Shown: piece by piece, positions 1-64,000 of the stretch
Layout: every line of letters starts with the position of its first letter
Position numbering within the stretch: the first letter of the stretch is position 1
Assembly: GCA_021325275.1 (NCBI GenBank)
Contig: JAJPHL010000005.1
Location: forward strand, 1 to 64,000
Direction: 5' to 3'
DNA length: 64,000 bases
Source of the DNA: Terriglobia bacterium
GTDB lineage: Bacteria; Acidobacteriota; Terriglobia; JAJPHL01
Program-made: the position numbers and the translations under genes
The notes under the pieces: model-generated
Told to the model about the DNA's origin: nothing
Databases searched by the model: none
The model's input: the letters and a program-made list of their open reading frames with translations, nothing else

Positions 1-822
1 CGTGGAGGACGTGGCGGTGGTGGTGGCGCGGCAGCACCGGCGGCGGAAGGTGCTCCCGCAGGTGGCGAGCAAGGCGCCGCGAACCCGGAGGAAGGTCAAG
101 CGGGCGGTGGTGGCGGAGGAGGCGGTGGTGGTGGTCGCGGCGGATTCGGCGCGGCGCGCGGATCGCAAGTCGATCCGGGCGAATACACGGTCACGCTGAC
201 GCAGAACGGAAAATCGGACACTGTGAAAGTTACGGTGGAGGAAGATCCGCGTGTGCAGTTTTCGGCGGAAGATCGCAAGAAGCGCCGTGATGCGGTGGTC
301 CATCTAAACCTCATGGTGAAAATGGCCGACGAAGCGCGCCGCAAAGTGACGGCGATGAACACGGCGTTGACCAACTTGGCGAATAGCTGGAATGCGGCCA
401 GCGCTCCGGCCGTTCCCGAAGCGATCAAAGAGGCTGTCGGTGACGTTCGCGATCATTTGAAACCACTGGTCGCCACCTTTGAAGGCGCGGGCGGAGGCGG
501 TGGTCGCGGCGGCGGCGCGGGTCCCGCGTTGCAGTACAATCCTCCGACCGTGAACCAAAAGTTGCAACGCCTGCTGCAATCGATCGACAACTATTCGAGC
601 GCGCCAACCGCCACGCAGATGGCGGACATCGAAAAATGCGGCGCGCAATTGAAAGACAGTCTCGCGAAGGTCGATCCGATGATGAGTGAAGTGGAAGCGC
701 TCAACAAGAAGATGCAAGACGCGGGCGTCCCGTACTTCAAGGTCGACGTGAATGCGGTGGGCGCGCCGGCCGCCGGCGGATTTGGTCCGCCGGATGATGA
801 CGACGATCGCGGCCACAGATAA
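1..822 (+). CDS. C-terminal part of Asp-box/VPS10-like beta-propeller exoprotein (5' partial)
   Basis: The frame is open from base 1 to the TAA at 820-822, so this is the C-terminal 273 residues of a gene that begins outside the window. It opens with a poly-Gly/Arg stretch, then a short beta-rich segment (GEYTVTL..GKSDTVKVTVEEDPRV), an alpha-helical region, a second Gly-rich patch and an acidic DDDDDRGHR tail. The same order (Gly-rich insert, YVVRLTVNGQ..KLDPRV, helices, Gly-rich patch) ends the full-length protein at 16147-19563, so I infer a paralogue of that sortilin/VPS10-like exo-sialidase-fold family. The propeller itself is not visible here. Substrate unknown. Confidence 0.75.
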   Translation, partial: RGGRGGGGGAAAPAAEGAPAGGEQGAANPEEGQAGGGGGGGGGGGRGGFGAARGSQVDPGEYTVTLTQNGKSDTVKVTVEEDPRVQFSAEDRKKRRDAVVHLNLMVKMADEARRKVTAMNTALTNLANSWNAASAPAVPEAIKEAVGDVRDHLKPLVATFEGAGGGGGRGGGAGPALQYNPPTVNQKLQRLLQSIDNYSSAPTATQMADIEKCGAQLKDSLAKVDPMMSEVEALNKKMQDAGVPYFKVDVNAVGAPAAGGFGPPDDDDDRGHR

Positions 823-829
823 GAAAACT

Positions 830-915
830 GCAACCGCAGATACACGCAGATGAACGCAGATAAGACCAGATCGATTTGGTTTTATCTGCGTTCATCTGCG
901 TCCATCTGCGGTTGC
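830..915. repeat. Long hairpin repeat with CGCAGAT-type units between convergent genes
   Basis: Two 34-nt arms (830-863 and 882-915) are reverse complements with two mismatches and an 18-nt loop. Each arm is itself built of a roughly 10-nt unit (ACGCAGATGA / TCATCTGCGT) repeated three times. It fills the gap between two convergent stop codons (822 and 917), so it probably acts as a bidirectional terminator. The architecture recurs at several other borders in the window with different unit sequences. Confidence 0.8.
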
Positions 916-916
916 T

Positions 917-2017
917 TTATTTCGGGAAAATCAGCGCCAGCGCCGGTTCCGCGGTGAACATGCACCGCGCGTTGTGGCCGCACAACGGCACAAGCACGGC
1001 ATTGTGATGCGCGCCGAGCGCTTCGTTCACGTATTTCGCGTACGCCTCGCCGCGCGCAAGCCGCGTGGGACCTTGGGCCATCGCGGGACACGAGCCGTCG
1101 AATCCGCCGAGCGGCAGCACGTCGAGTTCGCCCAGCAAGTACGTCGTGGGACGCGAAACAAGCTGCTGCTTCATCTGGTCGTCCGACTGGCTGCCGGAAT
1201 ATCCGCTGCGATTCTTGAATCCATACGGCCACTGATCGTACGTCGTGCAGTTGCGGCCGTCGCCGAAGGGACGTAATCCGCCGGGCTGCGCGCCGCGTCC
1301 CGCACGACCACCTGTTGTTCCGCCTTCGCCTGCCGCCGGCGCGGGCACGTAGCCGGGCGCGCGCGCGCTCACGCTGTACGACGATTCCGCCGGACGGTTG
1401 CTATCGGGATACGCGTAGCTTGAAGGATTCGAGACAACGTATGTCACCGGCACGCCGAGTTTGTCGTGGACCTGATTCGACATTTCGTAGCGATTGACAA
1501 ATTGTCCCCCAGCCGAGTGTCCCGCCACAACGATCGCGCGCACGTTCGGAAACACGCTTTTATTTGCGGCCTTGCGCAAGATCTCGTCGATGAAATCATA
1601 GGACGTAGTTTTGTCGGTGGATTGCGCGACGCCGCCCGACCGCCAACTGTTGCAATTCCAGTTGATCTCGTCGGTATCGAGTTTGTCCTGGCAGCCGCCG
1701 CCGGCGTTTGCAGCCATGCGCGGCGCGATCACCAGCGTGTCGTCGAGCGCGCCGGCGAGAAACGCGGCGGCGGTAGCCGTGCGGAAGTAGTTGTCGGCAT
1801 CGCGGCCCGCGCCGTGGACCATCACCAGCACGCGCGTGATCGCGGGATTCTTCGTTTCGAGCGAATAAGTCCGATAGATCAGCGATCGACCGCCCGTGAG
1901 TTTCACCCATTCGGTACAAGTCGATGGCGTGATGCACGGTGCGGCATGAAGTGCATTGGAAAAGACCGCGGTGGAAAAAACGAACCCCAGAAAAGCGAAA
2001 AAGATTGTGCGACGCAT
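917..2017 (-). CDS. Secreted alpha/beta-hydrolase (esterase/polyhydroxybutyrate depolymerase-like)
   Basis: A 366-residue protein with an N-terminal signal peptide (MRRTIFFAFLGFVFSTAVFS..HAA). VMVHGAGRDADNY is the oxyanion-hole HG segment and VVAGHSAGG is the nucleophile elbow with Ser. A GELDVLPLGG segment may carry the acid and CGHNARC the catalytic His. A Gly-rich insert (GEGGTTGGRAGRG) resembles those in the propeller exoproteins. Family knowledge indicates extracellular ester hydrolysis; the substrate cannot be told. It lies 23 bp downstream of the metallo-beta-lactamase on the same strand, but a TAAAGT hexamer 7 nt before its ATG suggests its own leaderless promoter. Confidence 0.75.
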   Translation of the reverse strand: MRRTIFFAFLGFVFSTAVFSNALHAAPCITPSTCTEWVKLTGGRSLIYRTYSLETKNPAITRVLVMVHGAGRDADNYFRTATAAAFLAGALDDTLVIAPRMAANAGGGCQDKLDTDEINWNCNSWRSGGVAQSTDKTTSYDFIDEILRKAANKSVFPNVRAIVVAGHSAGGQFVNRYEMSNQVHDKLGVPVTYVVSNPSSYAYPDSNRPAESSYSVSARAPGYVPAPAAGEGGTTGGRAGRGAQPGGLRPFGDGRNCTTYDQWPYGFKNRSGYSGSQSDDQMKQQLVSRPTTYLLGELDVLPLGGFDGSCPAMAQGPTRLARGEAYAKYVNEALGAHHNAVLVPLCGHNARCMFTAEPALALIFPK

Positions 2018-2040
2018 GAACGATACTTTACCGCAGAGTG

Positions 2041-2892
2041 TTACCGTCCGGAAGCGGCTTTTTCCTTGGCGACGAGATCAAGGTAGGCTTTTTCCATGCG
2101 ATTGATGTGATCCTGATACCCCGCGGGGTCAATGAAGGGATTGGGTTGCTCGCCGCGCTTAAAACGGTCGTACTTCGCGGCCATGTTGTAATAACCGCCG
2201 TGCGCGCCGAGGAAAATATCGCAGTGCAGCGAACGCAGGACGCGGAAGGTTTTCGCCATGTCGTCCGAGACGCCCGGATATTTTGGATTGTTCAGCAATT
2301 GCACGCCGGGGTTCACCGTGGTCCCGCCGACGATCACGACGTCGAGCTTCTTGCCGCCGTCGTCGACCTGCATGGTCCACGTGGTGCAGCCGATCGAGTG
2401 GCCGCCGGTGACGTGCGCCACAAGTGTCGTGCCGCCGAGCTCGACTTTGTCTCCGTCCGAGAGTTTGCGATCCACTTTGACCACCGGGTACGTGTACTCA
2501 CTGCCCCAGCGGAAATCGGTCTTGCCGCCCGACTCCATCACGCCGGCGTCGGCGGTGGAAGCGAAAATCTTCGCGCCGCCGGTCATTTTTTGCAACGCGG
2601 CCATTCCTGCCACGTGATCGAAATGCGCCTGGCCGTTCAGCAGGATTCTTACGTCGGTGATTTTGAAACCGAGCTTTTGAATGCTGTCGCGCACCTGCGC
2701 CGCGGTGTCCTCGTACCCCACATTGATCACGATGTGACCTTGCGGCGTCGAGACAAGATACGCCGTGATGTCGCTGGTGCCGACGTAGTACAAATTGCCG
2801 GCAATCCGGTAAGGCTCGACGGGTTGCGTGTCCTTGCGTTGAGCGCAAGCGGCAAGCGAAAGTACCAGGAGCGATAGAAAAAAGCGCTTCAT
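2041..2892 (-). CDS. Lipoprotein subclass B3-like metallo-beta-lactamase with Gln in the first zinc position
   Basis: A 283-residue MBL-fold protein. The N-terminus has a lipobox, LSLAAC (Cys16), so it is predicted to be a lipoprotein. The zinc motif reads Q88-A-H90-F-D92-H93 instead of HxHxDH; His165 (GGHSIGCTTW) and His231 (GAHGGYYN) supply the remaining ligands. The GHS/T-x-G-C-T-x-W segment and the late His are typical of subclass B3 (L1, GOB, FEZ), and Gln at this first position is the known GOB-type substitution. Family knowledge predicts carbapenem/cephalosporin hydrolysis, but environmental B3-like proteins may act on other substrates. It shares a strand with the downstream esterase. 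Confidence 0.8.
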   Translation of the reverse strand: MKRFFLSLLVLSLAACAQRKDTQPVEPYRIAGNLYYVGTSDITAYLVSTPQGHIVINVGYEDTAAQVRDSIQKLGFKITDVRILLNGQAHFDHVAGMAALQKMTGGAKIFASTADAGVMESGGKTDFRWGSEYTYPVVKVDRKLSDGDKVELGGTTLVAHVTGGHSIGCTTWTMQVDDGGKKLDVVIVGGTTVNPGVQLLNNPKYPGVSDDMAKTFRVLRSLHCDIFLGAHGGYYNMAAKYDRFKRGEQPNPFIDPAGYQDHINRMEKAYLDLVAKEKAASGR

Positions 2893-2990
2893 GCGCTTAC
2901 GGTATCACGATCAGTCGTTGCGTTCGGCAACCGTCACTTCGGCTAGCCGATCAGGTCACCGAAATGTTCGGTCGGTACTCAGTTCGTCCG

Positions 2991-3202
2991 ATCCCGGAGG
3001 GATCACAGCTTGTAGCCGGTGGTTGAGCGCTGTTTGCGATACCACCGGTTCAGGCAAAAAAAATGGCGATCCCAGAGGGATCGCAGGGGTTTCGTCGATC
3101 GCTGCGATCCCTCCGGGATCGTGGTTCTTGTCCAATGGGTACCGGTGGTATCGCGAAAAACGCTCAACCACCGGCTACAAGCTAGCATCCCTTCCGGGAT
3201 GC
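2991..3202. repeat. Complex palindromic intergenic repeat (REP/REPIN-like)
   Basis: Outer arms at 3009-3049 and 3141-3181 are 41-nt near-perfect reverse complements (CTTGTAGCCGGTGGTTGAGC against its complement). They flank two inner GATCCC(N)GGGATC hairpins at about 3067-3083 and 3105-3120. Each outer arm also abuts a further ATCCC(T/G)xxGGGAT palindrome (2991-3005 and 3185-3202). Such nested palindromes are typical of dispersed REP-like elements; no coding capacity is convincing inside it. Confidence 0.75.
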
Positions 3203-3370
3203 AAGAATCTGAAACTGAGCGCGGCGCTGCTCATAGATGGTTTGGACGAATGCCTCGGATTCCTCCACCGGGCCTGCGTCGATGTGACTCAACAAGCGCT
3301 CCAGCGAAAACGGCTGCTTCCGCACGAGGCTTGCAGGGTCCTTGATCGTTGAGTGAGTCGTTTGCTCCAT
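3182..3370 (-). CDS. Small hypothetical protein, possible truncated antitoxin-like ORF
   Basis: A 62-residue ORF 18 bp downstream of recA on the same strand, not recognised with certainty. Residues 1-53 look like a real small protein (SLERLLSHIDAGPVEESEAFVQTIYEQRR), loosely recalling short antitoxin-like proteins found next to PIN toxins. The last nine residues (QILASRKGC) are encoded by the outer palindrome of the adjacent repeat, so the original C-terminus may have been replaced. A TATCAT hexamer 7 nt before the ATG fits the leaderless promoters seen elsewhere in the window. No toxin partner is adjacent. Confidence 0.35.
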   Translation of the reverse strand: MEQTTHSTIKDPASLVRKQPFSLERLLSHIDAGPVEESEAFVQTIYEQRRAQFQILASRKGC

Positions 3371-3388
3371 CGGGGTAATGATAGCACT

Positions 3389-4459
3389 CTATTTCACCGC
3401 GGCCTTTTTCGCGGCGTGTGCGTCCTTAGCCGGCTCGGGCGCCGCGGCGACGGCGGCCAAGGGTAGATTCAGCATCTTGCGCAATTCGGTGTCGAGCTTG
3501 GTGCGGATATCCACGTTTTCCTTCAGGAATTGCCGGGCATTCTCACGACCCTGACCGATGCGTTCGCCTTTGAAGCTGAACCACGATCCGCTCTTCTCTA
3601 CCATGTTCTTCTCGACCGCCAAGTCGAGCAGATCGCCTTCCACCGAGATGCCTTCGCCGTACAAAATGTCGAATTCCGCTTCCCGGAACGGCGACGCCAC
3701 CTTGTTCTTCACTACTTTCGCGCGCGTGCGGTTGCCGATCACCGTCTCGCCGTCTTTCAGCGAGGTGATCCGGCGGATGTCGATGCGCACCGAAGAGTAA
3801 AACTTCAGCGCGCGGCCTCCGGTGGTGGTTTCCGGGTTTCCAAACATCACGCCGATTTTTTCGCGAATTTGGTTAATAAATATCAAACAGGTATGGGATT
3901 TCGAGACAATTCCCGTGAGTTTCCGCATCGCCTGCGACATCAGGCGCGCCTGCAAGCCCATCGAAGGATCGCCCATCTCGCCGTCGAGTTCGGCCTTGGG
4001 TACGAGCGCCGCCACCGAATCGACCACCACCACGTCGACCGCGCCCGATCGTACGAGCGCTTCGCAGATTTCCAGGGCCTGTTCTCCGTTGTCCGGTTGC
4101 GACACCAGCAAATTGTCGATGTCGACGCCCAGTTTTTTAGAGTATCCGGGACTCAGCGCGTGCTCCGCGTCGATGAACGCGGCCATGCCGCCGCCCTTCT
4201 GCGCCTGCGCCACCACTTGCAGGGCCAGCGTGGTTTTTCCGCTCGACTCCGGCCCGAAAATCTCGATGATGCGGCCCACCGGCAATCCGCCGACACCCAA
4301 CGCAGCATCCAGCGAGAGCGCGCCAGTGGAGATCACCGGGATGCCGACCAGAGCGTCCTTGCCGCCCAGGCGCATGATCGTGCCCTTGCCATATTGTTTT
4401 TCCAGTTGGGATAAAGTGAGATCTAATGCCCGGGATTTTTCGGTATTTTCGTCGGCCAT
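3389..4459 (-). CDS. recA: Recombinase RecA
   Basis: A 356-residue cytoplasmic ATP-dependent DNA strand-exchange protein and SOS co-protease. Walker A is GPESSGKT at residues 69-76; the Walker B region is [21 protein letters not shown], followed by the L1/L2 loop segments ([38 protein letters not shown]). It has normal RecA length with an Ala/Lys-rich tail (AAKKAAVK) instead of the acidic tail of E. coli. The ATG is preceded by a strong GGAGGG Shine-Dalgarno. A consensus-like promoter lies about 65-90 bp upstream. Confidence 0.98.
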
Positions 4460-4522
4460 AATGCCCTCCTGCGAAACTCGCGCGATTCTAGCAGACTCTT
4501 TTGGGAAGCGCCAGTCTCAAAG

Positions 4523-4551
4523 AGGATATACGTGTTTTCTTCGCTTGTCAA
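4523..4551 (-). promoter_or_regulatory. recA promoter (TTGACA-17-TATCCT)
   Basis: On the minus strand a perfect -35 TTGACA (4546-4551) is separated by exactly 17 nt from TATCCT (4523-4528), placing the transcript start about 55-60 nt before the recA ATG. I could not identify a convincing SOS box by eye, so LexA control remains open. The rest of 4460-4879 shows no gene I can support. Confidence 0.6.
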
Positions 4552-4879
4552 GGGAAGGCTTCGAACTATTGACAGGAACTGCCGGAAGTGTCGGCGATCG
4601 TCAATTTCCAAGCTTTGTTTCCAAGAACATAGACAAGAGTCCGCGGGGCGAGCTTTTCGGCACTGCGTTTTTTTTGACTCATCCAATCAAGCGTTTACGT
4701 CTCGCGGCGCGGCCACGGCGATGAGCAATGTGTCACGATGGATCAAATGGAGCGAAAGTTGTTTTGGTCAACTGAATCGGGCTTGGGTGCATAAAACGTA
4801 AAATTACAAAACGAACCTACCGAGGAGCTAAAGACAATTTAATCAATCAGTTAGAGCCTCCGAGTTAGCCCGTCTCTTT

Positions 4880-4979
4880 ACCACGGAGTACACAGAGAAA
4901 AGGCTAGAGGACACAGAGAACGTTGCCCTTGGGCCGACGCTCTCTGTGTCCTCTAGTTTTTCTCGGTGTTCTCCGTGTC
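4880..4979. repeat. Long imperfect hairpin with ACACAGAGAA-type units
   Basis: Arms at about 4880-4920 (ACGGAGTACACAGAGAAAAG..GAGGACACAGAGAA) and 4941-4978 (CTCTGTGTCCTCTAG..TTCTCGGTGTTCTCCGTG) are reverse complements with a few mismatches. The structure sits immediately 3' of the isomerase-like gene and about 420 bp upstream of recA. The same CACAGAG-type units form the arms of the elements at 52477-52625 and 55709-55796. Confidence 0.7.
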
Positions 4980-4987
4980 GAGAACTC

Positions 4988-5803
4988 TCAACCTTTGAAC
5001 GCTTTTTCGGTCGCCGCTTTGGCCTCGGCCGCCATTTCGAACGGCTCGCGTTCCCAGTATTCGGGGCGAAGCAGCTCGATGCTGGCGAGGCGGTCGTATC
5101 CAATCGACTTCAATTCTTCCACCATGCGCTTCAACGGCAACACGCCATGTCCGGGTAGCAGGCGGTTCGCGTCGGTCAATTGCGCCAGCGGGCGATCCTC
5201 GCAGTCGTTGACATGAAGGATGAAAAGCTTCGACGAATCGATGCGCCGCAGCGATCCGAGCTGCGATCCGCCCACGTGAAAATGGAAGGTGTCGATCACC
5301 AGGCCCACGTCGGGGCGATCCACTTCCGCGACAATCTCCCACGCTTTTTCCAGCGTGCGCACGGAACTGGTGGGGAATCCCAGAAACTCCAGCGCGATTT
5401 TTACGTCGTGCGTCGCGGCGATATCGCCGAAGGCTTCCAGCACGGCCACCGTTTCGTCTTTCACTTCGCTATCGGTGACGCCCGGCGGACGCTTGCCCGG
5501 CATCACCACCAGCGTCTCGCAGCCGATTTGTCCGGCGATGCTGGCGAACTCGCGGCACGTTTTCTCCACACCGTCGAAATCTTTTCCCGAAAACGTCGCG
5601 CGATCCACGGAGTTGATGCTCAGCGGCTTCACTCCGGATTCTTTGAAACGGTCGGCCAACTCGGCCACCGAGTGGCGCTGCAAATAATGGCGCAACTTGG
5701 CGCCCCAAATCTCCAAAAACGGAAAACCCACCTTTTTGGCAATCTCAATATCCGTCTCGAGGTCGGCCTTCATGCTGCTGGCCCCGTTCCAACCCAATTG
5801 CAC
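4988..5803 (-). CDS. Sugar phosphate isomerase/epimerase (xylose isomerase-like TIM barrel)
   Basis: A 271-residue protein of the AP-endonuclease-2/xylose isomerase-like superfamily. Visible barrel features are GFPFLEIWG near the start, VKIALEFLG (metal-binding Glu), VGLVIDTFHFHVGG (Asp/His metal ligands), LFILHVND and a terminal ASIELLRPEYW with the last Glu. The family includes IolE/IolI and many uncharacterised sugar isomerases; the substrate is not identifiable. The start is GTG at 5803, chosen because AGGAGA lies at correct spacing. No signal peptide. Confidence 0.75.
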   Translation of the reverse strand: MQLGWNGASSMKADLETDIEIAKKVGFPFLEIWGAKLRHYLQRHSVAELADRFKESGVKPLSINSVDRATFSGKDFDGVEKTCREFASIAGQIGCETLVVMPGKRPPGVTDSEVKDETVAVLEAFGDIAATHDVKIALEFLGFPTSSVRTLEKAWEIVAEVDRPDVGLVIDTFHFHVGGSQLGSLRRIDSSKLFILHVNDCEDRPLAQLTDANRLLPGHGVLPLKRMVEELKSIGYDRLASIELLRPEYWEREPFEMAAEAKAATEKAFKG

Positions 5804-6001
5804 AAAAATCTCCTTTCAAGATTCGGACGCGCTATAATCTCCCGCCGCTCGCGCTCCGCGACAGCGCCTCAACGAAGAGGTGCACCACGGGGTGATTGTA
5901 CACGTTTACGGTGGGAATCAAGTGTCAAGTTTAGGCTGTTTCGTGAAATGCGGAAGGCATTCGCGATTGAACGCCGCCGCAGGAAGAAAGTCGCGGTGAG
6001 A

Positions 6002-7930
6002 TCAGCCGTTATCGAGGACTTCACGCGCCTTCCTCGCCAGATCCGCCAAGCGAAACGGCTTCTGGAGAAACGCCACGCCCGGCTCCAACACACCGTGACG
6101 ATGGATCGCTTCATCAGTGTATCCCGAAAGGTACAGCACTTTCAGTTTTTCGCCGCGCTCGAAGAGGCGCTCGGCCAGCGCGCGTCCGCTCATGCCGGGC
6201 ATCACGACGTCGGTCACCAGCAGATCGAGTGTGCCGGTGAGATTCAATACCAAGTCCAGCGCCTCGGCTCCGTTGCTGGCTTCCAAGATGTTGTAGCCGC
6301 ATCCACGCAAAAAATCCGCGGCGAGTTCGCGCAGCGGCGCTTCGTCTTCCACCACCAGGACCGTTTCGCCGCCGCGAACCGAATCCGGCACCAGCGATTC
6401 CTCCACCGCCACGACGGGAACCGCCACGCCCGTCGGCGGTAAATAGATTTTGAACGTCGCGCCTTGGCCCGGCTCGCTGTAGACCCAAATGAATCCGCCG
6501 CTCTGTTTCACGATTCCGTACACCGTCGCGAGACCGAGGCCCGTGCCCTTGCCGGTTTCCTTGGTCGTGAAGAACGGCTCGAAGATGTGCGCCATCGTGT
6601 TCGCGTCCATGCCGTGGCCGTTGTCGCTGAACGCAATCATCACGTAGTGCCCCATCTGCAACGGATTGTGTTGGCGCGCGAACGATGCGTCGAGTTCCAC
6701 GTTGGCCGTTTCGATGGTGACTTTTCCGCCGTCGGGCATGGCGTCGCGCGCGTTCACCGCCAAATTCATCAACACCTGCTCGATCTGTCCGCGGTCCGCG
6801 AGCACGGCGTGCAGTTGCGGCGCAGGTTTGAAAACCAGCTCGATATCCTCGCCAATCAGCCGGCGCAGCATTTTTCCGGTGCGCTCCGCGACTTCGTTCA
6901 AGTCGAGAACTTCGGGCGTGAGCACTTGTTTTCGGCTGAACGCCAGCAGTTGGCGCGTCAGCGACGCGGCGCGTTGTCCGGCGGCGCGAATTTCCTCGGC
7001 GCTCTTGCGGCGTGGATCGACCGGACCCAAGCCTTCCAACAGCAATTCGCTGTAGCCGATGATCAAGCTCAACAGATTGTTGAAATCGTGCGCGACGCCG
7101 CCCGCCAATCGCCCAATCGCCTCGATGCGTCCCGCTTGGCGCAACTGATCTTCGAGTTTGCGGCGCTCGGTGATATCGTTGGCCAGCACCAATCCCGCGG
7201 GACGGCCGAGAAAACTGAGCGCGTGCCAGGTGATTTGCGCTTGCACCGTGGAATGATCCTTGCGGATGTGCGTCCACGTGCCGGCATCTCCCATGCTGCC
7301 GGCCTTCCGCCGGATGGCCCGCATCAAATCCATTAAACGCGGGACTTCTTCTTCCACCGAAATATCGATGGTCTTCATCGACAGAAATTCTTCGCGCGAA
7401 TATCCGTAGTGGCGAATCGCGGCGTTGTTCACCGCTAGAAAATTGTGATTCTCCAGGTCGGCCACCCACATTGGTTGCGGATTGCTTTCAAACAGCAATC
7501 GATAGCGCATTTCCGATTCGTGCAGCGCGCGGTTCGCCGCGTCGCGCACCAACGCGGTGCGCTGCAACGCCAGGCGAATGGATTCGCCGAGCGGCACGGG
7601 CAGTTTGTCGAGCGGACCGAGGTAATCGTCGAGTCCTTCCCGAACCGCCGCGGCCAGCGCCATCACGTCGAGTGGTTCTTCGCCCTTGGCGGCGTACCAA
7701 ATCACGGGGCAATCCGGGAAGCACAACTTTACTTCGCGCAGGATTTTGTCGCTCGAGAGCAGCGCCGGCTGAAGCGCGCACAACACTACGTCGCAAGGAG
7801 TTTGCGTGAGGCGTTGCGGCATGGCCGAAGCGGCGGGTGCTTCCACTCGCGCGTCGGGCCACTCGCGTGCTACCGCCCGCGCAATTGTTTCCCTCTCGGC
7901 TGGCTTACGAGGAAATACCAGAATTGTCAA
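6002..7930 (-). CDS. Hybrid histidine kinase (degenerate receiver-PAS-HisKA-HATPase-REC)
   Basis: A 642-residue soluble sensor kinase. Residues 1-125 resemble a receiver domain with the phospho-Asp replaced (DVVLCALQP). PAS is about 140-255 (FESNPQPMWVADLENHNF..DITERRKLE). HisKA carries phospho-accepting His281 in GGVAHDFNNLL. The HATPase follows, with NLAVNARDAMPDGG, DNGHGMD and GTGLGLATVYG. The C-terminal receiver has Asp574 in TDVVMPGMSG. No transmembrane segment is visible, so it likely senses a cytoplasmic signal or a partner. The start is TTG at 7930 by longest frame; a downstream Met (residue 38) is possible. Its promoter appears fused back-to-back with that of the DinB gene. Confidence 0.85.
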   Translation of the reverse strand: MTILVFPRKPAERETIARAVAREWPDARVEAPAASAMPQRLTQTPCDVVLCALQPALLSSDKILREVKLCFPDCPVIWYAAKGEEPLDVMALAAAVREGLDDYLGPLDKLPVPLGESIRLALQRTALVRDAANRALHESEMRYRLLFESNPQPMWVADLENHNFLAVNNAAIRHYGYSREEFLSMKTIDISVEEEVPRLMDLMRAIRRKAGSMGDAGTWTHIRKDHSTVQAQITWHALSFLGRPAGLVLANDITERRKLEDQLRQAGRIEAIGRLAGGVAHDFNNLLSLIIGYSELLLEGLGPVDPRRKSAEEIRAAGQRAASLTRQLLAFSRKQVLTPEVLDLNEVAERTGKMLRRLIGEDIELVFKPAPQLHAVLADRGQIEQVLMNLAVNARDAMPDGGKVTIETANVELDASFARQHNPLQMGHYVMIAFSDNGHGMDANTMAHIFEPFFTTKETGKGTGLGLATVYGIVKQSGGFIWVYSEPGQGATFKIYLPPTGVAVPVVAVEESLVPDSVRGGETVLVVEDEAPLRELAADFLRGCGYNILEASNGAEALDLVLNLTGTLDLLVTDVVMPGMSGRALAERLFERGEKLKVLYLSGYTDEAIHRHGVLEPGVAFLQKPFRLADLARKAREVLDNG

Positions 7931-7939
7931 GCCATCGCT

Positions 7940-7949
7940 ATCATATAAT
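7940..7949. promoter_or_regulatory. Overlapping divergent -10 elements (bidirectional promoter)
   Basis: On the plus strand TATAAT (7944-7949) stands 10 nt before the ATG at 7960. On the minus strand TATGAT (7945-7940) stands 9 nt before the TTG at 7930. The hexamers overlap, so one symmetrical AT-rich core could serve both genes and give essentially leaderless mRNAs. A TTGTCA (7924-7929) precedes the plus-strand -10 at a short 14-nt spacing. Confidence 0.5.
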
Positions 7950-7959
7950 ACGCGTAGCT

Positions 7960-8649
7960 ATGCGAAAAACCGCCGTTGCCATTCTCGCGCTCGCACTCAC
8001 CATGTTCGTTACCTCCCTGATCGTGTCGCAAGCACCAAAGCAAGACGACAAAAAGGCCGACGACAAGAAGGCCGCCGTCCCCGACACGCCGACCATGTCC
8101 GACCGCGAGCGCGGGCAGTTGCGCCAGTTGCTGAACTTGTCGCAGAAAGAATTTCTCGATGCGGTAGAGAACCTGAACGATGCGCAATGGAATTTCAAAT
8201 CGCCGCCCATCGATGGCCGCGAGCGCTGGTCGATCGCGCAGTGCGCCGAACACATCGTGCTGGCCGAAGGTCTGTTGTTCAGTCAAGTGGAAGCGGCCAT
8301 GGCGGCGCCCGCGATTCCCGATTGGCAAACGAAGACGGCCGGCAAAACTCCACTCCTCCTGAAAGTCATGCCTGATCGCAGCCACAAGGCTGAGGCGCCC
8401 GAAGCCATCCAACCACGCCAGCCGTGGACGCGTGAGGAAACCATCGCCAAGTACAAAGCGGCTCGCGCCAAAACGATCAAGTACGCCGAAACGACCGACG
8501 ATGAAGTGAAATCCCACGTGAAGGATCATCCGTTCCCGGTGTTCGGCACGCTGAGCGCGTATCAGTGGTTGATCTACATCCCGTTGCACAACATGCGTCA
8601 CAACCAGCAGATCCTGGAAGTCAAGACGTACGCCGGTTATCCCAAATAG
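7960..8649 (+). CDS. Secreted DinB-family protein
   Basis: A 229-residue protein. A signal anchor (RKTAVAILALALTMFVTSLIVS) is followed by a Lys/Asp-rich linker. The DinB four-helix bundle contains the spaced His residues typical of the family's metal site: CAEHIVLAE near residue 100 and PLHNMRHNQQIL near the end. DinB/DUF664 proteins include thiol-dependent transferases, but the role of exported versions is unknown. The start at 7960 was preferred over an upstream in-frame start at 7837 because it begins the signal sequence and sits just after TATAAT. Confidence 0.7.
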   Translation: MRKTAVAILALALTMFVTSLIVSQAPKQDDKKADDKKAAVPDTPTMSDRERGQLRQLLNLSQKEFLDAVENLNDAQWNFKSPPIDGRERWSIAQCAEHIVLAEGLLFSQVEAAMAAPAIPDWQTKTAGKTPLLLKVMPDRSHKAEAPEAIQPRQPWTREETIAKYKAARAKTIKYAETTDDEVKSHVKDHPFPVFGTLSAYQWLIYIPLHNMRHNQQILEVKTYAGYPK

Positions 8650-8676
8650 GAGGTAGTGGCGCTTTAGTGTGGAGAC

Positions 8677-9147
8677 CTATTGCGGACGTTCGATTTTGGT
8701 TATCTCGAACTGGTGGGGCGTGACCGAATGGTCGAACCGCACCTGGAACTTGTCAAAGAAGCCATTGCGTCCTAGGATTCCATTGACCGATAGCTTCTTC
8801 ATGAAGCCAGCCTTTACTTCAATCACCCAATCGCTCTCCACGAAGATTCGCACCTTGTGAAAGTAGACCGGCTCTGTTATTCCCTGAACAACTCCGCCCA
8901 TGCTGTCCACCTCCCCACTCTTGAGATCAATCCCAAGAAAGTCGGCAAGATCGGTTTTGAACAGGCAGCAGGGCGAGCCAGAGTCTACCACTACGTCAAA
9001 CCGCATGGTTTGCACGTGCGCCTTGAGTTTGGCCACTCGGACTTTGAGCGTCGGGACCCACACAACGCCCTCCGTACCGTGGATCGGGTGGGTTTTGTCC
9101 GGCGGAAGGTCCAGGGGGAACTTCGTATAGGTCTTCAGCACATACAC
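8677..9147 (-). CDS. Retropepsin-like aspartic protease domain protein (clan AA)
   Basis: A 156-residue single-domain protein. FDVVVDSGSPCCLF is the catalytic D-S/T-G flap-adjacent motif and VNGILGRNGFFDKFQVRFDH is the conserved hydrophobic-Gly segment near the end of the fold. Bacterial single-domain retropepsins work as homodimers; whether this one is proteolytic is not shown. The start is GTG at 9147, inside the end of the upstream 70-residue ORF (13-nt overlap), suggesting translational coupling. The two form a small accessory operon. Confidence 0.65.
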   Translation of the reverse strand: MYVLKTYTKFPLDLPPDKTHPIHGTEGVVWVPTLKVRVAKLKAHVQTMRFDVVVDSGSPCCLFKTDLADFLGIDLKSGEVDSMGGVVQGITEPVYFHKVRIFVESDWVIEVKAGFMKKLSVNGILGRNGFFDKFQVRFDHSVTPHQFEITKIERPQ

Positions 9148-9347
9148 CTACTCTGGTAGACGGATGGCAAGAAGAGCTTGGGCACCCAGGTGATGATGGG
9201 GTCATCGACACCGTGCTTCTTGGCATCCTCAACAGCCTCGGCAACGGTCTCACCTCGGCCAACTACCTCGGACTCATCCGCATTCAGCGCAATCCAGCAG
9301 TTGCGTGGCGCTTTCCTCAGCACCTCGGTTGTATCAATGGCATTCAT
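9135..9347 (-). CDS. Small DUF5678-like protein, upstream partner of the retropepsin-like gene
   Basis: A 70-residue soluble protein: a short N-terminal helix, then NCWIALNADESEVVGRGETVAEAVEDAKKHGVDDPIITWVPK. This WxALN..VVGxGxTxxEAxxxAxxxG pattern is typical of DUF5678-type proteins often found beside retropepsin-like genes. ATG at 9347 was chosen over GTG at 9353 because GGAAGGG sits about 7 nt upstream. The stop overlaps the protease start by 13 nt. Function unknown; the pairing suggests the protein may be substrate, inhibitor or adaptor of the protease (inference). Confidence 0.6.
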   Translation of the reverse strand: MNAIDTTEVLRKAPRNCWIALNADESEVVGRGETVAEAVEDAKKHGVDDPIITWVPKLFLPSVYQSRCMC

Positions 9348-9464
9348 AGGCACACCCTTCCATGATGTGTGTGGGGAACACTCCAGCGTCTGTGCGCGCA
9401 GACCCTGAAGCCTTCATCTGAGATTCTGTTTCACTCGCAAGATATCGTCAACCCAAAATAGAGC

Positions 9465-9493
9465 TTGACGCCATTTGTATCATCGGATACATT
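9465..9493 (+). promoter_or_regulatory. Promoter of the RHH gene (TTGACG-17-TACATT)
   Basis: TTGACG (9465-9470) and TACATT (9488-9493) are separated by 17 nt. TACATT ends 7 nt before the ATG at 9501, so the transcript would be leaderless or nearly so. Confidence 0.55.
9476..9491. promoter_or_regulatory. Palindromic operator inside the RHH-gene promoter
   Basis: TGTATC-ATCG-GATACA is a perfect 6+6 inverted repeat lying in the spacer and overlapping the -10 element. Ribbon-helix-helix antitoxins usually autorepress through such short palindromes, so binding by the adjacent gene product is a natural inference. Confidence 0.5.
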
Positions 9494-9500
9494 CTTCAAC

Positions 9501-9719
9501 ATGGATACAAAGACTATCAACCTGCGAGACCTGCCGGAGGAACTGGTGCGCCGAGCGAAAGCGTGCGCAGCTCTACATGGGACCACTCTGAAAGGCTTCG
9601 TGGCTATGGCAATTGCAGAGGCGGTCCAGAAAGACATCCCGTTACTACCGCACGGTGCATTGCTTGCTGCCCAGCCCAAAAATAGAACGACCAAGAAAAG
9701 GAAAACGGCCCACGAGTAA
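9501..9719 (+). CDS. Ribbon-helix-helix (Arc/CopG-type) regulator or antitoxin-like protein
   Basis: A 72-residue basic protein. TKTINLRDLPEELVRRAKACAALHGTTLKGFVAMAIAEAV is a beta-strand followed by two helices, the classic RHH/Arc fold, with a Lys/Arg-rich tail (KNRTTKKRKTAHE). It would bind DNA as a dimer, plausibly the palindrome in its own promoter. No toxin gene follows: a terminator hairpin and a tRNA come next, so it may be an orphan antitoxin or a small regulator. ATG 9501 was preferred to TTG 9465 because the latter is the -35 element. Confidence 0.6.
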   Translation: MDTKTINLRDLPEELVRRAKACAALHGTTLKGFVAMAIAEAVQKDIPLLPHGALLAAQPKNRTTKKRKTAHE

Positions 9720-9749
9720 TGGACACAACATCCAACTCGTGGGCCGTTT
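9703..9749. terminator. Intrinsic terminator-like hairpin after the RHH gene
   Basis: A perfect 15-bp stem (AAACGGCCCACGAGT, 9703-9717, with its complement at 9735-9749) has a 17-nt loop and ends in TTT. The left arm overlaps the stop codon of the RHH gene. Confidence 0.6.
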
Positions 9750-9761
9750 CCACTTCGATGC

Positions 9762-9838
9762 GGCCCCTTAGCTTAACCGGAAAAAGCGCCTGTCTGCTAA
9801 ACGGGGTGATGCCGGTCCGAATCCGGCAGGGGTCGCCA
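9762..9838 (+). tRNA. tRNA with anticodon GCU (Ser codons AGC/AGU) but a class I short variable loop
   Basis: A full cloverleaf can be drawn by hand. Acceptor GGCCCCT/AGGGGTC (9762-9768, 9828-9834; one G-U), T8-A9, D stem GCTT/AAGC with a G18G19 loop, anticodon stem CCTGT/ACGGG (one U-G), loop CTGCTAA with anticodon GCT at 9796-9798. The variable loop is only five nt (GTGAT); the T stem is GCCGG/CCGGC, discriminator G, encoded CCA 9836-9838. Bacterial tRNA-Ser normally has a long variable arm recognised by SerRS, which is absent. The T loop reads TCCGAAT, so position 55 is C rather than the near-universal T. It could be active, a decoy/mobile-element tRNA, or a decaying copy. Confidence 0.75.
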
Positions 9839-10239
9839 AACACTAACGAAAGAGTCCTGGCAGTTGCGCTAACCCACCACCAGGACCGTGAATCGCACAG
9901 CCGAAGCCGCACGAGTCCGCAACTCAAGTATCCGGCAATCGGCTGTGAAACTCAACAGGAGATTTCACAGTTGTCAAACCAAAGTAGAAATGTCCCCATA
10001 GTTACCAAAGTAGAATGTTGAACCAAAGTGATAGTGTCCTGCCCCGATCACTGCCCAGAACTAGATTCCTGGGCATCAGCGATACCACCTTCCATCCATG
10101 GAGAAAGTGGTTGAACTTGCCCGCGAAACCTGTACGGAGACCTCGGCCATCAGCCAAGAAAAGAAAGTCGCCCCCGTCTCCACACAAAAGCACCACTACC
10201 AAGTAGGACATGCGTCCTCGCCTGTCCCGCGGCATGCGA
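9839..10239. other. Gene-free stretch with nested inverted repeats and insertion-sequence-like debris
   Basis: No convincing gene. Three inverted repeats are visible: GTCCTGG/CCAGGAC (9854-9886), a 9-bp CACAGCCGA/TCGGCTGTG pair (9896-9947), and GTGAAA/TTTCAC (9945-9968). From about 9978 to 10045 a degenerate motif, ACCAAAGTAGAAATGTCC-like, occurs three times (the third as ACCAAAGTGATAGTGTCC). This looks like remnant IS ends, though no transposase is recognisable. A short basic ORF at 10015-10206 is not supported. Confidence 0.35.
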
Positions 10240-10251
10240 TAAAATAGGGAG

Positions 10252-11262
10252 ATGCAGATCGGCGGTGTCACAATCCAACCGGCGACGGTGCTGGCTCCTA
10301 TGGCCGGCATCACCGACACGGCTTTCCGCCGTTTCATCCTGCGCATGGGCGGATGCGGTCTGCTGATGACCGAGTTTACGTCGTCGGACGGCATCATGCA
10401 CGATTCCCGCCTGAAGCCCGGCAAGACCAAATTCTCCGCGCGCTATCTGGCGTTCACGCCGGAAGAGCGGCCGATCACCGCGCAACTGTTTGGTTCCGAT
10501 CCCGCGGTGATCGCCGACGCCGCGCGCATGTGCCAGGATCTGGGCTTCGACATCATCGACTTGAACCTCGGTTGCCCCGTCAAGAAAGTGGTCAAGTGCA
10601 ACGGCGGCTCGGGACTCCTGCGCGATCTGCCGCTGATCGAGCGGATTTTGCGCGCGACGCGCGCGGCGGTGACGATTCCGTTCACGCTGAAGTATCGCGT
10701 CGGCTGGAACGAGAAAGAAATTGTGGCCACCAAAGTCGCGCAACTCGCGGAAGATTGCGGCTTGTGCGCCGTGGCCCTGCACGCGCGCACGCGCGAGCAA
10801 GGATTCGCGGGCCGCGCCGACTGGCGGCATATCGCCGACGTCAAGCAAGCCGTGCGCATTCCGGTGATCGGCAACGGCGACATCGAAACGCCCGAGGACG
10901 CCCAGCGCATGATCGCCGAAACCGGCTGCGACGGCGTGATGATCGGCCGCGCGGCGGCCAGCAATCCGTGGATTTTCCGGCAAATCGCGCAATTCCGGAC
11001 GCGCGGCAGCTACGAGGTGGCCACGGATTTGGATCGTTTTGAAATGATGCGCGATTACTTCAGTATTCTGGTGGCCGAGCGCCATCCCGAATGCATGGGA
11101 CGCATGAAGCAATTCGCGAAATACTTCACGCACGGCGTGATCAACGGCGCGAGCTTGCGCCGCGCCATCCACGATTCGCACACGGCGGAAGAAATCATCG
11201 AGAAGGTGAACGCGTTTTTCCTGGAGCCGAGCGGCGTCACCGCGATACCCGCTCTAGTATAG
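10252..11262 (+). CDS. dusB: tRNA-dihydrouridine synthase (DusB-like)
   Basis: A 336-residue FMN-dependent enzyme that reduces specific uridines in the tRNA D loop with NADPH. It begins with the hallmark LAPMAGITDTAFRR, has DLNLGCPVKKV with catalytic Cys108, VALHARTREQGFAGRADW and VIGNGDIETPEDA (phosphate/FMN binding), and a C-terminal helical tRNA-binding domain. The length is normal. A TAAAAT hexamer (10240-10245) lies 6 nt before the ATG with AGGGAG between, so either leaderless or very short-leader initiation is possible. It is the first gene after the unusual tRNA and overlaps the convergent kinase gene by 26 bp at its 3' end. Confidence 0.93.
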   Translation: MQIGGVTIQPATVLAPMAGITDTAFRRFILRMGGCGLLMTEFTSSDGIMHDSRLKPGKTKFSARYLAFTPEERPITAQLFGSDPAVIADAARMCQDLGFDIIDLNLGCPVKKVVKCNGGSGLLRDLPLIERILRATRAAVTIPFTLKYRVGWNEKEIVATKVAQLAEDCGLCAVALHARTREQGFAGRADWRHIADVKQAVRIPVIGNGDIETPEDAQRMIAETGCDGVMIGRAAASNPWIFRQIAQFRTRGSYEVATDLDRFEMMRDYFSILVAERHPECMGRMKQFAKYFTHGVINGASLRRAIHDSHTAEEIIEKVNAFFLEPSGVTAIPALV

Positions 11263-14200
11263 CGACCAGCATCTTGGCTCGCTGGAATCCCTCGACTAAA
11301 TCGTCGAGCATGGCATCGTCCAAAATCGCCACCGCAAACGCCTCGCGCAACTTGATGGGATCGAGCAACGAGGCATCGGCTTTTTCGAGTGCTTCCAGCG
11401 CCGCACGCGCTTCCGCCGCGCGTCCCAGTCTCCCGAGCGTGCAAACCAAAAGCGACGCGGTCAGCGGCGCGCCCGGCGCGTTGATCTGCTTGGCGATGCG
11501 CAGAGCTTCCTCGTAGTTTCCAATGCGGTAGCTGTTGTAGAGCGACGGCAGGTAATACCAACCGGGATGATTCGGATTCAAATCCATGGCGCGCTGCGCA
11601 TTCGCGACGCCTTGTTCCCAGTCGCCGGTGTACGCTTGCAGCCGCGCGACCGTCGCCACGACACTGGCGGCCAGCGGATTCAACACCAGCGATCGCTCGA
11701 TCGCGGCGCGCATCCCGGGAAGATCGCGAGCGCTGAAGGACCACAACGCCAGTCCGAACCAACCAATCTGGTTCACGGGATCGAGTTGAATCACGCGCTG
11801 CGACATCACGCGCAGCGCTTCCAACAATTCGGGTGGATGATCCGGCAGATTCAAATAGCAAGCGTTGTAGAGCGTCACCAGGCAACACCGCGGCCCTAAG
11901 TGCGCCGGCTCGCGTGCGGCGGCCGCTTCGAGGGCGACGCGAAGCCTCCCTTGTTCTTCGGCATTGAACTGCTGCGTGGAAACCAGATAACGCATCATGA
12001 GCTCTTCCACGGTCAATTCTTCGAGCCGGCGATCGCGCAGAGGACCGCCGATCGCGCGCACCAAGACGCCCGTGGAATCGGCGATGGTGGCGACAATGCG
12101 GCCGGTGATGTCGTCTTGCAGCGCGAACAGATCGCCGGAGGACGAATCTCGCGTATACGTTTCCGCCCACAGGTGCGATCCATTTTCGGTATCGGCCAAT
12201 CGAGCGTTCACGCGAATGCTCGACCCCGCTTGGCGCACGCTTCCTTCGATCACGTAATGCGCGCGGGCGGCGTCGGAGATGACGGTCAAGTAAGAAAATC
12301 GCGAGAGACCCGCGGTGATGTCCGCGGTGAGACCGGCGGCCAATTCCTGCATGTCGCCCGAGCTCATGCTGGAAAACGGCATCACCGCAATTCCTAAATT
12401 CCTTGCGACGGCCGGCGCGGCGCGCGTACCCGAACCGCTGCCCGCGCTTGTGCCGGAGCCAGATGCCGGTTTCGCGGGCGACACCGCTTCGGCAGGCGAC
12501 GTCTCGACCAACGCCTTGGCTTTCAAGAAGCCTTCGACCAAGTGATCGATGTCGGCTTCGTTCCAATACCAAGCGGCCCACATGCGCCGCGCCGTCTCGA
12601 CCTCGCACAGGGACGGATCGAGGCGCGCCAATCCTTCCAGCGCCGCGCGCGCTTCCGCGGTTCGCTTGAGCTGGCCGGCGGCCGCGGCCGCACCCAGCAG
12701 CGAACGCGGCCACGACGGCAGGTTGATGCGCCGCGTCACCGCGAATGCTTCCACGTAGTCGCCACGGCGATACGCGTCCGCGAAAAATACGCTGTGAAAC
12801 CACGGCGCGTGGTTGGGATTCACGGCCATCGCGCGGCGCACAATCGCCATGCCGCGTTCCCAATCGCCGGAGTTCGCCACCATGATGCCCGCCGCCGCGA
12901 CGGAAACGGTATTGAGCGGATTGATTGCCAAAATCTTCTCCACCGCCGCGTTCATTCCTTCGCGATCGCGCGAATAGCAAGCCACGAACGCCAACTGACG
13001 CCAGGCATCCTGACAAAACGAATCGAGCTCGATGGCGCGCTCCGCGGCCTGCCGCGCCAGCCCGAGAGATTCCTGGCGCGGGTGCGGCGTCGCACTGTAT
13101 TCGTGGCCGTAAATACCAGCCAGGCACGCCCAAGCTTGGGCATGCCCCGGCTCACGCCGCAACGCGTTTTCAAACGCCGTGCGGAGACGCGCGTGTTCGT
13201 CCATTCGGAAGGTTTGCACATACGCGAAGAAGCGCAATACCAGCTCCGAGGCGGTGAGATCCTCCACGGGACGACTCTGCAGCGACGCCCCCATCGAGCG
13301 CAGCAACACGCCGTGCTGATCGGCCACGGTGGCCACCAGGCGTCCCGCGATTTGGTCTTGAATCGCGAAGACGTCTTGCGCGGCGGCATCGAGCGCGTGA
13401 TCGTAGATTTCCGACCAAAGATGCTCGCCCGTTTCCGAATCCGTCAAGCGCATCGTGACGCGAATCGCGGACGGTGAGGCGCGTACGCCGCCTTCCAGCA
13501 GGTAGCGCGCCGCTGCGACGCTAGACTCTCCCCGCGCGATCACGCTCAAGTAAGGAAATCGTGACAGTCCGTTGACGATGGCCTCTTGCAATCCCGCAGC
13601 CCAATCGGCTGCTTCCGCGTTCCCACCGCGGCACGCGAGCGGCAAGACGGCGATACGAAACGAACTGGCGCGCGCGGCAGGCGCGATCTTTTGCGGTCCA
13701 GACTCGAAGACGCGCCGCTGCACCTTCAGCTCCAATAAGATTTCCTGCGCCGTTTGCACGCGCTGGCGCGGATCTTTCTCCAAACATCGCGCGATCAGCC
13801 GCGAAAGCTCTTCCGGCAAATCGGAACGCGTCTGCGAAACAGGTTTGGGATGCTCGCGCAGAATCGACGCCATCAACGCCGGTGAGGAGTCACCGCGAAA
13901 CGGCCGCGCGCCCGTCGCCATTTCGTAGAGGATCACGCCGAGGGAGAAAAGGTCGCTGCGATGATCGAGCGAGCGCGCCTCCACTTGCTCCGGCGACATG
14001 TACGGGATGGTCCCGATCACCGCGCCGATCTGCGTGAGCTCCAGTTTTGTTGCCGCGGACTCGAAGTCGGCGGCGGGTTCGGTAGAAGAAACTTGCGCCA
14101 ATCCGAAGTCGAGAACTTTCACCGCGCCCGCGTCGGTGATCATGATGTTGGCGGGCTTCAGGTCGCGATGCGTGACGTGCTTTTCGTTGGCGGCGTGCAG

Positions 14201-14581
14201 CGCCGCGGCCAGCGCGCCGGCGATATCGAAGAATTGCGCGGGCGAAACGCCGCTCGGCGGGATCACTTGGTCGAGAGTGCGCCCTTCCACCAGTTCCATC
14301 ACCAGCGCGCGCGTTCCATCTTTTTCCTCGATGCCGTAAATCTGCGCGATGTTGGGGTGGTTCAACGACGCGAGCACTTGCGCTTCGCGCGTGAATCGCG
14401 CGAGACGTTCCGAATCGGCGGCCATGGCGTGCGGCAAGACTTTCAACGCAACGTCGCGATTCAATTGCGTGTCACGCGCACGATACACCTCGCCCATGCC
14501 GCTGGCGCCGAGCGGCGAGATCACTTCGTAAGGTCCAAGACGAGTGCCGGGGGCGAGAGGCATCTCCCCCGATTCTGACAT
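11237..14581 (-). CDS. Ser/Thr protein kinase with two tandem TolB-like + TPR modules
   Basis: A 1114-residue protein. The N-terminal eukaryotic-type kinase (about 15-290) has GASGMGEVY, VALK47, HRD140LKPAN and DFG 158-160, so it should be active. Two homologous modules follow. Module 1 (about 310-715) starts FRIAVLPLACRGG, module 2 (about 750-1114) starts LGIAVMPFSSMSSG. Each continues with xxGLSRFxYLxVI, a Y(L/V)(L/I)EG(G/S)VR strand, RL(T/A)Dx..G.HLW(S/A)E, a VFAIQDQIAGR/LFALQDDITGR segment and TPRs ending in a (D/L)LVEGFxxAK motif. A Ser/Gly linker (about 716-745) joins them. This is an internal duplication. The TolB/FlgO-like plus TPR combination is common in soil kinases and adenylate cyclases; substrates are unknown. 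It lies 3 bp after the upstream gene's stop. Confidence 0.88.
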   Translation of the reverse strand: MSESGEMPLAPGTRLGPYEVISPLGASGMGEVYRARDTQLNRDVALKVLPHAMAADSERLARFTREAQVLASLNHPNIAQIYGIEEKDGTRALVMELVEGRTLDQVIPPSGVSPAQFFDIAGALAAALHAANEKHVTHRDLKPANIMITDAGAVKVLDFGLAQVSSTEPAADFESAATKLELTQIGAVIGTIPYMSPEQVEARSLDHRSDLFSLGVILYEMATGARPFRGDSSPALMASILREHPKPVSQTRSDLPEELSRLIARCLEKDPRQRVQTAQEILLELKVQRRVFESGPQKIAPAARASSFRIAVLPLACRGGNAEAADWAAGLQEAIVNGLSRFPYLSVIARGESSVAAARYLLEGGVRASPSAIRVTMRLTDSETGEHLWSEIYDHALDAAAQDVFAIQDQIAGRLVATVADQHGVLLRSMGASLQSRPVEDLTASELVLRFFAYVQTFRMDEHARLRTAFENALRREPGHAQAWACLAGIYGHEYSATPHPRQESLGLARQAAERAIELDSFCQDAWRQLAFVACYSRDREGMNAAVEKILAINPLNTVSVAAAGIMVANSGDWERGMAIVRRAMAVNPNHAPWFHSVFFADAYRRGDYVEAFAVTRRINLPSWPRSLLGAAAAAGQLKRTAEARAALEGLARLDPSLCEVETARRMWAAWYWNEADIDHLVEGFLKAKALVETSPAEAVSPAKPASGSGTSAGSGSGTRAAPAVARNLGIAVMPFSSMSSGDMQELAAGLTADITAGLSRFSYLTVISDAARAHYVIEGSVRQAGSSIRVNARLADTENGSHLWAETYTRDSSSGDLFALQDDITGRIVATIADSTGVLVRAIGGPLRDRRLEELTVEELMMRYLVSTQQFNAEEQGRLRVALEAAAAREPAHLGPRCCLVTLYNACYLNLPDHPPELLEALRVMSQRVIQLDPVNQIGWFGLALWSFSARDLPGMRAAIERSLVLNPLAASVVATVARLQAYTGDWEQGVANAQRAMDLNPNHPGWYYLPSLYNSYRIGNYEEALRIAKQINAPGAPLTASLLVCTLGRLGRAAEARAALEALEKADASLLDPIKLREAFAVAILDDAMLDDLVEGFQRAKMLVAILERVSR

Positions 14582-14584
14582 ACC

Positions 14585-15427
14585 TTATGGTTTCTTGACC
14601 GGCTCGTCGCCGAAGGTGATGGTCGATTGCGCGCCGAACTGTTGCGCGATGGTGCGAGATTCTGAGACGAGTCCTTGCTTCATCTTTGGCGCGTTTGGCG
14701 CAAACTTACGTGCCCGCATGACGTAGATGCCGGGCTTTTCCGGCGCGGTCTCCACGCGCTTGCGCGTCACGATCCAAAAATCGTTTTCAGCGCGGCCCGC
14801 GCGGTCGTGTTGCAGCGTGTAGTCGAGCTCGAACGTGGTTCCTTTGTCGAGCCACCATTCCTGATGTCCGTGCTTGATGCGGCATCCGCCCGCGACGACT
14901 TCGGCGTGAATCGATTTCGGGAAGAACGTCGCACGGTCGAGATGCACGGTACCGGCGATCGCCGCCGCGCATTTCGCCAGAGGATCGCTCGACGGAAGAT
15001 GCTTGTCCGGCAAAATCACAATGGTCGTGTCGGTCGCCGTTTCCGCGGAGATCGTGCCCATGCGGCTCTGCAAGAGCTTGTCGAGCGCCATCGTGGACAA
15101 ATTGAGATCGGTTTCCACGAGCTGGCATCGCGTGTCGTTGTCCGCGCCCTCGGGATACGGCGGCGTGCCGTCGCTCCAGGAGAGAATCGCCTCGCAGCGG
15201 CGGCCATCGCTGCGGACAATTGATTCAGCTTTGACGACTGGAAATTCCTGCACCGTTTTTCCCGCGGTGTCGCGCGTGAACGCGCGTTCCTCCACGGTCC
15301 AGTTCCAGTTGACCATCTTGGCCTGGTTTTTCTGAAACGCGTCGTTGGCTTTGGCGAGAAGGGCGGTCGCATCCTGCGCGGTCAATGTGGCCGTGGCGAG
15401 AGCAGCGGCTAAGACCAGCCGGATCAA
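14585..15427 (-). CDS. Secreted hypothetical protein
   Basis: A 280-residue protein of unknown function. A hydrophobic signal sequence (LIRLVLAAALATATLTAQD) is followed by a mainly beta domain with WNWTVEERAF, RRCEAILSWSDG, GCRIKHGHQEWWLDKGTTFELDYTLQHDR and RKRVETAPEKPGIYVMRARK. I place the start at TTG 15427, whose TTGA overlaps the vapC stop and is preceded by GGAG; longer in-frame starts run into the toxin gene. It is co-oriented with vapBC upstream and the kinase 3 bp downstream, so the four genes may be one transcript. It does not resemble an enzyme family I recognise. Confidence 0.55.
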   Translation of the reverse strand: MIRLVLAAALATATLTAQDATALLAKANDAFQKNQAKMVNWNWTVEERAFTRDTAGKTVQEFPVVKAESIVRSDGRRCEAILSWSDGTPPYPEGADNDTRCQLVETDLNLSTMALDKLLQSRMGTISAETATDTTIVILPDKHLPSSDPLAKCAAAIAGTVHLDRATFFPKSIHAEVVAGGCRIKHGHQEWWLDKGTTFELDYTLQHDRAGRAENDFWIVTRKRVETAPEKPGIYVMRARKFAPNAPKMKQGLVSESRTIAQQFGAQSTITFGDEPVKKP

Positions 15428-15807
15428 GAGAGAATCTCCGCCCCATCCATTTTCGCGAGATCCCGATCGAATGTACCGAAGGGCAGGTGTCCGGCGTGAC
15501 GAGCCGTCTCGAGCATCATGCAATCGGTAAATCCCAAAGATGGCCTCTTTTGAAAGAGCTTCAGTGCCGCAATGACGATGGTCGGCTCTTGAAAAGAGAG
15601 ACTGTCGTGCGCGAGAAGCCACTCCACCGCGTTGGCAACACGGGATGGGTCGAAGCGAAAAGCCGACCTTAACACCCACACGCATTCAGTTAACGCAATG
15701 TGTGATACCCAGACACCGCCTTGCACGAATGCTTTCGCGATTCTGGTCTGGGATGGATCGTCTTGAGCGACCAGCCGAACAAGAACGTTAGTATCGGCCG
15801 AGCGCAT
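15424..15807 (-). CDS. vapC: VapC-type PIN-domain ribonuclease toxin
   Basis: A 127-residue PIN domain. The acidic metal-binding set is complete: Asp5 (SADTNVLVR), Glu41 (LTECVWVL), Asp95 (GFTDCMML) and Asp114 (TFDRDL). Family members cleave specific RNAs, often initiator tRNA or 23S rRNA, when released from antitoxin. It starts inside the end of the AbrB-type antitoxin gene (20-nt overlap), the usual arrangement for a coupled module. Its stop overlaps a downstream secreted-protein gene by a TTGA. Confidence 0.88.
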   Translation of the reverse strand: MRSADTNVLVRLVAQDDPSQTRIAKAFVQGGVWVSHIALTECVWVLRSAFRFDPSRVANAVEWLLAHDSLSFQEPTIVIAALKLFQKRPSLGFTDCMMLETARHAGHLPFGTFDRDLAKMDGAEILS

Positions 15808-16060
15808 GGCGTTCCAGGATGTACGTTTCGCGGGCTTTCTTCAACTCTCGTAAACTCCGCCGTTTCGGTGGTCCATCGGGAAAGAGCATCTTGTGGATGT
15901 CGTCCCAGGAATACTTCTTCCCGACGCGCTGAACAATCAGGTTCTGTCCGTCCTCTTTCCACTCGAGCACGGAGCCCGGCCCGACGCCGAGCCTGCGCCG
16001 CACTTCGATCGGCACGGAAATCTGACCTTGCGCAGTGATCTTAGATGTTGCCAGGGCCAT
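15788..16060 (-). CDS. vapB: AbrB/MazE-type antitoxin (VapB)
   Basis: A 90-residue protein with an N-terminal swapped-hairpin AbrB domain, SKITAQGQISVPIEVRRRLGVGPGSVLEWKEDGQNLIVQRV. The C-terminal tail (KKYSWDDIHKMLF..RRSLRELKKARETYILERHALGRY) should wrap the toxin. It neutralises VapC and probably autorepresses. TAATAT (16067-16072) lies exactly 6 nt before the ATG, and an imperfect ACTACCGGTGGT palindrome directly upstream is a candidate operator. Confidence 0.87.
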   Translation of the reverse strand: MALATSKITAQGQISVPIEVRRRLGVGPGSVLEWKEDGQNLIVQRVGKKYSWDDIHKMLFPDGPPKRRSLRELKKARETYILERHALGRY

Positions 16061-16066
16061 AGGCTG

Positions 16067-16083
16067 ATATTACCACCGGTAGT
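16067..16083 (-). promoter_or_regulatory. vapBC promoter -10 and adjacent imperfect palindrome
   Basis: On the minus strand TAATAT stands 6 nt before the vapB ATG, preceded by ACTACCGGTGGT (one mismatch from a 12-bp palindrome). The position is suited to autoregulation of the antitoxin operon. Confidence 0.45.
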
Positions 16084-16146
16084 GCTTGGGCACTCTTCCC
16101 TCTATCCATCGAATCGGATAGACTCGTGACTCTCAGGAGACTCCAC

Positions 16147-19100
16147 ATGCTCGTTTCCCGCTCTTGGTTCAAACGTTTGACGTTTCTTGGCATGGCGCTC
16201 GTTCCTGCCACTTACTTGATGCTCGCGCAAACTGCGGCGCCGAAGCCCGCGCAAAAATCCGCGGCACCCGTCGCGAAATCCGCTCCGAAAGCCGACGTCA
16301 AAGTCGACGACAGCAAGATCGACCCGAAGCTGTGGGCGGAAATGCGTTGGCGCTCGATCGGTCCCACGCGCGCCGGACGCGCGCGCGCCATCTCCGGCGT
16401 CGCGAGTCAGCCGAACGTTTTCTACATCGGCTTTGACAACGGCGGCGTGTGGCGCACTACCGACTACGGCTCCACGTGGACCCCGTTGTTCGATCGCGAA
16501 TCCACCGGCTCGATCGGCGCGATTGCCGTGGCGCCGTCCGATCCCAACGTGATTTACGTCGGCTCGGGCGCGGGAATCATCCGGCCCGATCTCGCCACCG
16601 GCGACGGCATGTACAAATCCACCGACGCCGGCAAGACGTGGACGCATCTCGGTCTGCGCGATTCGCAAATGATCGCCAACATCGACGTCGATCCCAAGAA
16701 TCCCAACCGTTTGTTCGTCGCGGTGCTCGGACATCCCTACGGTCCGAACGCGGAGCGCGGAATTTTCCGCTCCACCAACGGCGGATCGACGTTTGAAAAA
16801 GTTCTCTACAAAGACGAGTACGTCAGCGCCAACGACGTGCGTATCGATCCAAAAGATCCCAACATTGTTTACGCGGCGCTGTGGCAACAGCAGCAAGGAT
16901 TCTACGAGAACGGCGCGTTTCCTCCCGCCGACGCGACGCAAGGCGGCGGCATTTTCAAGTCCACCGACGGCGGCAGCACGTGGAAGCAACTCGCCGGCGG
17001 ACTTCCTAGCGCGATCATCGAAGCGAATCTCGCAGTGGCGCCGAGTAATCCCAAAGTGATTTACGCGACCATCGCATCTTCAGCGACCGCGGGCGGACGT
17101 GGAGGACGCGGCGGCGGTGGAGGTCGCGGCGGACGCGGTGGCGGCGGGGCCATCGCGCTCTACAAAACGACCGATGGCGGCGAGCACTGGGCCGCGACGG
17201 CCGGCGACGATCAACGCGATCCGCGCCCGCTGGGACGCATCGGCGGCGGCGATCTGCCGACGATCACCGTGGATCCGAAAAACGAAAACGTTTTGTACAG
17301 TTGTTCCACCGTTTTTTGGCGCTCCCAAGACGGCGGCGTGTTGTGGTCGGCGGTGCGCGGCGCGCCCGGCGGCGACGATTATCAAAAGAGCTGGGTGAAT
17401 CCGAACAATCCCGACATCATCGGACTCGTCGCCGATCAAGGCGGCGTGATTTCCGCGAATCGCGGCGAGTCGTGGAGCAATTGGTACACGCAACCGACCG
17501 CGGCGATGTATCACGTGACCGCCGACAACGCGTTTCCGTATCGTTTGTGCGGTGGTCAGCAAGACTCCGGATCGGCGTGCGTGGCGAGCCGAAGCATGGA
17601 CGGCGAAATCACATTTCACGATTGGCATCCCGTGAACATCGAAGAATACGGCGAGGCCGCGCCCGATCCCAAGGATCCCGACTTGGTGTACGGCGGAAAA
17701 GTCAGCTTGTACGATCGCCGCACGGGCCAGACCGCTCAGGTTGGACCTCCGGGAGCCGGTCGCGGCGGCGCGGGCGCGCCCCTGCCAAAAGACGCGCCTC
17801 CCGCGCGCACGGTGCGCACGCAGCCCCTCATTTGGTCGCCGGCCGATCCGAACACTTTGTTCTTCGGAACAGCCGGCGTTTGGAAAACCACCAACGGCGG
17901 GCGCAGTTGGACGCCGATCAGCGGCGATCTCACGCGTGGAAAAGATTGGGCCGTTCCCGCAAGTGCGGGCAAGTACGCCACAGGCTTCACTCCGGAAGCT
18001 CTGGGCACCGTGACCGCGCTCGCGCCGTCGCCACTCGACGCGAAAGTTTTGTGGGCCGGAACGGGTGACGGAAATATTCAAGTCACCACCGACGGCGGCG
18101 CGAAATGGTCGAACGTAACACCGCCGGAAATCAAACCGTGGACGCGCATCTTCAACATGGACGCCGGGCATTTCGACACCGGCACCGCGTACGCCGCGGC
18201 CAACACGCTGCGGCTCGACGACATGCACGCGCATCTGTGGCGCACGCACGACGGCGGAAAGTCGTGGACCGAAATTTCCAACGGCATCGCGCCCGGCGCG
18301 CCGGCCAACTCAATTCGCGAAGATCCGCGTAAGAAAGGCTTGCTCTACGCCGCCACCGACACGCAAGTTTGGGTGTCGTTCGACGACGGCGATCACTGGC
18401 ATTCGGTGCGTCAGAACATGCCGGCGATTTCCGTACGCGACATTTACGTGAAGGATGACGAAAAGTGCATGTGCGCCGACTTGGTCGCAGGTACGCACGG
18501 CCGCGGCTTCTGGATTCTCGACGACTTGACACCGTTGCGCCAAGCGGCGGAAGCGGCGTCGGCGTCCCATGCGTATTTGTTCAAGCCGGAAACCGGCATT
18601 CGCATCCGTTTCGCGACGAATGATCCCACGCCGTGGCCGCCGGAATTGCCGGCGGGTGAAAATCCGCCATACGGCGCGCTCATCGATTACTACTTGCCGG
18701 CGGGAGCGTCGGGCGAAGTGAAGCTTGAAATTCTCGGAACGCAAGGCGCGGCGAGCGGCAAGGTTCTGCGCAGCTATTCGAGCAACGATCGCGTGCGCGG
18801 ACTCGATCTAGGAGAAGATCCCGCCCGATACGATCGTGAAGTTTGCCAGAAGCAACCGTCGGCCGCCGAGTGCGCCTTGCCGCTCTATTGGCCCGCGCCG
18901 CAGCAGAGCATCAAAACAAGCGAAGGAATGCATCGCTTCGGTTGGGACATGCACTACGATCCGCTTCCCTCGGGCGGCGGCGGTGGACGCGGCGGCGGTG
19001 GCGGCGGAAACCAAGCCGTGCCGCATCGCACGTATTCGAGCGTGAATTCACCGTGGGTCGCGCCGGGCAACTACGTCGTGCGCCTGACCGTGAACGGACA

Positions 19101-19563
19101 AACGCAAACGCAGCCGATCACCGTGAAGCTAGATCCACGCGTGAAAGTTACGCCGGAAGTGGCGCGCATCTTCATGCTGACGTCACAAATGGAAGACGGC
19201 GCACGCGCTGCGATTGACGCGCTAAAACAGGCACGGGAGATGCTCGCGGCGGAGAAATCGAAGCCGGCGTCGCCGGCGCGCGACGCGAAGGTGAAGACGC
19301 TGGAGTCGCTCGTTCCGGAAGCTCAGGCGGAGCCGGCCGGCGGTGGACGCGGAGGATTCGGCGGTGGTGGTGGTTTCGGCGCTCCTGCAGAACCGCTGCC
19401 GCCCGCGAATCTCGCGAACATCGCGACGCGCATGGTCGCCGCGGCAATGGCGATGCAGTCCGCGGAAATGCCGCCGACGCTCGCGCAACTCAAGGCGTGC
19501 GCCGACGAACAGGCCGCGTACACGTCGTTGATGGCGAAGTGGTCGGCGTTGAAAGGGAAGTAA
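16147..19563 (+). CDS. Secreted Asp-box/VPS10-like beta-propeller protein
   Basis: A 1138-residue exported protein. A signal sequence (FKRLTFLGMALVPATYLMLAQ) is followed by many Asp-box repeats (S/T-x-D-x-G-x-T/S-W): STDAGKTW, STNGGSTF, STDGGSTW, TTDGGEHW, TTNGGRSW, THDGGKSW. These form sialidase/sortilin-type propellers over residues about 50-790. Poly-Gly/Arg inserts occur near residues 317-333 and 945-957. A C-terminal beta-sandwich (NYVVRLTVNGQTQTQPITVKLDPRV) and helical domain follow. The family is called VPS10 or glycosyl-hydrolase BNR in annotations; activity is unknown. ATG 16147 was chosen over GTG 16126 because AGGAG lies 7 nt upstream. It is a paralogue of the truncated gene at 1-822. 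Confidence 0.85.
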   Translation: MLVSRSWFKRLTFLGMALVPATYLMLAQTAAPKPAQKSAAPVAKSAPKADVKVDDSKIDPKLWAEMRWRSIGPTRAGRARAISGVASQPNVFYIGFDNGGVWRTTDYGSTWTPLFDRESTGSIGAIAVAPSDPNVIYVGSGAGIIRPDLATGDGMYKSTDAGKTWTHLGLRDSQMIANIDVDPKNPNRLFVAVLGHPYGPNAERGIFRSTNGGSTFEKVLYKDEYVSANDVRIDPKDPNIVYAALWQQQQGFYENGAFPPADATQGGGIFKSTDGGSTWKQLAGGLPSAIIEANLAVAPSNPKVIYATIASSATAGGRGGRGGGGGRGGRGGGGAIALYKTTDGGEHWAATAGDDQRDPRPLGRIGGGDLPTITVDPKNENVLYSCSTVFWRSQDGGVLWSAVRGAPGGDDYQKSWVNPNNPDIIGLVADQGGVISANRGESWSNWYTQPTAAMYHVTADNAFPYRLCGGQQDSGSACVASRSMDGEITFHDWHPVNIEEYGEAAPDPKDPDLVYGGKVSLYDRRTGQTAQVGPPGAGRGGAGAPLPKDAPPARTVRTQPLIWSPADPNTLFFGTAGVWKTTNGGRSWTPISGDLTRGKDWAVPASAGKYATGFTPEALGTVTALAPSPLDAKVLWAGTGDGNIQVTTDGGAKWSNVTPPEIKPWTRIFNMDAGHFDTGTAYAAANTLRLDDMHAHLWRTHDGGKSWTEISNGIAPGAPANSIREDPRKKGLLYAATDTQVWVSFDDGDHWHSVRQNMPAISVRDIYVKDDEKCMCADLVAGTHGRGFWILDDLTPLRQAAEAASASHAYLFKPETGIRIRFATNDPTPWPPELPAGENPPYGALIDYYLPAGASGEVKLEILGTQGAASGKVLRSYSSNDRVRGLDLGEDPARYDREVCQKQPSAAECALPLYWPAPQQSIKTSEGMHRFGWDMHYDPLPSGGGGGRGGGGGGNQAVPHRTYSSVNSPWVAPGNYVVRLTVNGQTQTQPITVKLDPRVKVTPEVARIFMLTSQMEDGARAAIDALKQAREMLAAEKSKPASPARDAKVKTLESLVPEAQAEPAGGGRGGFGGGGGFGAPAEPLPPANLANIATRMVAAAMAMQSAEMPPTLAQLKACADEQAAYTSLMAKWSALKGK

Positions 19564-19570
19564 AGTCGCG

Positions 19571-19852
19571 CTACGGCCAGTCTTGCGCGCCGTGGTAAAT
19601 ACGTGAGATCTCGACCACCGCATCTTTGATTTGATAGACGACGATGTACGGCAGAGGCGGGAAAATCAGTTCCCGCTTCCCGGGCGTGCGCGTGCTGACC
19701 CGACCTAGATTAGGGAAACGTTTCAGCCGATTACAACCCTCGTAAATGGTGCGAGCAACGCGCTGTGCCGCGGAAGGATTGTCCTTGGCAATGTGATCGC
19801 AAATGCGCTTCAGGTCATTCGCGGCCGGCATCGACCACCGAAGAACCGTCAC
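19571..19852 (-). CDS. ParE/RelE-family toxin
   Basis: A 93-residue protein with the ParE fold: LRWSMPAANDLKRICDHIAKDNPSAAQRVARTIYEGCNRL, then FPNLGRVSTRTPGKRELIFPPLPYIVVYQIKDAVVEISRIYHGAQDWP. This (PYIVVYxI..I.RIYHGAQ) is a typical ParE C-terminus; family members poison gyrase (ParE) or cleave mRNA (RelE). The start overlaps the antitoxin stop by ATGA, indicating a coupled operon. Confidence 0.88.
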   Translation of the reverse strand: MTVLRWSMPAANDLKRICDHIAKDNPSAAQRVARTIYEGCNRLKRFPNLGRVSTRTPGKRELIFPPLPYIVVYQIKDAVVEISRIYHGAQDWP

Positions 19853-20073
19853 GGCCGCAAGTAAGGTTCTAAGAGTTTGCCGACTTCCTCATGTGTGACG
19901 TACTCGCCGCGCGCCAAAGCTTCGTCGCCGATTCGGACGGCTTCAATGAAGCGCGCATCCTCGTCGAGCTGTCGCTCGACCAATTGCTGCACGAGTTCGT
20001 CGGGCCGACGGCCTTGTCGCGCTGCCGACTGATTCAGCTTTGCTTCGAGTTCTGGCGAGAATTGGACTTCCAT
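19849..20073 (-). CDS. ParD-like antitoxin
   Basis: A 74-residue protein. The N-terminal RHH-like segment (EVQFSPELEAKLNQSAARQGRRPDELVQQLVERQLDED) is followed by ARFIEAVRIGDEALARGEYVTHEEVGKLLEPYL, the toxin-binding helix typical of ParD partners. It neutralises the downstream ParE-like toxin and likely autorepresses. TAGTCT lies 6 nt before the ATG, matching the leaderless signature. Confidence 0.82.
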   Translation of the reverse strand: MEVQFSPELEAKLNQSAARQGRRPDELVQQLVERQLDEDARFIEAVRIGDEALARGEYVTHEEVGKLLEPYLRP

Positions 20074-20079
20074 GGGTTC

Positions 20080-20085
20080 AGACTA
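20080..20085 (-). promoter_or_regulatory. -10 hexamer of the parDE-like operon
   Basis: TAGTCT on the minus strand ends 6 nt before the antitoxin ATG at 20073, and no Shine-Dalgarno is evident in the 6-nt gap (GAACCC). Confidence 0.4.
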
Positions 20086-20105
20086 CGCTAACAGCGCGGC
20101 TCTCG

Positions 20106-21593
20106 TCAACGCGGTGCGGGAACCGGAAGCACCGCGACGTCGCCGGCGGTGACCTGCGTTTCAAGCACGTGATCGCCGAATTTCACGCGATACGCGCCGG
20201 GCTTCAGGCGCGTCGCGCCGAAGAATCCGTTGCCGTCGGTGAGCACACGAATCGGCGGCGACCACCTTTTACCCGTTCGAGCATTGCCGATCTTGCGCGA
20301 AATCTCCACCGTCGCGCCGTCGGTATCGGGAGAAACACCGGCCAGCGATCCTTCTTTCGCCGCGGGACGCTTCGGCAGCGGCGGTGTGGCGCCCGGTTTC
20401 TCGGCAAGCTTCGCGAGCAGCGCGCCGCCGGAATCCTTCGAACTGGCAAAATACGAATAGATCGCGTAACCATCCGCGGCCCGCTTCAACGAAGAGCGCG
20501 CGGCCACTCGGCGCAACTGCGCCTCGCTTTCCGGCACTGAATTCATATACGCGCCGAGACCCACGGCCAGTTGACGGTCTTTCTTGTTGTTCTTTTCCAA
20601 CTCGATCCAGTGCTCGAAGTACAAACGCGTTTTCTTTTTCGCTTGCACGTCGTAATTCATCGGCACGGCCATGTCGAGCCATCCGGCGTCGAGCCAATTC
20701 AGCCAATCCTGAAAAACGCGCCAGTAGGCGTGCGCGTGCGGCCAATCGGCGCGGCGCATCGGCGCGTCGCCCCACGGGATGAGCGCCGCGGAGAGTTCCA
20801 ACTCCGGCTTGAGCGCGTGCGTCTCCAGATAAATCCGCCGCACCAGGTTCGTCACTTGCTCGCGGCGCCACGCCGACCACTGGGGATCGTTCGCCGCGGG
20901 CTGTCCCGTGCCGCCATAGCGCTTGTGAAAACGCTCGACACTCACGGGATTGTAGCCGGCGTGCGATCCGCCCGCTTCGGTTGAGCCTTCGGCTTCGGGA
21001 TAGCGAATGAAATCGAGATGAATTCCGTCGACCGGATAGTTGCGCACCACGTTCACCGCTACCGAAACGATGTGCTGCACGGCGGCGGGATGTCCGGGGT
21101 CGAGAAAATATCCCACCGAAAAATGTTTTTCGCCGCCGTCGGTCTGGGTCAGCCAATTGTCGGCGCCTGGCGCATTGAGTCCGTGCAGATTAAAGACGTG
21201 CTTCGGATCGAGCGGCGGTTGCGGACCGCCGCGCCAAATCGGCGTGACGTTCAGCCAGGCGTGAACGCGCAGTCCCGCGGCGTGCGCCTTCTCGAGCAAG
21301 TAACCGAGCGCGTCGAAATCCGGGCGATAGGCATCGTCTTCAGCCGGCGGTTCGAGCGAATGCGTGTAGAAGGAATCGCCCCGCCGCCGCACTTGCACCA
21401 ACAGCAAATTCAAGTGCGCCGCCACCGCGTCGGCAACGAGTTGATCGCATTCCTGCGGCGAGCGGAATCCGGCGTGGAATCCGTCGACCCACAGCGCGCG
21501 GATTTGTGGTTGAGGTGGAGGCGTGCGCTTGGCCGGCGCGGCCGAAACAAAGTTGGCGAGGGCCAGGACAGGAACTAAGTAGCGCCGCAGCAC
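20106..21593 (-). CDS. Glycosyl hydrolase-like family 10 protein (DUF187/YngK-type), secreted
   Basis: A 495-residue exported protein. A signal peptide precedes a GH10-like TIM barrel: [98 protein letters not shown] and [11 protein letters not shown]. The HLDFIRYP motif is diagnostic of the family, which is linked to peptidoglycan or polysaccharide hydrolysis in other bacteria. A C-terminal beta-sandwich ([16 protein letters not shown]) follows. The start is GTG 21593, overlapping the secA stop by 19 nt, so it is probably expressed as a downstream cistron of secA. Confidence 0.85.
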
Positions 21594-24460
21594 TTTTTAT
21601 ACTTCTTTCCGCTGCCGCACGGACACGGATCGTTGCGGCCCACTTTGTCGCCGCGCACGATGGGTTGCGCCGGCGCGTCGCCGCCCGTCGAAAGGCGAAC
21701 CTCGTCGAGCTGCTTCTGGCGTTTTCGCTCCAGATCGCGCATGTAGTCGTCCATCTGCGAAGGACGCTGCTGCGGAGCCGGACGCTCGCGCTGTTCGGGG
21801 ACCTCTTCGCCACCGTCGCCGGACCGCGTGATGGTTACTTGCATCGTCCACAGCACGCGGATCGTCTCGCTCTCCACGCGATCCATCAACGCCTGGAACA
21901 TGTCGTACGATTCCTTCTTGTACTCGATGAGCGGATCTTTCTGGCCGTAGCCGCGCAGGCCGATGCCTTCCTTCAAGTGGTCCATCGCCAGCAAGTGATC
22001 CTTCCACTGGTTGTCGACCACTTGCAGCATGATCATGCGTTCGCTCAGCCGCATTTGCTCGGCGGGCAGATACGCTTCCTTCCGCTCGTAACGGCCGTGC
22101 GTCATGGCGTGGAGCGCGTCGCGCAATTCTTCGCGATTCAACTGGCCGGAGAGACCTTCGCGATCCACGTCGATGCCGAATTGTCCGATCATGTCGGTGC
22201 GCAGCGCCGCCATGTCCCATTCCTGCGCGTGCTTCTCCGCGGGACAATACGTGTCGAGCATCGCGCCGACGATTCCGTCGGCGGTTTGCAGAATGAAGTC
22301 GCGTTGATCGTTGTTATCGAGAAGCTGATTGCGCAGACCGTAGACCGCTTCGCGCTGCTTATTCATCACGTCGTCGTATTCCAGGAGATGTTTGCGCGAC
22401 TCGAAGTTTTGCGCTTCCACGGCTTTCTGCGCGGCTTCAATGCGCTTGGTGATGAGTCCGCTCTCGATGGGCACGCCTTCTTCCATGCCCAAACGCTTCA
22501 TCAATCCGCTGATGCGCTCGCCGGCGAAAATGCGCAGCAAGTCGTCTTCGAGCGAAAGATAAAACCGCGAGCTGCCGGGATCGCCCTGGCGTCCCGCGCG
22601 TCCCCGCAACTGATTGTCGATGCGCCGCGCTTCGTGGCGCTCCGTGCCGAGGATGTGCAAGCCGCCGAGCGCGACCACGTCGTCGTGCTCCTGGTCGCAT
22701 TGCGCCTTGAATTTCGCGAACAGCGCGTCCCATTTCGCCGTCGGCACGCGATAAAAGGATTCGAGATGGAAGAAGTAGACGAAGTGCTCGTCCGATCCAA
22801 ACGCTTCTTGATTTCCCGGCAGCCGTTCGGCGATTTTTTCCTTGAGGCACGCGTCTTTGGTCATGAACTCGGCGTTGCCGCCCAGCAAAATATCCGTGCC
22901 GCGGCCGGCCATGTTCGTGGACACGGTCACCACGCCCTTGCGTCCCGCCTGCGCCACAATGTACGCCTCGCGCTCGTGCTGCTTGGCATTCAGTACTTCG
23001 TGTTTCACGCCGGCTTTCTTCAACAGCTTCGATAGATGCTCCGATTTTTCGATGGCGATGGTGCCGACCAGCACCGGTTGGCCTTTTTCGGCGAGCACCT
23101 TCAGTTCGTTCACCACCGCGTCGAATTTCTCACGCTCCGTGCGATAGACCACGTCGGGATTTTCCTTGCGGATCATCTTGCGATTCGTGGGCATGACCAG
23201 CACGTCGAGCTTGTAGATCTTGTCGAACTCGGCCGCTTCGGTTTCCGCCGTTCCGGTCATGCCGGAAAGTTTTTTGTACATGCGGAAAAAGTTCTGATAC
23301 GTGATCGTCGCCAGCGTTTGGTTCTCGCGCTCGATCTTGACGCCTTCTTTCGCCTCCACCGCTTGATGCAAGCCGTCGGACCAGCGCCTTCCCGGCATCA
23401 AGCGGCCGGTGAATTCGTCGACGATGATCACTTGCTTGTCTTGCACCACGTAGTCTTTGTCGCGCGTATACAAATGATGCGCCTTCAACGACTGCTGCAC
23501 GCAGTGGTTCAGTTCGATGTTGGCGGGATCGAAAAGATTCTCGATGCCCAGCAGTCCTTCGATCTTGGTCACGCCCGCTTCAGTGGGCGCGCACGTGCGA
23601 TGCTTTTCGTCGAGTGTGAAATCGCCGGGCGTGCCGATGGTGGGATCGTCTTTATCGGTGGTGTCGCGCGTGAGTTTCGGAATGATCCGGTCGACGCGGT
23701 AATACTTGTCGGTGGATTCGTCGCTCGCGCCGGAAATGATCAGCGGCGTGCGCGCTTCGTCGATGAGGATGGAATCGACTTCGTCGACGATGGCGTAGTT
23801 GTGGCCGCGCTGCACGCGATCCTCGGGCCGGAACTTCATGTTGTCGCGCAAGTAATCGAAGCCCAGTTCGGAGTTCGTTCCGTAGGTCACGTCGCAGCGA
23901 TAGGCCATGAAGCGGTCCTCGTCTTCCATGTCGTGCACGACGACGCCGACGGTGAGCCCGAGGAAACGATAAAGGCGTCCCATCCACTCGGAGTCGCGTT
24001 TCGCCAGATAATCGTTGACGGTGACCACGTGTACGCCGCGTCCGGCTAGCGCGTTCAAGTAAACCGGCAGCGTAGCGACGAGCGTTTTGCCCTCGCCGGT
24101 TTTCATTTCCGCGATGATTCCCTCGTGCAGCACAATTCCGCCGATGAGCTGAACGTCAAAGTGCCGCATGTTGAGGGCGCGGCGTCCCGCCTCGCGGCAT
24201 ACGGCGAAAGCCGGCTCGAGCAAATCGTCGAGGGCCTGTTTTTCGGCGGCGGCGCGAGCTTCGGTTTCTTCTTCGGGAACTCCTTCCACCGCTTGAAGGA
24301 AGCGGACGCGAAACTCGTCGGTCTTGGCTTGCAACTCAGCGTCGGAAAGCGCTTGCATCTCCGGCTCCAGCGCGTTGATCGCCGCGATGCGCGGATCGTG
24401 CCGCTTGAGCTCACGCTCGTTGCGGGTACCAAAAACTTTTGCGAGGACGGAGTGGATCAT
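21575..24460 (-). CDS. secA: Preprotein translocase ATPase SecA
   Basis: A 961-residue motor of the Sec pathway. [20 protein letters not shown] contains Walker [21 protein letters not shown] is the DEAD-type box, [22 protein letters not shown] leads into the second helicase half and [12 protein letters not shown] precedes [23 protein letters not shown]. The C-terminus carries a complete SEC-C zinc motif, [13 protein letters not shown], for SecB/ribosome contact. A candidate -10 TAAAAT lies about 30 nt upstream of the ATG (24490-24495, minus strand). Confidence 0.98.
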
Positions 24461-24550
24461 TTTTCGGGCCGGGTACTATCGATGCTTCTATTTTAGCACG
24501 AGGGTTCACGTGCCCTGTGTGGTGATACGAGCAGAGAGGGCGGGTGTTAC

Positions 24551-24703
24551 GAGGGAAAGACGAGGGAAAGACGAGGGAAAGACGAAGGCAAAAGGCAAAA
24601 GGCAAAAGTCAAAAGGCAAAAGTACAGAGCGAAGGAGCCGGGAAAGGACCTGGTCAGCTCCGTCCTTTTGCCTTTTGCCTTTTGCCTTTTGCCTTTTGCC
24701 TTA
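24551..24703. repeat. GAGGGAAAGAC triplet and GGCAAAA/TTTTGCC inverted tandem repeats
   Basis: Between the divergent secA and MFS genes, an 11-nt unit (GAGGGAAAGAC) occurs three times at 24551-24583. It runs into a 7-nt unit (GGCAAAA) repeated about five times (24584-24623), faced by TTTTGCC repeats (24664-24703), forming a hairpin with a 40-nt loop. CTTGCCTTGCGT units follow to about 24745. No gene is supported in 24461-24790. Confidence 0.75.
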
Positions 24704-24790
24704 GCCTTTTCCTTTGCCTTGCGTCTTGCCTTGCGTCTTGCGTCCTGTTTTTCCAAGCCTCAACGGTGGACTCTGTGGTAAAGCTGATCT

Positions 24791-26428
24791 TTGCAACCGC
24801 AGACCCTCACCACGTCCGCGCCCGACGCGCCTTCCGCTTGGGCGCCGCTCCGCACGCCTGCGTTTCGTAACTTATGGCTGGCGGCGATTGTGTCGAATAC
24901 CGGCGGATGGATGCAAGACACCGCCGGTACGTGGCTCATGGCGTCGCTCACGGCGTCGCCGCTGCTGATCGCGCTGATGCAGACGGCCGCGAGTCTCCCG
25001 GCGCTGTTCTTAGGATTTGTCTCCGGCGCAACCGCCGACATTTTCGATCGCCGGCGGCTGCTCGTTTTCTGGCAATCGTGGATGCTGACGAGCGTGGCGA
25101 TCCTCGCCGCGTTGACGCTCGCGGGTATCGTGAGTCCTTGGACACTGTTGTCGCTCACGTTTTTGCTGAACATCGGCAACGCGTTGAATGGCCCTGCTTG
25201 GCAAGCGATTGTTCCCGAGCTCGTCGCGCGCGAGGAGTTGCCCGAAGCGGTGGCGATCAACAGCGCGGGATTCAATCTCACGCGCGCCGTGGGTCCGGCG
25301 CTCGGCGGCATTATGGTGGCCGCATTTGCCACGGCGGTACGCGGCGCCGGTCTGGTTTTTCTACTCAACGCCGCGTCGTTCGTCGGCGTGATCATCGTGC
25401 TGTACATGTGGAAGCGCAAGGCGATGTTCAAGAGCGCGCTTCCCGCCGAGCGGCTCGCCGGATCGGTGCGCGCGGGCTTTCGCTACATTCTGCACGCGCC
25501 GCCGCTGCAAGCGACTTTCGTGCGCGTCTTCGCGTTCACGCTGTTTGCATCCGCCGTGTGGGCGCTGCTGGCCGTGGTCGCACAGCAAAACTTGCACCAA
25601 GGCGCGCTCGGCTATGGACTCCTGAACGGATGCCTGGGCGTGGGCGCGGTGGGCGGCGCGATCATGTTGCCGCGCGTGAGGAAACGCCTCGACGCCAACC
25701 AGATTGTGTTCATCTCCAGCGGAGTTTTCGCCGTCACGCTGACCATTCTCGCCTTCCTGCACAACGAAGCCGCGGTGGTTGTCTCGCTCCTCGCGGCAGG
25801 CGCGGCGTGGACCAGCACCACGTCGACGCTCAACGTGTCAGTGCAGCTTTGCGTGCCGGCGTGGGTTCAGGCACGCGCGCTGGGAGCGTATCAAACGATC
25901 TTTTGGGCGGGGATGGCGTTGGGAAGTTGGGCGTGGGGCGACATCGCCGAGCATTTTGTGACGCGCAACGCGTTGCTCGCGGCCGCCGTAGGATTCGCCG
26001 TCACCGCGCCGCTGGTGAGCCGATTCCAGTTGTGGCGCGGCGCGCCGCCGAACATGAGTCCTTTCCAACCGCCGCGCGCGGCGCCCGCGGTGGAGATGCA
26101 ACCGGATCCCGACGACGGTCCCGTGCTCGTGAGCATCGAGTATCGCGTGGACCCCGAGGACTACGAAGCGTTCACGCGCGCGATCCATCGGCTGCGCACC
26201 GTGCGCCTGCGCGACGGCGCGTCGCGCTGGGGCGTGTTTCGCGATACCGCGAGGCCGGAGAGAGTGGTGGAGCAGTTTGTGACGGAATCGTGGGTGGAGT
26301 TTTTGCGCGAACGCGAGCGGCTGACCGAATCGGATCGCAAGGTGCGCGATCGGGTGCGGAGATATCACCGAGGAGACGAACCACCCAAGGCGTCCTTTAT
26401 GATTTATGCTCGCGAGGTTGGCCGGTAG
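24791..26428 (+). CDS. MFS exporter with C-terminal ABM-like domain (MFS_3/enterobactin exporter family)
   Basis: A 545-residue membrane protein. About 12 transmembrane helices occupy residues 20-415, starting with FRNLWLAAIVSNTGGWMQDTAGTWLMASLT, with the MFS loop motif GATADIFDRRRLL and the conserved NIGNALNGPAWQAIVPELV and INSAGFNLTRAVGPALGG. A soluble C-terminal domain (about 440-540, VLVSIEYRVDPEDYEAFTRAIHRLR..WGVFRDTARPERVVEQFVTESWVEFLRERERLT) is an antibiotic-monooxygenase-like fold regularly found in this family. Substrate unknown. The start is TTG at 24791; no good Shine-Dalgarno is visible, so the start is uncertain. Confidence 0.82.
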   Translation: MQPQTLTTSAPDAPSAWAPLRTPAFRNLWLAAIVSNTGGWMQDTAGTWLMASLTASPLLIALMQTAASLPALFLGFVSGATADIFDRRRLLVFWQSWMLTSVAILAALTLAGIVSPWTLLSLTFLLNIGNALNGPAWQAIVPELVAREELPEAVAINSAGFNLTRAVGPALGGIMVAAFATAVRGAGLVFLLNAASFVGVIIVLYMWKRKAMFKSALPAERLAGSVRAGFRYILHAPPLQATFVRVFAFTLFASAVWALLAVVAQQNLHQGALGYGLLNGCLGVGAVGGAIMLPRVRKRLDANQIVFISSGVFAVTLTILAFLHNEAAVVVSLLAAGAAWTSTTSTLNVSVQLCVPAWVQARALGAYQTIFWAGMALGSWAWGDIAEHFVTRNALLAAAVGFAVTAPLVSRFQLWRGAPPNMSPFQPPRAAPAVEMQPDPDDGPVLVSIEYRVDPEDYEAFTRAIHRLRTVRLRDGASRWGVFRDTARPERVVEQFVTESWVEFLRERERLTESDRKVRDRVRRYHRGDEPPKASFMIYAREVGR

Positions 26429-26439
26429 GAAAGAAACAC

Positions 26440-26534
26440 AAGGCAAAAGGCAAGAGGCAAAAGTCAAAAGGCAAAAGTTAAGAAGCGGCGTCCCTATTTT
26501 TGCCTTTTGTCTTTTGCCTTTTGCCTTTTGCCTT
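26440..26534. repeat. GGCAAAA/TTTTGCC hairpin repeat between convergent genes
   Basis: Arms at about 26440-26478 (AGGCAAAAGGCAAGAGGCAA..) and 26498-26534 (TTTTGCCTTTTGTCTTTTGCC..) are near-complementary 7-nt repeats, the same family as at 24584-24703. The right arm is translated on the minus strand as the last codons of glmU. Confidence 0.75.
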
Positions 26535-27936
26535 CGTTTTTTTCCCTCCTCCGCGCAACCCATCCTTCCTTATTCTCCTGAACGCCTCTCCCAATGCCCA
26601 GCGCTCCCGCGGGAACATCCTGAGTGATCACCGATCCCGCCGCGATGTACGCGCCTTCGCCGACCGTCACCGGCGCCACGAGCGAACTATTCGTTCCCAC
26701 GAACGAATGCGGCTCGATCACGGTTTGGTTCTTGTTCACACCATCGTAATTGCACGTGATTGTGCCCGCGCCGATGTTCACGTCGTCGCCGACGGTGGCG
26801 TCGCCGAGATACGTCAAGTGACTCGCCTTGCTGCCGCGACCCAGGCGCGTTTTCTTGAGCTCCACGAAATTCCCTACGTGCGCGCCTTCGCAAACTTCCG
26901 AGCCGGGACGCAGACGCGAATACGGACCGATGCTCGCGCCGCTCTCGACACGTGATTTCTCCATCCAACAGCTTTCGAGAACCGTCACGTTGTCGGCGAT
27001 CGCGGTGTCGCGCAGCGTGGAAAACGGTTTGATGACGCAATTCGATCCGATCCGCGTGTTTCCGTACAGCGCCACGCTCGGGCCGATCACGGTGTCGGGA
27101 CCAATCTCCACGGCCGAGTCGATCACGCACGTCTCGGGACGATAGATCGTCACACCCGCCAGCATCAGCGCCTGCGCCTTGCGGTCGCGGAATTCGCGAT
27201 CCATCGCGGCGAGTTCGGCGCGCGTGTTGATGCCGAGCAGTTCGTGCGCGTCCGGCGCGAAGCGCGTCTCCACGCCGAGACCCGCGCGGCGCAGGACCGC
27301 GGCCATGTCGGTCAAGTAGTATTCCTTCGCGGGATTATCGGTTTTCAACTCGTCGATGTGCGCGAAGAGTTTTGCGGTTTCGAAGACGTAGATCCCCGGA
27401 TTGATCTCTTTGATCTCGCGCTGGGACGGAGTACACGCTTTTTCCTCCACGATTTCTACGAGCTTGCCCTGCGCGTCGCGAACAATGCGTCCGTACCCAA
27501 AAGGATTTTCTAGCTTCGCCGTCAGCAGCGTGACCGCCGCCTGATTCTGCGAGTGCTGATCGAGCAATCCGCGCAGCGTCGCTTCGCCGAGCAGTGGACC
27601 GTCGCCGTAAAGCACGAGCAAGCTCTTCGCCGCGCCTTGAAGCTGCTGGCGACCCACGAGGATCGCATGACCCGTGCCGAGTTGTTCGGTCTGATGGATG
27701 AATTGCACGCCCGAGAGCCCGGGCGCGGCGCGGACAACGTCGCGAACGGCGTCGGCTTGATGGCCCACCACAACGAAAATGCGTTCCGGCGCGGTGAGTT
27801 TCGCGGCGGTCGAGGCGACATGCTCGATTAACGTGCGGCCGCCCGCTTGATGCAGCACCTTCGCCAACTTCGACTTCATCCGCGTGCCCAAGCCGGCCGC
27901 GAGAATCGCGACGGCGAGATCCCGGTCCTGACTCAT
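26494..27936 (-). CDS. glmU: Bifunctional GlmU (GlcN-1-P acetyltransferase / GlcNAc-1-P uridyltransferase)
   Basis: A 480-residue enzyme making UDP-GlcNAc for peptidoglycan and surface polymers. The N-terminal nucleotidyltransferase has AVAILAAGLGTRMKSKLAKVLHQAGG, QTEQLGTGHAI and VLYGDGPLL; the C-terminal left-handed beta-helix has hexapeptide repeats and SHLTYLGDATVGDDVNIGAGTITCNYDG. The core ends near GVQENKEGW. The last roughly 14 residues (EGKRQKAKDKRQK) are encoded by one arm of the GGCAAAA repeat, giving a basic tail not needed for activity. It is 21 bp downstream of yvcK. Confidence 0.95.
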   Translation of the reverse strand: MSQDRDLAVAILAAGLGTRMKSKLAKVLHQAGGRTLIEHVASTAAKLTAPERIFVVVGHQADAVRDVVRAAPGLSGVQFIHQTEQLGTGHAILVGRQQLQGAAKSLLVLYGDGPLLGEATLRGLLDQHSQNQAAVTLLTAKLENPFGYGRIVRDAQGKLVEIVEEKACTPSQREIKEINPGIYVFETAKLFAHIDELKTDNPAKEYYLTDMAAVLRRAGLGVETRFAPDAHELLGINTRAELAAMDREFRDRKAQALMLAGVTIYRPETCVIDSAVEIGPDTVIGPSVALYGNTRIGSNCVIKPFSTLRDTAIADNVTVLESCWMEKSRVESGASIGPYSRLRPGSEVCEGAHVGNFVELKKTRLGRGSKASHLTYLGDATVGDDVNIGAGTITCNYDGVNKNQTVIEPHSFVGTNSSLVAPVTVGEGAYIAAGSVITQDVPAGALGIGRGVQENKEGWVARRREKNEGKRQKAKDKRQK

Positions 27937-27956
27937 ATGCCCGTGAACTCCAAAAA

Positions 27957-28976
27957 TTATCGCGCTTTGGCGAACGTCGCGCTCAGCGTGAGACTCAATA
28001 CGGCGCGCGCCAGCCTTTCCGGATTATGACGCAACACGGAGCGCCGCGCTACCGTATCCACGCTCACCAGATCGGCGAGCACGGGACGCACGCCGAGTTT
28101 GCGCACGGCGTCCACATCGTTTTCCACCGGCGTTGCGCCTTCCGCCGAGTAGCGGCGCGACACTCCGGTGGGAATCGCCGATCCGTTGAGGATCGCGCAA
28201 TCGAGAATTTTCTCGCCGGCGTGCTCGAGGATCGCGGCAATATGCTGCGACGCCGTCATGCCCGTGGTTTCGCCCGGCTGAGTCATCAGATTCCCGATAT
28301 ACACCTTCAACGCCGTTGACGCCGCCAGCGCCTTGGCCAGATCTTTCACCAAAACGTTCGGGATGATCGACGTGTACAGCGATCCGGGACCGAAGAAAAT
28401 GACGTGCGCGCGTTCGATGGCGCCGAGCGCTTCCGGCACCGGCTGGCATCGCGACGGCAGCAAGCTCAACCGCTCGATCGGCCGCTTGCTGCGGCTGATG
28501 CGCGTTTCTCCAGTGACAATCGCGCCGCCGTCGAGCCGGGCGCGCAATCGCACCGGCGCAAGCGTTGCGGGATAGATACGGCCTCGTGTCGCGAGCACTT
28601 CCGACGCCACTTCGAGCGCGCGTCCAAAATCGCCGGTGATCTGCGTGAGCGCGGTGAGCAACAGATTGCCCATCGTATGTCCCGTGAGACCGCGTCCGCG
28701 GCGGAAACGATACTCGAAAAGTTTGCCGAGCATCGCTTCGTCCTCGGAAAGCGCGACGAGACAGCGCCGCACATCACCGGGCGAGAGTACACCGAAAGTC
28801 CGCCGCAAGCGGCCGGAGCTGCCGCCATCGTCGGCTACGGTGACGATCGCGCTGAGTTCGGCGATGGAGCTGTGTCGCGCCGAAGGAACGGTCAGGCGCG
28901 TGAAGACATGCTCGCGCAGTCCGCGCAGCAGCGTGGAGAGTCCGGTACCGCCGCCAATCGCGACGACGTTCAGCAT
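27957..28976 (-). CDS. yvcK: YvcK/CofD-like gluconeogenesis and cell-wall factor
   Basis: A 339-residue protein. It opens with NVVAIGGGTGLSTLLRGLRE and has IVTVADDGGSSGRLRR, PGDVRRCLVALS, FEYRFRRGRGLTGHTMGNLLLTAL, a VIFFGPGSLYTSIIPNVL segment and GETTGMTASQHI. These are hallmark YvcK/YbhK motifs related to LPPG:FO phospho-L-lactate transferase. In Bacillus YvcK binds UDP-sugars including UDP-GlcNAc and tunes cell-wall synthesis, so the direct link to glmU 21 bp downstream is functionally sensible. No leaderless hexamer or clear Shine-Dalgarno was found. Confidence 0.9.
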   Translation of the reverse strand: MLNVVAIGGGTGLSTLLRGLREHVFTRLTVPSARHSSIAELSAIVTVADDGGSSGRLRRTFGVLSPGDVRRCLVALSEDEAMLGKLFEYRFRRGRGLTGHTMGNLLLTALTQITGDFGRALEVASEVLATRGRIYPATLAPVRLRARLDGGAIVTGETRISRSKRPIERLSLLPSRCQPVPEALGAIERAHVIFFGPGSLYTSIIPNVLVKDLAKALAASTALKVYIGNLMTQPGETTGMTASQHIAAILEHAGEKILDCAILNGSAIPTGVSRRYSAEGATPVENDVDAVRKLGVRPVLADLVSVDTVARRSVLRHNPERLARAVLSLTLSATFAKAR

Positions 28977-29010
28977 AGGGATTTGGGGGGCCCGTGGGGA
29001 AGGCCGCGGC

Positions 29011-29643
29011 TTAATCGCGCTCCGGATAGACCAAATCGGCGAACCGTGGATCTTCGTAGAGCGCGCCGAAATCGTTGTCGCTGCGCGCCAGCAGGCGATT
29101 GCGCGAATCGTACTCGATGGCCTGCTTCAAGTTTCCGAGGGCGCCTTCCACGTCGCGGCGCAGCGAGAGCAGCGCGGCCAGGGCATAATAATGATGCCCG
29201 GCGCGCGGCGTCAGTTTCATCGCTTTCTGCAAATGCTCTTCGGCGTCCGCGAGATTGCCGGTGTTGATCTGCACCACAGCGTAGTTGTAATGATCGTCGG
29301 CCGTCTTGAACGCCGGCGCCTTGCGCTCCATGCGCTGCTTGCAGATGCTCACGTGGACGCGGGCGCGTTCGGCGAGTTCCGCCGATGGTCCTTCCAGGAC
29401 TTTTTCGAAAACGGCCAGCGCGCGCTCGAACTTGTGATTGCTCATCAGCCCAACGGCGGTTTCGTACTGCTCGCGGGCGAGCTTGACGCGTGGGTCCTCC
29501 ACAATCTTGAGGAGGCGCGGCGGCGGAACCGGCTTGCGGGCCGGCGGGGCGTGCTTCTTGGCGGCCGCAGCGCCGGTTTTACCCTTCGCCTGACCTTTGC
29601 CGCTGGCTTTCAACGTTTTTCCTTTCAGTGCTTTAGCGCCCAC
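29011..29643 (-). CDS. TPR-repeat protein with basic N-terminus
   Basis: A 210-residue soluble protein. The first 45 residues are Lys/Ala/Pro-rich (GKGQAKGKTGAAAAKKHAPP), followed by three to four TPRs, for example AREQYETAVGLMSNHKFERALAVFEKVLEG and DDHYNYAVVQINTGNLADAEEHLQKAMKLTPRAGHHYYALAALLSLR. It ends YEDPRFADLVYPERD. Likely a protein-interaction scaffold; partner unknown. The start is GTG at 29643. It lies upstream of yvcK-glmU on the same strand and may be co-transcribed. Confidence 0.75.
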   Translation of the reverse strand: MGAKALKGKTLKASGKGQAKGKTGAAAAKKHAPPARKPVPPPRLLKIVEDPRVKLAREQYETAVGLMSNHKFERALAVFEKVLEGPSAELAERARVHVSICKQRMERKAPAFKTADDHYNYAVVQINTGNLADAEEHLQKAMKLTPRAGHHYYALAALLSLRRDVEGALGNLKQAIEYDSRNRLLARSDNDFGALYEDPRFADLVYPERD

Positions 29644-29782
29644 GGAATCGATACCCTCGGGTCGGGCTCACGCAATGAGACACGCGGAACGCGACTATAA
29701 CAAAAGATGGGACTTTCCGCAATAGGGGTTCACCTGCTGGGGAAATGCGCAGTTCCACGGATCACATCAAGGGACTCAAAGG

Positions 29783-29902
29783 CAATCCACAGATTACACA
29801 GATTGCACAGATTAGGTTTGCGCCGAGTATCGCGATCCGCGAGTCCCCAACGCCTCTTGGCCTGAGGTCCTAATCTGTGCAATCTGTGTAATCTGTGGAT
29901 TG
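29783..29902. repeat. Perfect 32-bp inverted repeat with ACAGATT units
   Basis: Arms 29783-29814 and 29871-29902 are exact reverse complements over 32 nt, 56 nt apart, each made of CCACAGATTA / CACAGATTG / CACAGATTA units. It lies just after the stop (29917, minus strand) of the permease gene. The remainder of 29644-29916 shows nothing else I can support. Confidence 0.85.
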
Positions 29903-29916
29903 TCTTTCGGGATGTT

Positions 29917-30729
29917 TTATCTGTGGACCGGATCCGCCACCGTTTGCAGCGCGAGAAACACCAGCACGATCACCACCGCCGGCGCGAGCATCCACGGATA
30001 CGAGGTCAACACTGTGTACTGCTGTAACGGGGTCAGCAGATTTCCCAGCGTCGGCGTGGGATCGGTGATGCCCAGGCCGAGAAACGAGAGATTCACTTCC
30101 GTCAAGATAAACGCCGGCAAGCTCACCAGCATTTGCGCGCGCGCCGCAGGCCAAAGCGCCGGCAAAATGTGCACGAACATGACCCGTCCGGGACGTGCAC
30201 CGAGGGCCCGTGCGGCTTCCACGAAATCCTCGGCCATCAACTTCATCGTGAGACTACGAAAGAGTCGCGCCGGCGCGGCCCAGCCGAGTCCGGCGAGCAA
30301 TCCGAAGAGCGTCAGCGCGGCCGTTGCGGGCGCCATGCGCAGGGGAAGCGCGGCGCGCAGCGCCACCACAAAGTAGAACCAAGGAAGCGCCAGAAAAACT
30401 TCGCTCGCCTTGGTGATCAGCGCATCGGGCCAGCCGCGGCGAGATCCCGCGAGCATTCCTAAGCCCATCGCGATGCCCAACGACACCGCGGCCGCCGCCG
30501 GGGCGAGCAGCAGTGACGCCGAAGCGCCGTAACAGAGTCGCGAGAAGATGTCGCGGCCGAATTCGTCGGTACCCAGCGGAAAAAACGAAGTGCCATGCCG
30601 GCCCGGCGAGGCGTAAGGATAGTCGCGATGCTGCTCGGATGGCGGATAAAGCGCGACGAATCCGGGAGCCAGCGACACGACAAGCGCGATCGCCAGCAGG
30701 GTCCAGGAAACTTTGCGGAGCACGCTCAC
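29917..30729 (-). CDS. ABC transporter permease, DppC-type
   Basis: A 270-residue inner-membrane permease for peptides/nickel-type substrates. A first helix (WTLLAIALVVSLAPGFVALYPP) is followed by HGTSFFPLGTDEFGRDIFSRLCYGASASLLLA, the signature DppC/OppC N-terminal region. The EAA-loop, FVEAARALGARPGRVMFVHILPALWP, and FLGLGITDPTPTLGNLL also fit. The start is GTG 30729, overlapping the upstream permease stop by GTGA; the longer open frame is an artefact of reading through that gene. No ATPase genes follow. Confidence 0.88.
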   Translation of the reverse strand: MSVLRKVSWTLLAIALVVSLAPGFVALYPPSEQHRDYPYASPGRHGTSFFPLGTDEFGRDIFSRLCYGASASLLLAPAAAAVSLGIAMGLGMLAGSRRGWPDALITKASEVFLALPWFYFVVALRAALPLRMAPATAALTLFGLLAGLGWAAPARLFRSLTMKLMAEDFVEAARALGARPGRVMFVHILPALWPAARAQMLVSLPAFILTEVNLSFLGLGITDPTPTLGNLLTPLQQYTVLTSYPWMLAPAVVIVLVFLALQTVADPVHR

Positions 30730-31793
30730 GCGCGCGCCCCTAACCGCGGATCGCTCCAGTACAACAATGCATCGCCGATCAAATTTCCGGCGAGCAACAG
30801 GAGCGCGGCAATCACCGCGAGGTCGGTCACCAGAAAAATGTCGCGCTTCAACACCGCGTCGTAGGCGAGTTGCCCCAAGCCCGGCCATCCCATCACGACT
30901 TCCACAGGAAGCGACGCGCTCAACAGCGCCGAGACGGAAAGTCCAAAATACGCGGCCAGCGGTCCAATCGCGTTGCGAAACGCGTGCGCGACCAGCACAC
31001 GCGCGCTCGACACTCCTTTGGCTCGCGCCGTTGCGATGTACGGCTCGCGCAACGTGCGGTCCAGCGCCGCGCGCGTGTGACGGATCACCACCGGCAGCCA
31101 AGCCAGCGACACGGCGATCACCGGCAGTAGCAAGTGCCGCGACAAATCCACGATGCGCACGCCGAATGCGAGCTCGTCCCAATCGCGCGACGTCATTCCG
31201 CCGACCGGCAATCCCGTTGCGGCCGCCGCCGCGAGCAGCAACAACGCCGCGAGCACCGCGGGCACCGACGCCATCAAAGTAGCGGCGGCGCCCGCCAACC
31301 AGTCGGGCCATCGCGACCGGCGTGGCAGAGACACCAGCAAACTCACGCCGATTCCCATGGTCCACGCGAGCAACAACGCCAGGGAATTGAGCAGCGCGGT
31401 GTTCCACAATCGCGCGCCGATCAAGTCGGCAATCGGCCGCTGATAGACCAGTGAAAATCCCAAATCGCCGTGCGCGGCGTTACGCAACCAATGTAGGTAC
31501 TTGAACGGTAACGGTTGGTCAATTCCGTACTCCGCGCGCAACTGTGCTAGCGTTGTCTGGGATACCTGTGGATTCGCCGCCAGTTCGCTCAGATAGTCTC
31601 CGGGTGCGCGGCCCAACAGGAACAAAGTGAGTACGGGCACCAACAGCGCGACGACGGCCGCGTTTCCCACGCGCGCGGCGAAAAAGCGCCAAGGCGACGC
31701 GTACTCTGCCGTGGTCGCCTCTGATGCGGGGCTCGCCCGATGGTCGTACGGAGTCTCGTACGTGTCCGTGCGTGCTGGATTCGCCGAAGACAT
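30726..31793 (-). CDS. ABC transporter permease, DppB-type
   Basis: A 355-residue permease with an atypical hydrophilic N-terminal 40 residues. Next comes FLLGRAPGDYLSELAANPQ..LRAEYGIDQPLPFKYLHWL, a classic DppB segment. The EAA loop, REPYIATARAKGVSSARVLVAHAFRNA, and VEVVMGWPGLGQLAYDAVLKRD complete the signature. It pairs with the downstream DppC-like protein. The ATG at 31793 is only 11 bp from the divergent sigma-factor ATG, so its promoter must lie in or beyond the sigma coding region, or the true start is downstream. Confidence 0.87.
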   Translation of the reverse strand: MSSANPARTDTYETPYDHRASPASEATTAEYASPWRFFAARVGNAAVVALLVPVLTLFLLGRAPGDYLSELAANPQVSQTTLAQLRAEYGIDQPLPFKYLHWLRNAAHGDLGFSLVYQRPIADLIGARLWNTALLNSLALLLAWTMGIGVSLLVSLPRRSRWPDWLAGAAATLMASVPAVLAALLLLAAAAATGLPVGGMTSRDWDELAFGVRIVDLSRHLLLPVIAVSLAWLPVVIRHTRAALDRTLREPYIATARAKGVSSARVLVAHAFRNAIGPLAAYFGLSVSALLSASLPVEVVMGWPGLGQLAYDAVLKRDIFLVTDLAVIAALLLLAGNLIGDALLYWSDPRLGARA

Positions 31794-31804
31794 GGCCGAA
31801 TTAT

Positions 31805-32455
31805 ATGCCTTCAGCCAGGAGCAACGCTCCGCGCAATTTGTCCAACGCTCCGAGCAATTTGTCCAACGCTCCCAGCCATTGGACCGAAGACCGGCTGGTG
31901 AAAGCTTGCCTCAAGGGCAATCAAGAGGCGTGGTCCGCGCTGGTGGATCGCTACAAGAGCTTGGTGTATTCGGTGGCGCTGAAATATGGACTGGCGGGCG
32001 ACGAGGCGAGCGACGTGTTTCAAGGCGTGTTCTTCGAGTTGCTCTCGCACTTGGGAGAAATCCGCAATCCCAAGGCGTTGCCGAAATGGCTGATCCAAAC
32101 CACGTCGCGCAAATGTTTGGCGGCGCGACGCGGGCAGAATCGCTTCACGTCGATCGAAGAGGACGGCGATGCCCCCGGTGGAGAAGATCGCTTCGGCCAG
32201 CTCGATCCGGCCGTGGGCGAGCAAGCGCTTTTCGACTTTCAGCAGGAACGGAGCTTGACGCAGGCACTCGCGCAGCTCTCCCCGCGCTGCCGCCAGTTGA
32301 TCCACATGTTGTTTTTTGAAACGCCGGCGCGGCCGTATGAGGAAATCGCGCAATCGCTGGGATTGAAAACCGGTTCCATCGGCTTCATCCGCGGGCGCTG
32401 TCTGGAAAAAATGCGCGGCCTTCTGGACCGCGCGGGTTTTGCGAAGGAACTATGA
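31805..32455 (+). CDS. ECF-type RNA polymerase sigma factor
   Basis: A 216-residue sigma-70-like protein. Region 2 reads DRLVKACLKGNQEAWSALVDRYKSLVYSVALKYGL..DVFQGVFFELL..NPKALPKWLIQTTSRKCL. Region 4 reads LAQLSPRCRQLIHMLFFETPARPYEEIAQSLGLKTGSIGFIRGRCLEKMRGLL, a helix-turn-helix. The N-terminus contains a repeated SNAP(R/S)NL heptad from a 21-nt DNA repeat. ATG 31805 was preferred to an upstream in-frame start that would overlap the divergent permease. It overlaps the TPR-CHAT gene by ATGA, so the two are translationally coupled. The group suits a stress or envelope regulon; promoter specificity is unknown. Confidence 0.88.
   Translation: MPSARSNAPRNLSNAPSNLSNAPSHWTEDRLVKACLKGNQEAWSALVDRYKSLVYSVALKYGLAGDEASDVFQGVFFELLSHLGEIRNPKALPKWLIQTTSRKCLAARRGQNRFTSIEEDGDAPGGEDRFGQLDPAVGEQALFDFQQERSLTQALAQLSPRCRQLIHMLFFETPARPYEEIAQSLGLKTGSIGFIRGRCLEKMRGLLDRAGFAKEL
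31822..31880 (+). repeat. 21-nt in-frame tandem repeat in the sigma-factor N-terminus
   Basis: CAACGCTCCGCGCAATTTGTC, varying at one base, begins at 31822 and 31843, with a third partial copy from 31864. It encodes SNAPRNL-SNAPSNL-SNAPSH. In-frame repeats like this can vary in number between strains. Confidence 0.8.
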
Positions 32456-35364
32456 GCAGTGCCAACGACTCTCGAAAGCCCGCGCGTAAGCCCAGCCGGG
32501 CCGCCGAGGATTCCTTCGCCGCGCTGGCCGCGCTGCAAACCGAAGGCGCGCGGCGCGGATTCATTCGCCGGCGCCGCGAACTGCTCACTCCCGAAGTTGT
32601 GGAACGTCTCGCCGACCAAGTGATCCAACGCTTGCGCGTGGATATTCGCGAAGCCATGGGATTAGCCGAAGGCGCCGTCTCGATCGCCGAGGAAATCGGC
32701 GACCGCGTGTCGCAAGCGCGTGGACTGCGCGCCAAGGCCAACGTGCTGTACCTGATGGGACGCAATCAGGAAGCGCTGGCGCTGCACGAAGGCGCGCGCT
32801 CGTTGTTCGAGCAGGCCGGCGCGTGGGAAGAAGTCGGACGCACGCTCAGCGCCAGTCTTCAGCCGATGCTCTTGCTCGGCGAGCACGATCGCGCGCTGGC
32901 CGCCGCGCAACGCGCGCGGGAGATTTTCACGAAGCTAGGCGATCAGCGCCGTCTCGCGCGGCTGGAAATCAACGCCGCGAATATCCTTTTGCGTCAAGAC
33001 CGCTTCGCCGAAGCGCTCGCCGGATACACGCGCGCCTACGAGCAGCTTTTGCCGCGCGGCGAGGTGGAAGGCGTGGCAGTGTCGCTGCACAACATGGCCG
33101 TGTGCCAAATGCTTCTCAACGATTTTCGCGAAGCCATGGCCACGCATCAAAAGGCACGCGAGTATTGCACCGCGCACGACATGCCGCTGCTGGCCGGCCA
33201 AGCCGATTACAACATCGCGTGGCTGCACTATCAACGCGGCGAGTACAGCAAGGCGATCAGCATGCTGCGCGAGGCGCGGGAAATTTGCGAGAAGAACGGC
33301 GATCTCCACCACGTCGCGCTCTGCCATCTCGATCTTTCCGATTTGTACCTGGAGTTGAATCTTTCCTCCGACGCCGGCGAGATGGCGCAGGAAGCGCTCG
33401 AGCGATCCGAGCAACTGGGCATGGGCTACGAAGCGGCGAAAGCGAAGGCCAATCTGGCCATCGCCGCCGGCCAGCAAGGAAAAGCCTTTCGCGCCATCGA
33501 GTTGTTTGTGGAAGCGCGGAAAATGTTCGTGCGCGAGAAGAACGAAGTGTGGGCCTCGCTGCTCGATTTGTATCAAGCGTTGCTCTTGTTCAACGAAGGC
33601 CGGCTGTTTGAATCGAAACGTCTGGCCGCGGCCGCGCTGGAGTTCTTTTCGTCGTCTCAGTTACCCGCCAAAGCAATCCTTTGCCGCTTGCTCCTGGGGC
33701 GGCTGGCCATGCGCACGGGCGAGCAGCGCGAGGCCAACGCGGAATGCCAAGCCGCGCTGGACATTTTGTCGCACACCGAAGCGCCGCTATTGCATGGTCA
33801 AGCGCATTTCTTGATGAGCCAAGTGCGCGAGGCGGAAAAGGATTTTGAGGGCGCCTACGAATCGTGCCGCGAGGCGCGCGCGTCGCTGGAAGCGTTGCGC
33901 AGCAGTCTGCGCGGCGAGGAATTGAAGATTGCGTTCGTGAAAAACAAGCTCGAGGTGTACGAAAGCCTGGTGCATCTTTGCATGGCCCGCGACGCCGATG
34001 GGCCCGAGCGCGACCTGGCGTCGCGCGAGGAAGCCTTCGGCTACATGGAAGAAGCGAAATCACGCGGCCTGCGCGATTTGCTCTTCGGACAAGCGCAGCC
34101 GGCCGCGCCGCCGGTGGAGGAATCGAGCCAAAGCCCGCTGGTGCGGAAGATCCGCAACCTGCGCGACGAGTTGAACTGGTTCTATCACCGGATCGAAACG
34201 GAACAGTTGGCCAAAGAGCAGCGCTCGCCGGAACGCGTCGAGCAATTGCAGGCCCAAGCGCGGTCGCACGAGAACGAATTGTTGCGCGTGTTGCGCGAGG
34301 CTCCGCGCGAAGAAATGGAGCGCCAAGGTTTGACCGCGGAAGCGACCGTAAACCTCGACGTGATCCGCGCGGCGCTGGGTCCCGAGAGCGCGCTGGTGGA
34401 ATATTTCCGCGTGCGCGAACACTTGCTGGCCGCCGTGATCACTGCCGATTCGCTGGAGATCCTGCCTTTGACGCCGGTGAGCCGCATTGCGGGTCTCTTG
34501 CGCTTGCTGCAATTCCAAATCGGAAAATTCCGCATGGGCGGCGGGTATCTCCGCAGCTTCGAGCAGACCTTGATGGCCGCCACGCACGCCCATCTGTATC
34601 AGCTCTACCACGAGCTGATGGAGCCGGTTTGTGCGTCGATTCAAGCCAAACACATTGTGGTAGTGCCGCACGATTTGCTGCACTATCTTCCGTTCCACGC
34701 GCTTTTCGACGGCGCGCAATATCTGATCGACAATTACACGATTTCCTACGCGCCGAGCGCCACGATCTTCGCGCATTGCCAAACCAAGACGCCGGCAACG
34801 TCGGCGTCGAGCCTGGTGATGGGCATTCCCGACGCGAAAGCGCCGGCGATCAGCGAAGAAGTGGCGGCCGTGGCGCGCGAATTGCCGCCGTCGGAGTTGT
34901 TCATCGGCGAGCAAGCGAAGCAAAGCGTGCTGAGCGAGATCGGCGCGCACAGCCGCGTGATCCACATTGCCACGCACGGACATTTCCGCGAGGATAATCC
35001 CATGTTTTCGGGAATCCGCTTGGGCGACGGTCACTTGAGCCTTTACGATCTCTATCGTTTGAAGCTGCCGGCTGACTTGATCACGCTGAGTGGATGCGCC
35101 ACCGGACAAAATGCGCTGGCCGCCGGCGACGAGTTGCTGGGCTTGGTCCGGGGACTGCTCTACGCCGGCGCGCATTCCTTGCTGTTGACAATGTGGGATG
35201 TCCACGACGGCAGCACCACGGAGTTTATGAAGCTGTTCTACCGTCAACTGGCGACGCATCGCGGGAAAGCGCGCGCGGTGCAGGAAGCCGCGAGGACGCT
35301 ACGGGAGCAGTACCCGCATCCCTTCTATTGGGCGCCGTTTTTGCTGGTGGGGAAATACGCGTAG
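32452..35364 (+). CDS. TPR-CHAT protein (caspase-like protease with TPR sensor region)
   Basis: A 970-residue soluble protein. An array of TPRs covers about residues 60-480 (SQARGLRAKANVLYLMGRNQEALALHEGARSLFEQAG and others), then a helical/coiled linker (about 500-620). The CHAT domain follows, with VVPHDLLHYLPFHAL, IHIATHGHF (catalytic His842), ITLSGCATGQ (catalytic Cys882) and GLVRGLLYAGAHSLLLTMWDVHD. CHAT is a clan CD (caspase/separase) peptidase. The His/Cys pair is intact, so activity is expected. It overlaps the sigma gene by 4 bp and precedes a zf-HC2-like gene. By analogy with Csx29 of type III-E CRISPR, which is also TPR-CHAT and cleaves a sigma-binding protein, I infer it controls the neighbouring sigma factor. 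Confidence 0.88.
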   Translation: MSSANDSRKPARKPSRAAEDSFAALAALQTEGARRGFIRRRRELLTPEVVERLADQVIQRLRVDIREAMGLAEGAVSIAEEIGDRVSQARGLRAKANVLYLMGRNQEALALHEGARSLFEQAGAWEEVGRTLSASLQPMLLLGEHDRALAAAQRAREIFTKLGDQRRLARLEINAANILLRQDRFAEALAGYTRAYEQLLPRGEVEGVAVSLHNMAVCQMLLNDFREAMATHQKAREYCTAHDMPLLAGQADYNIAWLHYQRGEYSKAISMLREAREICEKNGDLHHVALCHLDLSDLYLELNLSSDAGEMAQEALERSEQLGMGYEAAKAKANLAIAAGQQGKAFRAIELFVEARKMFVREKNEVWASLLDLYQALLLFNEGRLFESKRLAAAALEFFSSSQLPAKAILCRLLLGRLAMRTGEQREANAECQAALDILSHTEAPLLHGQAHFLMSQVREAEKDFEGAYESCREARASLEALRSSLRGEELKIAFVKNKLEVYESLVHLCMARDADGPERDLASREEAFGYMEEAKSRGLRDLLFGQAQPAAPPVEESSQSPLVRKIRNLRDELNWFYHRIETEQLAKEQRSPERVEQLQAQARSHENELLRVLREAPREEMERQGLTAEATVNLDVIRAALGPESALVEYFRVREHLLAAVITADSLEILPLTPVSRIAGLLRLLQFQIGKFRMGGGYLRSFEQTLMAATHAHLYQLYHELMEPVCASIQAKHIVVVPHDLLHYLPFHALFDGAQYLIDNYTISYAPSATIFAHCQTKTPATSASSLVMGIPDAKAPAISEEVAAVARELPPSELFIGEQAKQSVLSEIGAHSRVIHIATHGHFREDNPMFSGIRLGDGHLSLYDLYRLKLPADLITLSGCATGQNALAAGDELLGLVRGLLYAGAHSLLLTMWDVHDGSTTEFMKLFYRQLATHRGKARAVQEAARTLREQYPHPFYWAPFLLVGKYA

Positions 35365-35506
35365 GGACTATCTCCACGCTAAGCCACTACCGAGCAAGGT
35401 GTCGCACGCGTCCAGCGAACCCAAACCATGGGGCTAGTACGAAAAATCTACCTCAACCCCTATATTTTTCCGACACCTCCACGCTCTTTAGCTCAGGAAG
35501 GAGCCT

Positions 35507-36154
35507 ATGACGCACTATTCGCAAGCCGGTCTCACCGATCTCGCCCGGGGCATCGCCAAGACCCCGGAGGCCGAGATCCACTTGCAGTCTTGCCGGAAAT
35601 GCCGGCGCGATATGGCCGCTTGGGGCGCTTTCGCCCGTTGCGCCCGGCTGGTTGTCGAGAGCAGCACTCAACCGCAGGCGCCCGACGCCGTGGTTCGCAC
35701 GGTAAAGGGCGCCTTCGCCCTGCACCGCCCTCGGAAACATTCCCGCTTGCGACGCTTCGCCACTTTGTTGTTCGATAGTCTCTTGGAACCGGCGACCGTC
35801 GGCGTTCGCGCCGCCGCCCCGGCCATGGGCAGCTCCATCCGTCAGATGTTGTTCCGCTCGGGTTCGGTAGTGGTCGACCTTCGCCTGACTCCGGCCGGCG
35901 CGGGACAAGTGATCCTGGTGGGACAGGTGTTGAACCTGTCGCGGGAAAGTATCGGATCGCCGGCGGTTCGCGTGTTGTTGGAGCGCGGACGTTCGGCATT
36001 GGCGGCCGCCGTCGCCAATGAGTTCGGTGAGTTCGTGTTGGAGTATGCAGAGAAAGATGATTTGCGTTTGCGCCTTGATGTGCTCGGACAGAGTCCGCTG
36101 TTCATTCCCCTCGACGGGGTTTCGAACAGTGCGGGCTTGGTCAGAGCCAGCTAG
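35507..36154 (+). CDS. zf-HC2-like soluble protein, candidate anti-sigma factor
   Basis: A 215-residue protein. Residues about 24-40 read EIHLQSCRKCRRDMAAW, matching the HxxxCxxC zinc-binding pattern of zf-HC2 anti-sigma domains. There is no transmembrane helix. The C-terminal half is beta-rich (VVVDLRLTPAGAGQVILVGQVLNL..RVLLERGRSALAAAVANEFGEFVLEYAEKDDLRLRLDVLG), like a carboxypeptidase-regulatory/transthyretin-type sandwich. Position after sigma and TPR-CHAT suggests a sigma-binding inhibitor and possible CHAT substrate; this is inference. A good GGAAGGAG Shine-Dalgarno precedes the ATG, and a 142-bp gap separates it from the CHAT gene. Confidence 0.6.
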   Translation: MTHYSQAGLTDLARGIAKTPEAEIHLQSCRKCRRDMAAWGAFARCARLVVESSTQPQAPDAVVRTVKGAFALHRPRKHSRLRRFATLLFDSLLEPATVGVRAAAPAMGSSIRQMLFRSGSVVVDLRLTPAGAGQVILVGQVLNLSRESIGSPAVRVLLERGRSALAAAVANEFGEFVLEYAEKDDLRLRLDVLGQSPLFIPLDGVSNSAGLVRAS

Positions 36155-36288
36155 TAAGTTCCCGAGGTCCCACCCCAGGATCTTCACCCTTGGGAGGTAC
36201 CTCTGTACCATAGACTTGGACCGGCTGACGGCTCCATCATGAAAAGGCTCATGAAGGGGTTCTCTCAGCCCGTAGAATGGGGCTCTAT

Positions 36289-37629
36289 ATGATGTCACTT
36301 CGCAAGTTCTGGGCGGTAGTCGTTCTAGTTTGCGCCTTGGGGGGCAGCGCCACTGCCCAAAGCCGTTTCATCGTGCGCGAAACCCTCGGTGCGGGTGTTC
36401 TCAACTTGGTCTGCGGCCTGCTCGGCTGCTCGGTCAATGGATCGCTGGGCGATCCCCAGGGACAACTTTTCTCCGTCACCGGCCCGCTCGGATCCACGAT
36501 TGCCTTTTTGGACAAGCTGCTGGGCGCGTTGGGTATCGTAGACGCGGAAGTGGACCAGTTGGTGGGCGTCGCGCAATCGACGCAACCCACGGCTTCCGCC
36601 TCGACGCCGGGACTGTACGACACCACGCTGGTGAACTACTACGGGACTTCGGTGTGGCGCGGCTACGTGAATCAACCGGCCGCCGGCATTGTCAACTTGC
36701 CGAAGGTGCAGCAGGGCATGGGCCTGACCGGCAAGGGCATCGTGGCAGTGATCGACACGGGCGTCGATCCCACGCATCCGATGCTGCAAACCGTAGTGCT
36801 GCCGGGCTACGATTTCACGCGCAATCAAGCCAACGCCAACGAAACCAACGATCTCGATCACTCCTCGGCCGCCGTGCTCGACAGCAACACGAACGATCCT
36901 AGCGCGCAGCCGATCATACTCGATCACTCCTCGGCCGCGGTTCTCGATCATTCTTCGGCCGCGGTCCTGGACAACACGCAGTATCAAGCGTTCGGTCACG
37001 GCACCAGCGCCGCCGGTGTGATTCACTTGGTCGCGCCGCAGGCGCAGATCTTACCCTTGAAAGCATTTAACTCCCAGGGCGGTGCGAATCTCTCGGACAT
37101 CGTGCGCGCCGTCTACTACGCCACGTCGCACAAAGCTAACGTGATCAGCATGAGCTTCAGCTTCCCGGCGTATTCCCTTGAAATGCACACGGCGCTGAAG
37201 TACGCCAATTCCAACGGCCTGATCTCGGTGGCCGCCGCCGGCAACGACGGCGCCAAGGAATTGGCGTATCCCGCCAGCTACACCGATATCGTGATCGGCG
37301 TGGGATCCACCAACAATCTGGATCAGCGTTCGGTGTTCTCGAATTACGGATCGCAAACCGTGTTTATGGCCGCGCCGGGAGAAAATATCGTGACGGCGTA
37401 TCCGTTCAACACCTACGCGGCTTGCTCCGGCACGTCGTTCTCGACACCGATGGTGGCGGGCGCCGCGGCACTGGGCTTGAGCATTCACTCCGGCAACGAG
37501 AGCACGGCCACGAGCGCGCTGCAACATGCCGTCTCCGTCGATCCGACGCTCAATCACGGTCGCCTGGATCTTTATCAAGCGATGCAAGCGTGGAACTCCT
37601 CGGGCCTGCTCGGCGGCTTGTTCCATTAA
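36289..37629 (+). CDS. Secreted subtilisin-like serine protease (S8) with internal repeat
   Basis: A 446-residue exported protease. The signal peptide is SLRKFWAVVVLVCALGGSATAQ, and residues about 25-110 form a propeptide-like region. The triad is Asp156 (AVIDTGVD), His237 (FGHGTSAAG) and Ser383 (CSGTSFSTPMVAG), with oxyanion Asn in AAAGNDG. Between Asp and His, LDHSSAAVLD occurs three times (from about residues 189, 211 and 219). ATG 36289 or 36292 is likely, because the upstream ATG at 36277 overlaps a TAGAAT hexamer (36273-36278). It follows the zf-HC2-like gene in the same direction and may be an effector of the sigma module. Confidence 0.88.
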   Translation: MMSLRKFWAVVVLVCALGGSATAQSRFIVRETLGAGVLNLVCGLLGCSVNGSLGDPQGQLFSVTGPLGSTIAFLDKLLGALGIVDAEVDQLVGVAQSTQPTASASTPGLYDTTLVNYYGTSVWRGYVNQPAAGIVNLPKVQQGMGLTGKGIVAVIDTGVDPTHPMLQTVVLPGYDFTRNQANANETNDLDHSSAAVLDSNTNDPSAQPIILDHSSAAVLDHSSAAVLDNTQYQAFGHGTSAAGVIHLVAPQAQILPLKAFNSQGGANLSDIVRAVYYATSHKANVISMSFSFPAYSLEMHTALKYANSNGLISVAAAGNDGAKELAYPASYTDIVIGVGSTNNLDQRSVFSNYGSQTVFMAAPGENIVTAYPFNTYAACSGTSFSTPMVAGAAALGLSIHSGNESTATSALQHAVSVDPTLNHGRLDLYQAMQAWNSSGLLGGLFH

Positions 37630-37653
37630 ACGGTAAAGGATCGAGGAAGCCGA

Positions 37654-38346
37654 ATGGGCCTTCGTCAACTCACTCTAAATGCGTCGGACTCCGTCCTGGC
37701 TCCGACGCTGCGGATCAAGGAACTCGAGGAGCGCATGGACTCCATGCACACCGCCTTGATCTGCGCGCTGAATCAGCTTCTCGATCTGAAGGATCTCAAC
37801 ACCGGTTTCCACTCCACGCGCTTGGCCGAATGGGCCGTGCGCGTGGCGCAGGAAATGGGCATGGACGAATCGTCGCTGCACAACTTGGAAGTGGCAGCGC
37901 TGCTCCACGACATCGGCAAGATGGGCATTCCCGATTCCATCCTGCAAAAGCCCGCACGACTCACCGCCGACGAATACGACGTGATGAAGAAGCACCCCGA
38001 ATACGGTTGGGGCGCAATTCGCTTGTTCCCCACGATGGAGCGCGCCAGTCTTTTCATCCTGCATCATCACGAAGGATACGACGGCAAGGGCTATCCGGCG
38101 GGATTGCGCGGCTCGGAGATTCCCGTGGGATCGCGCATTGTATCGGTGATCGATAGCTTCGACGCCATGGTGTCGTCGCGGCCCTACCGCAAGGGACTGC
38201 CGTTTGAGGAAGCGATGCGCCGCTTGAAGGACGCGAGCGGCACGCAATTCGATCCCGCCGTGGTGCAGTGCTTCACCCGAATCGCGCGGCCGGAGATGGA
38301 AAACGTCTTCGCCGCGACCGGAACCACGTCCGCAGTGGTAATCTAA
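37654..38346 (+). CDS. HD-GYP domain phosphodiesterase
   Basis: A 230-residue soluble protein, nearly a bare HD-GYP domain with a short N-terminal helix. The HD pair is His85-Asp86 (LLHDIGKMGIPD), then His114 (KKHPEYG), HHHE at 137-140 and the GYP at 146-148 (YDGKGYPAGL); VSVIDSFDAMVSSRPYRKG is also conserved. HD-GYP enzymes hydrolyse c-di-GMP (some 3',3'-cGAMP) at a metal centre, and all ligands look intact. The Shine-Dalgarno GAGGAAG is well placed 24 bp after the subtilase stop, consistent with co-transcription. Confidence 0.88.
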   Translation: MGLRQLTLNASDSVLAPTLRIKELEERMDSMHTALICALNQLLDLKDLNTGFHSTRLAEWAVRVAQEMGMDESSLHNLEVAALLHDIGKMGIPDSILQKPARLTADEYDVMKKHPEYGWGAIRLFPTMERASLFILHHHEGYDGKGYPAGLRGSEIPVGSRIVSVIDSFDAMVSSRPYRKGLPFEEAMRRLKDASGTQFDPAVVQCFTRIARPEMENVFAATGTTSAVVI

Positions 38347-38358
38347 GCGGGCGTTCCA

Positions 38359-40017
38359 ATGCGCTTCCCCCGACTTTTCCGGGTACTTTCTCTTGGCGTG
38401 TTGTGTGTCGCCGCATCGGCGCAAAAATCCGGCGGCGTGGTCACGGTCGCCGCGGGCGCGGAGCCCAAAACTTTCAATCCGCTGATCGCGGCCGATCAAC
38501 CGTCGCGCGACGCCATCTATCCGCTCAGCGCCGATCTCATCCATTTGAATCGCGTGACACTGAAGACCGAGCCGGCGCTCGCCAAAGACTGGACGGTATC
38601 GCCCGACGGGAAACACTACGTCGTAAGACTGCGTGAAGGACTAAAATTCTCCGACGGATCGCCGCTCACCGCCGACGACGTGGTCTTCACGTTTCAACTC
38701 CATCTTGATCCCAAGGTCAATTCCACGCAGCGAGACACGCTGCTCGTGGACGACAAACCAATCGGCGTGGTAAGAGTTTCCGCCGACACCGTGCGATTCG
38801 ATTTTCCCGCGCCCTACGCGCCGGGGGAAACGATCTTCGATGGTGTTTGGATTTTGCCGCGTGCCAAGCTCGAGAAGGCTTATCGCGAGGGACATATCGG
38901 TGAAGCGTGGAACACCGCCGCAGCCGGCGTCACCGGTGCGGGACCGTTTCGATTGAAGCAATACCTGCCGGGCGAGCGGCTGGTTCTGGAGCGCAATCCG
39001 TTTTACTGGAAAAAAGATTCCGGCGGACGCTCGCTACCGTATCTCGATCGCCTGGAGTACAGTTTTGCCGCCGACGCCAACGCGCAAATGCTGCGGTTGC
39101 GCGCGGGTGAGGCGGACATTCTGCCGCGCTTGCGCGCCGATGACGCCGCGGCCGTCGCGGCGCTCGACGGCTTGCGCGTGCACGACGGCGGCCCCAGCCT
39201 TGAGTACAACTTCATCGCGTTCAACTGGAACACCACGGGTCCCGCGCGCGCGTGGTTTCGCAATCTGGCGTTTCGCCGCGCCGTGGCGCATGCCATCGAT
39301 CGCGATGCGATTGTCAAACTGGTTTATCAAAGCAAAGCTTCGCCGATTTGGTCGCACGTCACTCCTGGAAATCGCGCTTGGCACAGCGAAAAGGTCACGC
39401 AATACGCGCACGACCCGGCGCGGGCGTCCGCGTTGTTGCGCGACGCCGGCTTTACGCGCGACGCGTCGGGGACGCTCCACGATCCCGAAGGCCACGCGGT
39501 GGAGTTTACCCTGATGGTCTCGGCCAGCAACGCGGCGCGGCGCAAGATGGCCACCATCGTCGAGGAAGATTTGGCCGCCGTCGGCATTCGCGCGCACTCC
39601 ACGCCGACCGAATTCTCGTCGATGGTGGAAAGCGTGCTGCACGCCGGAAAATACGAAGCGGCGCTGTGGGGCGTGGCCGGCGGCGACCCCGATCCCAGCT
39701 CCGACGCCAACGTTTGGGAAGCGTCGGGCAATCTGCATATGTGGAATTTGCGCTTGAAAGACCAGCCCGCGCCAAAGCTCGAGCCCTGGGAAGCGGAAGT
39801 CGACAGACTCGTACAAGCGCAAGCGACCATCGCGTCGGCCAGCGACCGCCGCGCCGCCATCGACAAAGTGCAGGAGCTGGTGTCGGCGAATCTCCCCGTA
39901 GTTTTCCTGGTGAGTCCGCACGTGCTGGCGGCCTCGCGCACGGCGATTGGTGGATTTACTCCGGCCATCGTGGAACCGGTCGCGCTGTGGAATTGCGAAC
40001 GCTGGTTCCGTCAGTGA
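38359..40017 (+). CDS. ABC transporter substrate-binding protein family 5 (DppA/OppA-like)
   Basis: A 552-residue periplasmic protein with signal peptide (FRVLSLGVLCVAASAQ). Family 5 features are GAEPKTFNPLI, LAKDWTVSPDGKHYVVRLREGLKFSDGSPLTADDVVFTFQ, GAGPFRLKQYLPGERLVLERNPFYW and FAYDPARA-type helices (YAHDPARASALLRDAGF). It binds peptides or similar ligands. It is 12 bp after the HD-GYP gene. Two cognate-type permeases lie 7 kb away on the other side of the sigma-CHAT block, divergently oriented, and could be partners, but no ATPase is present. Confidence 0.88.
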   Translation: MRFPRLFRVLSLGVLCVAASAQKSGGVVTVAAGAEPKTFNPLIAADQPSRDAIYPLSADLIHLNRVTLKTEPALAKDWTVSPDGKHYVVRLREGLKFSDGSPLTADDVVFTFQLHLDPKVNSTQRDTLLVDDKPIGVVRVSADTVRFDFPAPYAPGETIFDGVWILPRAKLEKAYREGHIGEAWNTAAAGVTGAGPFRLKQYLPGERLVLERNPFYWKKDSGGRSLPYLDRLEYSFAADANAQMLRLRAGEADILPRLRADDAAAVAALDGLRVHDGGPSLEYNFIAFNWNTTGPARAWFRNLAFRRAVAHAIDRDAIVKLVYQSKASPIWSHVTPGNRAWHSEKVTQYAHDPARASALLRDAGFTRDASGTLHDPEGHAVEFTLMVSASNAARRKMATIVEEDLAAVGIRAHSTPTEFSSMVESVLHAGKYEAALWGVAGGDPDPSSDANVWEASGNLHMWNLRLKDQPAPKLEPWEAEVDRLVQAQATIASASDRRAAIDKVQELVSANLPVVFLVSPHVLAASRTAIGGFTPAIVEPVALWNCERWFRQ

Positions 40018-40142
40018 TCGCGAAATCGCCGCGCCAGTCCTAGAGCACCGCGACCGGGCCATCCATTGAGGTCCAGCAGTCCTCCGCTCCATTCCTGTCG
40101 CGGCTCTTCGTGATAAATTGAAGCTTACGTGGAGGTGTTGCC

Positions 40143-40661
40143 ATGGGAGTTGTGCTGCTTATGTTGCTACTCGCTGCTGCACCCGATCAGAAGGCGGATC
40201 TCAAGGCTATCGAAGAACTGCACAAGCGCGACATCGCCGCCAACAAAGCCTACGACATCGAAACGCTCACGTCGCTTTGGACCGACGACGTTGTGACCAT
40301 GCCGCCCGCCACGCCGCCCATCGTCGGCAAAAAGGCGAATCACGACATGCTGGTGGCCGCCGAGCCGATGGCCAAGCTCGTGGACATTCTGGATTACAAG
40401 CAAGACTGGAAAGAGTTGCAAATCCTCGGCGAGTACGCGTACGAATGGGGCATCTTCTCGAGCGTCGTGAAGGGCAAGCAAGGCTCGCCCGAGCCACTGA
40501 AGTCGGAGTTTCGCGTGATGCGCATTCTGAAGCGCCAGCCCGACGGCAGTTGGAAAGTCCACCGCAGCATTTGGAATTCCGCGCCGCCGCCGGAGACGCC
40601 GCAACCGAAGGCCGAAGATTTCAAGACGCCCGTAATTCTGCCGCCGCCCAAGCGACCCTAA
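40143..40661 (+). CDS. SnoaL/DUF4440-like (NTF2-fold) exported protein
   Basis: A 172-residue protein. A short hydrophobic leader (GVVLLMLLLAAAP) is followed by an NTF2-like alpha+beta cone: DLKAIEELHKRDIAANKAYDIETLTSLWTDDVVTMPP..PIVGKKANHDML, EYAYEWGIFSS, and FRVMRILKRQPDGSWKVHRSIWN at the end. Such DUF4440 proteins are common orphan domains with unknown ligands. GGAGGTG precedes the ATG. The tail is Pro-rich. Confidence 0.75.
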   Translation: MGVVLLMLLLAAAPDQKADLKAIEELHKRDIAANKAYDIETLTSLWTDDVVTMPPATPPIVGKKANHDMLVAAEPMAKLVDILDYKQDWKELQILGEYAYEWGIFSSVVKGKQGSPEPLKSEFRVMRILKRQPDGSWKVHRSIWNSAPPPETPQPKAEDFKTPVILPPPKRP

Positions 40662-41012
40662 CTATCGCGGCGCGGAGCCATCGCCGCACGCCTCGATCTC
40701 CCGGCGCAACTGTTCTGCTTCCTGATACTCGCCATTGAGCGCCAGGGTGCGCGCTAACGCCAATCGATACTCTCGATTCTCGCGCGCGTCGGCCAAGGCC
40801 GCGCGATACGACTTCACGGCGTCCTCGTAACGGCGCTGGCGCTCCGCGCGCATTCCCTGCTCATAGAAATGCTGCGCTTCCGCCTGATTCTCCACGCGAT
40901 CGAGCCGCGCCAGCGCGCGATCCGCCACGAACAGCACGGCGATGGCGAAAAAGACGGCCGCGAATGTTCCGAGGAACGCGCCGGCGCGGGGGCGGCCGTT
41001 AGTTTCCGGCAT
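40662..41012 (-). CDS. Small membrane-anchored TPR-like protein
   Basis: A 116-residue protein: one N-terminal transmembrane helix (FLGTFAAVFFAIAVLFVADRAL), then AEAQHFYEQGMRAERQRRYEDAVKSYRAALADARENREYRLALARTLALNGEYQEAEQLRREIEA, about two TPR units. ATG 41012 is preceded by GGGAAGGGAG and overlaps the ClC stop by 14 nt, so it is translationally coupled to the transporter upstream and might assist it (inference). Its stop abuts the convergent NTF2-like gene. Confidence 0.65.
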   Translation of the reverse strand: MPETNGRPRAGAFLGTFAAVFFAIAVLFVADRALARLDRVENQAEAQHFYEQGMRAERQRRYEDAVKSYRAALADARENREYRLALARTLALNGEYQEAEQLRREIEACGDGSAPR

Positions 41013-42582
41013 GATCTCCCTTCCCTCCGACGCCATACGCGTGCAGAATCGCGTCGAGCGTCACAACGCCGAGTATGTCGCGAATGTCGGCGCGGCTCAC
41101 CACCGGCAATGTCTGCACGCCGTTTTCTCCCATGCGCTCCAACGCCCAACTGAGACTGTGATCGGGATGCACGTGCGGAAGTTTTTCAGAGTGCACAACA
41201 AAGTCCGCGGGCGGCGGCTGCATAATCTGCATCACCAGCAAGTGCGATTCGGCTTCCGTCGATTCACGCGTCGGCAAATGGATGTTGTCCTGCGCTTGCA
41301 GCGCCTCGTAGATCGGCACGGGTTGCAGGCGCTTGGAAATGTAGAACGCGATCATGTTCGAGATCATCAACGGCACAATGATCGTGTAGTCGCGCGTGAT
41401 TTCGAAGATCATGATCACCGACGTGAGCGGCGTGCGAATGATTCCGGCGAACGCCGTGCCCATGCCGACCAACGCGTACGCTCCCGGACCCGCCGTGAAC
41501 GACGGCAGTGCAAAGTGCGCCGCGCTGCCGAATGCCGCGCCCGTCACCGCGCCGATAAACAGCGACGGTCCGAAGATTCCGCCGGCGTTTCCCGACGCGT
41601 AACACACGGCCGTCGCGACAATGCGCAGTCCGATGAGCGCGACGACCAGTTTCAGCACCATCACGCCGTTCAACACGTTGTCCAAATAGTTGTAGCCGAC
41701 GCCCAACACTTCCGGCACGAAGTATCCCATGATGCCGACGGCGAGTCCGCCGGCCGCCGGCTGAATCCACGCCGTTTGCTTCGGCCACTTCTGGAATTGG
41801 GCGCGCAGCCACAGCAGGAATCTCACGAAGATCACCGACACCGTGCCGCCCACCACGCCGAGCACTGCGTAGATCGCGAATTCCAGCGGATGCACCAGTT
41901 TGTATCCCGACACGTGGAACAACGGGTCGTCGCTCAACACCATGTGCAGCACCATCCACGAGGCTGCTGAAGCGATCACCGCCGACCCCAGCACGGGCGC
42001 ATGCAAATCGCCCATGATTTCCTCGAGAGAAAACAGCACCGCTGAGATCGGCGTGTTGAAGGCCGCGGCCAGCGCCGCCGAAGACGCCACCGGCATCAGC
42101 ATTTTCATTTGCTGCGGCGTCAGGCCCAAGCGCCGCCCAATCGTTGAGCTGACGCCGGCGGCGATTTGCACGGAAGGTCCTTCGCGGCCGAGCGAAATTC
42201 CGCTGGCCAGCGACGCCGCGCAACAAATGAACTTGCCCACGGCGGTTACGAACGAGACGTTGCCGTCGCGCAGAAAAAGCGCGGCCTTGGTTTGCGGCAC
42301 GCCGCTGCCGCGCGCTTCCGGAAAGAATTTGTAGAGGAGAAATCCCGTGACCAGCGCGCCGAGCGTCGGCGCCAACACGCGCCGCCAACCCGAGCCGCCC
42401 GCGGGATACATATGCGCCGCGAGACGCCCGGTCAGCAGTATGAACGCGACCACAATCAAGCCCACCACCGCCCCGATGGTCAGGCTCAGCAGCAACGAAA
42501 GTTGTTGTTCGCTGTTGCGAAACTGGTCCACGCGCCGCGTGACCCGGTTCCACCAGCCAAATTGTGCCTGATGATCAAGCAT
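40999..42582 (-). CDS. ClC-family chloride channel/antiporter with CBS domains (copy 1)
   Basis: A 527-residue membrane protein. Signature selectivity segments are GSGVPQ, GREGPSVQ (with the gating Glu), and GGIFGPSLFIGA. The helix pattern is typical. A cytoplasmic C-terminal region (about 420-520) carries CBS-type repeats (ILQ-like LHVHPDHSLSWALERMGENGVQTLPVVSRADIRDILGVVT). Family members are either Cl- channels or 2Cl-/H+ exchangers; the proton-Glu position was not resolved by eye. A second ClC gene lies about 1 kb upstream on the same strand. Confidence 0.9.
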   Translation of the reverse strand: MLDHQAQFGWWNRVTRRVDQFRNSEQQLSLLLSLTIGAVVGLIVVAFILLTGRLAAHMYPAGGSGWRRVLAPTLGALVTGFLLYKFFPEARGSGVPQTKAALFLRDGNVSFVTAVGKFICCAASLASGISLGREGPSVQIAAGVSSTIGRRLGLTPQQMKMLMPVASSAALAAAFNTPISAVLFSLEEIMGDLHAPVLGSAVIASAASWMVLHMVLSDDPLFHVSGYKLVHPLEFAIYAVLGVVGGTVSVIFVRFLLWLRAQFQKWPKQTAWIQPAAGGLAVGIMGYFVPEVLGVGYNYLDNVLNGVMVLKLVVALIGLRIVATAVCYASGNAGGIFGPSLFIGAVTGAAFGSAAHFALPSFTAGPGAYALVGMGTAFAGIIRTPLTSVIMIFEITRDYTIIVPLMISNMIAFYISKRLQPVPIYEALQAQDNIHLPTRESTEAESHLLVMQIMQPPPADFVVHSEKLPHVHPDHSLSWALERMGENGVQTLPVVSRADIRDILGVVTLDAILHAYGVGGKGDHAGN

Positions 42583-42618
42583 CGAGCGCTGCGTCTCCCC
42601 GCCTGATCCAGTTTATCG

Positions 42619-43548
42619 CTACAAATCGATCTCCCAGATTTCGCTGACCACGTCGCAACCCCAGTTTCTCTTCTTTTCGGACTCCGTGAGGCGGAAGCCG
42701 GCTTTCTTGTAGATCGCGCGCGCCGCCGTAAGACACGCGTGCGTCCAAAGCATCATCTGGCGATAGCCGCACTGTCGCGCGAAACGCAGGCATTCTTCCA
42801 CCAGCCGGGAGCCGATGCCGAGCCCGCGCGCGCTCGGTTCCACCAGCAGCAACCGAAGCTGGCACATTTTCGGTTGTCCCGGCCGGCGCACCAGAAAGAC
42901 GCAGCCGGCGAATTCGCCGTCGCGTTCCGCGATCCAGCAATGCTCGCGCTTGGGATCGAAGTTCTTCAGAAACGCGGCGGCGATTTCCGCCACCACCCGC
43001 TCGAACGTCTCGTCCCATCCGTATTCCCGGCCATAGATCGCCGCGTGACGCGAAATGATCCAACCGATATCGCCGGGGCGATGCGGCCGCAGCAGGTTCG
43101 GTGTTTCGTTTTTGCCCGGGGCCAGTAATCGCTCGATGGTCTGCATCGCCGCGACGAGGCGGGATTGCGCATTCTCGGGCAAGCGGCCGAGCAGGGCGCG
43201 CGTGGTGCTCTCGCTGCGCGTCTCGAGCGGCGCGTAGGCGGCGCGGCCCTTGGGCGTCAAAGTCAGGTGTTGACGCCGCGCGTCGTCCGGCGACGCTTGG
43301 CGGCGAATCCATCCGCGGCGAGCGTACATGCTCAGGATACGGCTGAGATAGCCGGCGTCGAGATCGAACTCCTCGGCCAGATCTTTCGCGGTGAGACCGT
43401 TGCGGTTGGCGATCTCGTAGAGTACGCGCGCCTGCGTCAGCGAAAGTCCCGAGTCGAGGTACGCCGGCTTCAGCAAGCCGATTTGCGTCGTATAGAACCG
43501 GTTGAAGCGGCGGACGGCGGCTACGCGAGAGTCGGGTGCGGCATTCAT
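42619..43548 (-). CDS. MarR-type HTH fused to GNAT acetyltransferase
   Basis: A 309-residue two-domain protein. Residues 1-145 are MarR-like: VRRFNRFYTTQIGLL, LSLTQARVLYEIANRNGLTAKDLAEEFDLDAGYLSRILSMYARRGWI, RQHLTLTPKGRAAY. Residues about 155-309 are GNAT, with CVFLVRRPGQPKMCQLRLLLVEPSARGLGIGSRLVEECL containing the acetyl-CoA loop RGLGIG. This natural fusion is widespread; the HTH often regulates and the GNAT acetylates an unidentified small molecule or protein. A palindrome 21-39 bp upstream of the ATG is a likely autoregulatory operator. Confidence 0.88.
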   Translation of the reverse strand: MNAAPDSRVAAVRRFNRFYTTQIGLLKPAYLDSGLSLTQARVLYEIANRNGLTAKDLAEEFDLDAGYLSRILSMYARRGWIRRQASPDDARRQHLTLTPKGRAAYAPLETRSESTTRALLGRLPENAQSRLVAAMQTIERLLAPGKNETPNLLRPHRPGDIGWIISRHAAIYGREYGWDETFERVVAEIAAAFLKNFDPKREHCWIAERDGEFAGCVFLVRRPGQPKMCQLRLLLVEPSARGLGIGSRLVEECLRFARQCGYRQMMLWTHACLTAARAIYKKAGFRLTESEKKRNWGCDVVSEIWEIDL

Positions 43549-43568
43549 GCCGGTACTGTGCCATATGA

Positions 43569-43587
43569 TAGTTGCCTAAGTCAACTA
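43569..43587. promoter_or_regulatory. Candidate MarR operator upstream of the MarR-GNAT gene
   Basis: TAGTTG-CCTAAGT-CAACTA is a 6+6 inverted repeat with a 7-nt spacer, 21 nt before the start codon. Size and layout suit a MarR dimer. It also sits within the gap after the second ClC gene. Confidence 0.5.
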
Positions 43588-43609
43588 CTTATGTGCCAAT
43601 AGCAATCGC

Positions 43610-45226
43610 TTAATCGGGATGGCCGTCCAATCCGATCCCTAAATGGCGTTCGCGTTTGGTCTCCTCTTCGAAGTTGCGGGCGCGCGCCTGCAACAAATCG
43701 TGCAACGCCACGCTGCCGACCGGTTTCATCGGCGCATCCCGCTCGACCACCGGAAGCGCGGTCAGTTTGTTCTCGGCCATGCGATAGACCACCGTGCGCA
43801 GCGTCTCATCGGTGAACGCGACTTGCGACGCGTCAGACGTACCGGGCATGGGCGGCAGTTCCACGCGCATCACGTCGGCCACTTGCAAAACTTCCAGCGG
43901 ATCCACTTCGTACTCGCGACTCAAGTGGAATCCGCGGCGGCTCAGTTTTTCAGTAAGAATCGACCGCCGCATCACCAGCACCGTGAAGCCGTGCGCCACG
44001 GTGGTGGCGATCAAGAGCGGCAGGATCACGTTGATGTCGTGCGTCAGTTCGAGCAGGAAGATCACGCCGGTGAACGGCGAGCGCATCGTGCCGCCCATCA
44101 CGGCGCCCATACTGACCAGCGGCCAAAATCCTACACCGCAGTCCGGCAGAAAGCGTGCCTCCAATCCGCCGAGCGCGCCGCCCATCATCAGCAACGGCGC
44201 GAGCACGCCGCCCGACGTTCCCGATCCCAGCGCGATCGCCCAGATGGCGCCCTTCACAAGCAAAATTCCGCCGATGGTTTGCACCGGCACGTGACCTTGC
44301 AGCAAACTACCGATGGTGTCGTATCCCACGCCGAGCGCTTGCGGGAAAAGCCATCCGCCGAAACCCACGGCGAGTCCGCCGAGCACCGGCCACCACATCC
44401 AGTGAAACGGCAAGTGTCCGAACAAATCTTCCGCCGCGTAAACGGCCATGGTCAGCAGTGACGACAACGCGCCGGCCAGCAATCCCGCGATGACGCACGC
44501 GCCGATCGCCGCCACGCTCAAGAAAGTTGGATGCGGCGGCGTGACGAACATCGGCCCGGGGCCGAGCAATCCACGGCGCAAGAATGCCGCGACGGCGCAC
44601 GCCAGCGCCACCGGCACGAGGCTCCGCGGTTTCCACTCGAACAGCAGCAATTCCACGGCGAGCACGGCGGCTGCCAGCGGCGTGGCAAAGGTCGCCGACA
44701 TTCCCGCGGCCGCGCCTGCCACCAGCAGCGTCTTGCGTTCCGCTCCGCTCAAGTGAAAAAACTGCGCGACGATCGATCCGAACGCGCCGCCCGTCATGAT
44801 AATCGGTCCCTCCGCGCCGAACGGTCCGCCCGATCCGATGGAAATGGCGGAAGACAGCGGCTTCAGCACCGCGACGCGCGGTTCCACCCGGCTGCCGCGC
44901 ATCAGAATCGCTTCAATCGCTTCGGGGATTCCGTGGCCGCGGATTTTTTCCGATCCGTAGCGCGCCATGAAGCCGATGACCAAGCCACCCGCGGCGGGAA
45001 TCAAAATCACCCACGCGCCCAAGTGATGTCCGGTTGGCGAAACCAGCGCCCAATCCCAGCGTCCGAAGAAAAACAAATTGGTGAAGAGCCCGATCAGCCG
45101 GCTCAAGGCCCAGGCCACGCCGCTGGCCAGCGCGCCGATGGCACACGCCAGCAACGCAAGCGGCACGACGCGCGTCGTGGTCGTAAAATCGCCCAGGTCC
45201 TTCACTCGGCTGGCGTCATGCGCCAT
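43610..45226 (-). CDS. ClC-family chloride channel/antiporter with CBS domains (copy 2)
   Basis: A 538-residue ClC protein. It has GHGIPEAIEAIL (GxGIPE selectivity motif), GSGGPFGAEGPIIMTGGAFGS (second motif with Glu), GSGTSGGVLAPLLMMGG (third) and a C-terminal CBS pair (QVADVMRVELPPMPG.., LRTVVYRMAENKLTALPVVERD). It is only distantly similar to copy 1, so not a recent duplication. ATG 45226 was chosen over an upstream in-frame codon at 45247 because GGAGG lies exactly 7 nt before it. An ATATCGT palindrome lies 24-40 bp upstream. Confidence 0.9.
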   Translation of the reverse strand: MAHDASRVKDLGDFTTTTRVVPLALLACAIGALASGVAWALSRLIGLFTNLFFFGRWDWALVSPTGHHLGAWVILIPAAGGLVIGFMARYGSEKIRGHGIPEAIEAILMRGSRVEPRVAVLKPLSSAISIGSGGPFGAEGPIIMTGGAFGSIVAQFFHLSGAERKTLLVAGAAAGMSATFATPLAAAVLAVELLLFEWKPRSLVPVALACAVAAFLRRGLLGPGPMFVTPPHPTFLSVAAIGACVIAGLLAGALSSLLTMAVYAAEDLFGHLPFHWMWWPVLGGLAVGFGGWLFPQALGVGYDTIGSLLQGHVPVQTIGGILLVKGAIWAIALGSGTSGGVLAPLLMMGGALGGLEARFLPDCGVGFWPLVSMGAVMGGTMRSPFTGVIFLLELTHDINVILPLLIATTVAHGFTVLVMRRSILTEKLSRRGFHLSREYEVDPLEVLQVADVMRVELPPMPGTSDASQVAFTDETLRTVVYRMAENKLTALPVVERDAPMKPVGSVALHDLLQARARNFEEETKRERHLGIGLDGHPD

Positions 45227-45249
45227 GTAGTATCCTCCAGCGAACAATT

Positions 45250-45266
45250 ATATCGTAAAACGATAT
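45250..45266. promoter_or_regulatory. Perfect ATATCGT-AAA-ACGATAT operator-like palindrome
   Basis: A 7+7 perfect inverted repeat lies between the divergent ClC (45226) and SRPBCC (45306) genes, just upstream of the SRPBCC -10 hexamer TACGAT (45291-45296). Palindromes of this type are common targets of ArsR/PadR-like repressors, which often control SRPBCC genes; no such repressor gene is in the window. Confidence 0.5.
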
Positions 45267-45305
45267 GAATTTACGGCGTCCGGCGAATGGTACGATGGTT
45301 CCCTT

Positions 45306-45836
45306 ATGAAAAGATTGGCGATTCTTTGTATGTTCCTGACCGTTGGAGCGTCGGCCACAGTGAAAGATTCCGCGGCCAATGGCTTTACATTGACGCAATC
45401 CTACGACGTCGCAGCCTCGCCCGCCGACGCCTATAAGAAGTTCCTGGCCGTCGGCGAGTGGTGGGAGTCGTCGCACACGTTCTCGCAGAACGCGCACAAT
45501 TTGAGTATTGAGGAAAAGGCGCAAGGATGTTGGTGCGAGAAATTGCCGGGTGGCGGGGGTGTTCGTCACATGGAGTTGATCTACTTCGCGCCGGGGAAAA
45601 CGCTGCGCTTTTCGGGCGGCTTAGGTCCATTGCAAAGTTTCGCGGGGGCGGGAGCGATGACGATCACGTTCACCGCGAAAGACGGCGGCACCCACGTCGA
45701 CATGAGTTACGCGGTCTTTGCATATTCGCCGACGGGTATGGCGGCGCTCGCGCCGGTTGTGGATAACGTCCTGGCTGTCCAGTTCGGGCGTTTCAAGAAC
45801 TTGGTGGACAGAGGTAAGCCCGACGCGGCGAAGTAG
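45306..45836 (+). CDS. SRPBCC-family protein with signal peptide
   Basis: A 176-residue protein: signal MKRLAILCMFLTVGASA, then a START/SRPBCC (AHSA1-like) fold with YDVAASPADAYKKFLAVGEWWESSHTFS, CWCEKLPGGGGVRHMELIYFAPGKTLRFSGGLGPLQ and GAMTITFTAKDGGTHVDMSYAVFAYSP. It would bind a hydrophobic ligand in the periplasm. TACGAT ends 9 nt before the ATG. Function unknown. Confidence 0.8.
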   Translation: MKRLAILCMFLTVGASATVKDSAANGFTLTQSYDVAASPADAYKKFLAVGEWWESSHTFSQNAHNLSIEEKAQGCWCEKLPGGGGVRHMELIYFAPGKTLRFSGGLGPLQSFAGAGAMTITFTAKDGGTHVDMSYAVFAYSPTGMAALAPVVDNVLAVQFGRFKNLVDRGKPDAAK

Positions 45837-45854
45837 GCTGTCACAGCAAAAAGC

Positions 45855-47504
45855 ATGGCGATGGCTCCAGCGACGCTGCATCAAGGCGATCTCAACCTCG
45901 CCGAGTACGTCGCGCAAGTCCTCGTGCTCGTCGCGGCGTATTTTGTTCGACGCTCGCGCTGGATTCTTCCATTGCCGTCGCCGCGACGTCCCTGGCATGC
46001 GGCGGCGGCCCTCGCCGCAGGGACGATGGCGCTGCGCTTTCTTCTCATTCCGTGGATGCCCGTTCCGGTGCCGGGCGTCCACGATGAATTCAGCTACCTC
46101 TTGCAAGGAGATACGTTCGCGCACGGCCACCTGACAAATCCCACGCATCCGATGTGGCGATTCTTCGAGAGCATGCATATTTTCCACGTGCCCTCGTATC
46201 AGTCGATGTATCCGCCGATGCAAGGATTGATCTTGGCGGTCGGCGATTTGCTCGGCAATCCGTGGATTGGCGTGTGGCTCGCATGCGGTGCGATGGTCGC
46301 GGCGTTGGTGTGGATGTTGCAAGCGTATCTGCCGCCGCGCTGGGCGGTGCTTGGAGGATTTCTCGGCGCACTGCATTACGGATTGCTCAGCTATTGGATG
46401 AACAGCTATTGGGGCGGCGCGCACGCGGCGATCGGCGGATCGCTGGTGTTAGGCGCGATCGGCCGATTGCGCAAGCGTCCGTCGTTGGTTCTATCGCTCA
46501 CCTTCGGTATTGGCCTCGCGATTCTCGCGAACTCGCGACCATTCGAAGGCGTGCTTTTCACGATCGGCGTGTTGATCACGCTCGATCGCCGCCTGCTGAG
46601 GCAATTGGTAATTCCCGTGGGCATCGTGCTTCTCGCTGCAGCGATCGGCATGGGAATTTACTTCAACGCCGTCACCGGCAGTCCGTTTCGGATGCCGTAT
46701 CAAGTGAATCGCGCGACGTACGGTTGGCCGATGACGCAGTTTTGGCTGCCGACTCCCGTGGTCGAGCCATCGATCCACAAACCGATGCGCGATTACTACA
46801 ATTGGGAAAAGCAAGCCCACGACCAACTGCGCTCGCCGGGCGCGCTGTGGAACGAGTTTTGGTTGCGCGTTCGCCGGCTGTGGAGTTTTTTCCTGGGGCC
46901 GTTGCTGACGCTGCCGCTAGTGTTCTTCGGTGAGCGCGCCTGGCGCTACGTGCGCACGCGGCGGCTCGCCCCGCCGTTCCTGCTCGTCGTCGCGGGCGTG
47001 ATGGCTGGACAGTCGGCGACGCCGCATTACCTCGCGCCCGTCGCGGGGATTTTCCTGATCCTCGCAGTGCAGGGAATCCGCCTCCTTCGTGCGCGGCGCG
47101 CGCAGGAGCCGCAGAGCACCAGAATCGGTATGTTCCTCGCGCAAGCGCCACTGGTCATGCTCGTGATGATCGCGGCGCTGCGGCCGTTCGCGATCCTCCC
47201 GATGGGCGACGGCGCAATGTCGTGGTGCTGCGTCACCCCCGGCAACACCAAGCGCGCGGAAATCGCCGCGCAACTGGCGCGCCAGTCCGGGGATCAACTT
47301 GTGTTCGTCCACTACAATCCGGATCACTACTTTCACGTCGAATGGGTTTACAATGCGGCGGACATCGATCGGGCCAAAGTCGTTTGGGCGCGCCAAATCG
47401 ACGGCGACGAAGATCGCAAGCTGCTGGCCTATTTCCACGACCGCACGGCGTGGATCGTTTTGGCCGACGAGGACCCGCCGCGGGTCATGCCGTATCCGCG
47501 ATGA
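45855..47504 (+). CDS. Multi-pass membrane glycosyltransferase-like protein (GT-C type)
   Basis: A 549-residue protein with about 10-11 hydrophobic helices. PVPVPGVHDEFSYLLQGDTFAHGHLTNPTHP, an early periplasmic loop with the D-E pair, resembles GT-C polyprenyl-phosphate sugar transferases; HIFHVPSYQSMYPPMQGLIL follows. The C-terminal roughly 150 residues form a soluble domain (GDQLVFVHYNPDHYFHVEWVYNAADIDRAKVVWARQID). Donor and acceptor are unknown. It starts 19 bp after the SRPBCC stop and is followed closely by a serine hydrolase. Confidence 0.7.
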   Translation: MAMAPATLHQGDLNLAEYVAQVLVLVAAYFVRRSRWILPLPSPRRPWHAAAALAAGTMALRFLLIPWMPVPVPGVHDEFSYLLQGDTFAHGHLTNPTHPMWRFFESMHIFHVPSYQSMYPPMQGLILAVGDLLGNPWIGVWLACGAMVAALVWMLQAYLPPRWAVLGGFLGALHYGLLSYWMNSYWGGAHAAIGGSLVLGAIGRLRKRPSLVLSLTFGIGLAILANSRPFEGVLFTIGVLITLDRRLLRQLVIPVGIVLLAAAIGMGIYFNAVTGSPFRMPYQVNRATYGWPMTQFWLPTPVVEPSIHKPMRDYYNWEKQAHDQLRSPGALWNEFWLRVRRLWSFFLGPLLTLPLVFFGERAWRYVRTRRLAPPFLLVVAGVMAGQSATPHYLAPVAGIFLILAVQGIRLLRARRAQEPQSTRIGMFLAQAPLVMLVMIAALRPFAILPMGDGAMSWCCVTPGNTKRAEIAAQLARQSGDQLVFVHYNPDHYFHVEWVYNAADIDRAKVVWARQIDGDEDRKLLAYFHDRTAWIVLADEDPPRVMPYPR

Positions 47505-47506
47505 AG

Positions 47507-47512
47507 TAGAAT
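47507..47512 (+). promoter_or_regulatory. -10 hexamer (TAGAAT) of the serine hydrolase gene
   Basis: TAGAAT ends exactly 6 nt before the ATG at 47519 with no Shine-Dalgarno between (CTTCGC), the leaderless arrangement seen repeatedly here. Confidence 0.45.
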
Positions 47513-47518
47513 CTTCGC

Positions 47519-48715
47519 ATGAGGCTCACCACCGCCGTCCTTTTCGTCGTCTGCGCGGCCAACGCACAAAACGCGCCGGGCTACGATTTCACGAAGCTCC
47601 AAGAAGCGCTGGGCGGCGCGATCTCGGCGCATCAAGTCGCGGGAATCTCGCTGCTGGTGATGCATCACGGCCAAGTGATCTTCCAGTCCGCCTACGGACA
47701 GTTGGACATCGAAAGCCACGTGCCGCTCTCCACCGATTCCATCTTGAATCTCGCGTCGTCGACGAAGTGGATCAGCGCCACCGCGATGATGATGCTGGTC
47801 GACGACCGCAAAATCTCCCTCGACGATCCGATTTCGAAATACTACGTGGAGTTCGCCAACTTGCCCGTGCACGGCGCGGCGGGTGAAAAGGCGAATCCGA
47901 CTTTCCGCCAGTGTTTTTCGCACACCGCCGGGTACGTCGAGCAATCGCCGGAGTTGGGATTTCCCGATCTTACGCTGCACGATTCGGCGGCGGCGATTCT
48001 GAAATCGCATCCGGAATTAGTGGCGCGTCCCGGCACGGAGTTTCGCTACGGCGGCGTGTCGTATCAAATGGCCGGCGCGGTCATCGAGCGAATCGCGGGT
48101 TCTACGTTTGAGGATTTTCTGCGCCGCCGCATTTTTGGACCGCTCGGCATGAACAACACAACGTTCAATCCCTCCGGCGATCAACTCCGCCGCACGGGAC
48201 CGGTGTACGCGCCGCAAACGGAAGGTGGATTTCGTATGGTCTTCCCGCCGCCCGACGGAACCAATCGCAACTCACGCGTGGCCGGCGGTCTCTACTCCAC
48301 GCTGGCCGACTACAGCCATTTCCTCGAGATGCAGTGGCGCAACGGACGCTATCACGGCGTGCAACTGATCTCCAACGATTCCGCGATCACGCTGCGCACC
48401 GACCAAGCGAGCAAGGCGAAAATCGTATACTCGCCCGGCGGAACAACGCACTATGGTCTCGGCACGTGGCTGAACGAAATGGACGCGAAGGGCATTGGAA
48501 CCGTGGTGAGCGACGGCGGGGCTTTTGGAACCTATCCCTGGATCGATTACAAGCGCGAAGTGGTCGCCGTGCTGTTCACGCAAACGCCGCTGGCGCAATG
48601 CCGCGAGCTGGTGGAAAAAACGATTCCGGAAATTGTCCGCGCCACCGTCGACGCCGGACCGCCGCGATCATTGAAACCGGAGATTGAAAAACCGGCGCGA
48701 AGGATTCCGCAATAA
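47519..48715 (+). CDS. Serine beta-lactamase-like hydrolase (class C/esterase EstB family)
   Basis: A 398-residue exported protein. A short signal (RLTTAVLFVVCAANAQ) precedes the beta-lactamase/DD-peptidase fold. The catalytic Ser-x-x-Lys motif is SSTK in NLASSTKWISATAM; the Tyr element is FRYGGVSYQMAG, and SDGGAFGTYPWIDY stands for the KTG-like strand (here G-G-x-F). The family covers AmpC-like enzymes, carboxypeptidases and esterases, so substrate is uncertain. Unrelated closely to the second such gene at 51237. Confidence 0.85.
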   Translation: MRLTTAVLFVVCAANAQNAPGYDFTKLQEALGGAISAHQVAGISLLVMHHGQVIFQSAYGQLDIESHVPLSTDSILNLASSTKWISATAMMMLVDDRKISLDDPISKYYVEFANLPVHGAAGEKANPTFRQCFSHTAGYVEQSPELGFPDLTLHDSAAAILKSHPELVARPGTEFRYGGVSYQMAGAVIERIAGSTFEDFLRRRIFGPLGMNNTTFNPSGDQLRRTGPVYAPQTEGGFRMVFPPPDGTNRNSRVAGGLYSTLADYSHFLEMQWRNGRYHGVQLISNDSAITLRTDQASKAKIVYSPGGTTHYGLGTWLNEMDAKGIGTVVSDGGAFGTYPWIDYKREVVAVLFTQTPLAQCRELVEKTIPEIVRATVDAGPPRSLKPEIEKPARRIPQ

Positions 48716-48848
48716 TTTGGAGTGCGGCGACTTGTCGCCGCTTTCGACGTGCGAGGGGTGACTCGCACGCCCGGTTGTAACAACGCTTGAGCGCGGCCCG
48801 CGACAAGTCGCGGGCTACCAAAGCGGTGACAAGTCGCCGCACTCCAAA
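48716..48848. repeat. 29-nt inverted repeat with two inner hairpins between convergent genes
   Basis: Arms 48716-48744 and 48820-48848 (TTTGGAGTGCGGCGACTTGTC and complement) match over 29 nt with one mismatch. Inside lie TGCGAG..CTCGCA and CCCGCGAC..GTCGCGGG hairpins. It occupies the whole gap between two convergent genes and should terminate both. Confidence 0.8.
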
Positions 48849-48851
48849 AAA

Positions 48852-49379
48852 TTACTCGAACGCTGGAGTTTCGCCAAACTTTTTCGCGAGTCCCGTCATG
48901 AACGCGGTCATCGACGCCGTGGGATCCATGAATTTCCCAACCACGCGAAACACCGGATTGTAGACCTCGCCGTTCTCCGTGATCTTCAGTTTGCTGCCGC
49001 TGCCGTCGGGCGTGATTTCATAGATCCACGCTCCGCCGAACGCGAGTCCCGGACCGATCTGCCTGACTAATTTGCGAGGGGCTGCCGCTTCAATGGTAAT
49101 CAGCGTCATCTCGCCCATGGCGTTGTATTCCTTCCACGTCTCGCGCCCATTGGAATCCGGCTGCTTCTCGATCTTCTTCAGTTCCGCGCGCCATTGTGGT
49201 TGCGCCGCGTAATCGGTGAGCGCTTGCCAGACCGCTTCCGGCGATTGCTTCAGTCTGAGCGTGCGGGAAGCCGTGTGATTCTGCGGCAGCGCGTAACCGA
49301 TGCAGACGAGCAGCACGATCAGCGCCGCACCTCCGAGCACAAACCATAGAGTCCACATCGCCCAACCTCGTTTTGCCAT
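48852..49379 (-). CDS. Membrane-anchored SRPBCC-family protein
   Basis: A 175-residue protein. An N-terminal transmembrane helix (MWTLWFVLGGAALIVLLVCIGYAL) precedes an SRPBCC domain: ASRTLRLKQSPEAVWQALTDYAAQPQWRAELKKIEKQ, WKEYNAMGEMTLITIEAAAPRKLVRQI, and FMTGLAKKFGETPAFE at the end. A polyketide-cyclase-like fold anchored in the membrane; ligand unknown. The start lies 3 bp after the lepA stop, so it is a downstream cistron. Confidence 0.8.
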   Translation of the reverse strand: MAKRGWAMWTLWFVLGGAALIVLLVCIGYALPQNHTASRTLRLKQSPEAVWQALTDYAAQPQWRAELKKIEKQPDSNGRETWKEYNAMGEMTLITIEAAAPRKLVRQIGPGLAFGGAWIYEITPDGSGSKLKITENGEVYNPVFRVVGKFMDPTASMTAFMTGLAKKFGETPAFE

Positions 49380-49382
49380 TTG

Positions 49383-51185
49383 TTAATCGTCGGAATCCAC
49401 GCGCAAGACAGCGAGGAACGCTTCCTGCGGAATGTCCACGCGACCCACGCGCTTCATGCGCTTCTTGCCTTCTTTTTGCTTTTCGAGCAGCTTGCGCTTG
49501 CGCGTGATGTCGCCGCCATAGCACTTCGCCAAGACGTTCTTGCGAATCGCCCCGACGGTTTCGCGCGCAATCACGCGGCTACCGATGGACGCCTGCAGCG
49601 CCACTTCGAATTGCTGGCGGGGAATCAGTTGCTTCATCTTGTGCACCAGCGACTTGCCACGCTCGTACGCGCGATCCCGGTGCACGATGATCGACAACGC
49701 GTCGACCGTTTCGCCGGCGACGAGAATATCGAGCTTCACCAGCGGCGACTCCCAAAATCCCGAGAGATGATAGTCCAGCGAGGCGTAGCCGCGTGACGCC
49801 GATTTCAGGCGATCGTAAAAGTCCAGGACGATCTCGTTGAGCGGCAACTCGTAGGTGAGCATCACGCGGCCCGGCCCCAGATACTCGAAGTTTTTCTGGA
49901 TGCCGCGCTTCTCTTCCGCCAGCGCCAACAAATTGCCGACGTACTCCTCGCGCGTGATGATCGTGGCGGTGATCACCGGCTCTTCCACTTTGTCGATTTC
50001 GCCGGCCACCGGAAAATCCGCGGGATTCGTTACGTCGAATGTCTTGCCATTGGTGCCCGTGATGCGGTAACGCACGCCGGGCGCGGTGGTGATCAAGTTC
50101 AGGTTGAATTCGCGCTCCAGGCGTTCCTGCAAAATCTCCATATGCAAGAGCCCCAAAAATCCGCAGCGGAATCCAAAGCCCAGCGCGACGGAACTCTCCG
50201 GCTCGTAGAAAAACGACGAATCGTTGAGACGCAGTTTTTCGAGCGCGTCGCGCAGCGGCCCGTGATTGTCGGCGTCCACGGGATAAAGTCCCGCGAAGAC
50301 CATGGGCTTTGATTCTTGAAATCCCGCCAACGGCGCCGACGCGGGATTCTCCGCGCTGGTGACCGTGTCGCCGACCTTGGCGTCGGAAACGCGCTTAATG
50401 TTGCCGATCACGAAACCGACTTCGCCCGCCTCCAGGCTTTCCACCACCACCGGCTTCGGCGTCAGAACGCCCAATTGTTCCGCCTGGTAGATTTCGCCGT
50501 TCGACCACAGCTTGATCTTCATGTTGGTGCGAATGGCGCCGTCGAACACGCGAACCAGCATGACGACGCCGCGATAAGCATCGAACCAGGAGTCGAAAAT
50601 GAGCGCGCGCAGCGGCGCATTGGGATCGCCCTTCGGCGGCGGAATGCGCTGCACGATCGCTTCGAGCAACTCCTCCATGCCGACGCCGGTCTTCGCGCTG
50701 ATCAACAGCGCATCGTGCGCGGCGATTCCGATCACGTGCTCGATTTGCTCGCGCACGCGGTCCGGTTCCGCCGACGGTAAATCGATTTTGTTGATCACCG
50801 GAACGATTTCGAGATTGTTGTTGGCGGCGAGATAACAATTCGCCAGCGTCTGCGCTTCCACGCCTTGGGTCGCGTCGACCACCAGAAGCGCGCCTTCGCA
50901 CGCCGCCAAGCTACGCGACACTTCATAGCTGAAATCGACGTGACCCGGCGTGTCGATCAAGTTCAGCTCGTAATCCTGGCCGTCTTTGGCGTGATATTCC
51001 AGGCGCACGGCGTGCGACTTGATGGTGATGCCGCGCTCTTTCTCCAGGTCCATGGAGTCCAGGACTTGGGCGGACATCTCCCGGGCGGTCAAAGCGCCTG
51101 TCATCTCGAGGAGACGGTCGGCTAAAGTGCTTTTCCCGTGATCGATGTGGGCGATAACGCTGAAATTGCGGATGTGCTCAGCCAA
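49383..51185 (-). CDS. lepA: Elongation factor 4 (LepA)
   Basis: A 600-residue translational GTPase that remodels stalled or mistranslocated ribosomes. The GTPase motifs are [13 protein letters not shown] (P-loop), [15 protein letters not shown] and NKIDLPSA. The LepA-specific C-terminus follows: [107 protein letters not shown]. The annotated start is TTG at 51185, which begins the conserved [15 protein letters not shown]. Confidence 0.97.
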
Positions 51186-51196
51186 TGTTTTATTCT

Positions 51197-51217
51197 CTCA
51201 TATGAGCGTCTCATATG
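51197..51217. promoter_or_regulatory. CTCATATGAG palindrome and direct repeat between lepA and a serine hydrolase
   Basis: CTCATATGAG (51197-51206) is a perfect 10-bp palindrome, and TCTCATATG recurs at 51196-51204 and 51209-51217 with a 13-nt period. It lies between divergent genes just upstream of the hydrolase -10 (TACGAT, 51225-51230). Possible operator; no regulator is adjacent. Confidence 0.35.
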
Positions 51218-51224
51218 GACGTGC

Positions 51225-51230
51225 TACGAT
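51225..51230 (+). promoter_or_regulatory. -10 hexamer (TACGAT) of the second serine hydrolase gene
   Basis: TACGAT ends 6 nt before the ATG at 51237; the gap is GACCCC, with no Shine-Dalgarno. Same spacing as at 47507, 55680, 57627 and 62294. Confidence 0.45.
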
Positions 51231-51236
51231 GACCCC

Positions 51237-52475
51237 ATGAAAAAGGGGTTGATCGTTTTCCTTCTCGTCCTCGCTGCTCTGTGTGCCGCGCAAGCGCCAA
51301 AGTCCGCCGATACCGCCTACTCGCCGGAACGCCTGAAGCGCGTTACGGAAATGTTCGACCAATACGTGGAGCAAAACAAGATCGCGGGCGCGGTGGGATT
51401 CGTCCTGCACGACGGAAAGCCGGTCTACGAACACGCCGCGGGATGGTCCGACAAAGAAGCGCATCGCAGAATGACGCCGAGCACGATTTTCCGGATCGCG
51501 TCGCAGAGCAAAGCGTTCACGAGCGTGGCAATCTTAGCTCTGCTGGAAGACGGAAAACTTTCGCTGAACGAACCTGTGGGCGATTTCATCCCCACGTTCA
51601 AGAGGACCACCGTGGCGCTCGACACGGGCGAACCCGTGCCGGCCAAGCGCGCCATCACAATTTTCGATTTGCTCACGCACACCGCGGGCATTTCCTACGG
51701 AACGAATCCGCAAGTGGCGGCGCTGTATCAAGCGAAGGGATTGGGACCCGCCGCGGGATACGGTTGGTACACCGCCGACAAAGACGAACCGATCTGCACG
51801 ACCATGGAACGCCTGGGTACGCTGCCATTTGTCGCGCAGCCGGGCGAAATGTTTGTCTACGGATACAACACCGACATTTTGGGATGCGTGGTGGAGAAAG
51901 CGTCGGGGATGCCGTTCGATGAATTTCTGCGCAAACGCATCACGGGTCCGCTGGGATTGAAGGACACGCGATTCTTTGTTCCGCCGGCGGAGCGCGATCG
52001 CTTGTCGGCGGTTTATTCAAGCGGAGCCGGAGGCGCCGTGCGGGCGCCTGAGGGCGCAAAGGGTCAAGGCGCGTACGTCGATGGTCCGCGGAAAAGTTTT
52101 TCGGGCGGCGCGGGACTCACCTCCACGGCGCACGATTACGCGCGATTCCTCGAGATGATCCGCCGAGGCGGCGAGTTGGACGGCGTGCGGATTCTCGCGC
52201 CGCGCACGGTAGCGTTGATGACCACCAATCAAATCGCCACGCTGCACTCGACCACCGGCCTGGGCTTCGGCTTGGGATTTGAAACCGTGGATCGCTACGG
52301 CGCGAAAGGCATGGCCGCGGTCGGCGCCTTCGGATGGGGCGGCGCGTACGGCAGCACGTATCAAGTGGATCCAGCGAGTCATTCGGTGGTCGTGCTGATG
52401 ATCCAGTTGATCCCCAACATGACGGACATTCAGACGAAGTATTCGGATCTCGTGTATCAAGCGCTCCTACGATAA
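51237..52475 (+). CDS. Serine beta-lactamase-like hydrolase (class C/EstB family)
   Basis: A 412-residue exported protein. The signal peptide is KKGLIVFLLVLAALCAAQ. The SxxK motif is SQSK in FRIASQSKAFTSVAILAL, with YGYNTDILG in the Tyr position and GWGGAYGSTYQVDP as the third (K/H-x-G-like) strand. The family includes AmpC, D-aminopeptidase and EstB-like esterases. ATG 51237 was chosen since the longer frame starts inside the divergent lepA region. It is one of two such enzymes within 4 kb, perhaps for peptidoglycan or xenobiotic ester turnover. Confidence 0.87.
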   Translation: MKKGLIVFLLVLAALCAAQAPKSADTAYSPERLKRVTEMFDQYVEQNKIAGAVGFVLHDGKPVYEHAAGWSDKEAHRRMTPSTIFRIASQSKAFTSVAILALLEDGKLSLNEPVGDFIPTFKRTTVALDTGEPVPAKRAITIFDLLTHTAGISYGTNPQVAALYQAKGLGPAAGYGWYTADKDEPICTTMERLGTLPFVAQPGEMFVYGYNTDILGCVVEKASGMPFDEFLRKRITGPLGLKDTRFFVPPAERDRLSAVYSSGAGGAVRAPEGAKGQGAYVDGPRKSFSGGAGLTSTAHDYARFLEMIRRGGELDGVRILAPRTVALMTTNQIATLHSTTGLGFGLGFETVDRYGAKGMAAVGAFGWGGAYGSTYQVDPASHSVVVLMIQLIPNMTDIQTKYSDLVYQALLR

Positions 52476-52476
52476 C

Positions 52477-52625
52477 CACAGAGATCACGGAGAATACAGA
52501 GGACACAGAGGACACAGAGGACACAGAGGACACAGAGGACACAGAGGACACAGAGGACACAGAGAAAACCTAAACCCATTGAATGAATTGGGCGTTTTTC
52601 TCTGTGTTCTCTGTGACCTCTGTGG
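52477..52625. repeat. 9-bp tandem repeat (ACAGAGGAC) inside a long hairpin
   Basis: About seven and a half copies of the 9-nt unit GGACACAGA run from roughly 52495 to 52564. Flanking CCACAGAGATCACGGAG (52477-52493) and CTCTGTGACCTCTGTGG (about 52608-52624) face each other as inverted arms. It separates two co-directional genes. The array is not CRISPR: units are contiguous with no spacers. Confidence 0.85.
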
Positions 52626-52707
52626 CAAAATTCCTCTGTCGTTTCTGCAATAAAATCTTAAGGTCTTCGTTATGACCTCTTAGCGGTTCTCCTCAGACAA
52701 TCGAGGA

Positions 52708-54528
52708 ATGACATTGCGAGCGTCTTTTCTTGGGGTCATTTTCTGTGTTGTCGCCGCGGCTTCCGCTGCGGACTTTGGAGCGATCACCGGCGTCGTGAAA
52801 GACGCGGGCGGCGCGCCGCTGGCCGGAATCACCATCACGGCCGGCCGCCTCGACGGCAACGCGATACGAAGCACCGTTTCCAACAGCGAAGGCGTGTACT
52901 CGTTTTCCGATGTCGCGCCCGGAACGTGGTCGATCGTCGCGCAGCCCGATGGTCAGCCGGATTTCACGCACGCGCCGATCGCCGTCGCGGCGGGACGCGG
53001 CAGCCGCGCGGATCTCGTGTTGCCCGCGGCGATTCCGTCGTGTTGCGGACCGAGCGCGGAATCTCCGGGTGATGCGGGCGGTGGGTACGCCCCGCAGAGT
53101 CGCACTCCGCAGCCCAAGCCCACGCCTGTCGCGCCGCCCGAGCACGTGATTCCGGAGGCGTTGCAAGCGCCCGCGCCTGCGGCGAGTCCCGATAACTTCA
53201 CGCCGTTTTCGTTCGGCGATTTCACGTGGCTCAACGGCACGCCGCGCAACAAGGACACGGTGCTCGATACGAGGTTCTTCACGCCGGAAGTCCGCGTCGA
53301 TATTCACTACATGTCCGACTTCAATCAGCCGCGCGATCACAGCATGGGCGGATCGACGGAAAGCTTTCGCTCCGGCGAAGTGCAGCTTGAGCAAATCAGC
53401 GTGGGCGGCGATTTTCACTGGGACAATGTCCGCGCACGCATCTTGACAATGGGCGGACTATTCGCCGTCACCACGCCGCGCAACGATCCCAGCCCCGGCG
53501 TGGGCCAGTGGGATGTGCGTGGCGCGTACAAGTATTTCTCGGAAGCCAACGCCGGATATCACTTCAACGTGAATCACGGCTTGAACGTGGACGCCGGGAT
53601 TTTCGTCTCGTACATCGGCTTGTTCAGCTACTACAATTTCGACAACTGGGCGTACCAGCCGTCGTTTGTTTCGTCGAACACTCCGTGGTTCTTCAACGGC
53701 GTGCGCATCCAGTGGTTCCCCACCAACAAACTGAAGATCGAGCCGTGGATCATCAACGGCTGGCAATCCTACAATCGCACCAACGGCCATCACGGATTCG
53801 GCGGACAGATTCTGTATCGCCCGACCGAATGGCTCTCGATGGTCTTCAACAATTACGGCAATGGCACCGACACGTTGGGCGTGCCGAATCGGGTGCGGCT
53901 TCACACTGACGACAGCGTCGAAGTGCGTTACTACAACAATCCCGGAAACCTGGGAATTTCCAAGATGGCGTTTTCGCTCACCGGCGACGCCGGCTGCGAA
54001 TACGGCAAAGGCAGCGGCGTGAGCTGCACGGGCAACGGCGCGCCGAAGCAAGCGTTTCTGGGAGTCATGGCGTACAACCGCATGTGGTTCCACAAAGATC
54101 TCTATGCCGTCACGATCGGCGGCGGAAAAATGAATAATGCCGGACGTTATCTCACGCTGCTGCCGCCGATCAATGGCGCCGACGCGATTTCCGGATCGCC
54201 TTACTTCACCGAAAATCCCGGCGACAAGGCGCACATGTGGGACACCAACATCAACTTGCAGTACATGCCGCGCCAGTACATCACGTGGTGGACGGAGCTG
54301 GGATACCGTCACTCGGACGTGCCGTATTGGACGGGGCGCGGAGGAATCACGCCGCCGGGCGGCAACAACGGCGCTCCGACGCAGTACGCGTGCACGAGCG
54401 GCGCGGCGTCCGGCACGAGCGATCTGACCACGGCGATCGCCAACTGCGGAGGCGCCGGCAACGTTTGGTTCCCGGACTTGCGCCGCGGACAACTGGTGTT
54501 CAGCTTGGGCGTGATGGTGAAGTTTTAA
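52708..54528 (+). CDS. Outer-membrane beta-barrel protein (porin-like) with N-terminal carboxypeptidase-regulatory domain
   Basis: A 606-residue exported protein. Signal peptide MTLRASFLGVIFCVVAAASAA, then a CarboxypepD_reg-like domain (AITGVVKDAGGAPLAGITITAGRLDG..SNSEGVYSFSDVAPGTWSI, residues about 24-110), a Pro-rich linker, and a barrel from about residue 170. The barrel has DFTWLNGTPRNKDTVLDTRFFTPEVRVDIHYMSDFNQP, typical of BBP2/OmpL-like porins, and ends in a strand with terminal Phe (FSLGVMVKF). Likely a solute channel; solute unknown. A CGAGGA Shine-Dalgarno is close to the ATG. Confidence 0.82.
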   Translation: MTLRASFLGVIFCVVAAASAADFGAITGVVKDAGGAPLAGITITAGRLDGNAIRSTVSNSEGVYSFSDVAPGTWSIVAQPDGQPDFTHAPIAVAAGRGSRADLVLPAAIPSCCGPSAESPGDAGGGYAPQSRTPQPKPTPVAPPEHVIPEALQAPAPAASPDNFTPFSFGDFTWLNGTPRNKDTVLDTRFFTPEVRVDIHYMSDFNQPRDHSMGGSTESFRSGEVQLEQISVGGDFHWDNVRARILTMGGLFAVTTPRNDPSPGVGQWDVRGAYKYFSEANAGYHFNVNHGLNVDAGIFVSYIGLFSYYNFDNWAYQPSFVSSNTPWFFNGVRIQWFPTNKLKIEPWIINGWQSYNRTNGHHGFGGQILYRPTEWLSMVFNNYGNGTDTLGVPNRVRLHTDDSVEVRYYNNPGNLGISKMAFSLTGDAGCEYGKGSGVSCTGNGAPKQAFLGVMAYNRMWFHKDLYAVTIGGGKMNNAGRYLTLLPPINGADAISGSPYFTENPGDKAHMWDTNINLQYMPRQYITWWTELGYRHSDVPYWTGRGGITPPGGNNGAPTQYACTSGAASGTSDLTTAIANCGGAGNVWFPDLRRGQLVFSLGVMVKF

Positions 54529-54533
54529 CGCCC

Positions 54534-55673
54534 TTACGCGGCCTTCGCGACGATCTTGCCGATCTCGCCGACCACGCTGACCACTTCTACGTCGGTGTTG
54601 TAGAAATGCGGCGACACGCGCACGCCGGCGTTCGGCCGGTAGTCGACCATGAACTTGCGGCGGATCAGTTCCTGGCACACTTGATAGCCGTTCGGCACGT
54701 TGATCGCAACCGTTCCGGCACGCTCGGCAGGATTTCGCGGCGCGGTGACGGGAAATCCGCGATCGAGCGCGGCTTCGAGCAGCAGCGCCGTCTGCCGCAT
54801 CGACTTGCGGCGAATGTTTTCCACGCCTACTTCGCCGATAATCTTCAGTCCTGGGATCGCCGCGAAGATCGCGGGGATCTGCGGTGTGCCGTTCAGATAG
54901 CGAAACGAGTCGCCTGTTAAATCTTGCGTCGCTTCGAATTGAAACGGACGCCGATGGCCCATCCATCCGGTGAGTCGCGGCGCAAGTTTCTCGCGGAGAT
55001 CCGGGCGCACGTACAAGTACGACACTCCGGGTCCGCCACACAACCATTTCAGGACGCCGCCGACGCAGAAGTCAGCGTTGAGTTCTTTCAAGTTGATCGG
55101 GATCGTGCCGGCGGCTTGGAAAGAATCGAGAATCACCGTGGCGCCGACGGAATGCGCGTGCTTGATGATCGCGGCGGCGTCCTGGATGAACGCGCTGCGG
55201 AACAGCACGTGGCTCATCGGGACGAGCAATGTGCGTTCGTCGATCGCGGCGAGCGTGCGTTCCAGCGGAACCGTGACGCCGTCCGAGGGAACGATCACAA
55301 TCTCCACGCCTTTCTGCGCCTGCCAAAAATATTTCACCGACGGAAACTCCATGTCGGAAAAAACCACGCGATTTCGCGGCGGCTGGAAATCGAAGCACGA
55401 CGCGATGATGGCCTGCGTGATGGTGACGTTTTGGTGCAGCGAGATTTCGCGCGAGCCGCAGCCGAGGATCGGCGCCAACAGATCACCGGCGCTCACCGGC
55501 ATGTCCCACCACTCTTCCCATGCGGTGACGCCACGCGTCGCCCACATGTCGGCGTAGGACGCGAGCGAGTCGGCGACGGCGCGCGGCATCGCGCCGAGCG
55601 AGTTGCTGATCAAATACGTCGAAGTTTCCAGGATCGGGAATTCTTTCCGCCAGCCCAAGAGTTCATCGTGCAT
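54534..55673 (-). CDS. PLP-dependent aminotransferase class V (kynureninase-like)
   Basis: A 379-residue fold-type I enzyme. YLISNSLGAMPRAVADSLASYADMW is the kynureninase-like start, LHQNVTITQAIIAS a cofactor-binding loop, VILDSFQAAGTIPINLKELNADFCVGGVLKWLCGGPGVSYLYVRPDL contains the PLP-pyridine Asp and the Schiff-base Lys (LKW). The end, VDYRPNAGVRVSPHFYNTDVEV, matches the kynureninase substrate-binding tail. True kynureninase activity is possible, but no other tryptophan-degradation gene is near. TATGAT ends 6 nt before the ATG. Confidence 0.83.
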   Translation of the reverse strand: MHDELLGWRKEFPILETSTYLISNSLGAMPRAVADSLASYADMWATRGVTAWEEWWDMPVSAGDLLAPILGCGSREISLHQNVTITQAIIASCFDFQPPRNRVVFSDMEFPSVKYFWQAQKGVEIVIVPSDGVTVPLERTLAAIDERTLLVPMSHVLFRSAFIQDAAAIIKHAHSVGATVILDSFQAAGTIPINLKELNADFCVGGVLKWLCGGPGVSYLYVRPDLREKLAPRLTGWMGHRRPFQFEATQDLTGDSFRYLNGTPQIPAIFAAIPGLKIIGEVGVENIRRKSMRQTALLLEAALDRGFPVTAPRNPAERAGTVAINVPNGYQVCQELIRRKFMVDYRPNAGVRVSPHFYNTDVEVVSVVGEIGKIVAKAA

Positions 55674-55679
55674 TCGAAA

Positions 55680-55685
55680 ATCATA
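55680..55685 (-). promoter_or_regulatory. -10 hexamer (TATGAT) of the kynureninase-like gene
   Basis: On the minus strand TATGAT ends exactly 6 nt (TTTCGA) before the ATG at 55673, without a Shine-Dalgarno. Confidence 0.45.
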
Positions 55686-55708
55686 CCGCAGAACACTCGG
55701 AGAGATTT

Positions 55709-55796
55709 AACACAGAGATCACAGAGGACCAAAGAGCACAGAGAAACCCAAGAAGGGTTCTTGCCCTTCTCTGTGTCCTCCGTGATCTCTGTGTCA
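55709..55796. repeat. Hairpin repeat with CACAGAG units
   Basis: Arms about 55709-55745 (AACACAGAGATCACAGAGG..) and 55768-55796 (CTCTGTGTCCTCCGTGATCTCTGTGTC) are complementary with a few mismatches. The right end overlaps the stop codon of the GNAT gene (minus strand). Same unit family as 4880-4979 and 52477-52625. Confidence 0.75.
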
Positions 55797-56300
55797 AGAT
55801 TCTTTGGGCGAGAATACAACATGCGTCACACCTTGCTGGACCTTGCTCAGCTTGATCAAAGTTTCCTTTTCGAGCAAGTGCAACATGCGGTGGTTCTCCG
55901 AAAGAATATCCGCGCAAAATTCCGCAATGCCATTTTCGCGGCCCGCTTCCATGATCGCGTGAAAAAGCACGCGGCCGATTCCGCGATTCTGATACTCGTC
56001 GGCCACCAGCACGGCGATCTCGGCTTGCGCGGGATTCTCGCCTGGCTCGTAACGGGCAATTCCCGCGGGCTGATGCGAAATTCCCTTGGAAATTTCCGCG
56101 ACCAACGCTTGCCGGTGCACGTGATCGACGTTGGCGAAGTGCTCCGCCATCGGCCGCGGCAGGTCGGACATGAAAGTGAAGAAGCGCTGGTAGATTGTCT
56201 CGCGGCTAAGACGGTGGAAAGCCGGAATCATCCAGCGAACGTCTGACGTGCGGATCGGACGAATGCGGACGGGCGTACCGTCGGGGAGCGCGGTTTCCAC
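55794..56300 (-). CDS. GNAT-family N-acetyltransferase
   Basis: A 168-residue GNAT protein: VRIRPIRTSDVRWMIPAFHRLSRETIYQRFFTFMSDLP resembles the N-terminus of Pat-type GNATs. AEIAVLVADEYQNRGIGRVLFHAIMEAGRENGIAEFCADIL carries the Q/RxxGIG acetyl-CoA loop. The C-terminal ILSENHRMLHLLEKE segment is also typical. The start is GTG, directly adjoining the cpaF-like stop (TAAGTG), so it is translationally linked to that ATPase. Substrate unknown. Confidence 0.85.
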   Translation of the reverse strand: METALPDGTPVRIRPIRTSDVRWMIPAFHRLSRETIYQRFFTFMSDLPRPMAEHFANVDHVHRQALVAEISKGISHQPAGIARYEPGENPAQAEIAVLVADEYQNRGIGRVLFHAIMEAGRENGIAEFCADILSENHRMLHLLEKETLIKLSKVQQGVTHVVFSPKES

Positions 56301-57620
56301 TTAGGCCACCACGGTGTTTTCTTCAAACAATCTTGGTGTGAGACGAATGCCCTGCAACCGCAGTCGCTCGAGGAAGCGCGGCGCTTGATTCACGCCGCGA
56401 AAGCGTCCCTGCACGCGTCCGTTTTCGCCGACGCCGGTGCGTTCGAAAATGAAAACCGGTTGGAGTTGAATGTCCATGCCGGCGAGTCCGATCACTTCGG
56501 AAACCTCGATCACTTTCCTACTGCCGTCGGAGAGTCGCGCGGTTTGCACGATCAAGTTGATGTTCGAGGCCATCTGCTGGCGAATGAAGCGCGGCGGCAA
56601 ATCGAGCTTGGCCATCATCACCATCGTCTCCATGCGCGAGAACGCGTCGCCGGGCGAGTTCGCGTGGATCGTGGTCATCGAGCCTTCCACACCCGTGGAC
56701 ATCGCTTGCAACATGTCCAGCGCTTCGGCGCCGCGCGCTTCGCCGAGCAGAATGCGGTCGGGACGCATGCGCAACGCGGTGGCGAGCAGTTGGCGTTGGC
56801 TGACCAAGCCGCGCCCTTCGATGTTCGCGGGACGCGTTTCGAAGCGCACCACGTCGGGCACCTGCAATTGCAGCTCGGCTGTATCTTCAATCGTGATGAC
56901 GCGCTCGTGCTCCGGCAGGAAGCGCGAGAGCGCGTTGAGAAACGTGGTTTTCCCCGAGCCGGTTCCACCGGACACGACAATGTTCAATCGGCCCTCGACA
57001 CACGCACCGAGAACTTCGAGCATTCCCTTGGTGAGTGTTTGAGTACGGATCATGTCATCGTTTGACACAACCTTCCGGCCAAAGCGCCGAATCGACACGC
57101 TGGGGCCGTCGATGGCCAGCGGCGGAATGATGGCGTTTACGCGCGAACCGTCGGCGAGCCGCGCGTCGACCAGCGGGACGCTTTCGTCGATGCGTCGCCC
57201 GACGCTGGACACGATTTTCTCGATGATATGCAGCAGGTGTTTGTTGTCGGCGAAGCGGACTTTCGTTTCTTCGAGCTTGCCGCCCCGCTCCACGAAAACT
57301 TGCTGGCAGCCGTTGACCAGAATGTCGGAGATCGTCGGGTCTTTCAGAAGCGGCTCGAGCGGCCCGAGTCCGAAAACTTCGTCGAGGATTTCTTCCACTA
57401 GGCGATCGCGCTCGCCGAGCGTAATCGGCAGGCTCTCGTCGGCCACCAGCCGCTCGACAAGCGCGGCGACCTCGCCGCGCAAACCGTCGCGCGAAATGCG
57501 TTTCAGGGCGTCGACGCTGAGGCGTAGGAGCAATCGCTGATGCGTTAGCGTCTTTAGCTCGAAGAGCCGATCGACGGAAGGGCCGGAGAGCGATCGGCGC
57601 GGAGTGGGCGGAGAAGTCAC
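56301..57620 (-). CDS. cpaF: CpaF/TadA-family secretion ATPase
   Basis: A 439-residue type II/IV secretion ATPase. DEVFGLGPLEPLLKDPTISDILVNG is the CpaF N-terminal domain, Walker A is VVSGGTGSGKTTFLNAL, the Asp box RVITIEDTAELQLQVPDVVRFETRPAN, Walker B RPDRILLGEARGAEALDMLQAMSTGVEGSMTTIHANSP. It normally powers a Tad pilus or related secretion. No TadB/C, RcpA, prepilin or prepilin peptidase gene is within the window, so it is an apparent orphan here. GTG start with TAGAAT exactly 6 nt upstream, overlapping the end of the GT2 gene. Confidence 0.92.
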   Translation of the reverse strand: MTSPPTPRRSLSGPSVDRLFELKTLTHQRLLLRLSVDALKRISRDGLRGEVAALVERLVADESLPITLGERDRLVEEILDEVFGLGPLEPLLKDPTISDILVNGCQQVFVERGGKLEETKVRFADNKHLLHIIEKIVSSVGRRIDESVPLVDARLADGSRVNAIIPPLAIDGPSVSIRRFGRKVVSNDDMIRTQTLTKGMLEVLGACVEGRLNIVVSGGTGSGKTTFLNALSRFLPEHERVITIEDTAELQLQVPDVVRFETRPANIEGRGLVSQRQLLATALRMRPDRILLGEARGAEALDMLQAMSTGVEGSMTTIHANSPGDAFSRMETMVMMAKLDLPPRFIRQQMASNINLIVQTARLSDGSRKVIEVSEVIGLAGMDIQLQPVFIFERTGVGENGRVQGRFRGVNQAPRFLERLRLQGIRLTPRLFEENTVVA

Positions 57621-57624
57621 GCGG

Positions 57625-59280
57625 TTATTCTACAACCGCGGTGTCGATCGGGGCCAGTTCTTCGGTGTTAGAAGCCGGCCGGCGGAAAATGTTGGCGAGA
57701 TTCTCAAGCGGCGCCTGGAACATCGACATGAAGCCGATGTAGTAGTAGCCGAGCACGAAGATCGCCAGGAATGGCACCGTGGCGAAGTTGCGGCTCTCAA
57801 TGCCGTAGGCGACCGTGCCCAGGAAAAACGTTCCGATCGCCAGTTCCACAAGCGGTGTCCAGCCGGCCGAGCGGCGATACGCCTTCGGGCGAATCGTTCT
57901 CTTTTTGCTGCCGTCCAATTTGTATTTCGCGGTGCGCAGAAACGCCGAGTGCACGCCGAACAGCGCTTCGAACACGGCGCGCGAGTTGCTCACGCCGATG
58001 CCGATGCCCACGGCCATCAGGAACGGCAGATACTTGAACGTGTTCATCCATGTCTTGGGCCGCAACTCTCGTTGCGACGTGAGATAAAACGAGGAAATCG
58101 AAAACGTCGACGCCATGAACAGCGGCAGGTCGATGTACAACATCTGGAACCAGCCCTGATAGAAGCGCACGATCATGGCCGGCATCAGCAGCGTCGAGAG
58201 AACGATCATGAACGGATAGCTGATATTGGCCGTGAGATGGAACCACGCTTCGGCCTTCACGTGGAACGGCGCTTTCGAGCGGAACAGGCGCGGCAATATC
58301 TTCAGCGACGTTTGGATCAGCCCCTTGGCCCAGCGCGCTTGCTGTGTCTTGAACGCGTTGATCTCGACCGGCAGCTCCGACGGACACTCGACGTCGGGCA
58401 AATACAGGAAATGCCAGCCCGCCATTTGCGAGCGGTAGGAGAGATCGGTGTCTTCGGTGAGCGTGTCGTGCTGCCAGCCGCCGCCGTCTTCGATCGCCTG
58501 ACGCCGCCAGATCCCCGCCGTGCCGTTGAAGTTGAAAAAGCAATTCGCGCGGGCCCGCGCGCCGTGTTCCAGCACAAAATGCCCATCGAGCAGCGTGGAT
58601 TGCACGCGCGTGAGGAAGGAGTAATCGCGATTCAAAAACGTCCAGCGTGTTTGCAGCATTCCGATCGAGGGATCGGTGAAGTAGTGCACGGTGCGCCGCA
58701 GAAAATCCTTGGGGATGACGAAATCGGCGTCGAAGATGGCGATGAATTCGCCGCGCGCCGTGCGCAATCCCGCTTCGAGCGCGCCGGCTTTAAATCCTTT
58801 GCGATTGTCGCGATGAATGTAGACGACGGGGAACCCTTGCGCGGCGTATTTCTCCACGCAGGCGCGCGCCACGTCGACCGTTTCGTCGGTGGAGTCGTCG
58901 AGCAACTGAATGTCGAGCAACTCGAGCGGATAATCCACGTTGCACGCGCTCTCCACCAGGCGATCGACCACGTAGCGCTCGTTGTAAATCGGCAACTGAA
59001 TGGTGACGCGCGGCAATTCCGCAAATTCTTTGGCGGGTGGTCCCAGCTTATTCTTGCGATAGCGGTAATACGTGAAGACAAGCCAGTAACGATGCAATCC
59101 GTAGGCCGCGAGAATGATCAGCACCGCGAAGTAGGGGATCAACAACACGACGTCGAACGTGTTGAGGTGATAGAACGGCTTGCCTGCTTTGCCTATGACA
59201 AAGGTCTTGTCGAACAACTCAGCCACGAATCGCTTCGCGGGCGACGTGGCAAATAGCAGAAGCAGGGAGGAAAAACCCAT
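57625..59280 (-). CDS. Membrane glycosyltransferase family 2 (cellulose-synthase-like)
   Basis: A 551-residue processive-type GT2. An N-terminal helix region (VVLLIPYFAVLIILAAYGLHRYWLV) precedes the catalytic domain: TIQLPIYNERYVVDRLVES, LLDDSTDET, HRDNRKGFKAGALEAGL, the DxD-like FDADFV, LTEDTDLSYR and QxxRW as QQARWAKGL. Several C-terminal helices follow. Similar enzymes make beta-glucan or mannan-type polymers. ATG 59280 preceded by GAAGAAAG was preferred to a longer frame overlapping the divergent gene. The cpaF-like gene starts 4 bp before its stop on the same strand. Confidence 0.9.
   Translation of the reverse strand: MGFSSLLLLFATSPAKRFVAELFDKTFVIGKAGKPFYHLNTFDVVLLIPYFAVLIILAAYGLHRYWLVFTYYRYRKNKLGPPAKEFAELPRVTIQLPIYNERYVVDRLVESACNVDYPLELLDIQLLDDSTDETVDVARACVEKYAAQGFPVVYIHRDNRKGFKAGALEAGLRTARGEFIAIFDADFVIPKDFLRRTVHYFTDPSIGMLQTRWTFLNRDYSFLTRVQSTLLDGHFVLEHGARARANCFFNFNGTAGIWRRQAIEDGGGWQHDTLTEDTDLSYRSQMAGWHFLYLPDVECPSELPVEINAFKTQQARWAKGLIQTSLKILPRLFRSKAPFHVKAEAWFHLTANISYPFMIVLSTLLMPAMIVRFYQGWFQMLYIDLPLFMASTFSISSFYLTSQRELRPKTWMNTFKYLPFLMAVGIGIGVSNSRAVFEALFGVHSAFLRTAKYKLDGSKKRTIRPKAYRRSAGWTPLVELAIGTFFLGTVAYGIESRNFATVPFLAIFVLGYYYIGFMSMFQAPLENLANIFRRPASNTEELAPIDTAVVE
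57627..57632 (-). promoter_or_regulatory. -10 hexamer (TAGAAT) of the cpaF-like gene
   Basis: TAGAAT on the minus strand, inside the last codons of the GT2 gene, ends exactly 6 nt before the GTG at 57620. It would let cpaF and GNAT be transcribed apart from the glycosyltransferase. Confidence 0.45.
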
Positions 59281-59295
59281 GGTAGCTTTCTTCGA

Positions 59296-60606
59296 GTGAC
59301 CCCGTACGTAATCGCTGGACTCGCCGCCGCCGGCCTTGAGGCTATTTTCGTTGCCATGCTGCGCTTGGGCAACTTGAAGGCCCACGTGGTCGAGTTCATT
59401 GCGCTACAACTCGCAACGTCTTTATTATACCTCGCGGCTGTGTGGGCCGCCGAACGCTTTCCAACACGCGGGCGTGGGTTCTTGGCGCTGATTTTCGTCG
59501 CAGGAATGGCCTTCCGCGCGACGCTGTTTCCGCTCTATCCCTCGCTCTCCGACGATCTGTTGCGATACCGCTGGGAAGCGCGCGCACAAGCGGCGGGCGT
59601 GAACCCGTATGTGATCCGGCCCGATGCGCCGGAAGCGCAGTTTCTTCGTGATGAGACCTGGCCCGCCGTGAACGGCAAGGAATTCACGACGGCGTACGGT
59701 CCGCTGACGGAGTTGGTTTTGCGCGCCGCTTGGATGATCGCGGAGCGTGGCGACGGCGTCTGGAGCGTCCTGCTGATGAAGCTGCCGGCGCTGGCATTCG
59801 ATCTGGGCTGTGCGGTCCTGCTGGCGATTTTGCTGGCGCGCCTGCGGATTCCGGTGTCGCGCGTGATGATTTACTACTGGTGTCCCGTGACGATCGTGGA
59901 ATTTGCGGCCAGCGGTCACAACGATTCGATCGCGGTGTTTTTTCTGCTCGCCGCGTTGGTGCTCGCCGAATGTTCGCGGCCGCCGATGGCGCTCGCGGCG
60001 CTGGCGGCGTCGGCGCTGGCGAAGGTTTTTGCGGTGTTTCTTGCGCCGGTGCTGATGGTCCGCGAGTGGCGCTGCTTTACGAGTCGCGCAGGACGAGCTT
60101 TGCTATGGCCCGTGGCGCTGACGGCAGTTGTGGCGTGGCCCTTTCGCTCGAACATTCCAAGATTCACGTTGGCACTGGCGATCGGCAGCGGACATTGGCG
60201 CAACAACGACAGCTTGTTCGGCATCGTCGCGGGCGTCACGGGATCGCTCTCGGCCGCGTCGGGGATCTACATGGCTGCGGTCGCCGGAACGTCGGCGATC
60301 CTGGCGTGGCGGCGCGTTCCGCTCACGCGCGCCGCGTTTATTCTGCTCGGCGTGATTCTCGCCGGAGCCGCCAATTGTTTTCCGTGGTATCTCACGTGGA
60401 TTCTTCCGCTGCTGGCGATTTTTCCGAATCCCGCATGGCTGCTGTTGACGGCACTCTCCACGCTTGCCTACCAAGTGCTGATCGGATACGGCACGCTGGG
60501 AATCTGGCGGGACTCCGATTTTCTCCGCGCGCTTGAATATGTTCCGTTCTACGCGCTTTTGATGGGAACATATTTCGTGAATCGCATGAGGACGGCGAAG
60601 AAATGA
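59296..60606 (+). CDS. GT87-like polyprenyl-phosphate mannosyltransferase family membrane protein
   Basis: A 436-residue protein with about 10-11 transmembrane helices. FPLYPSLSDDLLRYRWEARAQAAGVNPYVIRPDAP (first-loop Asp pair) and TAYGPLTELVLRAAW match GT-C/DUF2029-like transferases; AASGHNDSIAVFFLLAALVL and NCFPWYLTWILPLLAIFPN are further typical loops. It likely transfers hexose from a polyprenyl phosphate in the periplasm. The start is GTG 59296, 15 bp from the divergent GT2 start. It overlaps the next gene by ATGA. Confidence 0.78.
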   Translation: MTPYVIAGLAAAGLEAIFVAMLRLGNLKAHVVEFIALQLATSLLYLAAVWAAERFPTRGRGFLALIFVAGMAFRATLFPLYPSLSDDLLRYRWEARAQAAGVNPYVIRPDAPEAQFLRDETWPAVNGKEFTTAYGPLTELVLRAAWMIAERGDGVWSVLLMKLPALAFDLGCAVLLAILLARLRIPVSRVMIYYWCPVTIVEFAASGHNDSIAVFFLLAALVLAECSRPPMALAALAASALAKVFAVFLAPVLMVREWRCFTSRAGRALLWPVALTAVVAWPFRSNIPRFTLALAIGSGHWRNNDSLFGIVAGVTGSLSAASGIYMAAVAGTSAILAWRRVPLTRAAFILLGVILAGAANCFPWYLTWILPLLAIFPNPAWLLLTALSTLAYQVLIGYGTLGIWRDSDFLRALEYVPFYALLMGTYFVNRMRTAKK

Positions 60607-62282
60607 GTAAGCGCTGGAAGATGTGGTTGCTGGCCGCCGCGGTGGCGCTGATCTACGGGAATATTCTGCGCAACCAATTCGCGCAGGACGACAGCCTGTA
60701 CATCACGCTGAATCCCACGGTGACCGCGCCGACCGCCGGCAAAATCCTCGGCCCGAACAATGTCACCAACGTCTATCGTCCGCTGACATTCGCGACGCTG
60801 GCGTTGAGTTACCGCCTCGCCGGATCGACTCCGTGGACCTATCACATCGTCAACATCGTGCTGCACGCCGCCGTGAGCTGGCTGGTCTACCTCGTGCTAT
60901 ACGAACTGCTCGGCGATGCGCTCGTCGCGCTGATCGCGGCGTGGCTTTTTGCGCTGCATCCTATCCACACCGAGGCCGTCGCCGCCGCCGTGGGGCGTTC
61001 TGAACTAATGGCGACCGCCTTGATGCTGGCGGCGTGGCTGCTGCACACGCGCGATCGCCAAGGGCCCGCGCTGATCGCGTTTGTGCTGGCGCTCGGCGCG
61101 AAGGAATCGGCGGTGGTGTTTCCGGGATTCGTCCTGCTCGGCGATTTCGTGCGCGGGCGGTGGAAACCGTGGTGGCGTTACGCGGCGCTGGGCGGCGTTT
61201 CGCTCGCGTATCTGGCGATCCTGTGGAACGTGCAAGGCGGACATTTCGGCGCGGCGCTGGTGCCGCGCCTGGACAATGCCCTGGTAGGGATTCCCGCGCA
61301 GTGGCGCGTCGCCAACGCGCTGCGCATCGCGTGGAAATATGTTTGGCTGCAGATTTTCCCGTTGAGTCTCTCGTGCGACTACTCGTTCAACGCGATTCCC
61401 GTGTATCTCCGTTGGAAAGAGAATCTGCTTGGCGGCGCGGGATTCACGGCCCTGGCCGCCGCCTGGATTTGGATGACTTTCCGTTACGCGAGAGATCGCG
61501 CGGGGGCTTTCGCGGCGCCGATTCTGGCGATCGGCATTTATTTCGTGGGATTCGCGACCACGTCGAATGTACTTGTCGCCTCGGGAACGATCATGGGCGA
61601 GCGCCTCGCGTATCTGCCGTCGATGGGATTTTGTTTGCTCCTGGCGCTGGCGTGGAAATGGCTTTTCCAGCGTCAGCGTCTCGCGGCGATCGCCGCCATG
61701 GCGCTGATTTGCGCGTTGTTTGCCGCGCGTAGCGTGGTGAGGAATCGCGACTGGTACGATTCGTTGTCGCTGTGGAGCGCCGCCGTGAAAGCACAACCGG
61801 AGAGCGCGAGAGTCCACAGCAGCTTGGGCGGACAGTATTTGCAACGCAAACAAAACGATCTGGCGCTGGCGGAGTTTTCCCGCGCGCTGGAGATCGATCC
61901 CGACTATCCCGACGCCATGACCTGCTACGGTTTGCTGGCCTACTGGCGGCACGATTTCGCCACGGCCGAGCAGGCCATGGGCCGCGCCTTGAACATGAGC
62001 CGCCGCGACAATCCGAACTTCGACTTCATGGTTGTGAACTACGCGGCGCTGATGATGCAGACGAACCGCCCGAACGTCGCGCTGGCGATTCTCGACCGCG
62101 AAATCGCCGAAGCGCCGACGTATTCGCGCGCGTGGTCGAACCGCGCCGCGTTGCGGTTCTTAGCACGGCAACCGGACTTGGCGCGCGGCGATGCCGAGCG
62201 AGCTTTGCAGTTGGACCCCGAGAATCCGCAAGCCCGGTCGGTCTTGAAGCTCTTGGCCAGCGGCGCGATGCCCCGCGAATGA
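60603..62282 (+). CDS. TMTC-like membrane protein with C-terminal TPRs
   Basis: A 559-residue protein. The N-terminal roughly 380 residues have about 10 helices with FAQDDSLYITLNPTV, YRPLTFATLALSYRLAGSTPWTYHIVNIVLH, LFALHPIHTEAVAAAVGRSELMATALMLAAW and GTIMGERLAYLPSMGFCLLLAL, the pattern of TMTC/DUF1736 O-mannosyltransferases. Four TPRs follow (RVHSSLGGQYLQRKQNDLALAEFSRALEIDPDYPDAMTCYGLLAYWRHD...). Overlaps the GT87-like gene by 4 bp, so the two probably act in one glycosylation step or pathway. Confidence 0.82.
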   Translation: MSKRWKMWLLAAAVALIYGNILRNQFAQDDSLYITLNPTVTAPTAGKILGPNNVTNVYRPLTFATLALSYRLAGSTPWTYHIVNIVLHAAVSWLVYLVLYELLGDALVALIAAWLFALHPIHTEAVAAAVGRSELMATALMLAAWLLHTRDRQGPALIAFVLALGAKESAVVFPGFVLLGDFVRGRWKPWWRYAALGGVSLAYLAILWNVQGGHFGAALVPRLDNALVGIPAQWRVANALRIAWKYVWLQIFPLSLSCDYSFNAIPVYLRWKENLLGGAGFTALAAAWIWMTFRYARDRAGAFAAPILAIGIYFVGFATTSNVLVASGTIMGERLAYLPSMGFCLLLALAWKWLFQRQRLAAIAAMALICALFAARSVVRNRDWYDSLSLWSAAVKAQPESARVHSSLGGQYLQRKQNDLALAEFSRALEIDPDYPDAMTCYGLLAYWRHDFATAEQAMGRALNMSRRDNPNFDFMVVNYAALMMQTNRPNVALAILDREIAEAPTYSRAWSNRAALRFLARQPDLARGDAERALQLDPENPQARSVLKLLASGAMPRE

Positions 62283-62293
62283 GGGTGCCGCGC

Positions 62294-62299
62294 TACAAT
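62294..62299 (+). promoter_or_regulatory. -10 hexamer (TACAAT) of the DinB gene
   Basis: TACAAT ends 6 nt (ACCCAA) before the ATG at 62306, without a Shine-Dalgarno. Leaderless arrangement. Confidence 0.45.
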
Positions 62300-62305
62300 A
62301 CCCAA

Positions 62306-62782
62306 ATGAGCTTCTCACAAGAAATGGCCGACGTTTACGCGCGCGATTTGAAGCGCTTGTTGCAAGAGATCGAAGCATTCCCCTCCGACGACGCCCTGTG
62401 GCGCGTGGCGCCCGGCGTCACGAACTCGGCCGGAAATCTCGCCCTGCACCTGGAAGGAAATTTGCGCGAGTACATTGGCCGGCAACTGGGCGGCGTCGCG
62501 TACACGCGTCAACGGCCGCTGGAGTTTTCCTCGAAGGGCGCGCCCGCGGCGGCGCTCGCGGCGCAGATGCGCGACTTGCCTGAATCGATTTCGCGAGTGA
62601 TCGCGGGTCTCTCGAACGCCAAGCTCGACGAACCATTTCCGGAACAAGGATTACCGCAGCAGCGGACAAACCGGCTCTACTTGCTGCATCTCTACGGGCA
62701 TTTCAACTATCACCTCGGGCAAATCGACTACCTTCGCCGCATCGTGACCGAAGGCAAGGCGGTCGACTTCGCGAATCTATGA
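62306..62782 (+). CDS. DinB-family protein (DUF1572-like)
   Basis: A 158-residue soluble four-helix bundle: FSQEMADVYARDLKRLLQEIEAFPSDDALWRVAPGVTNSAGNLALHLEGNLREYIGRQLGG (first His), and LHLYGHFNYHLGQIDYLRRI (last His pair). Three His in these positions form the DinB metal site. Family members are thiol-dependent S-transferases or have unknown roles. Start chosen at 62306, in-frame with the following ATGA overlap to DUF1028. Confidence 0.8.
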   Translation: MSFSQEMADVYARDLKRLLQEIEAFPSDDALWRVAPGVTNSAGNLALHLEGNLREYIGRQLGGVAYTRQRPLEFSSKGAPAAALAAQMRDLPESISRVIAGLSNAKLDEPFPEQGLPQQRTNRLYLLHLYGHFNYHLGQIDYLRRIVTEGKAVDFANL

Positions 62783-63537
62783 TTTCAAACCTGCTCTCAG
62801 TTCTACTGCTGGCGTCCGCCGGACTTTGGCAACCACCCGCGCAAGAAAAACCGGCGCCTTGGTCGCCGATCGCGACGTTCTCGATTCTCGGCTACGATCC
62901 TGCCACCGGCGAAGTGGGCGGCGCGGTGCAATCGCGCGTGTTCGCGGTGGGCAATGGCGTGTTGTGGGCGGAAGCGAACGCGGGCGTCGCGGCGACGCAA
63001 GCGATCGTCGATGTGAGTTACGGTCCGCAAGCGATCAATTTGCTGAAACTCGGATATCCGCCGGAACAAATCGTGCGGATGATTCACGATTCCGATCCCG
63101 ATCCGCGCCCGGGCGACTGGTCGAAGCTGGGCCGGCAATTCGCGGTAATGAACGCGAAGGGCGAATACGCCGCATACACCGGACCGAAAGCCACCGAGTG
63201 GGCCGGCAACAAAGGCGGCAAATTCTGCACCGCGCAAGGAAATATTTTGGCGGGCGAAGCGGTGGTCAACGGAATGGTGGAGGCGTTCGAGAAAACTTCT
63301 GGACATCTCTCGCTGCGCTTGCTCGCGGCGCTCGAAGCGGGACAGAAAGCGGGCGGAGACAAGCGCGGAATGCAGTCGGCCGCCATGCTGATCGTGAAGA
63401 AAGACGGCGGCGTGTGGCTGCACAACGACGTCGTGCTGCGTCTTCAGGTGGACGACAATCCCACGCCGATCGCCGAGTTGCGGCGCCTGGTCGAGAAGGC
63501 TGTCCAGCAGTGGCATCTGGGTGCGAGCGCGAAGTAG
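62779..63537 (+). CDS. DUF1028 family protein (Ntn-hydrolase-like), exported
   Basis: A 252-residue protein with signal sequence (ISNLLSVLLLASAGLWQ). TFSILGYDPATGEVGGAVQSRVFAVGNGVLWAEANAGVAATQAIVDVSYGPQAINLL and YTGPKATEWAGNKGGKFCTAQGNILAGEAVVNGMVEAFE are the DUF1028 hallmarks. The fold is predicted Ntn-hydrolase-like, but the reaction is unknown. Overlaps the DinB stop by ATGA. Its C-terminus runs directly into the next promoter. Confidence 0.87.
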   Translation: MISNLLSVLLLASAGLWQPPAQEKPAPWSPIATFSILGYDPATGEVGGAVQSRVFAVGNGVLWAEANAGVAATQAIVDVSYGPQAINLLKLGYPPEQIVRMIHDSDPDPRPGDWSKLGRQFAVMNAKGEYAAYTGPKATEWAGNKGGKFCTAQGNILAGEAVVNGMVEAFEKTSGHLSLRLLAALEAGQKAGGDKRGMQSAAMLIVKKDGGVWLHNDVVLRLQVDDNPTPIAELRRLVEKAVQQWHLGASAK

Positions 63538-63543
63538 TACAAT
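63538..63543 (+). promoter_or_regulatory. -10 hexamer (TACAAT) before the radical-SAM gene
   Basis: TACAAT directly follows the DUF1028 stop codon and ends 7 nt before GTG at 63551; no Shine-Dalgarno. Confidence 0.4.
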
Positions 63544-63550
63544 CCTCTCA

Positions 63551-64000
63551 GTGCCCGAACGCTTCACACTCGTGCTCGTCAAGCCGTCGCATTACGACGA
63601 CGACGGCTACGTGATTCAATGGCTTCGCTCGGCGATTCCGTCGAACAGCTTAGCCGTGCTGCACGGACTGGCGGTCGATTGCCAAAAGCGCGGCGTTCTC
63701 GGCCATGGCGTCGAGTGGGTAGTTCGCGCGCTCGACGAAACGAACACGCGCGTGCATCCCGAAAAACTCGCGCGACTCATTCGCGACAACGGCGGCCGCG
63801 GGCTCGTGGGACTGGTCGGCGTGCAGTCGAATCAATTTCCGCACGCCATGGATTTAGCGCGGCGATTTCGCGCCGCGGGCGTTCAAGTTTCCATCGGCGG
63901 ATTTCACGTGTCCGGCTGCTTGGCGATGCTTCCGTCCATGCCTGCGGAATTGCAGGAAGCAATGGACCTGGGAGTCTCGCTCTACGCCGGCGAAGCGGAG
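63551..64000 (+). CDS. B12-binding domain radical SAM protein (3' partial)
   Basis: The frame is open from GTG 63551 to the window end (150 residues). It begins RFTLVLVKPSHYDDDGYVIQWLRSAIPSNSLAVLHGLAVDC, and continues with LIRDNGGRGLVGLVGVQSNQFPHAMDLARRFRAAGVQVSIGGFHVSGCLAML and SLYAGEAE. This is the Rossmann-like cobalamin-binding domain that precedes a radical SAM core in many anaerobic-type methyltransferases and tailoring enzymes (GGFHVSG resembles the usual GGxHxS loop). The CxxxCxxC motif lies outside the window. Start by longest GTG; the gene is cut off. Confidence 0.75.
   Translation, partial: MPERFTLVLVKPSHYDDDGYVIQWLRSAIPSNSLAVLHGLAVDCQKRGVLGHGVEWVVRALDETNTRVHPEKLARLIRDNGGRGLVGLVGVQSNQFPHAMDLARRFRAAGVQVSIGGFHVSGCLAMLPSMPAELQEAMDLGVSLYAGEAE

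Follow-up and report, generated by a model that had tools for sequence, protein, structure and literature searches.

A tRNA with the anticodon GCU, which belongs to the serine codons AGC and AGU, but with a short variable loop raises the question of which amino acid it would deliver and what brought it to its present place. Such a gene lies in the stretch of Terriglobia bacterium DNA analyzed here (64,000 nucleotides, hereafter the window), and the analysis below takes up the tRNA itself, the element that surrounds it and related elements elsewhere.

A short-armed GCU tRNA with arginine identity bases

The only tRNA that ARAGORN called in the 64 kb lies at 9762-9838 on the forward strand (anticodon GCT) and scored 56 bits against Rfam RF00005 with its gathering score of 29. 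Its acceptor stem (GGCCCCT/AGGGGTC) is paired at 7/7 positions including one G-U, the anticodon and T stems are both paired at 5/5 positions, and the loops read CTGCTAA (anticodon), GTGAT (variable, 5 nt) and TCCGAAT (T loop, with T54 C55 C56 G57 A58). U33 and A37 are retained. Direct reading thus confirmed the complete cloverleaf with encoded CCA, the GCU anticodon, the short variable loop and C55 of the preliminary description, and the tertiary positions that it had listed (T8, A15-T48, G18 G19 and A58) are all present. Its argument against simple decay stands for the tRNA itself, since all stems pair, with the reservation that this is partly a selection effect because ARAGORN finds only well-formed tRNAs; it does not extend to the surrounding element, which is a transposase-less relic with a sister whose tRNA has decayed. 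The cloverleaf is the minimum-energy fold (−28.1 kcal/mol), but dinucleotide shuffles fold about equally well (z −0.13), so that folding energy by itself is no evidence. The short-arm GCU tRNA pattern matched once in the window and not at all in 100 shuffles.

The source genome (6.86 Mb in 75 contigs, 97.6% complete, 47 RF00005 matches) also has an ordinary long-arm tRNA-Ser(GCU) at C34:40203 and a tRNA-Arg(UCU), so the GCU tRNA of the window is an extra gene. The comparison with the tRNA genes of the genome that had been proposed bore out the anomaly: its four tRNA-Ser genes are 90–94 nt in length and long-armed, whereas the long variable arm read by SerRS is replaced by five nucleotides in the window tRNA. 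Two further tRNA calls in this genome are odd in other ways, one at C6:223469-223539 having no clear anticodon and one at C58:2403-2491 being a 90-nt tRNA-Pro(UGG).

The closest tRNAs by BLAST in plasmid and phage collections were tRNA-Arg(UCU) of Sinorhizobium (77.9%) and of Escherichia/Salmonella phages (75.3%), all with an acceptor stem identical to that of the window tRNA; a tRNA-Met of an Aeromonas phage gave a shorter match, and a GCU tRNA of Nitrospirillum with C55 (L108) was equally near by identity (0.78). The window tRNA has 16–17 differences from the nearest Arg tRNA. In viral contigs with its acceptor type, the anticodon was UCU in 11/11 cases. It thus shares the acceptor stem, G73, A20, C35 and U36 with phage and alphaproteobacterial tRNA-Arg(UCU), and differs from them in G34 instead of U34, in C55 and in A15-T48, at 75–78% identity.

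ArgRS recognizes A20, C35, U or G at position 36 and A or G at position 73 and ignores base 34, A20 being the chief arginine mark besides C35, while LeuRS and SerRS do not read the anticodon at all. The window tRNA has A20, C35, U36 and G73. A20 occurs in 4/4 tRNA-Arg genes and 0/41 other tRNAs of the same genome and in 76/109 short-arm GCU tRNAs, and G73 is common to the window tRNA and the genome's own tRNA-Arg(ACG). When the anticodon was masked, Met came first with 75 in a ranking against the tRNAs of this one genome, Glu and Arg following with 72 each, so the assignment to arginine rests on the identity bases; masked tRNAs of three other loci (L170, L182 and L548) matched Thr best. The window tRNA would probably be charged by a non-seryl synthetase, for which the known identity bases make ArgRS the candidate, and these features suggest that arginine would be inserted at AGY codons if the tRNA is expressed.

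C55, which might be read as a sign of recoding, is a phage-type trait. It was found with at least 28 different anticodons among the viral matches listed, in 13/697 parsed non-selected viral tRNAs on C55 loci, and in 0/45 own tRNAs and 0/126 other parsed tRNAs of genome contigs. Because phage tRNAs of many anticodons carry it, C55 gives no clue to recoding and was dismissed as a sign of it. The combination of A15-T48 and C55 recurs in GCU tRNAs of tRNA-bearing transposons.

The transposon relic and its relatives

The window tRNA sits inside a transposon relic of 1549 bp (8652-10200, Table 1), which settles in favor of a mobile-element tRNA one of the options raised earlier: it lies inside terminal inverted repeats that are flanked by a target duplication with a single mismatch, and relatives lie inside intact transposons. 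The repeats and the duplication are those of the IS1 superfamily. No match to a transposase gene was found within the 64 kb window, where only a leader remnant is left; over 9897-9971 this remnant shares 80% identity with the leader of an IS1-type transposase (L505), and it resembles two others (L520 and L500) more weakly. Because it has no transposase gene of its own, the element is a relic or a non-autonomous member, and its ends, its target duplication, the cargo shared with a transposase-bearing element and the transposase leader show that the carrier belongs to the IS1 superfamily. Hairpins resembling that between the RHH gene and the tRNA were also seen by eye upstream of the tRNA in L425 and L426.

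Table 1. Features of the transposon relic around the window tRNA
Feature	Position	Strand	Evidence
Left target-site duplication AAATAGGA	8644..8651	.	7/8 bases same as 10201-10208
Left terminal inverted repeat GGTAGTGGCGCTTTAGTGTGGAGAC	8652..8676	+	23/25 pairs with 10176-10200
Cargo gene, aspartyl-protease-like, 156 aa	8677..9147	-	PF13650 4.6e-5, at cut-off; 58% identity to G085 gene
Cargo gene, DUF5678-like, 72 aa	9135..9353	-	PF18929 9e-5, just under cut-off; 68% identity in G085
Cargo gene, ribbon-helix-helix (RHH; FitA-antitoxin-like), 72 aa	9501..9719	+	PF22513 6.7e-4, under cut-off; 62% identity in G085
Hairpin, RHH gene to tRNA	9703..9749	+	Inverted repeat I2, 15 perfect pairs, 100%
tRNA gene	9762..9838	+	Anticodon GCU, short variable loop, C55, G73, encoded CCA
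Transposase leader remnant (hairpin 9854-9886, structured 9889-9954)	9854..9971	+	Inverted repeat I4; no transposase gene behind
Right terminal inverted repeat	10176..10200	-	23/25 pairs with 8652-8676
Right target-site duplication AAGTAGGA	10201..10208	.	7/8 match to 8644-8651

Other origins and links were considered and set aside. A prophage as carrier was rejected, there being no phage integrase on the contig (C62) and no further copy of the 3′ end of the tRNA anywhere in the window; a link of the tRNA to the adjoining dihydrouridine synthase gene was rejected since 11 relatives have no tRNA at that locus, and the RHH gene was rejected as a phage gene since no viral relative of it was found. 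Within the element, short repeats around ACCAAAGTAGAA/GAACCAAAGT at 9972-10039, for which no plasmid match was found, are possibly the relic of another insertion sequence. Further downstream in the window, a PIN-domain gene and a MazE-type antitoxin gene form a VapBC-like pair (15424-16060, reverse strand).

The end sequence of the relic also bounds a second stretch of this genome (C68:30428-33434), flanked on both sides by the duplication CGAGGACG (8/8). This C68 element holds a decayed tRNA with the anticodon loop CTGCTAA (32.8 bits, acceptor lost), directly followed, as judged by eye, by the C-terminus of a transposase as an IS1-type remnant, and its cargo consists of an HTH and a Gp49-like protein (weak matches). 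An element in a relative (genome G085) has the three cargo genes of the window in the same order, followed after the RHH gene by an intact IS1-type transposase, and no tRNA. Since cargo and leader are shared with such transposase-bearing relatives, the transposase of the window element was lost, and its tRNA has no counterpart in the G085 element.

Perfect 8-bp duplications enclose both a tRNA and an IS1-type transposase in L543 and L542 (both GCU), L546 (UUA), and L170 and L182 (both GCU), the first three being longer stretches around L481, L467 and L518, respectively. When the surroundings of 140 short-arm GCU loci were searched for repeats, many chance repeats came up, and perfect 8-bp duplications at the ends of inverted repeats were seen only in L182, L170 and L133 (L142, also 8/8, was left out because its match arose only when the sequences were shifted by 9 within an AT-rich repeat). 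The elements of this family have GGTAGTG-type ends, 8-bp duplications and a transposase matching PF03400 and NCBIfam IS1, in all of which they are like IS1-superfamily elements with passenger genes; they differ from these in that the transposase scores below the NCBIfam IS1 cut-off, in the tRNA that they carry and, for the window copy, in having no transposase. Neighbors of the alphaproteobacterial GCU tRNAs with C55 include IS1- or IS1595-type transposases.

In seven alphaproteobacterial and viral elements (L064, L063, L182, L170, L145, L133 and L108) the tRNA is adjoined by a protein gene that we guess from sequence to be coiled-coil/winged-helix-like. A search model built from these loci, which therefore match it by design, gave L152 and L269 as independent hits; as a general partner of the tRNA the protein was rejected, because it was not seen in the window and has 16–29% identity to the reference and no usable family match. 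A structured leader recurs, as seen by eye, upstream of IS1-type transposases in L432, L433, L435, L436, L444, L450 and L453, in which a hairpin is followed by AATCC and then by a stretch whose end can pair with bases close to the start codon; this leader may be a regulatory RNA.

tRNAs beside IS1-type transposases and what they may do

IS1-type transposases were found in 122/397 Terriglobia genomes. The survey covered 146 regions (30 + 80 + 36; 225 kb) around the higher-scoring listed copies, in which ARAGORN called 19 tRNAs against 2.07 expected at 46 per 5 Mb, and 127/146 regions had no tRNA. Two of the tRNAs had no triplet anticodon (L567 and L589). Among the other 17, 15 best matched an isotype other than that of the anticodon (leave-one-out control with own tRNAs: 26/37 right, 11/37 best matching another isotype), and the two that matched their own isotype look like ordinary neighbors (L447, Val; L453, Met). 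The 15 mismatched tRNAs comprised four AGY readers (GCU in L467 and L481, ACU in L445 and L563) and three readers of the stop codons UAA/UAG (UUA on Leu-type bodies in L518 and L519, CUA in L557), as well as UGC on a Ser-type long-arm body (L451), UCC on a body with Pro as top match and Leu next (L434), GUC on an Arg-like body (L485), and UUG, CUG, GUU, CCA and UGU; the body isotype was not clear in, for instance, L516, L554, L562 and L576. None of the 17 triplet anticodons was an Arg anticodon. The search with the end sequence added L426, a tRNA whose Ser-like body bears the anticodon GUA. In 15 tRNAs of the survey together with L426 and the window tRNA, a set of well-formed tRNAs by the selection of ARAGORN, U33 was present in 15/17, a purine at position 37 in 17/17 and a fully paired acceptor stem (7/7) in 16. 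A tRNA adjoined the transposase in 2/31 viral loci (ACU in L375; GCU in L382, on the same contig as L064) and in 0/8 plasmid loci. A tRNA beside the transposase is thus a recurrent cargo of elements of the window's IS1-type group, and similarity shows that the anticodons of these tRNAs do not fit their bodies.

We regard the window tRNA, with a probability of about 0.6, as an anticodon-swapped cargo of a decayed non-autonomous IS1-superfamily transposon, which would most likely miscode when transcribed and processed. The host arginyl-tRNA synthetase would accept and charge it, because by the recognition rules given above the enzyme reads A20, C35, U36 and A/G73 but not base 34; G34 would then put arginine at the serine codons AGC/AGU, for which the ordinary long-arm tRNA-Ser(GCU) would compete. 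Several other swapped bodies fit working miscoding tRNAs in the same way, since their synthetases ignore the changed base (position 34 for ArgRS, the anticodon for LeuRS and SerRS). As a speculation, the benefit to the element could be that of a translation-disturbing weapon or an addiction factor, like its toxin-antitoxin-type neighbors; the genes next to the tRNA are antitoxin-like in the window (RHH) and in the C68 copy (HTH and Gp49-like, weak matches). We propose only tentatively, and with clearly less confidence, that IS1-superfamily transposons of soil bacteria and phages maintain anticodon-swapped tRNAs as dedicated cargo, as weapons or addiction modules causing mistranslation in cells or phages, with Arg-type tRNAs reading AGY, Leu-type reading UAA, and Ser-type reading Tyr or Ala codons beside a cargo of protein toxin-antitoxin genes.

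The same gene could have arisen by capture of a phage or alphaproteobacterial tRNA-Arg(UCU) that is now silent, U34 having changed neutrally to G after capture without any decoding. This is rather unlikely: BLAST does place Arg(UCU) tRNAs with this acceptor stem nearest, the window element is a relic and the C68 sister has lost its tRNA acceptor, but several separate elements have GCU or ACU (window, C68, L467, L481, L445, L563, L375 and L382), Arg anticodons were absent from the 17 survey tRNAs, and the stems are preserved despite the 16–17 differences from the nearest Arg tRNA. The U33 and position 37 counts weigh against the improbable view that the tRNA fold is kept for a non-decoding role (RNA processing, transposase control or decoy for tRNA-cutting toxins) while the anticodon drifts freely. 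The position of the tRNA directly upstream of the structured transposase leader in L445 and L426, the many different anticodons of the survey and the reported use of phage tRNAs against tRNA-cutting defenses (van den Berg 2023) agree with such a role; in L375, however, a terminator-like hairpin and a promoter-like stretch (by eye) separate the tRNA from the transposase, and the mismatched survey tRNAs include AGY readers (4/15) and stop readers (3/15). A private recoding, in which the transposase needs AGY read as Arg and the tRNA is its built-in key, would be consistent with AGY codons in columns that are at least half Arg in other transposases (3/208 in elements with AGY-reading tRNAs, 0/749 in tRNA-less ones). 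Two of the three sites, however, share a column that is also Asp, Pro, Tyr or Cys in tRNA-bearing elements and is thus relaxed, and the two groups of elements differ little in how often they use AGY (2.6 and 2.13 per 100 codons), so that this idea was rejected as unsupported and very improbable.

Known counterparts and wider occurrence

The nearest known kinds to the window tRNA are allo-tRNAs and tRNA-ProX. Allo-tRNAs, according to the accessible part of a review (PMC7609411), are bacterial tRNAs with anticodons foreign to the body, diverse and including an ochre reader, and are present in Acidobacteria; the same part already proposes a transposon or toxin-antitoxin link for one group of them. 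The window tRNA resembles them in its foreign anticodon, whereas the allo-tRNAs described there have 8/4 or 9/3 acceptor/T stems, Ser identity and a long arm, and the window tRNA is short-armed and Arg-marked and pairs fully only in the canonical 7/5 arrangement. tRNA-ProX of Streptomyces, which leads to mistranslation and has a toxic effect in E. coli (commentary PMC10365949), likewise has a body and an anticodon that belong to different amino acids, but it has a Pro body, A34 and an adjacent ProRSx gene, whereas the window tRNA is Arg-marked, has G34 and is transposon-borne, with no synthetase gene among the genes annotated around it. The only trace of transposon-borne miscoding tRNAs in our literature searches was the hypothesis in the accessible part of PMC7609411. 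What is new here is that identity-swapped tRNAs of the canonical 7/5 build occur as cargo of delimited transposons. Identity-swapped bacterial tRNAs have so far been known by sequence, mostly without known carriers, and here the carrier is marked out by its ends and target duplications, together with its transposase and the genes linked to it. If such tRNAs work, miscoding would be a mobile trait spread by transposons and phages, and annotation by anticodon, which makes the window gene a 'tRNA-Ser', would hide it; transposon-borne tRNAs also offer a direct test of why Acidobacteria have identity-swapped tRNAs.

The short-arm GCU pattern was matched in 33 viral stretches and in 105 genome stretches of a collection of 84,980 species. 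These matches are of mixed origin, and some of them resemble, by eye, tRNA-Gly(GCC) with one base changed; 4/399 Terriglobia genomes match, each with a different sequence. The class was inferred to be Terriglobia because its members G219 and G180 gave the very same pattern matches as the contigs L135 (Acidiferrales) and L127 (Terriglobia). Transposase-profile matches occurred in 2/33 viral and 8/105 genome GCU loci, in 3/24 viral ACU loci and in 1/117 loci fetched for C55, that one (L269) having ACU, and some of them lie far from the tRNA (for instance in L175). On one viral contig (L068), a short-arm GCU tRNA and a UUA tRNA (ochre reader) lie at 1602-1676 and 2145-2232 between 73-nt inverted repeats. 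A similar short-arm GCU tRNA-like gene, whose register the stem parser did not fit, is found in 14 Flavobacterium genomes (L090, L094, L105, L115, L120, L122, L132, L147, L153, L156, L157, L160, L184 and L185) and may be conserved in this genus. In a Latescibacterota locus (L091), a short-arm GCU tRNA (2636-2712) adjoins an aspartyl-protease-like gene (2746-3159), by eye as in the window.

Follow-up and report, generated by a model that had tools for sequence, protein, structure and literature searches.

The window, a 64,000-nucleotide stretch of a Terriglobia bacterium contig, contains a run of genes on the forward strand (+) that begins with an ECF sigma factor gene (31805-32455; 216 aa), in whose product regions r2 and r4 are matched by Pfam (4e-9 and 6e-7) and by TIGR02937 (1.5e-19). 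A short tandem DNA repeat at 31811-31880 encodes NAPSNLS repeats at the N-terminus of this sigma factor. As stated in the preliminary description, the gene overlaps by ATGA with the following one (32452-35364, +; 970 aa; PF12770, 1.1e-59), which encodes a TPR-CHAT protease. A conserved, bipartite, promoter-like element, CCCTATATTTTTCCGACACCTCCACGCTCTTTAG (35458-35491, +), lies 5' of a gene for a predicted soluble zinc anti-sigma (ZAS) protein with a C-terminal beta-sandwich (35507-36154, +; 215 aa), of which codons 100-102 (35804-35812, +) encode the Arg101 loop, a candidate cleavage or docking site. This is followed by a gene for an S8 subtilase with a predicted export signal (36277-37629, +; 450 aa; PF00082, 8.5e-33), in which the peptide HSSAAVLD is encoded once at 36859-36882 (+) and twice in direct succession, HSSAAVLD-HSSAAVLD, at 36925-36972 (+), and by genes for an HD-GYP c-di-GMP phosphodiesterase-like protein (37654-38346, +; HD_5, 1.8e-41) and for SBP5, a peptide-binding protein of the OppA/DppA type (38359-40017, +; SBP_bac_5, 1.8e-86). 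These domain matches agree with the identities that had been proposed for the three neighbours. On the reverse strand (-), divergent from the sigma gene, lie genes for an OppB-type permease (30726-31793; BPD_transp_1, 8.1e-27) and an OppC-type permease (29917-30730, start approximate; BPD_transp_1, 1.9e-20, in the open frame 29917-31407).

The unit of sigma (SIG), TPR-CHAT and ZAS genes is no chance neighbourhood and is conserved across Acidobacteriota. A search of 299 genomes of the class with the ZAS protein gave matches in 84 and, seen from ZAS, the three genes lie on one strand in 34 of 41 class loci and in 11 of 12 loci outside the class, where the order is always SIG-ZAS-CHAT and ZAS directly follows the sigma gene in the 11 trio-bearing loci. 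The linkage in Acidobacteriota relatives, on which the preliminary description had staked its proposal, is thus kept. A second set of 80 loci on GTDB contigs was seeded independently from a TPR-CHAT alignment; as these are the best 80 of 508 loci, the set leans towards close relatives of the query. Among these best 80 of 508 loci, SIG adjoins CHAT in 72/75 when seen from CHAT, ZAS lies at most 1.5 kb from CHAT in 62/70, the S8 subtilase accompanies CHAT in 49/59, HD-GYP belongs to the unit in 37 of the 53 relatives with enough sequence, and SBP5 is found upstream of the sigma gene, directly 5', in 55 of 66 relatives. The usual order in relatives, both in the ZAS-seeded neighbourhoods and in the 80 TPR-CHAT-seeded loci, is SBP5-SIG-CHAT-ZAS-S8-HDGYP, and in 57 of about 73 loci the SIG and CHAT reading frames share 4 nt or 1 nt. 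The window departs from this arrangement: SBP5 is found downstream and, with the permease genes running divergently, the transporter is linked in another layout. ZAS-S8-HDGYP and SIG-CHAT are found on different contigs in the sister genome G001. Taken together, SIG, TPR-CHAT and ZAS almost certainly form a functional trio.

Several unusual arrangements were also seen. Locus L194 (3850-8087) has a TPR-CHAT gene, a gene for a beta-domain-only protein and a subtilase gene in a row, without sigma factor or zinc domain, and in L056 (3044-9774) the anti-sigma gene is present three times in tandem around another subtilase gene. In L172 (6798-9962), a peptide-binding protein and an ECF sigma factor share one open frame, which is either a fusion or an assembly artefact. 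L144, a contig labelled Betaproteobacteria, has the whole unit and probably comes from a mislabelled bin.

By family and predicted fold, the 215-aa protein is a soluble ZAS anti-sigma protein. The zf-HC2-like motif that had been described in it is present as H25-L-Q-S-C29-R-K-C32, with a spacing that differs from the HxxxxCxxC found in most relatives, and the window's protein on its own has no Pfam match at E<1. Its assignment comes from the family as a whole, where conserved ligands, profile matches and a predicted four-helix fold agree with the earlier zf-HC2-like call. In the family alignment of 60 sequences, the zinc ligands H3, C29 and C32 are conserved in all 60 and H25 in 59, an arrangement that resembles that of ChrR, and H25, C29 and C32 are kept in 16 of the 17 letters from outside the class. 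Searched against all PDB sequences, the family profile found, besides one beta-domain match, mainly anti-sigma domains, namely RsiW (1.8e-4), RslA (9e-4; an entry named only as a conserved membrane protein, which we take to be RslA) and ChrR (0.09); no Csx30 chain was found. Single ZAS members searched at E up to 1 matched zf-HC2 in 9/60 cases and CarboxypepD_reg in 19/60. The AlphaFold2 model of ZAS (pLDDT 84) places four helices (6-13, 20-28, 30-52 and 60-72) in residues 1-72, followed by a disordered linker and the beta-sandwich. With VIA-align, ChrR matches residues 1-71 with a Z of 6.8 over 68 residues, but with an rmsd of 11.1, and a Foldseek search with the ZAS model returned common beta-sandwiches only, at E above 0.001. 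The protein thus resembles ChrR, RsrA and RshA in its predicted His-His-Cys-Cys zinc site and four-helix domain, and ChrR also in having a fused C-terminal domain. It differs from them in that this domain is a carboxypeptidase-regulatory-like beta-sandwich rather than a cupin, and in being partnered with a TPR-CHAT protease. We consider it highly probable that ZAS is the anti-sigma factor of the neighbouring ECF sigma factor.

The most invariant residue of the ZAS family is Arg101, which lies in a loop of the form FDSxxxPxxxGxR and is an Arg in 140 of 141 letters, and in 19/19 outside the class. In the AlphaFold2 model, residues 101-110 form a low-confidence loop (pLDDT around 60). Conservation and model together make the loop a candidate cleavage or docking site. 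The ZAS beta-sandwich is also found fused to a receiver-like domain (L102:8398-9204, L146:1341-2126, L200:2355-3173 and L203:5570-8968), usually encoded before a subtilase gene and with no sigma or CHAT gene seen beside it. As these proteins also carry the Arg101 loop in the absence of a nearby CHAT gene, the loop may be structural.

In the TPR-CHAT protein, the TPR array covers residues of about 65-484 and the CHAT domain residues 715-968. The catalytic dyad had been reported as intact, and His842 (THG) and Cys882 (SGC) are indeed present; the dyad is invariant, both in 49/49 proteins of the class and in all outgroup proteins that are complete. PF12770 scores 202.7 bits against a curated cut-off of 24, which places the protein in the CHAT family. 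The AlphaFold2 model (pLDDT 86.6, pTM 0.82) finds its closest folds in Csx29 (Z 30-32; about 30 over residues 244-970) and separase, and among PDB sequences the CHAT region matches Csx29 proteins only. Membership of the Csx29 family itself was rejected, NF041237 (NCBIfam) scoring 53.9 bits against a cut-off of 300. The TPR array (82-443) resembles the Rap and NprR peptide receptors with a Z of about 29 over 350 residues; as other TPR proteins score 24-28, with generic matches such as MalT and LGN at 24-26, this likeness is weak by itself. Foldseek also aligns the Myxococcus protein DdvA (8rot, 8rw5) along the TPR-CHAT model with a TM of 0.45-0.49. DdvA is the anti-sigma factor of the ECF factor DdvS (PMC4374960) and differs in being a single transmembrane protein. 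We carry the cutting of ZAS by the CHAT protease as a candidate step, for which the chances appear evenly balanced.

The bipartite element has the form CCTATATTTTT-N13-CCCTTAT and is found 5' of the anti-sigma gene in 64/68 loci, compared with 0.2 in shuffles. Its CCTATATTTTT and CCCTTAT blocks, separated by about 13 bases, have an information content of 1.6 and 1.4 bits per base, the spacer and flanks 0.1-0.3 (49 dissimilar sequences), and in the window the element lies between CHAT and ZAS. A matrix scan of 4.76 Mb on both strands found 87 sites before ZAS genes and 15 in other places, and the reversed matrix gave 0; since the matrix was trained on ZAS-upstream sites, the count of 87 is partly built in, which does not hold for the low count elsewhere. 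The genome of the organism has a single exact match to the element, at 35460 of the window, and a regulon search that allowed two mismatches did not rise above background outside the locus, with 11 sites compared with 12 in the control. The element stays with ZAS wherever this gene lies: variants are present where ZAS directly follows the sigma gene, and in G001 it is retained on the contig that holds ZAS-S8-HDGYP. Because of this behaviour and the ECF-like geometry, we regard the element as a putative promoter that is likely used by the sigma factor. The subtilase and HD-GYP genes had been proposed to code for targets of the protease or for co-regulated effectors. Lying behind a conserved element that is unique in the genome, they look like outputs rather than cleavage targets, and an exported subtilase is not expected to be cut by a cytosolic protease. 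Some of the extra element sites in relatives precede genes for secreted proteins, namely a second subtilase, a 413-aa protein and a 145-aa protein. The last of these is conserved and, it appears, secreted; with a length of about 145 aa, it is encoded 5' of the opp genes, and the element precedes its gene in four loci (L133:2978, L136:2851, L139:2864 and L127:2838). In subgroups of loci (L103-L182), CGTACCATTG or GATTACCGGTGTAAG motifs recur 5' of the subtilase gene and possibly represent a second promoter or a regulator site.

The subtilase has its motifs DTGVD at 160, GHGT at 240 and GTSFS at 385, and a hydrophobic segment before an RFIVR block, which we read as the export signal, is present in 27/27 relatives tested. 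The three HSSAAVLD copies of the window's protein lie between the catalytic Asp and His, and DNA encoding this peptide is found nowhere else in the organism's genome. The 8-residue repeat differs in sequence between species. Exact repetition of 6 or more residues between Asp and His is found in 97 of 113 subtilases and in 0 of 113 control regions of equal length. Among 94 proteins with at least two units, the copies are identical within the protein in 91%, compared with 6.8% (maximum 18%) after shuffling, and in 15 dissimilar proteins copy identity is 87% within and 1.4% between proteins. At the DNA level, on average 4.5 of the 8 codons differ between copies, and no protein has copies of identical DNA. 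Selection at the peptide level thus seems to maintain the likeness of the copies, which recent slippage does not explain. Among the subtilases fetched with the outside-class loci, an exact repeat is present only in L223, so that the peptide part of the circuit may not extend over the whole phylum. A separate small gene for a peptide precursor was looked for and none was found; the repeats lie inside the subtilase instead. One subtilase carries about 10 tandem copies of QSTVSLLN (L164 and L058; subtilase gene at L058:14492-16099).

The preliminary description had left the ligand of the TPR sensor unspecified. The Opp-type transporter, the RRNPP-like TPR array and the subtilase repeats together suggest that it may be a peptide. 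In a comparison of 48 loci, the distance between peptides correlates with the distance between TPR arrays with a partial r of 0.50 (0/300 permutations) once CHAT, SBP5 and subtilase-core distances have been removed, and the corresponding values are 0.20 (weak) for SBP5, -0.21 for CHAT and -0.03 for the subtilase core. When 61 loci were analysed in windows of 60 columns, the signal peaked at columns 40-280, in the N-terminal TPR half, with r up to 0.47, whereas 50 windows in other proteins gave at most 0.23. Rate does not explain this peak, since divergence is the same (0.50) in both TPR halves, N- and C-terminal. In 30 disjoint pairs, with divergence taken relative to background, the N-terminal half scores 0.75 where the two peptides are the same and 1.04 where they differ (p 0.0001), the same-peptide pairs being closer relatives as well; CHAT divergence is unchanged, and the C-terminal TPR half shows the effect too (p 0.001). 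The correlation is significant when peptides are permuted within broader clusters (0/500) and not significant when they are permuted within the tightest clusters only (121/500), and the receptor test was devised after the repeats had been seen. We take these sequence comparisons as a strong suggestion, not proof, that the peptide varies in step with the N-terminal TPR half and not with the catalytic domain. That the 8-residue peptide is read by the TPR array of the CHAT protein is a proposition we place just short of an even chance.

One might argue instead that the repeats are structural, forming two or more identical beta-strands that pair within or between molecules, and that the operon serves peptide scavenging and is controlled by an ordinary ECF pair. 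The position of the repeats within the catalytic domain, between Asp and His and beside conserved sequence, fits such a role, and an Opp transporter together with a protease would fit nutrition. Homotypic pairing leaves unexplained, however, why the peptide changes along with the N-terminal TPR half of another protein rather than with the subtilase core, and we consider this explanation unlikely, if still a serious one.

We regard a chromosomal, peptide-triggered, CHAT-released sigma switch without CRISPR as the best explanation of the locus and give it an even chance, with binding, cleavage and sensing all being inferred steps. The soluble ZAS protein would hold the ECF sigma factor inactive. 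Outside the cell, the 8-residue repeats of the secreted subtilase would be released as peptides, which would be imported by the neighbouring Opp-type transporter. In the cytosol, the peptide would be bound by the N-terminal TPR half and turn on TPR-CHAT, which would then cut ZAS, probably in the linker or in the loop around Arg101. The freed sigma factor would transcribe from the CCTATATTTTT-N13-CCCTTAT element and give rise to new ZAS, which resets the switch, as well as to the secreted subtilase and the HD-GYP phosphodiesterase. We hold only tentatively, and with somewhat less than even confidence, to the fullest version, in which the subtilase is both an output and the multi-copy precursor of the signal, the peptide is imported by Opp, TPR-CHAT frees the sigma factor to make more subtilase and Craspase is a relative whose sensor has been replaced.

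It is also conceivable that ZAS is an anti-sigma factor released by a conformational change at its own zinc site or beta-sandwich, as in ChrR or RsrA, and that TPR-CHAT is co-expressed and has other targets. Such a release would fit the ZAS fold and its ChrR match, the presence in L093 of a sigma-ZAS pair without an adjoining CHAT gene, and the observation that the signals to which soluble ZAS factors respond are usually cytoplasmic ones (PMC8999054). It accords poorly with the fact that CHAT is part of the unit almost everywhere, translationally coupled to the sigma factor and with its dyad kept, so that we judge it rather improbable. An explanation built on the SIG-CHAT pair could draw on this being the tightest pair (the 72/75 among the best 80 of 508 loci) and on its staying together in G001 though ZAS is elsewhere. 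A zinc anti-sigma protein is nevertheless present, encoded directly after the sigma factor outside the class, and it is the ZAS gene that carries the conserved element, which makes this explanation very unlikely. Least probable of all is an anti-phage or abortive-infection module in which CHAT acts as a death or defence protease like Craspase: CHAT shares its fold with Csx29, but the matches from PADLOC were weak and partial (CHAT to BovA, and a generic subtilase model), with nothing convincing for sigma, ZAS or CHAT, and the unit is phylum-wide, accompanied by a peptide transporter and an exported subtilase and without any CRISPR part.

The proposed peptide-triggered switch shares its three roles with Craspase (also CASP; Csx29, Csx30 and CASP-sigma), a TPR-CHAT protease, an inhibitor of the sigma factor and an ECF sigma factor. 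It differs in being without Cas7-11, crRNA and RNA trigger, and in its inhibitor, which is a ZAS protein with a beta-sandwich. A type III-E system was rejected for the genome of the organism (97.6% complete), in which no Cas7-11 was found and the sole RAMP match lies on contig C7, in an open frame of 243 aa, in agreement with the earlier statement that the switch is without CRISPR. This RAMP-family gene (G000:C7:56181-56741, L204) is perhaps part of another type III system. A second comparison is offered by CalpL, which we take to be a SAVED-Lon protease triggered by cyclic oligoadenylate, its system consisting of proteins unrelated to those of our unit. In CalpL-CalpT-CalpS of type III CRISPR, the sigma factor is released through the action of a protease (PMC11417357, PMC12751052), as is proposed here. 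In the type III-E system of Craspase, sigma motifs are found in its own locus too (PMC10028731), and in the literature that we searched, CHAT and ECF sigma were joined by those words for Craspase only (PMC10028731). With RRNPP receptors such as Rap and NprR and their Opp import, the unit shares a peptide transporter and short peptides, and perhaps the kind of TPR array, which is of matching size; it differs in that the output is a CHAT protease and that the peptides are repeats in a subtilase and not the product of a small separate precursor gene.

A review (PMC8999054) gives the group ECF54 CHAT, subtilase and carboxypeptidase neighbours and mentions the proposal that proteolysis regulates it, with no anti-sigma factor involved. 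The CHAT, subtilase and carboxypeptidase-like context of our unit fits that of its actinobacterial model member, a likeness of gene context alone, whereas a predicted zinc anti-sigma domain is present here. Three actinobacterial loci with sigma matches bear on this comparison. In Nonomuraea (L265), a related sigma factor is accompanied by CHAT, a weak subtilase match and a small protein that matches positions 51-146 of the ZAS profile and is partial, without the zinc motif. In the other two, Streptomyces (L266) and Miltoncostaea (L267), no ZAS-like neighbour was found; in Miltoncostaea a subtilase gene adjoins the sigma gene.

Taken together, we describe a previously undescribed gene circuit of soil Acidobacteriota that apparently switches on a repeat-bearing secreted protease. 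If the proposed mechanism is true, the unit would be a CRISPR-free chromosomal counterpart of the protease-sigma relay of Craspase and a possible ancestor of its three roles, and ZAS would be the anti-sigma factor that an ECF54-like group was believed to lack. Acidobacteriota are abundant in soil, and little is known of how their cells signal to one another; the unit would add a peptide-based signalling system in this phylum, in which the exact sequence of the signal is predicted for each species.
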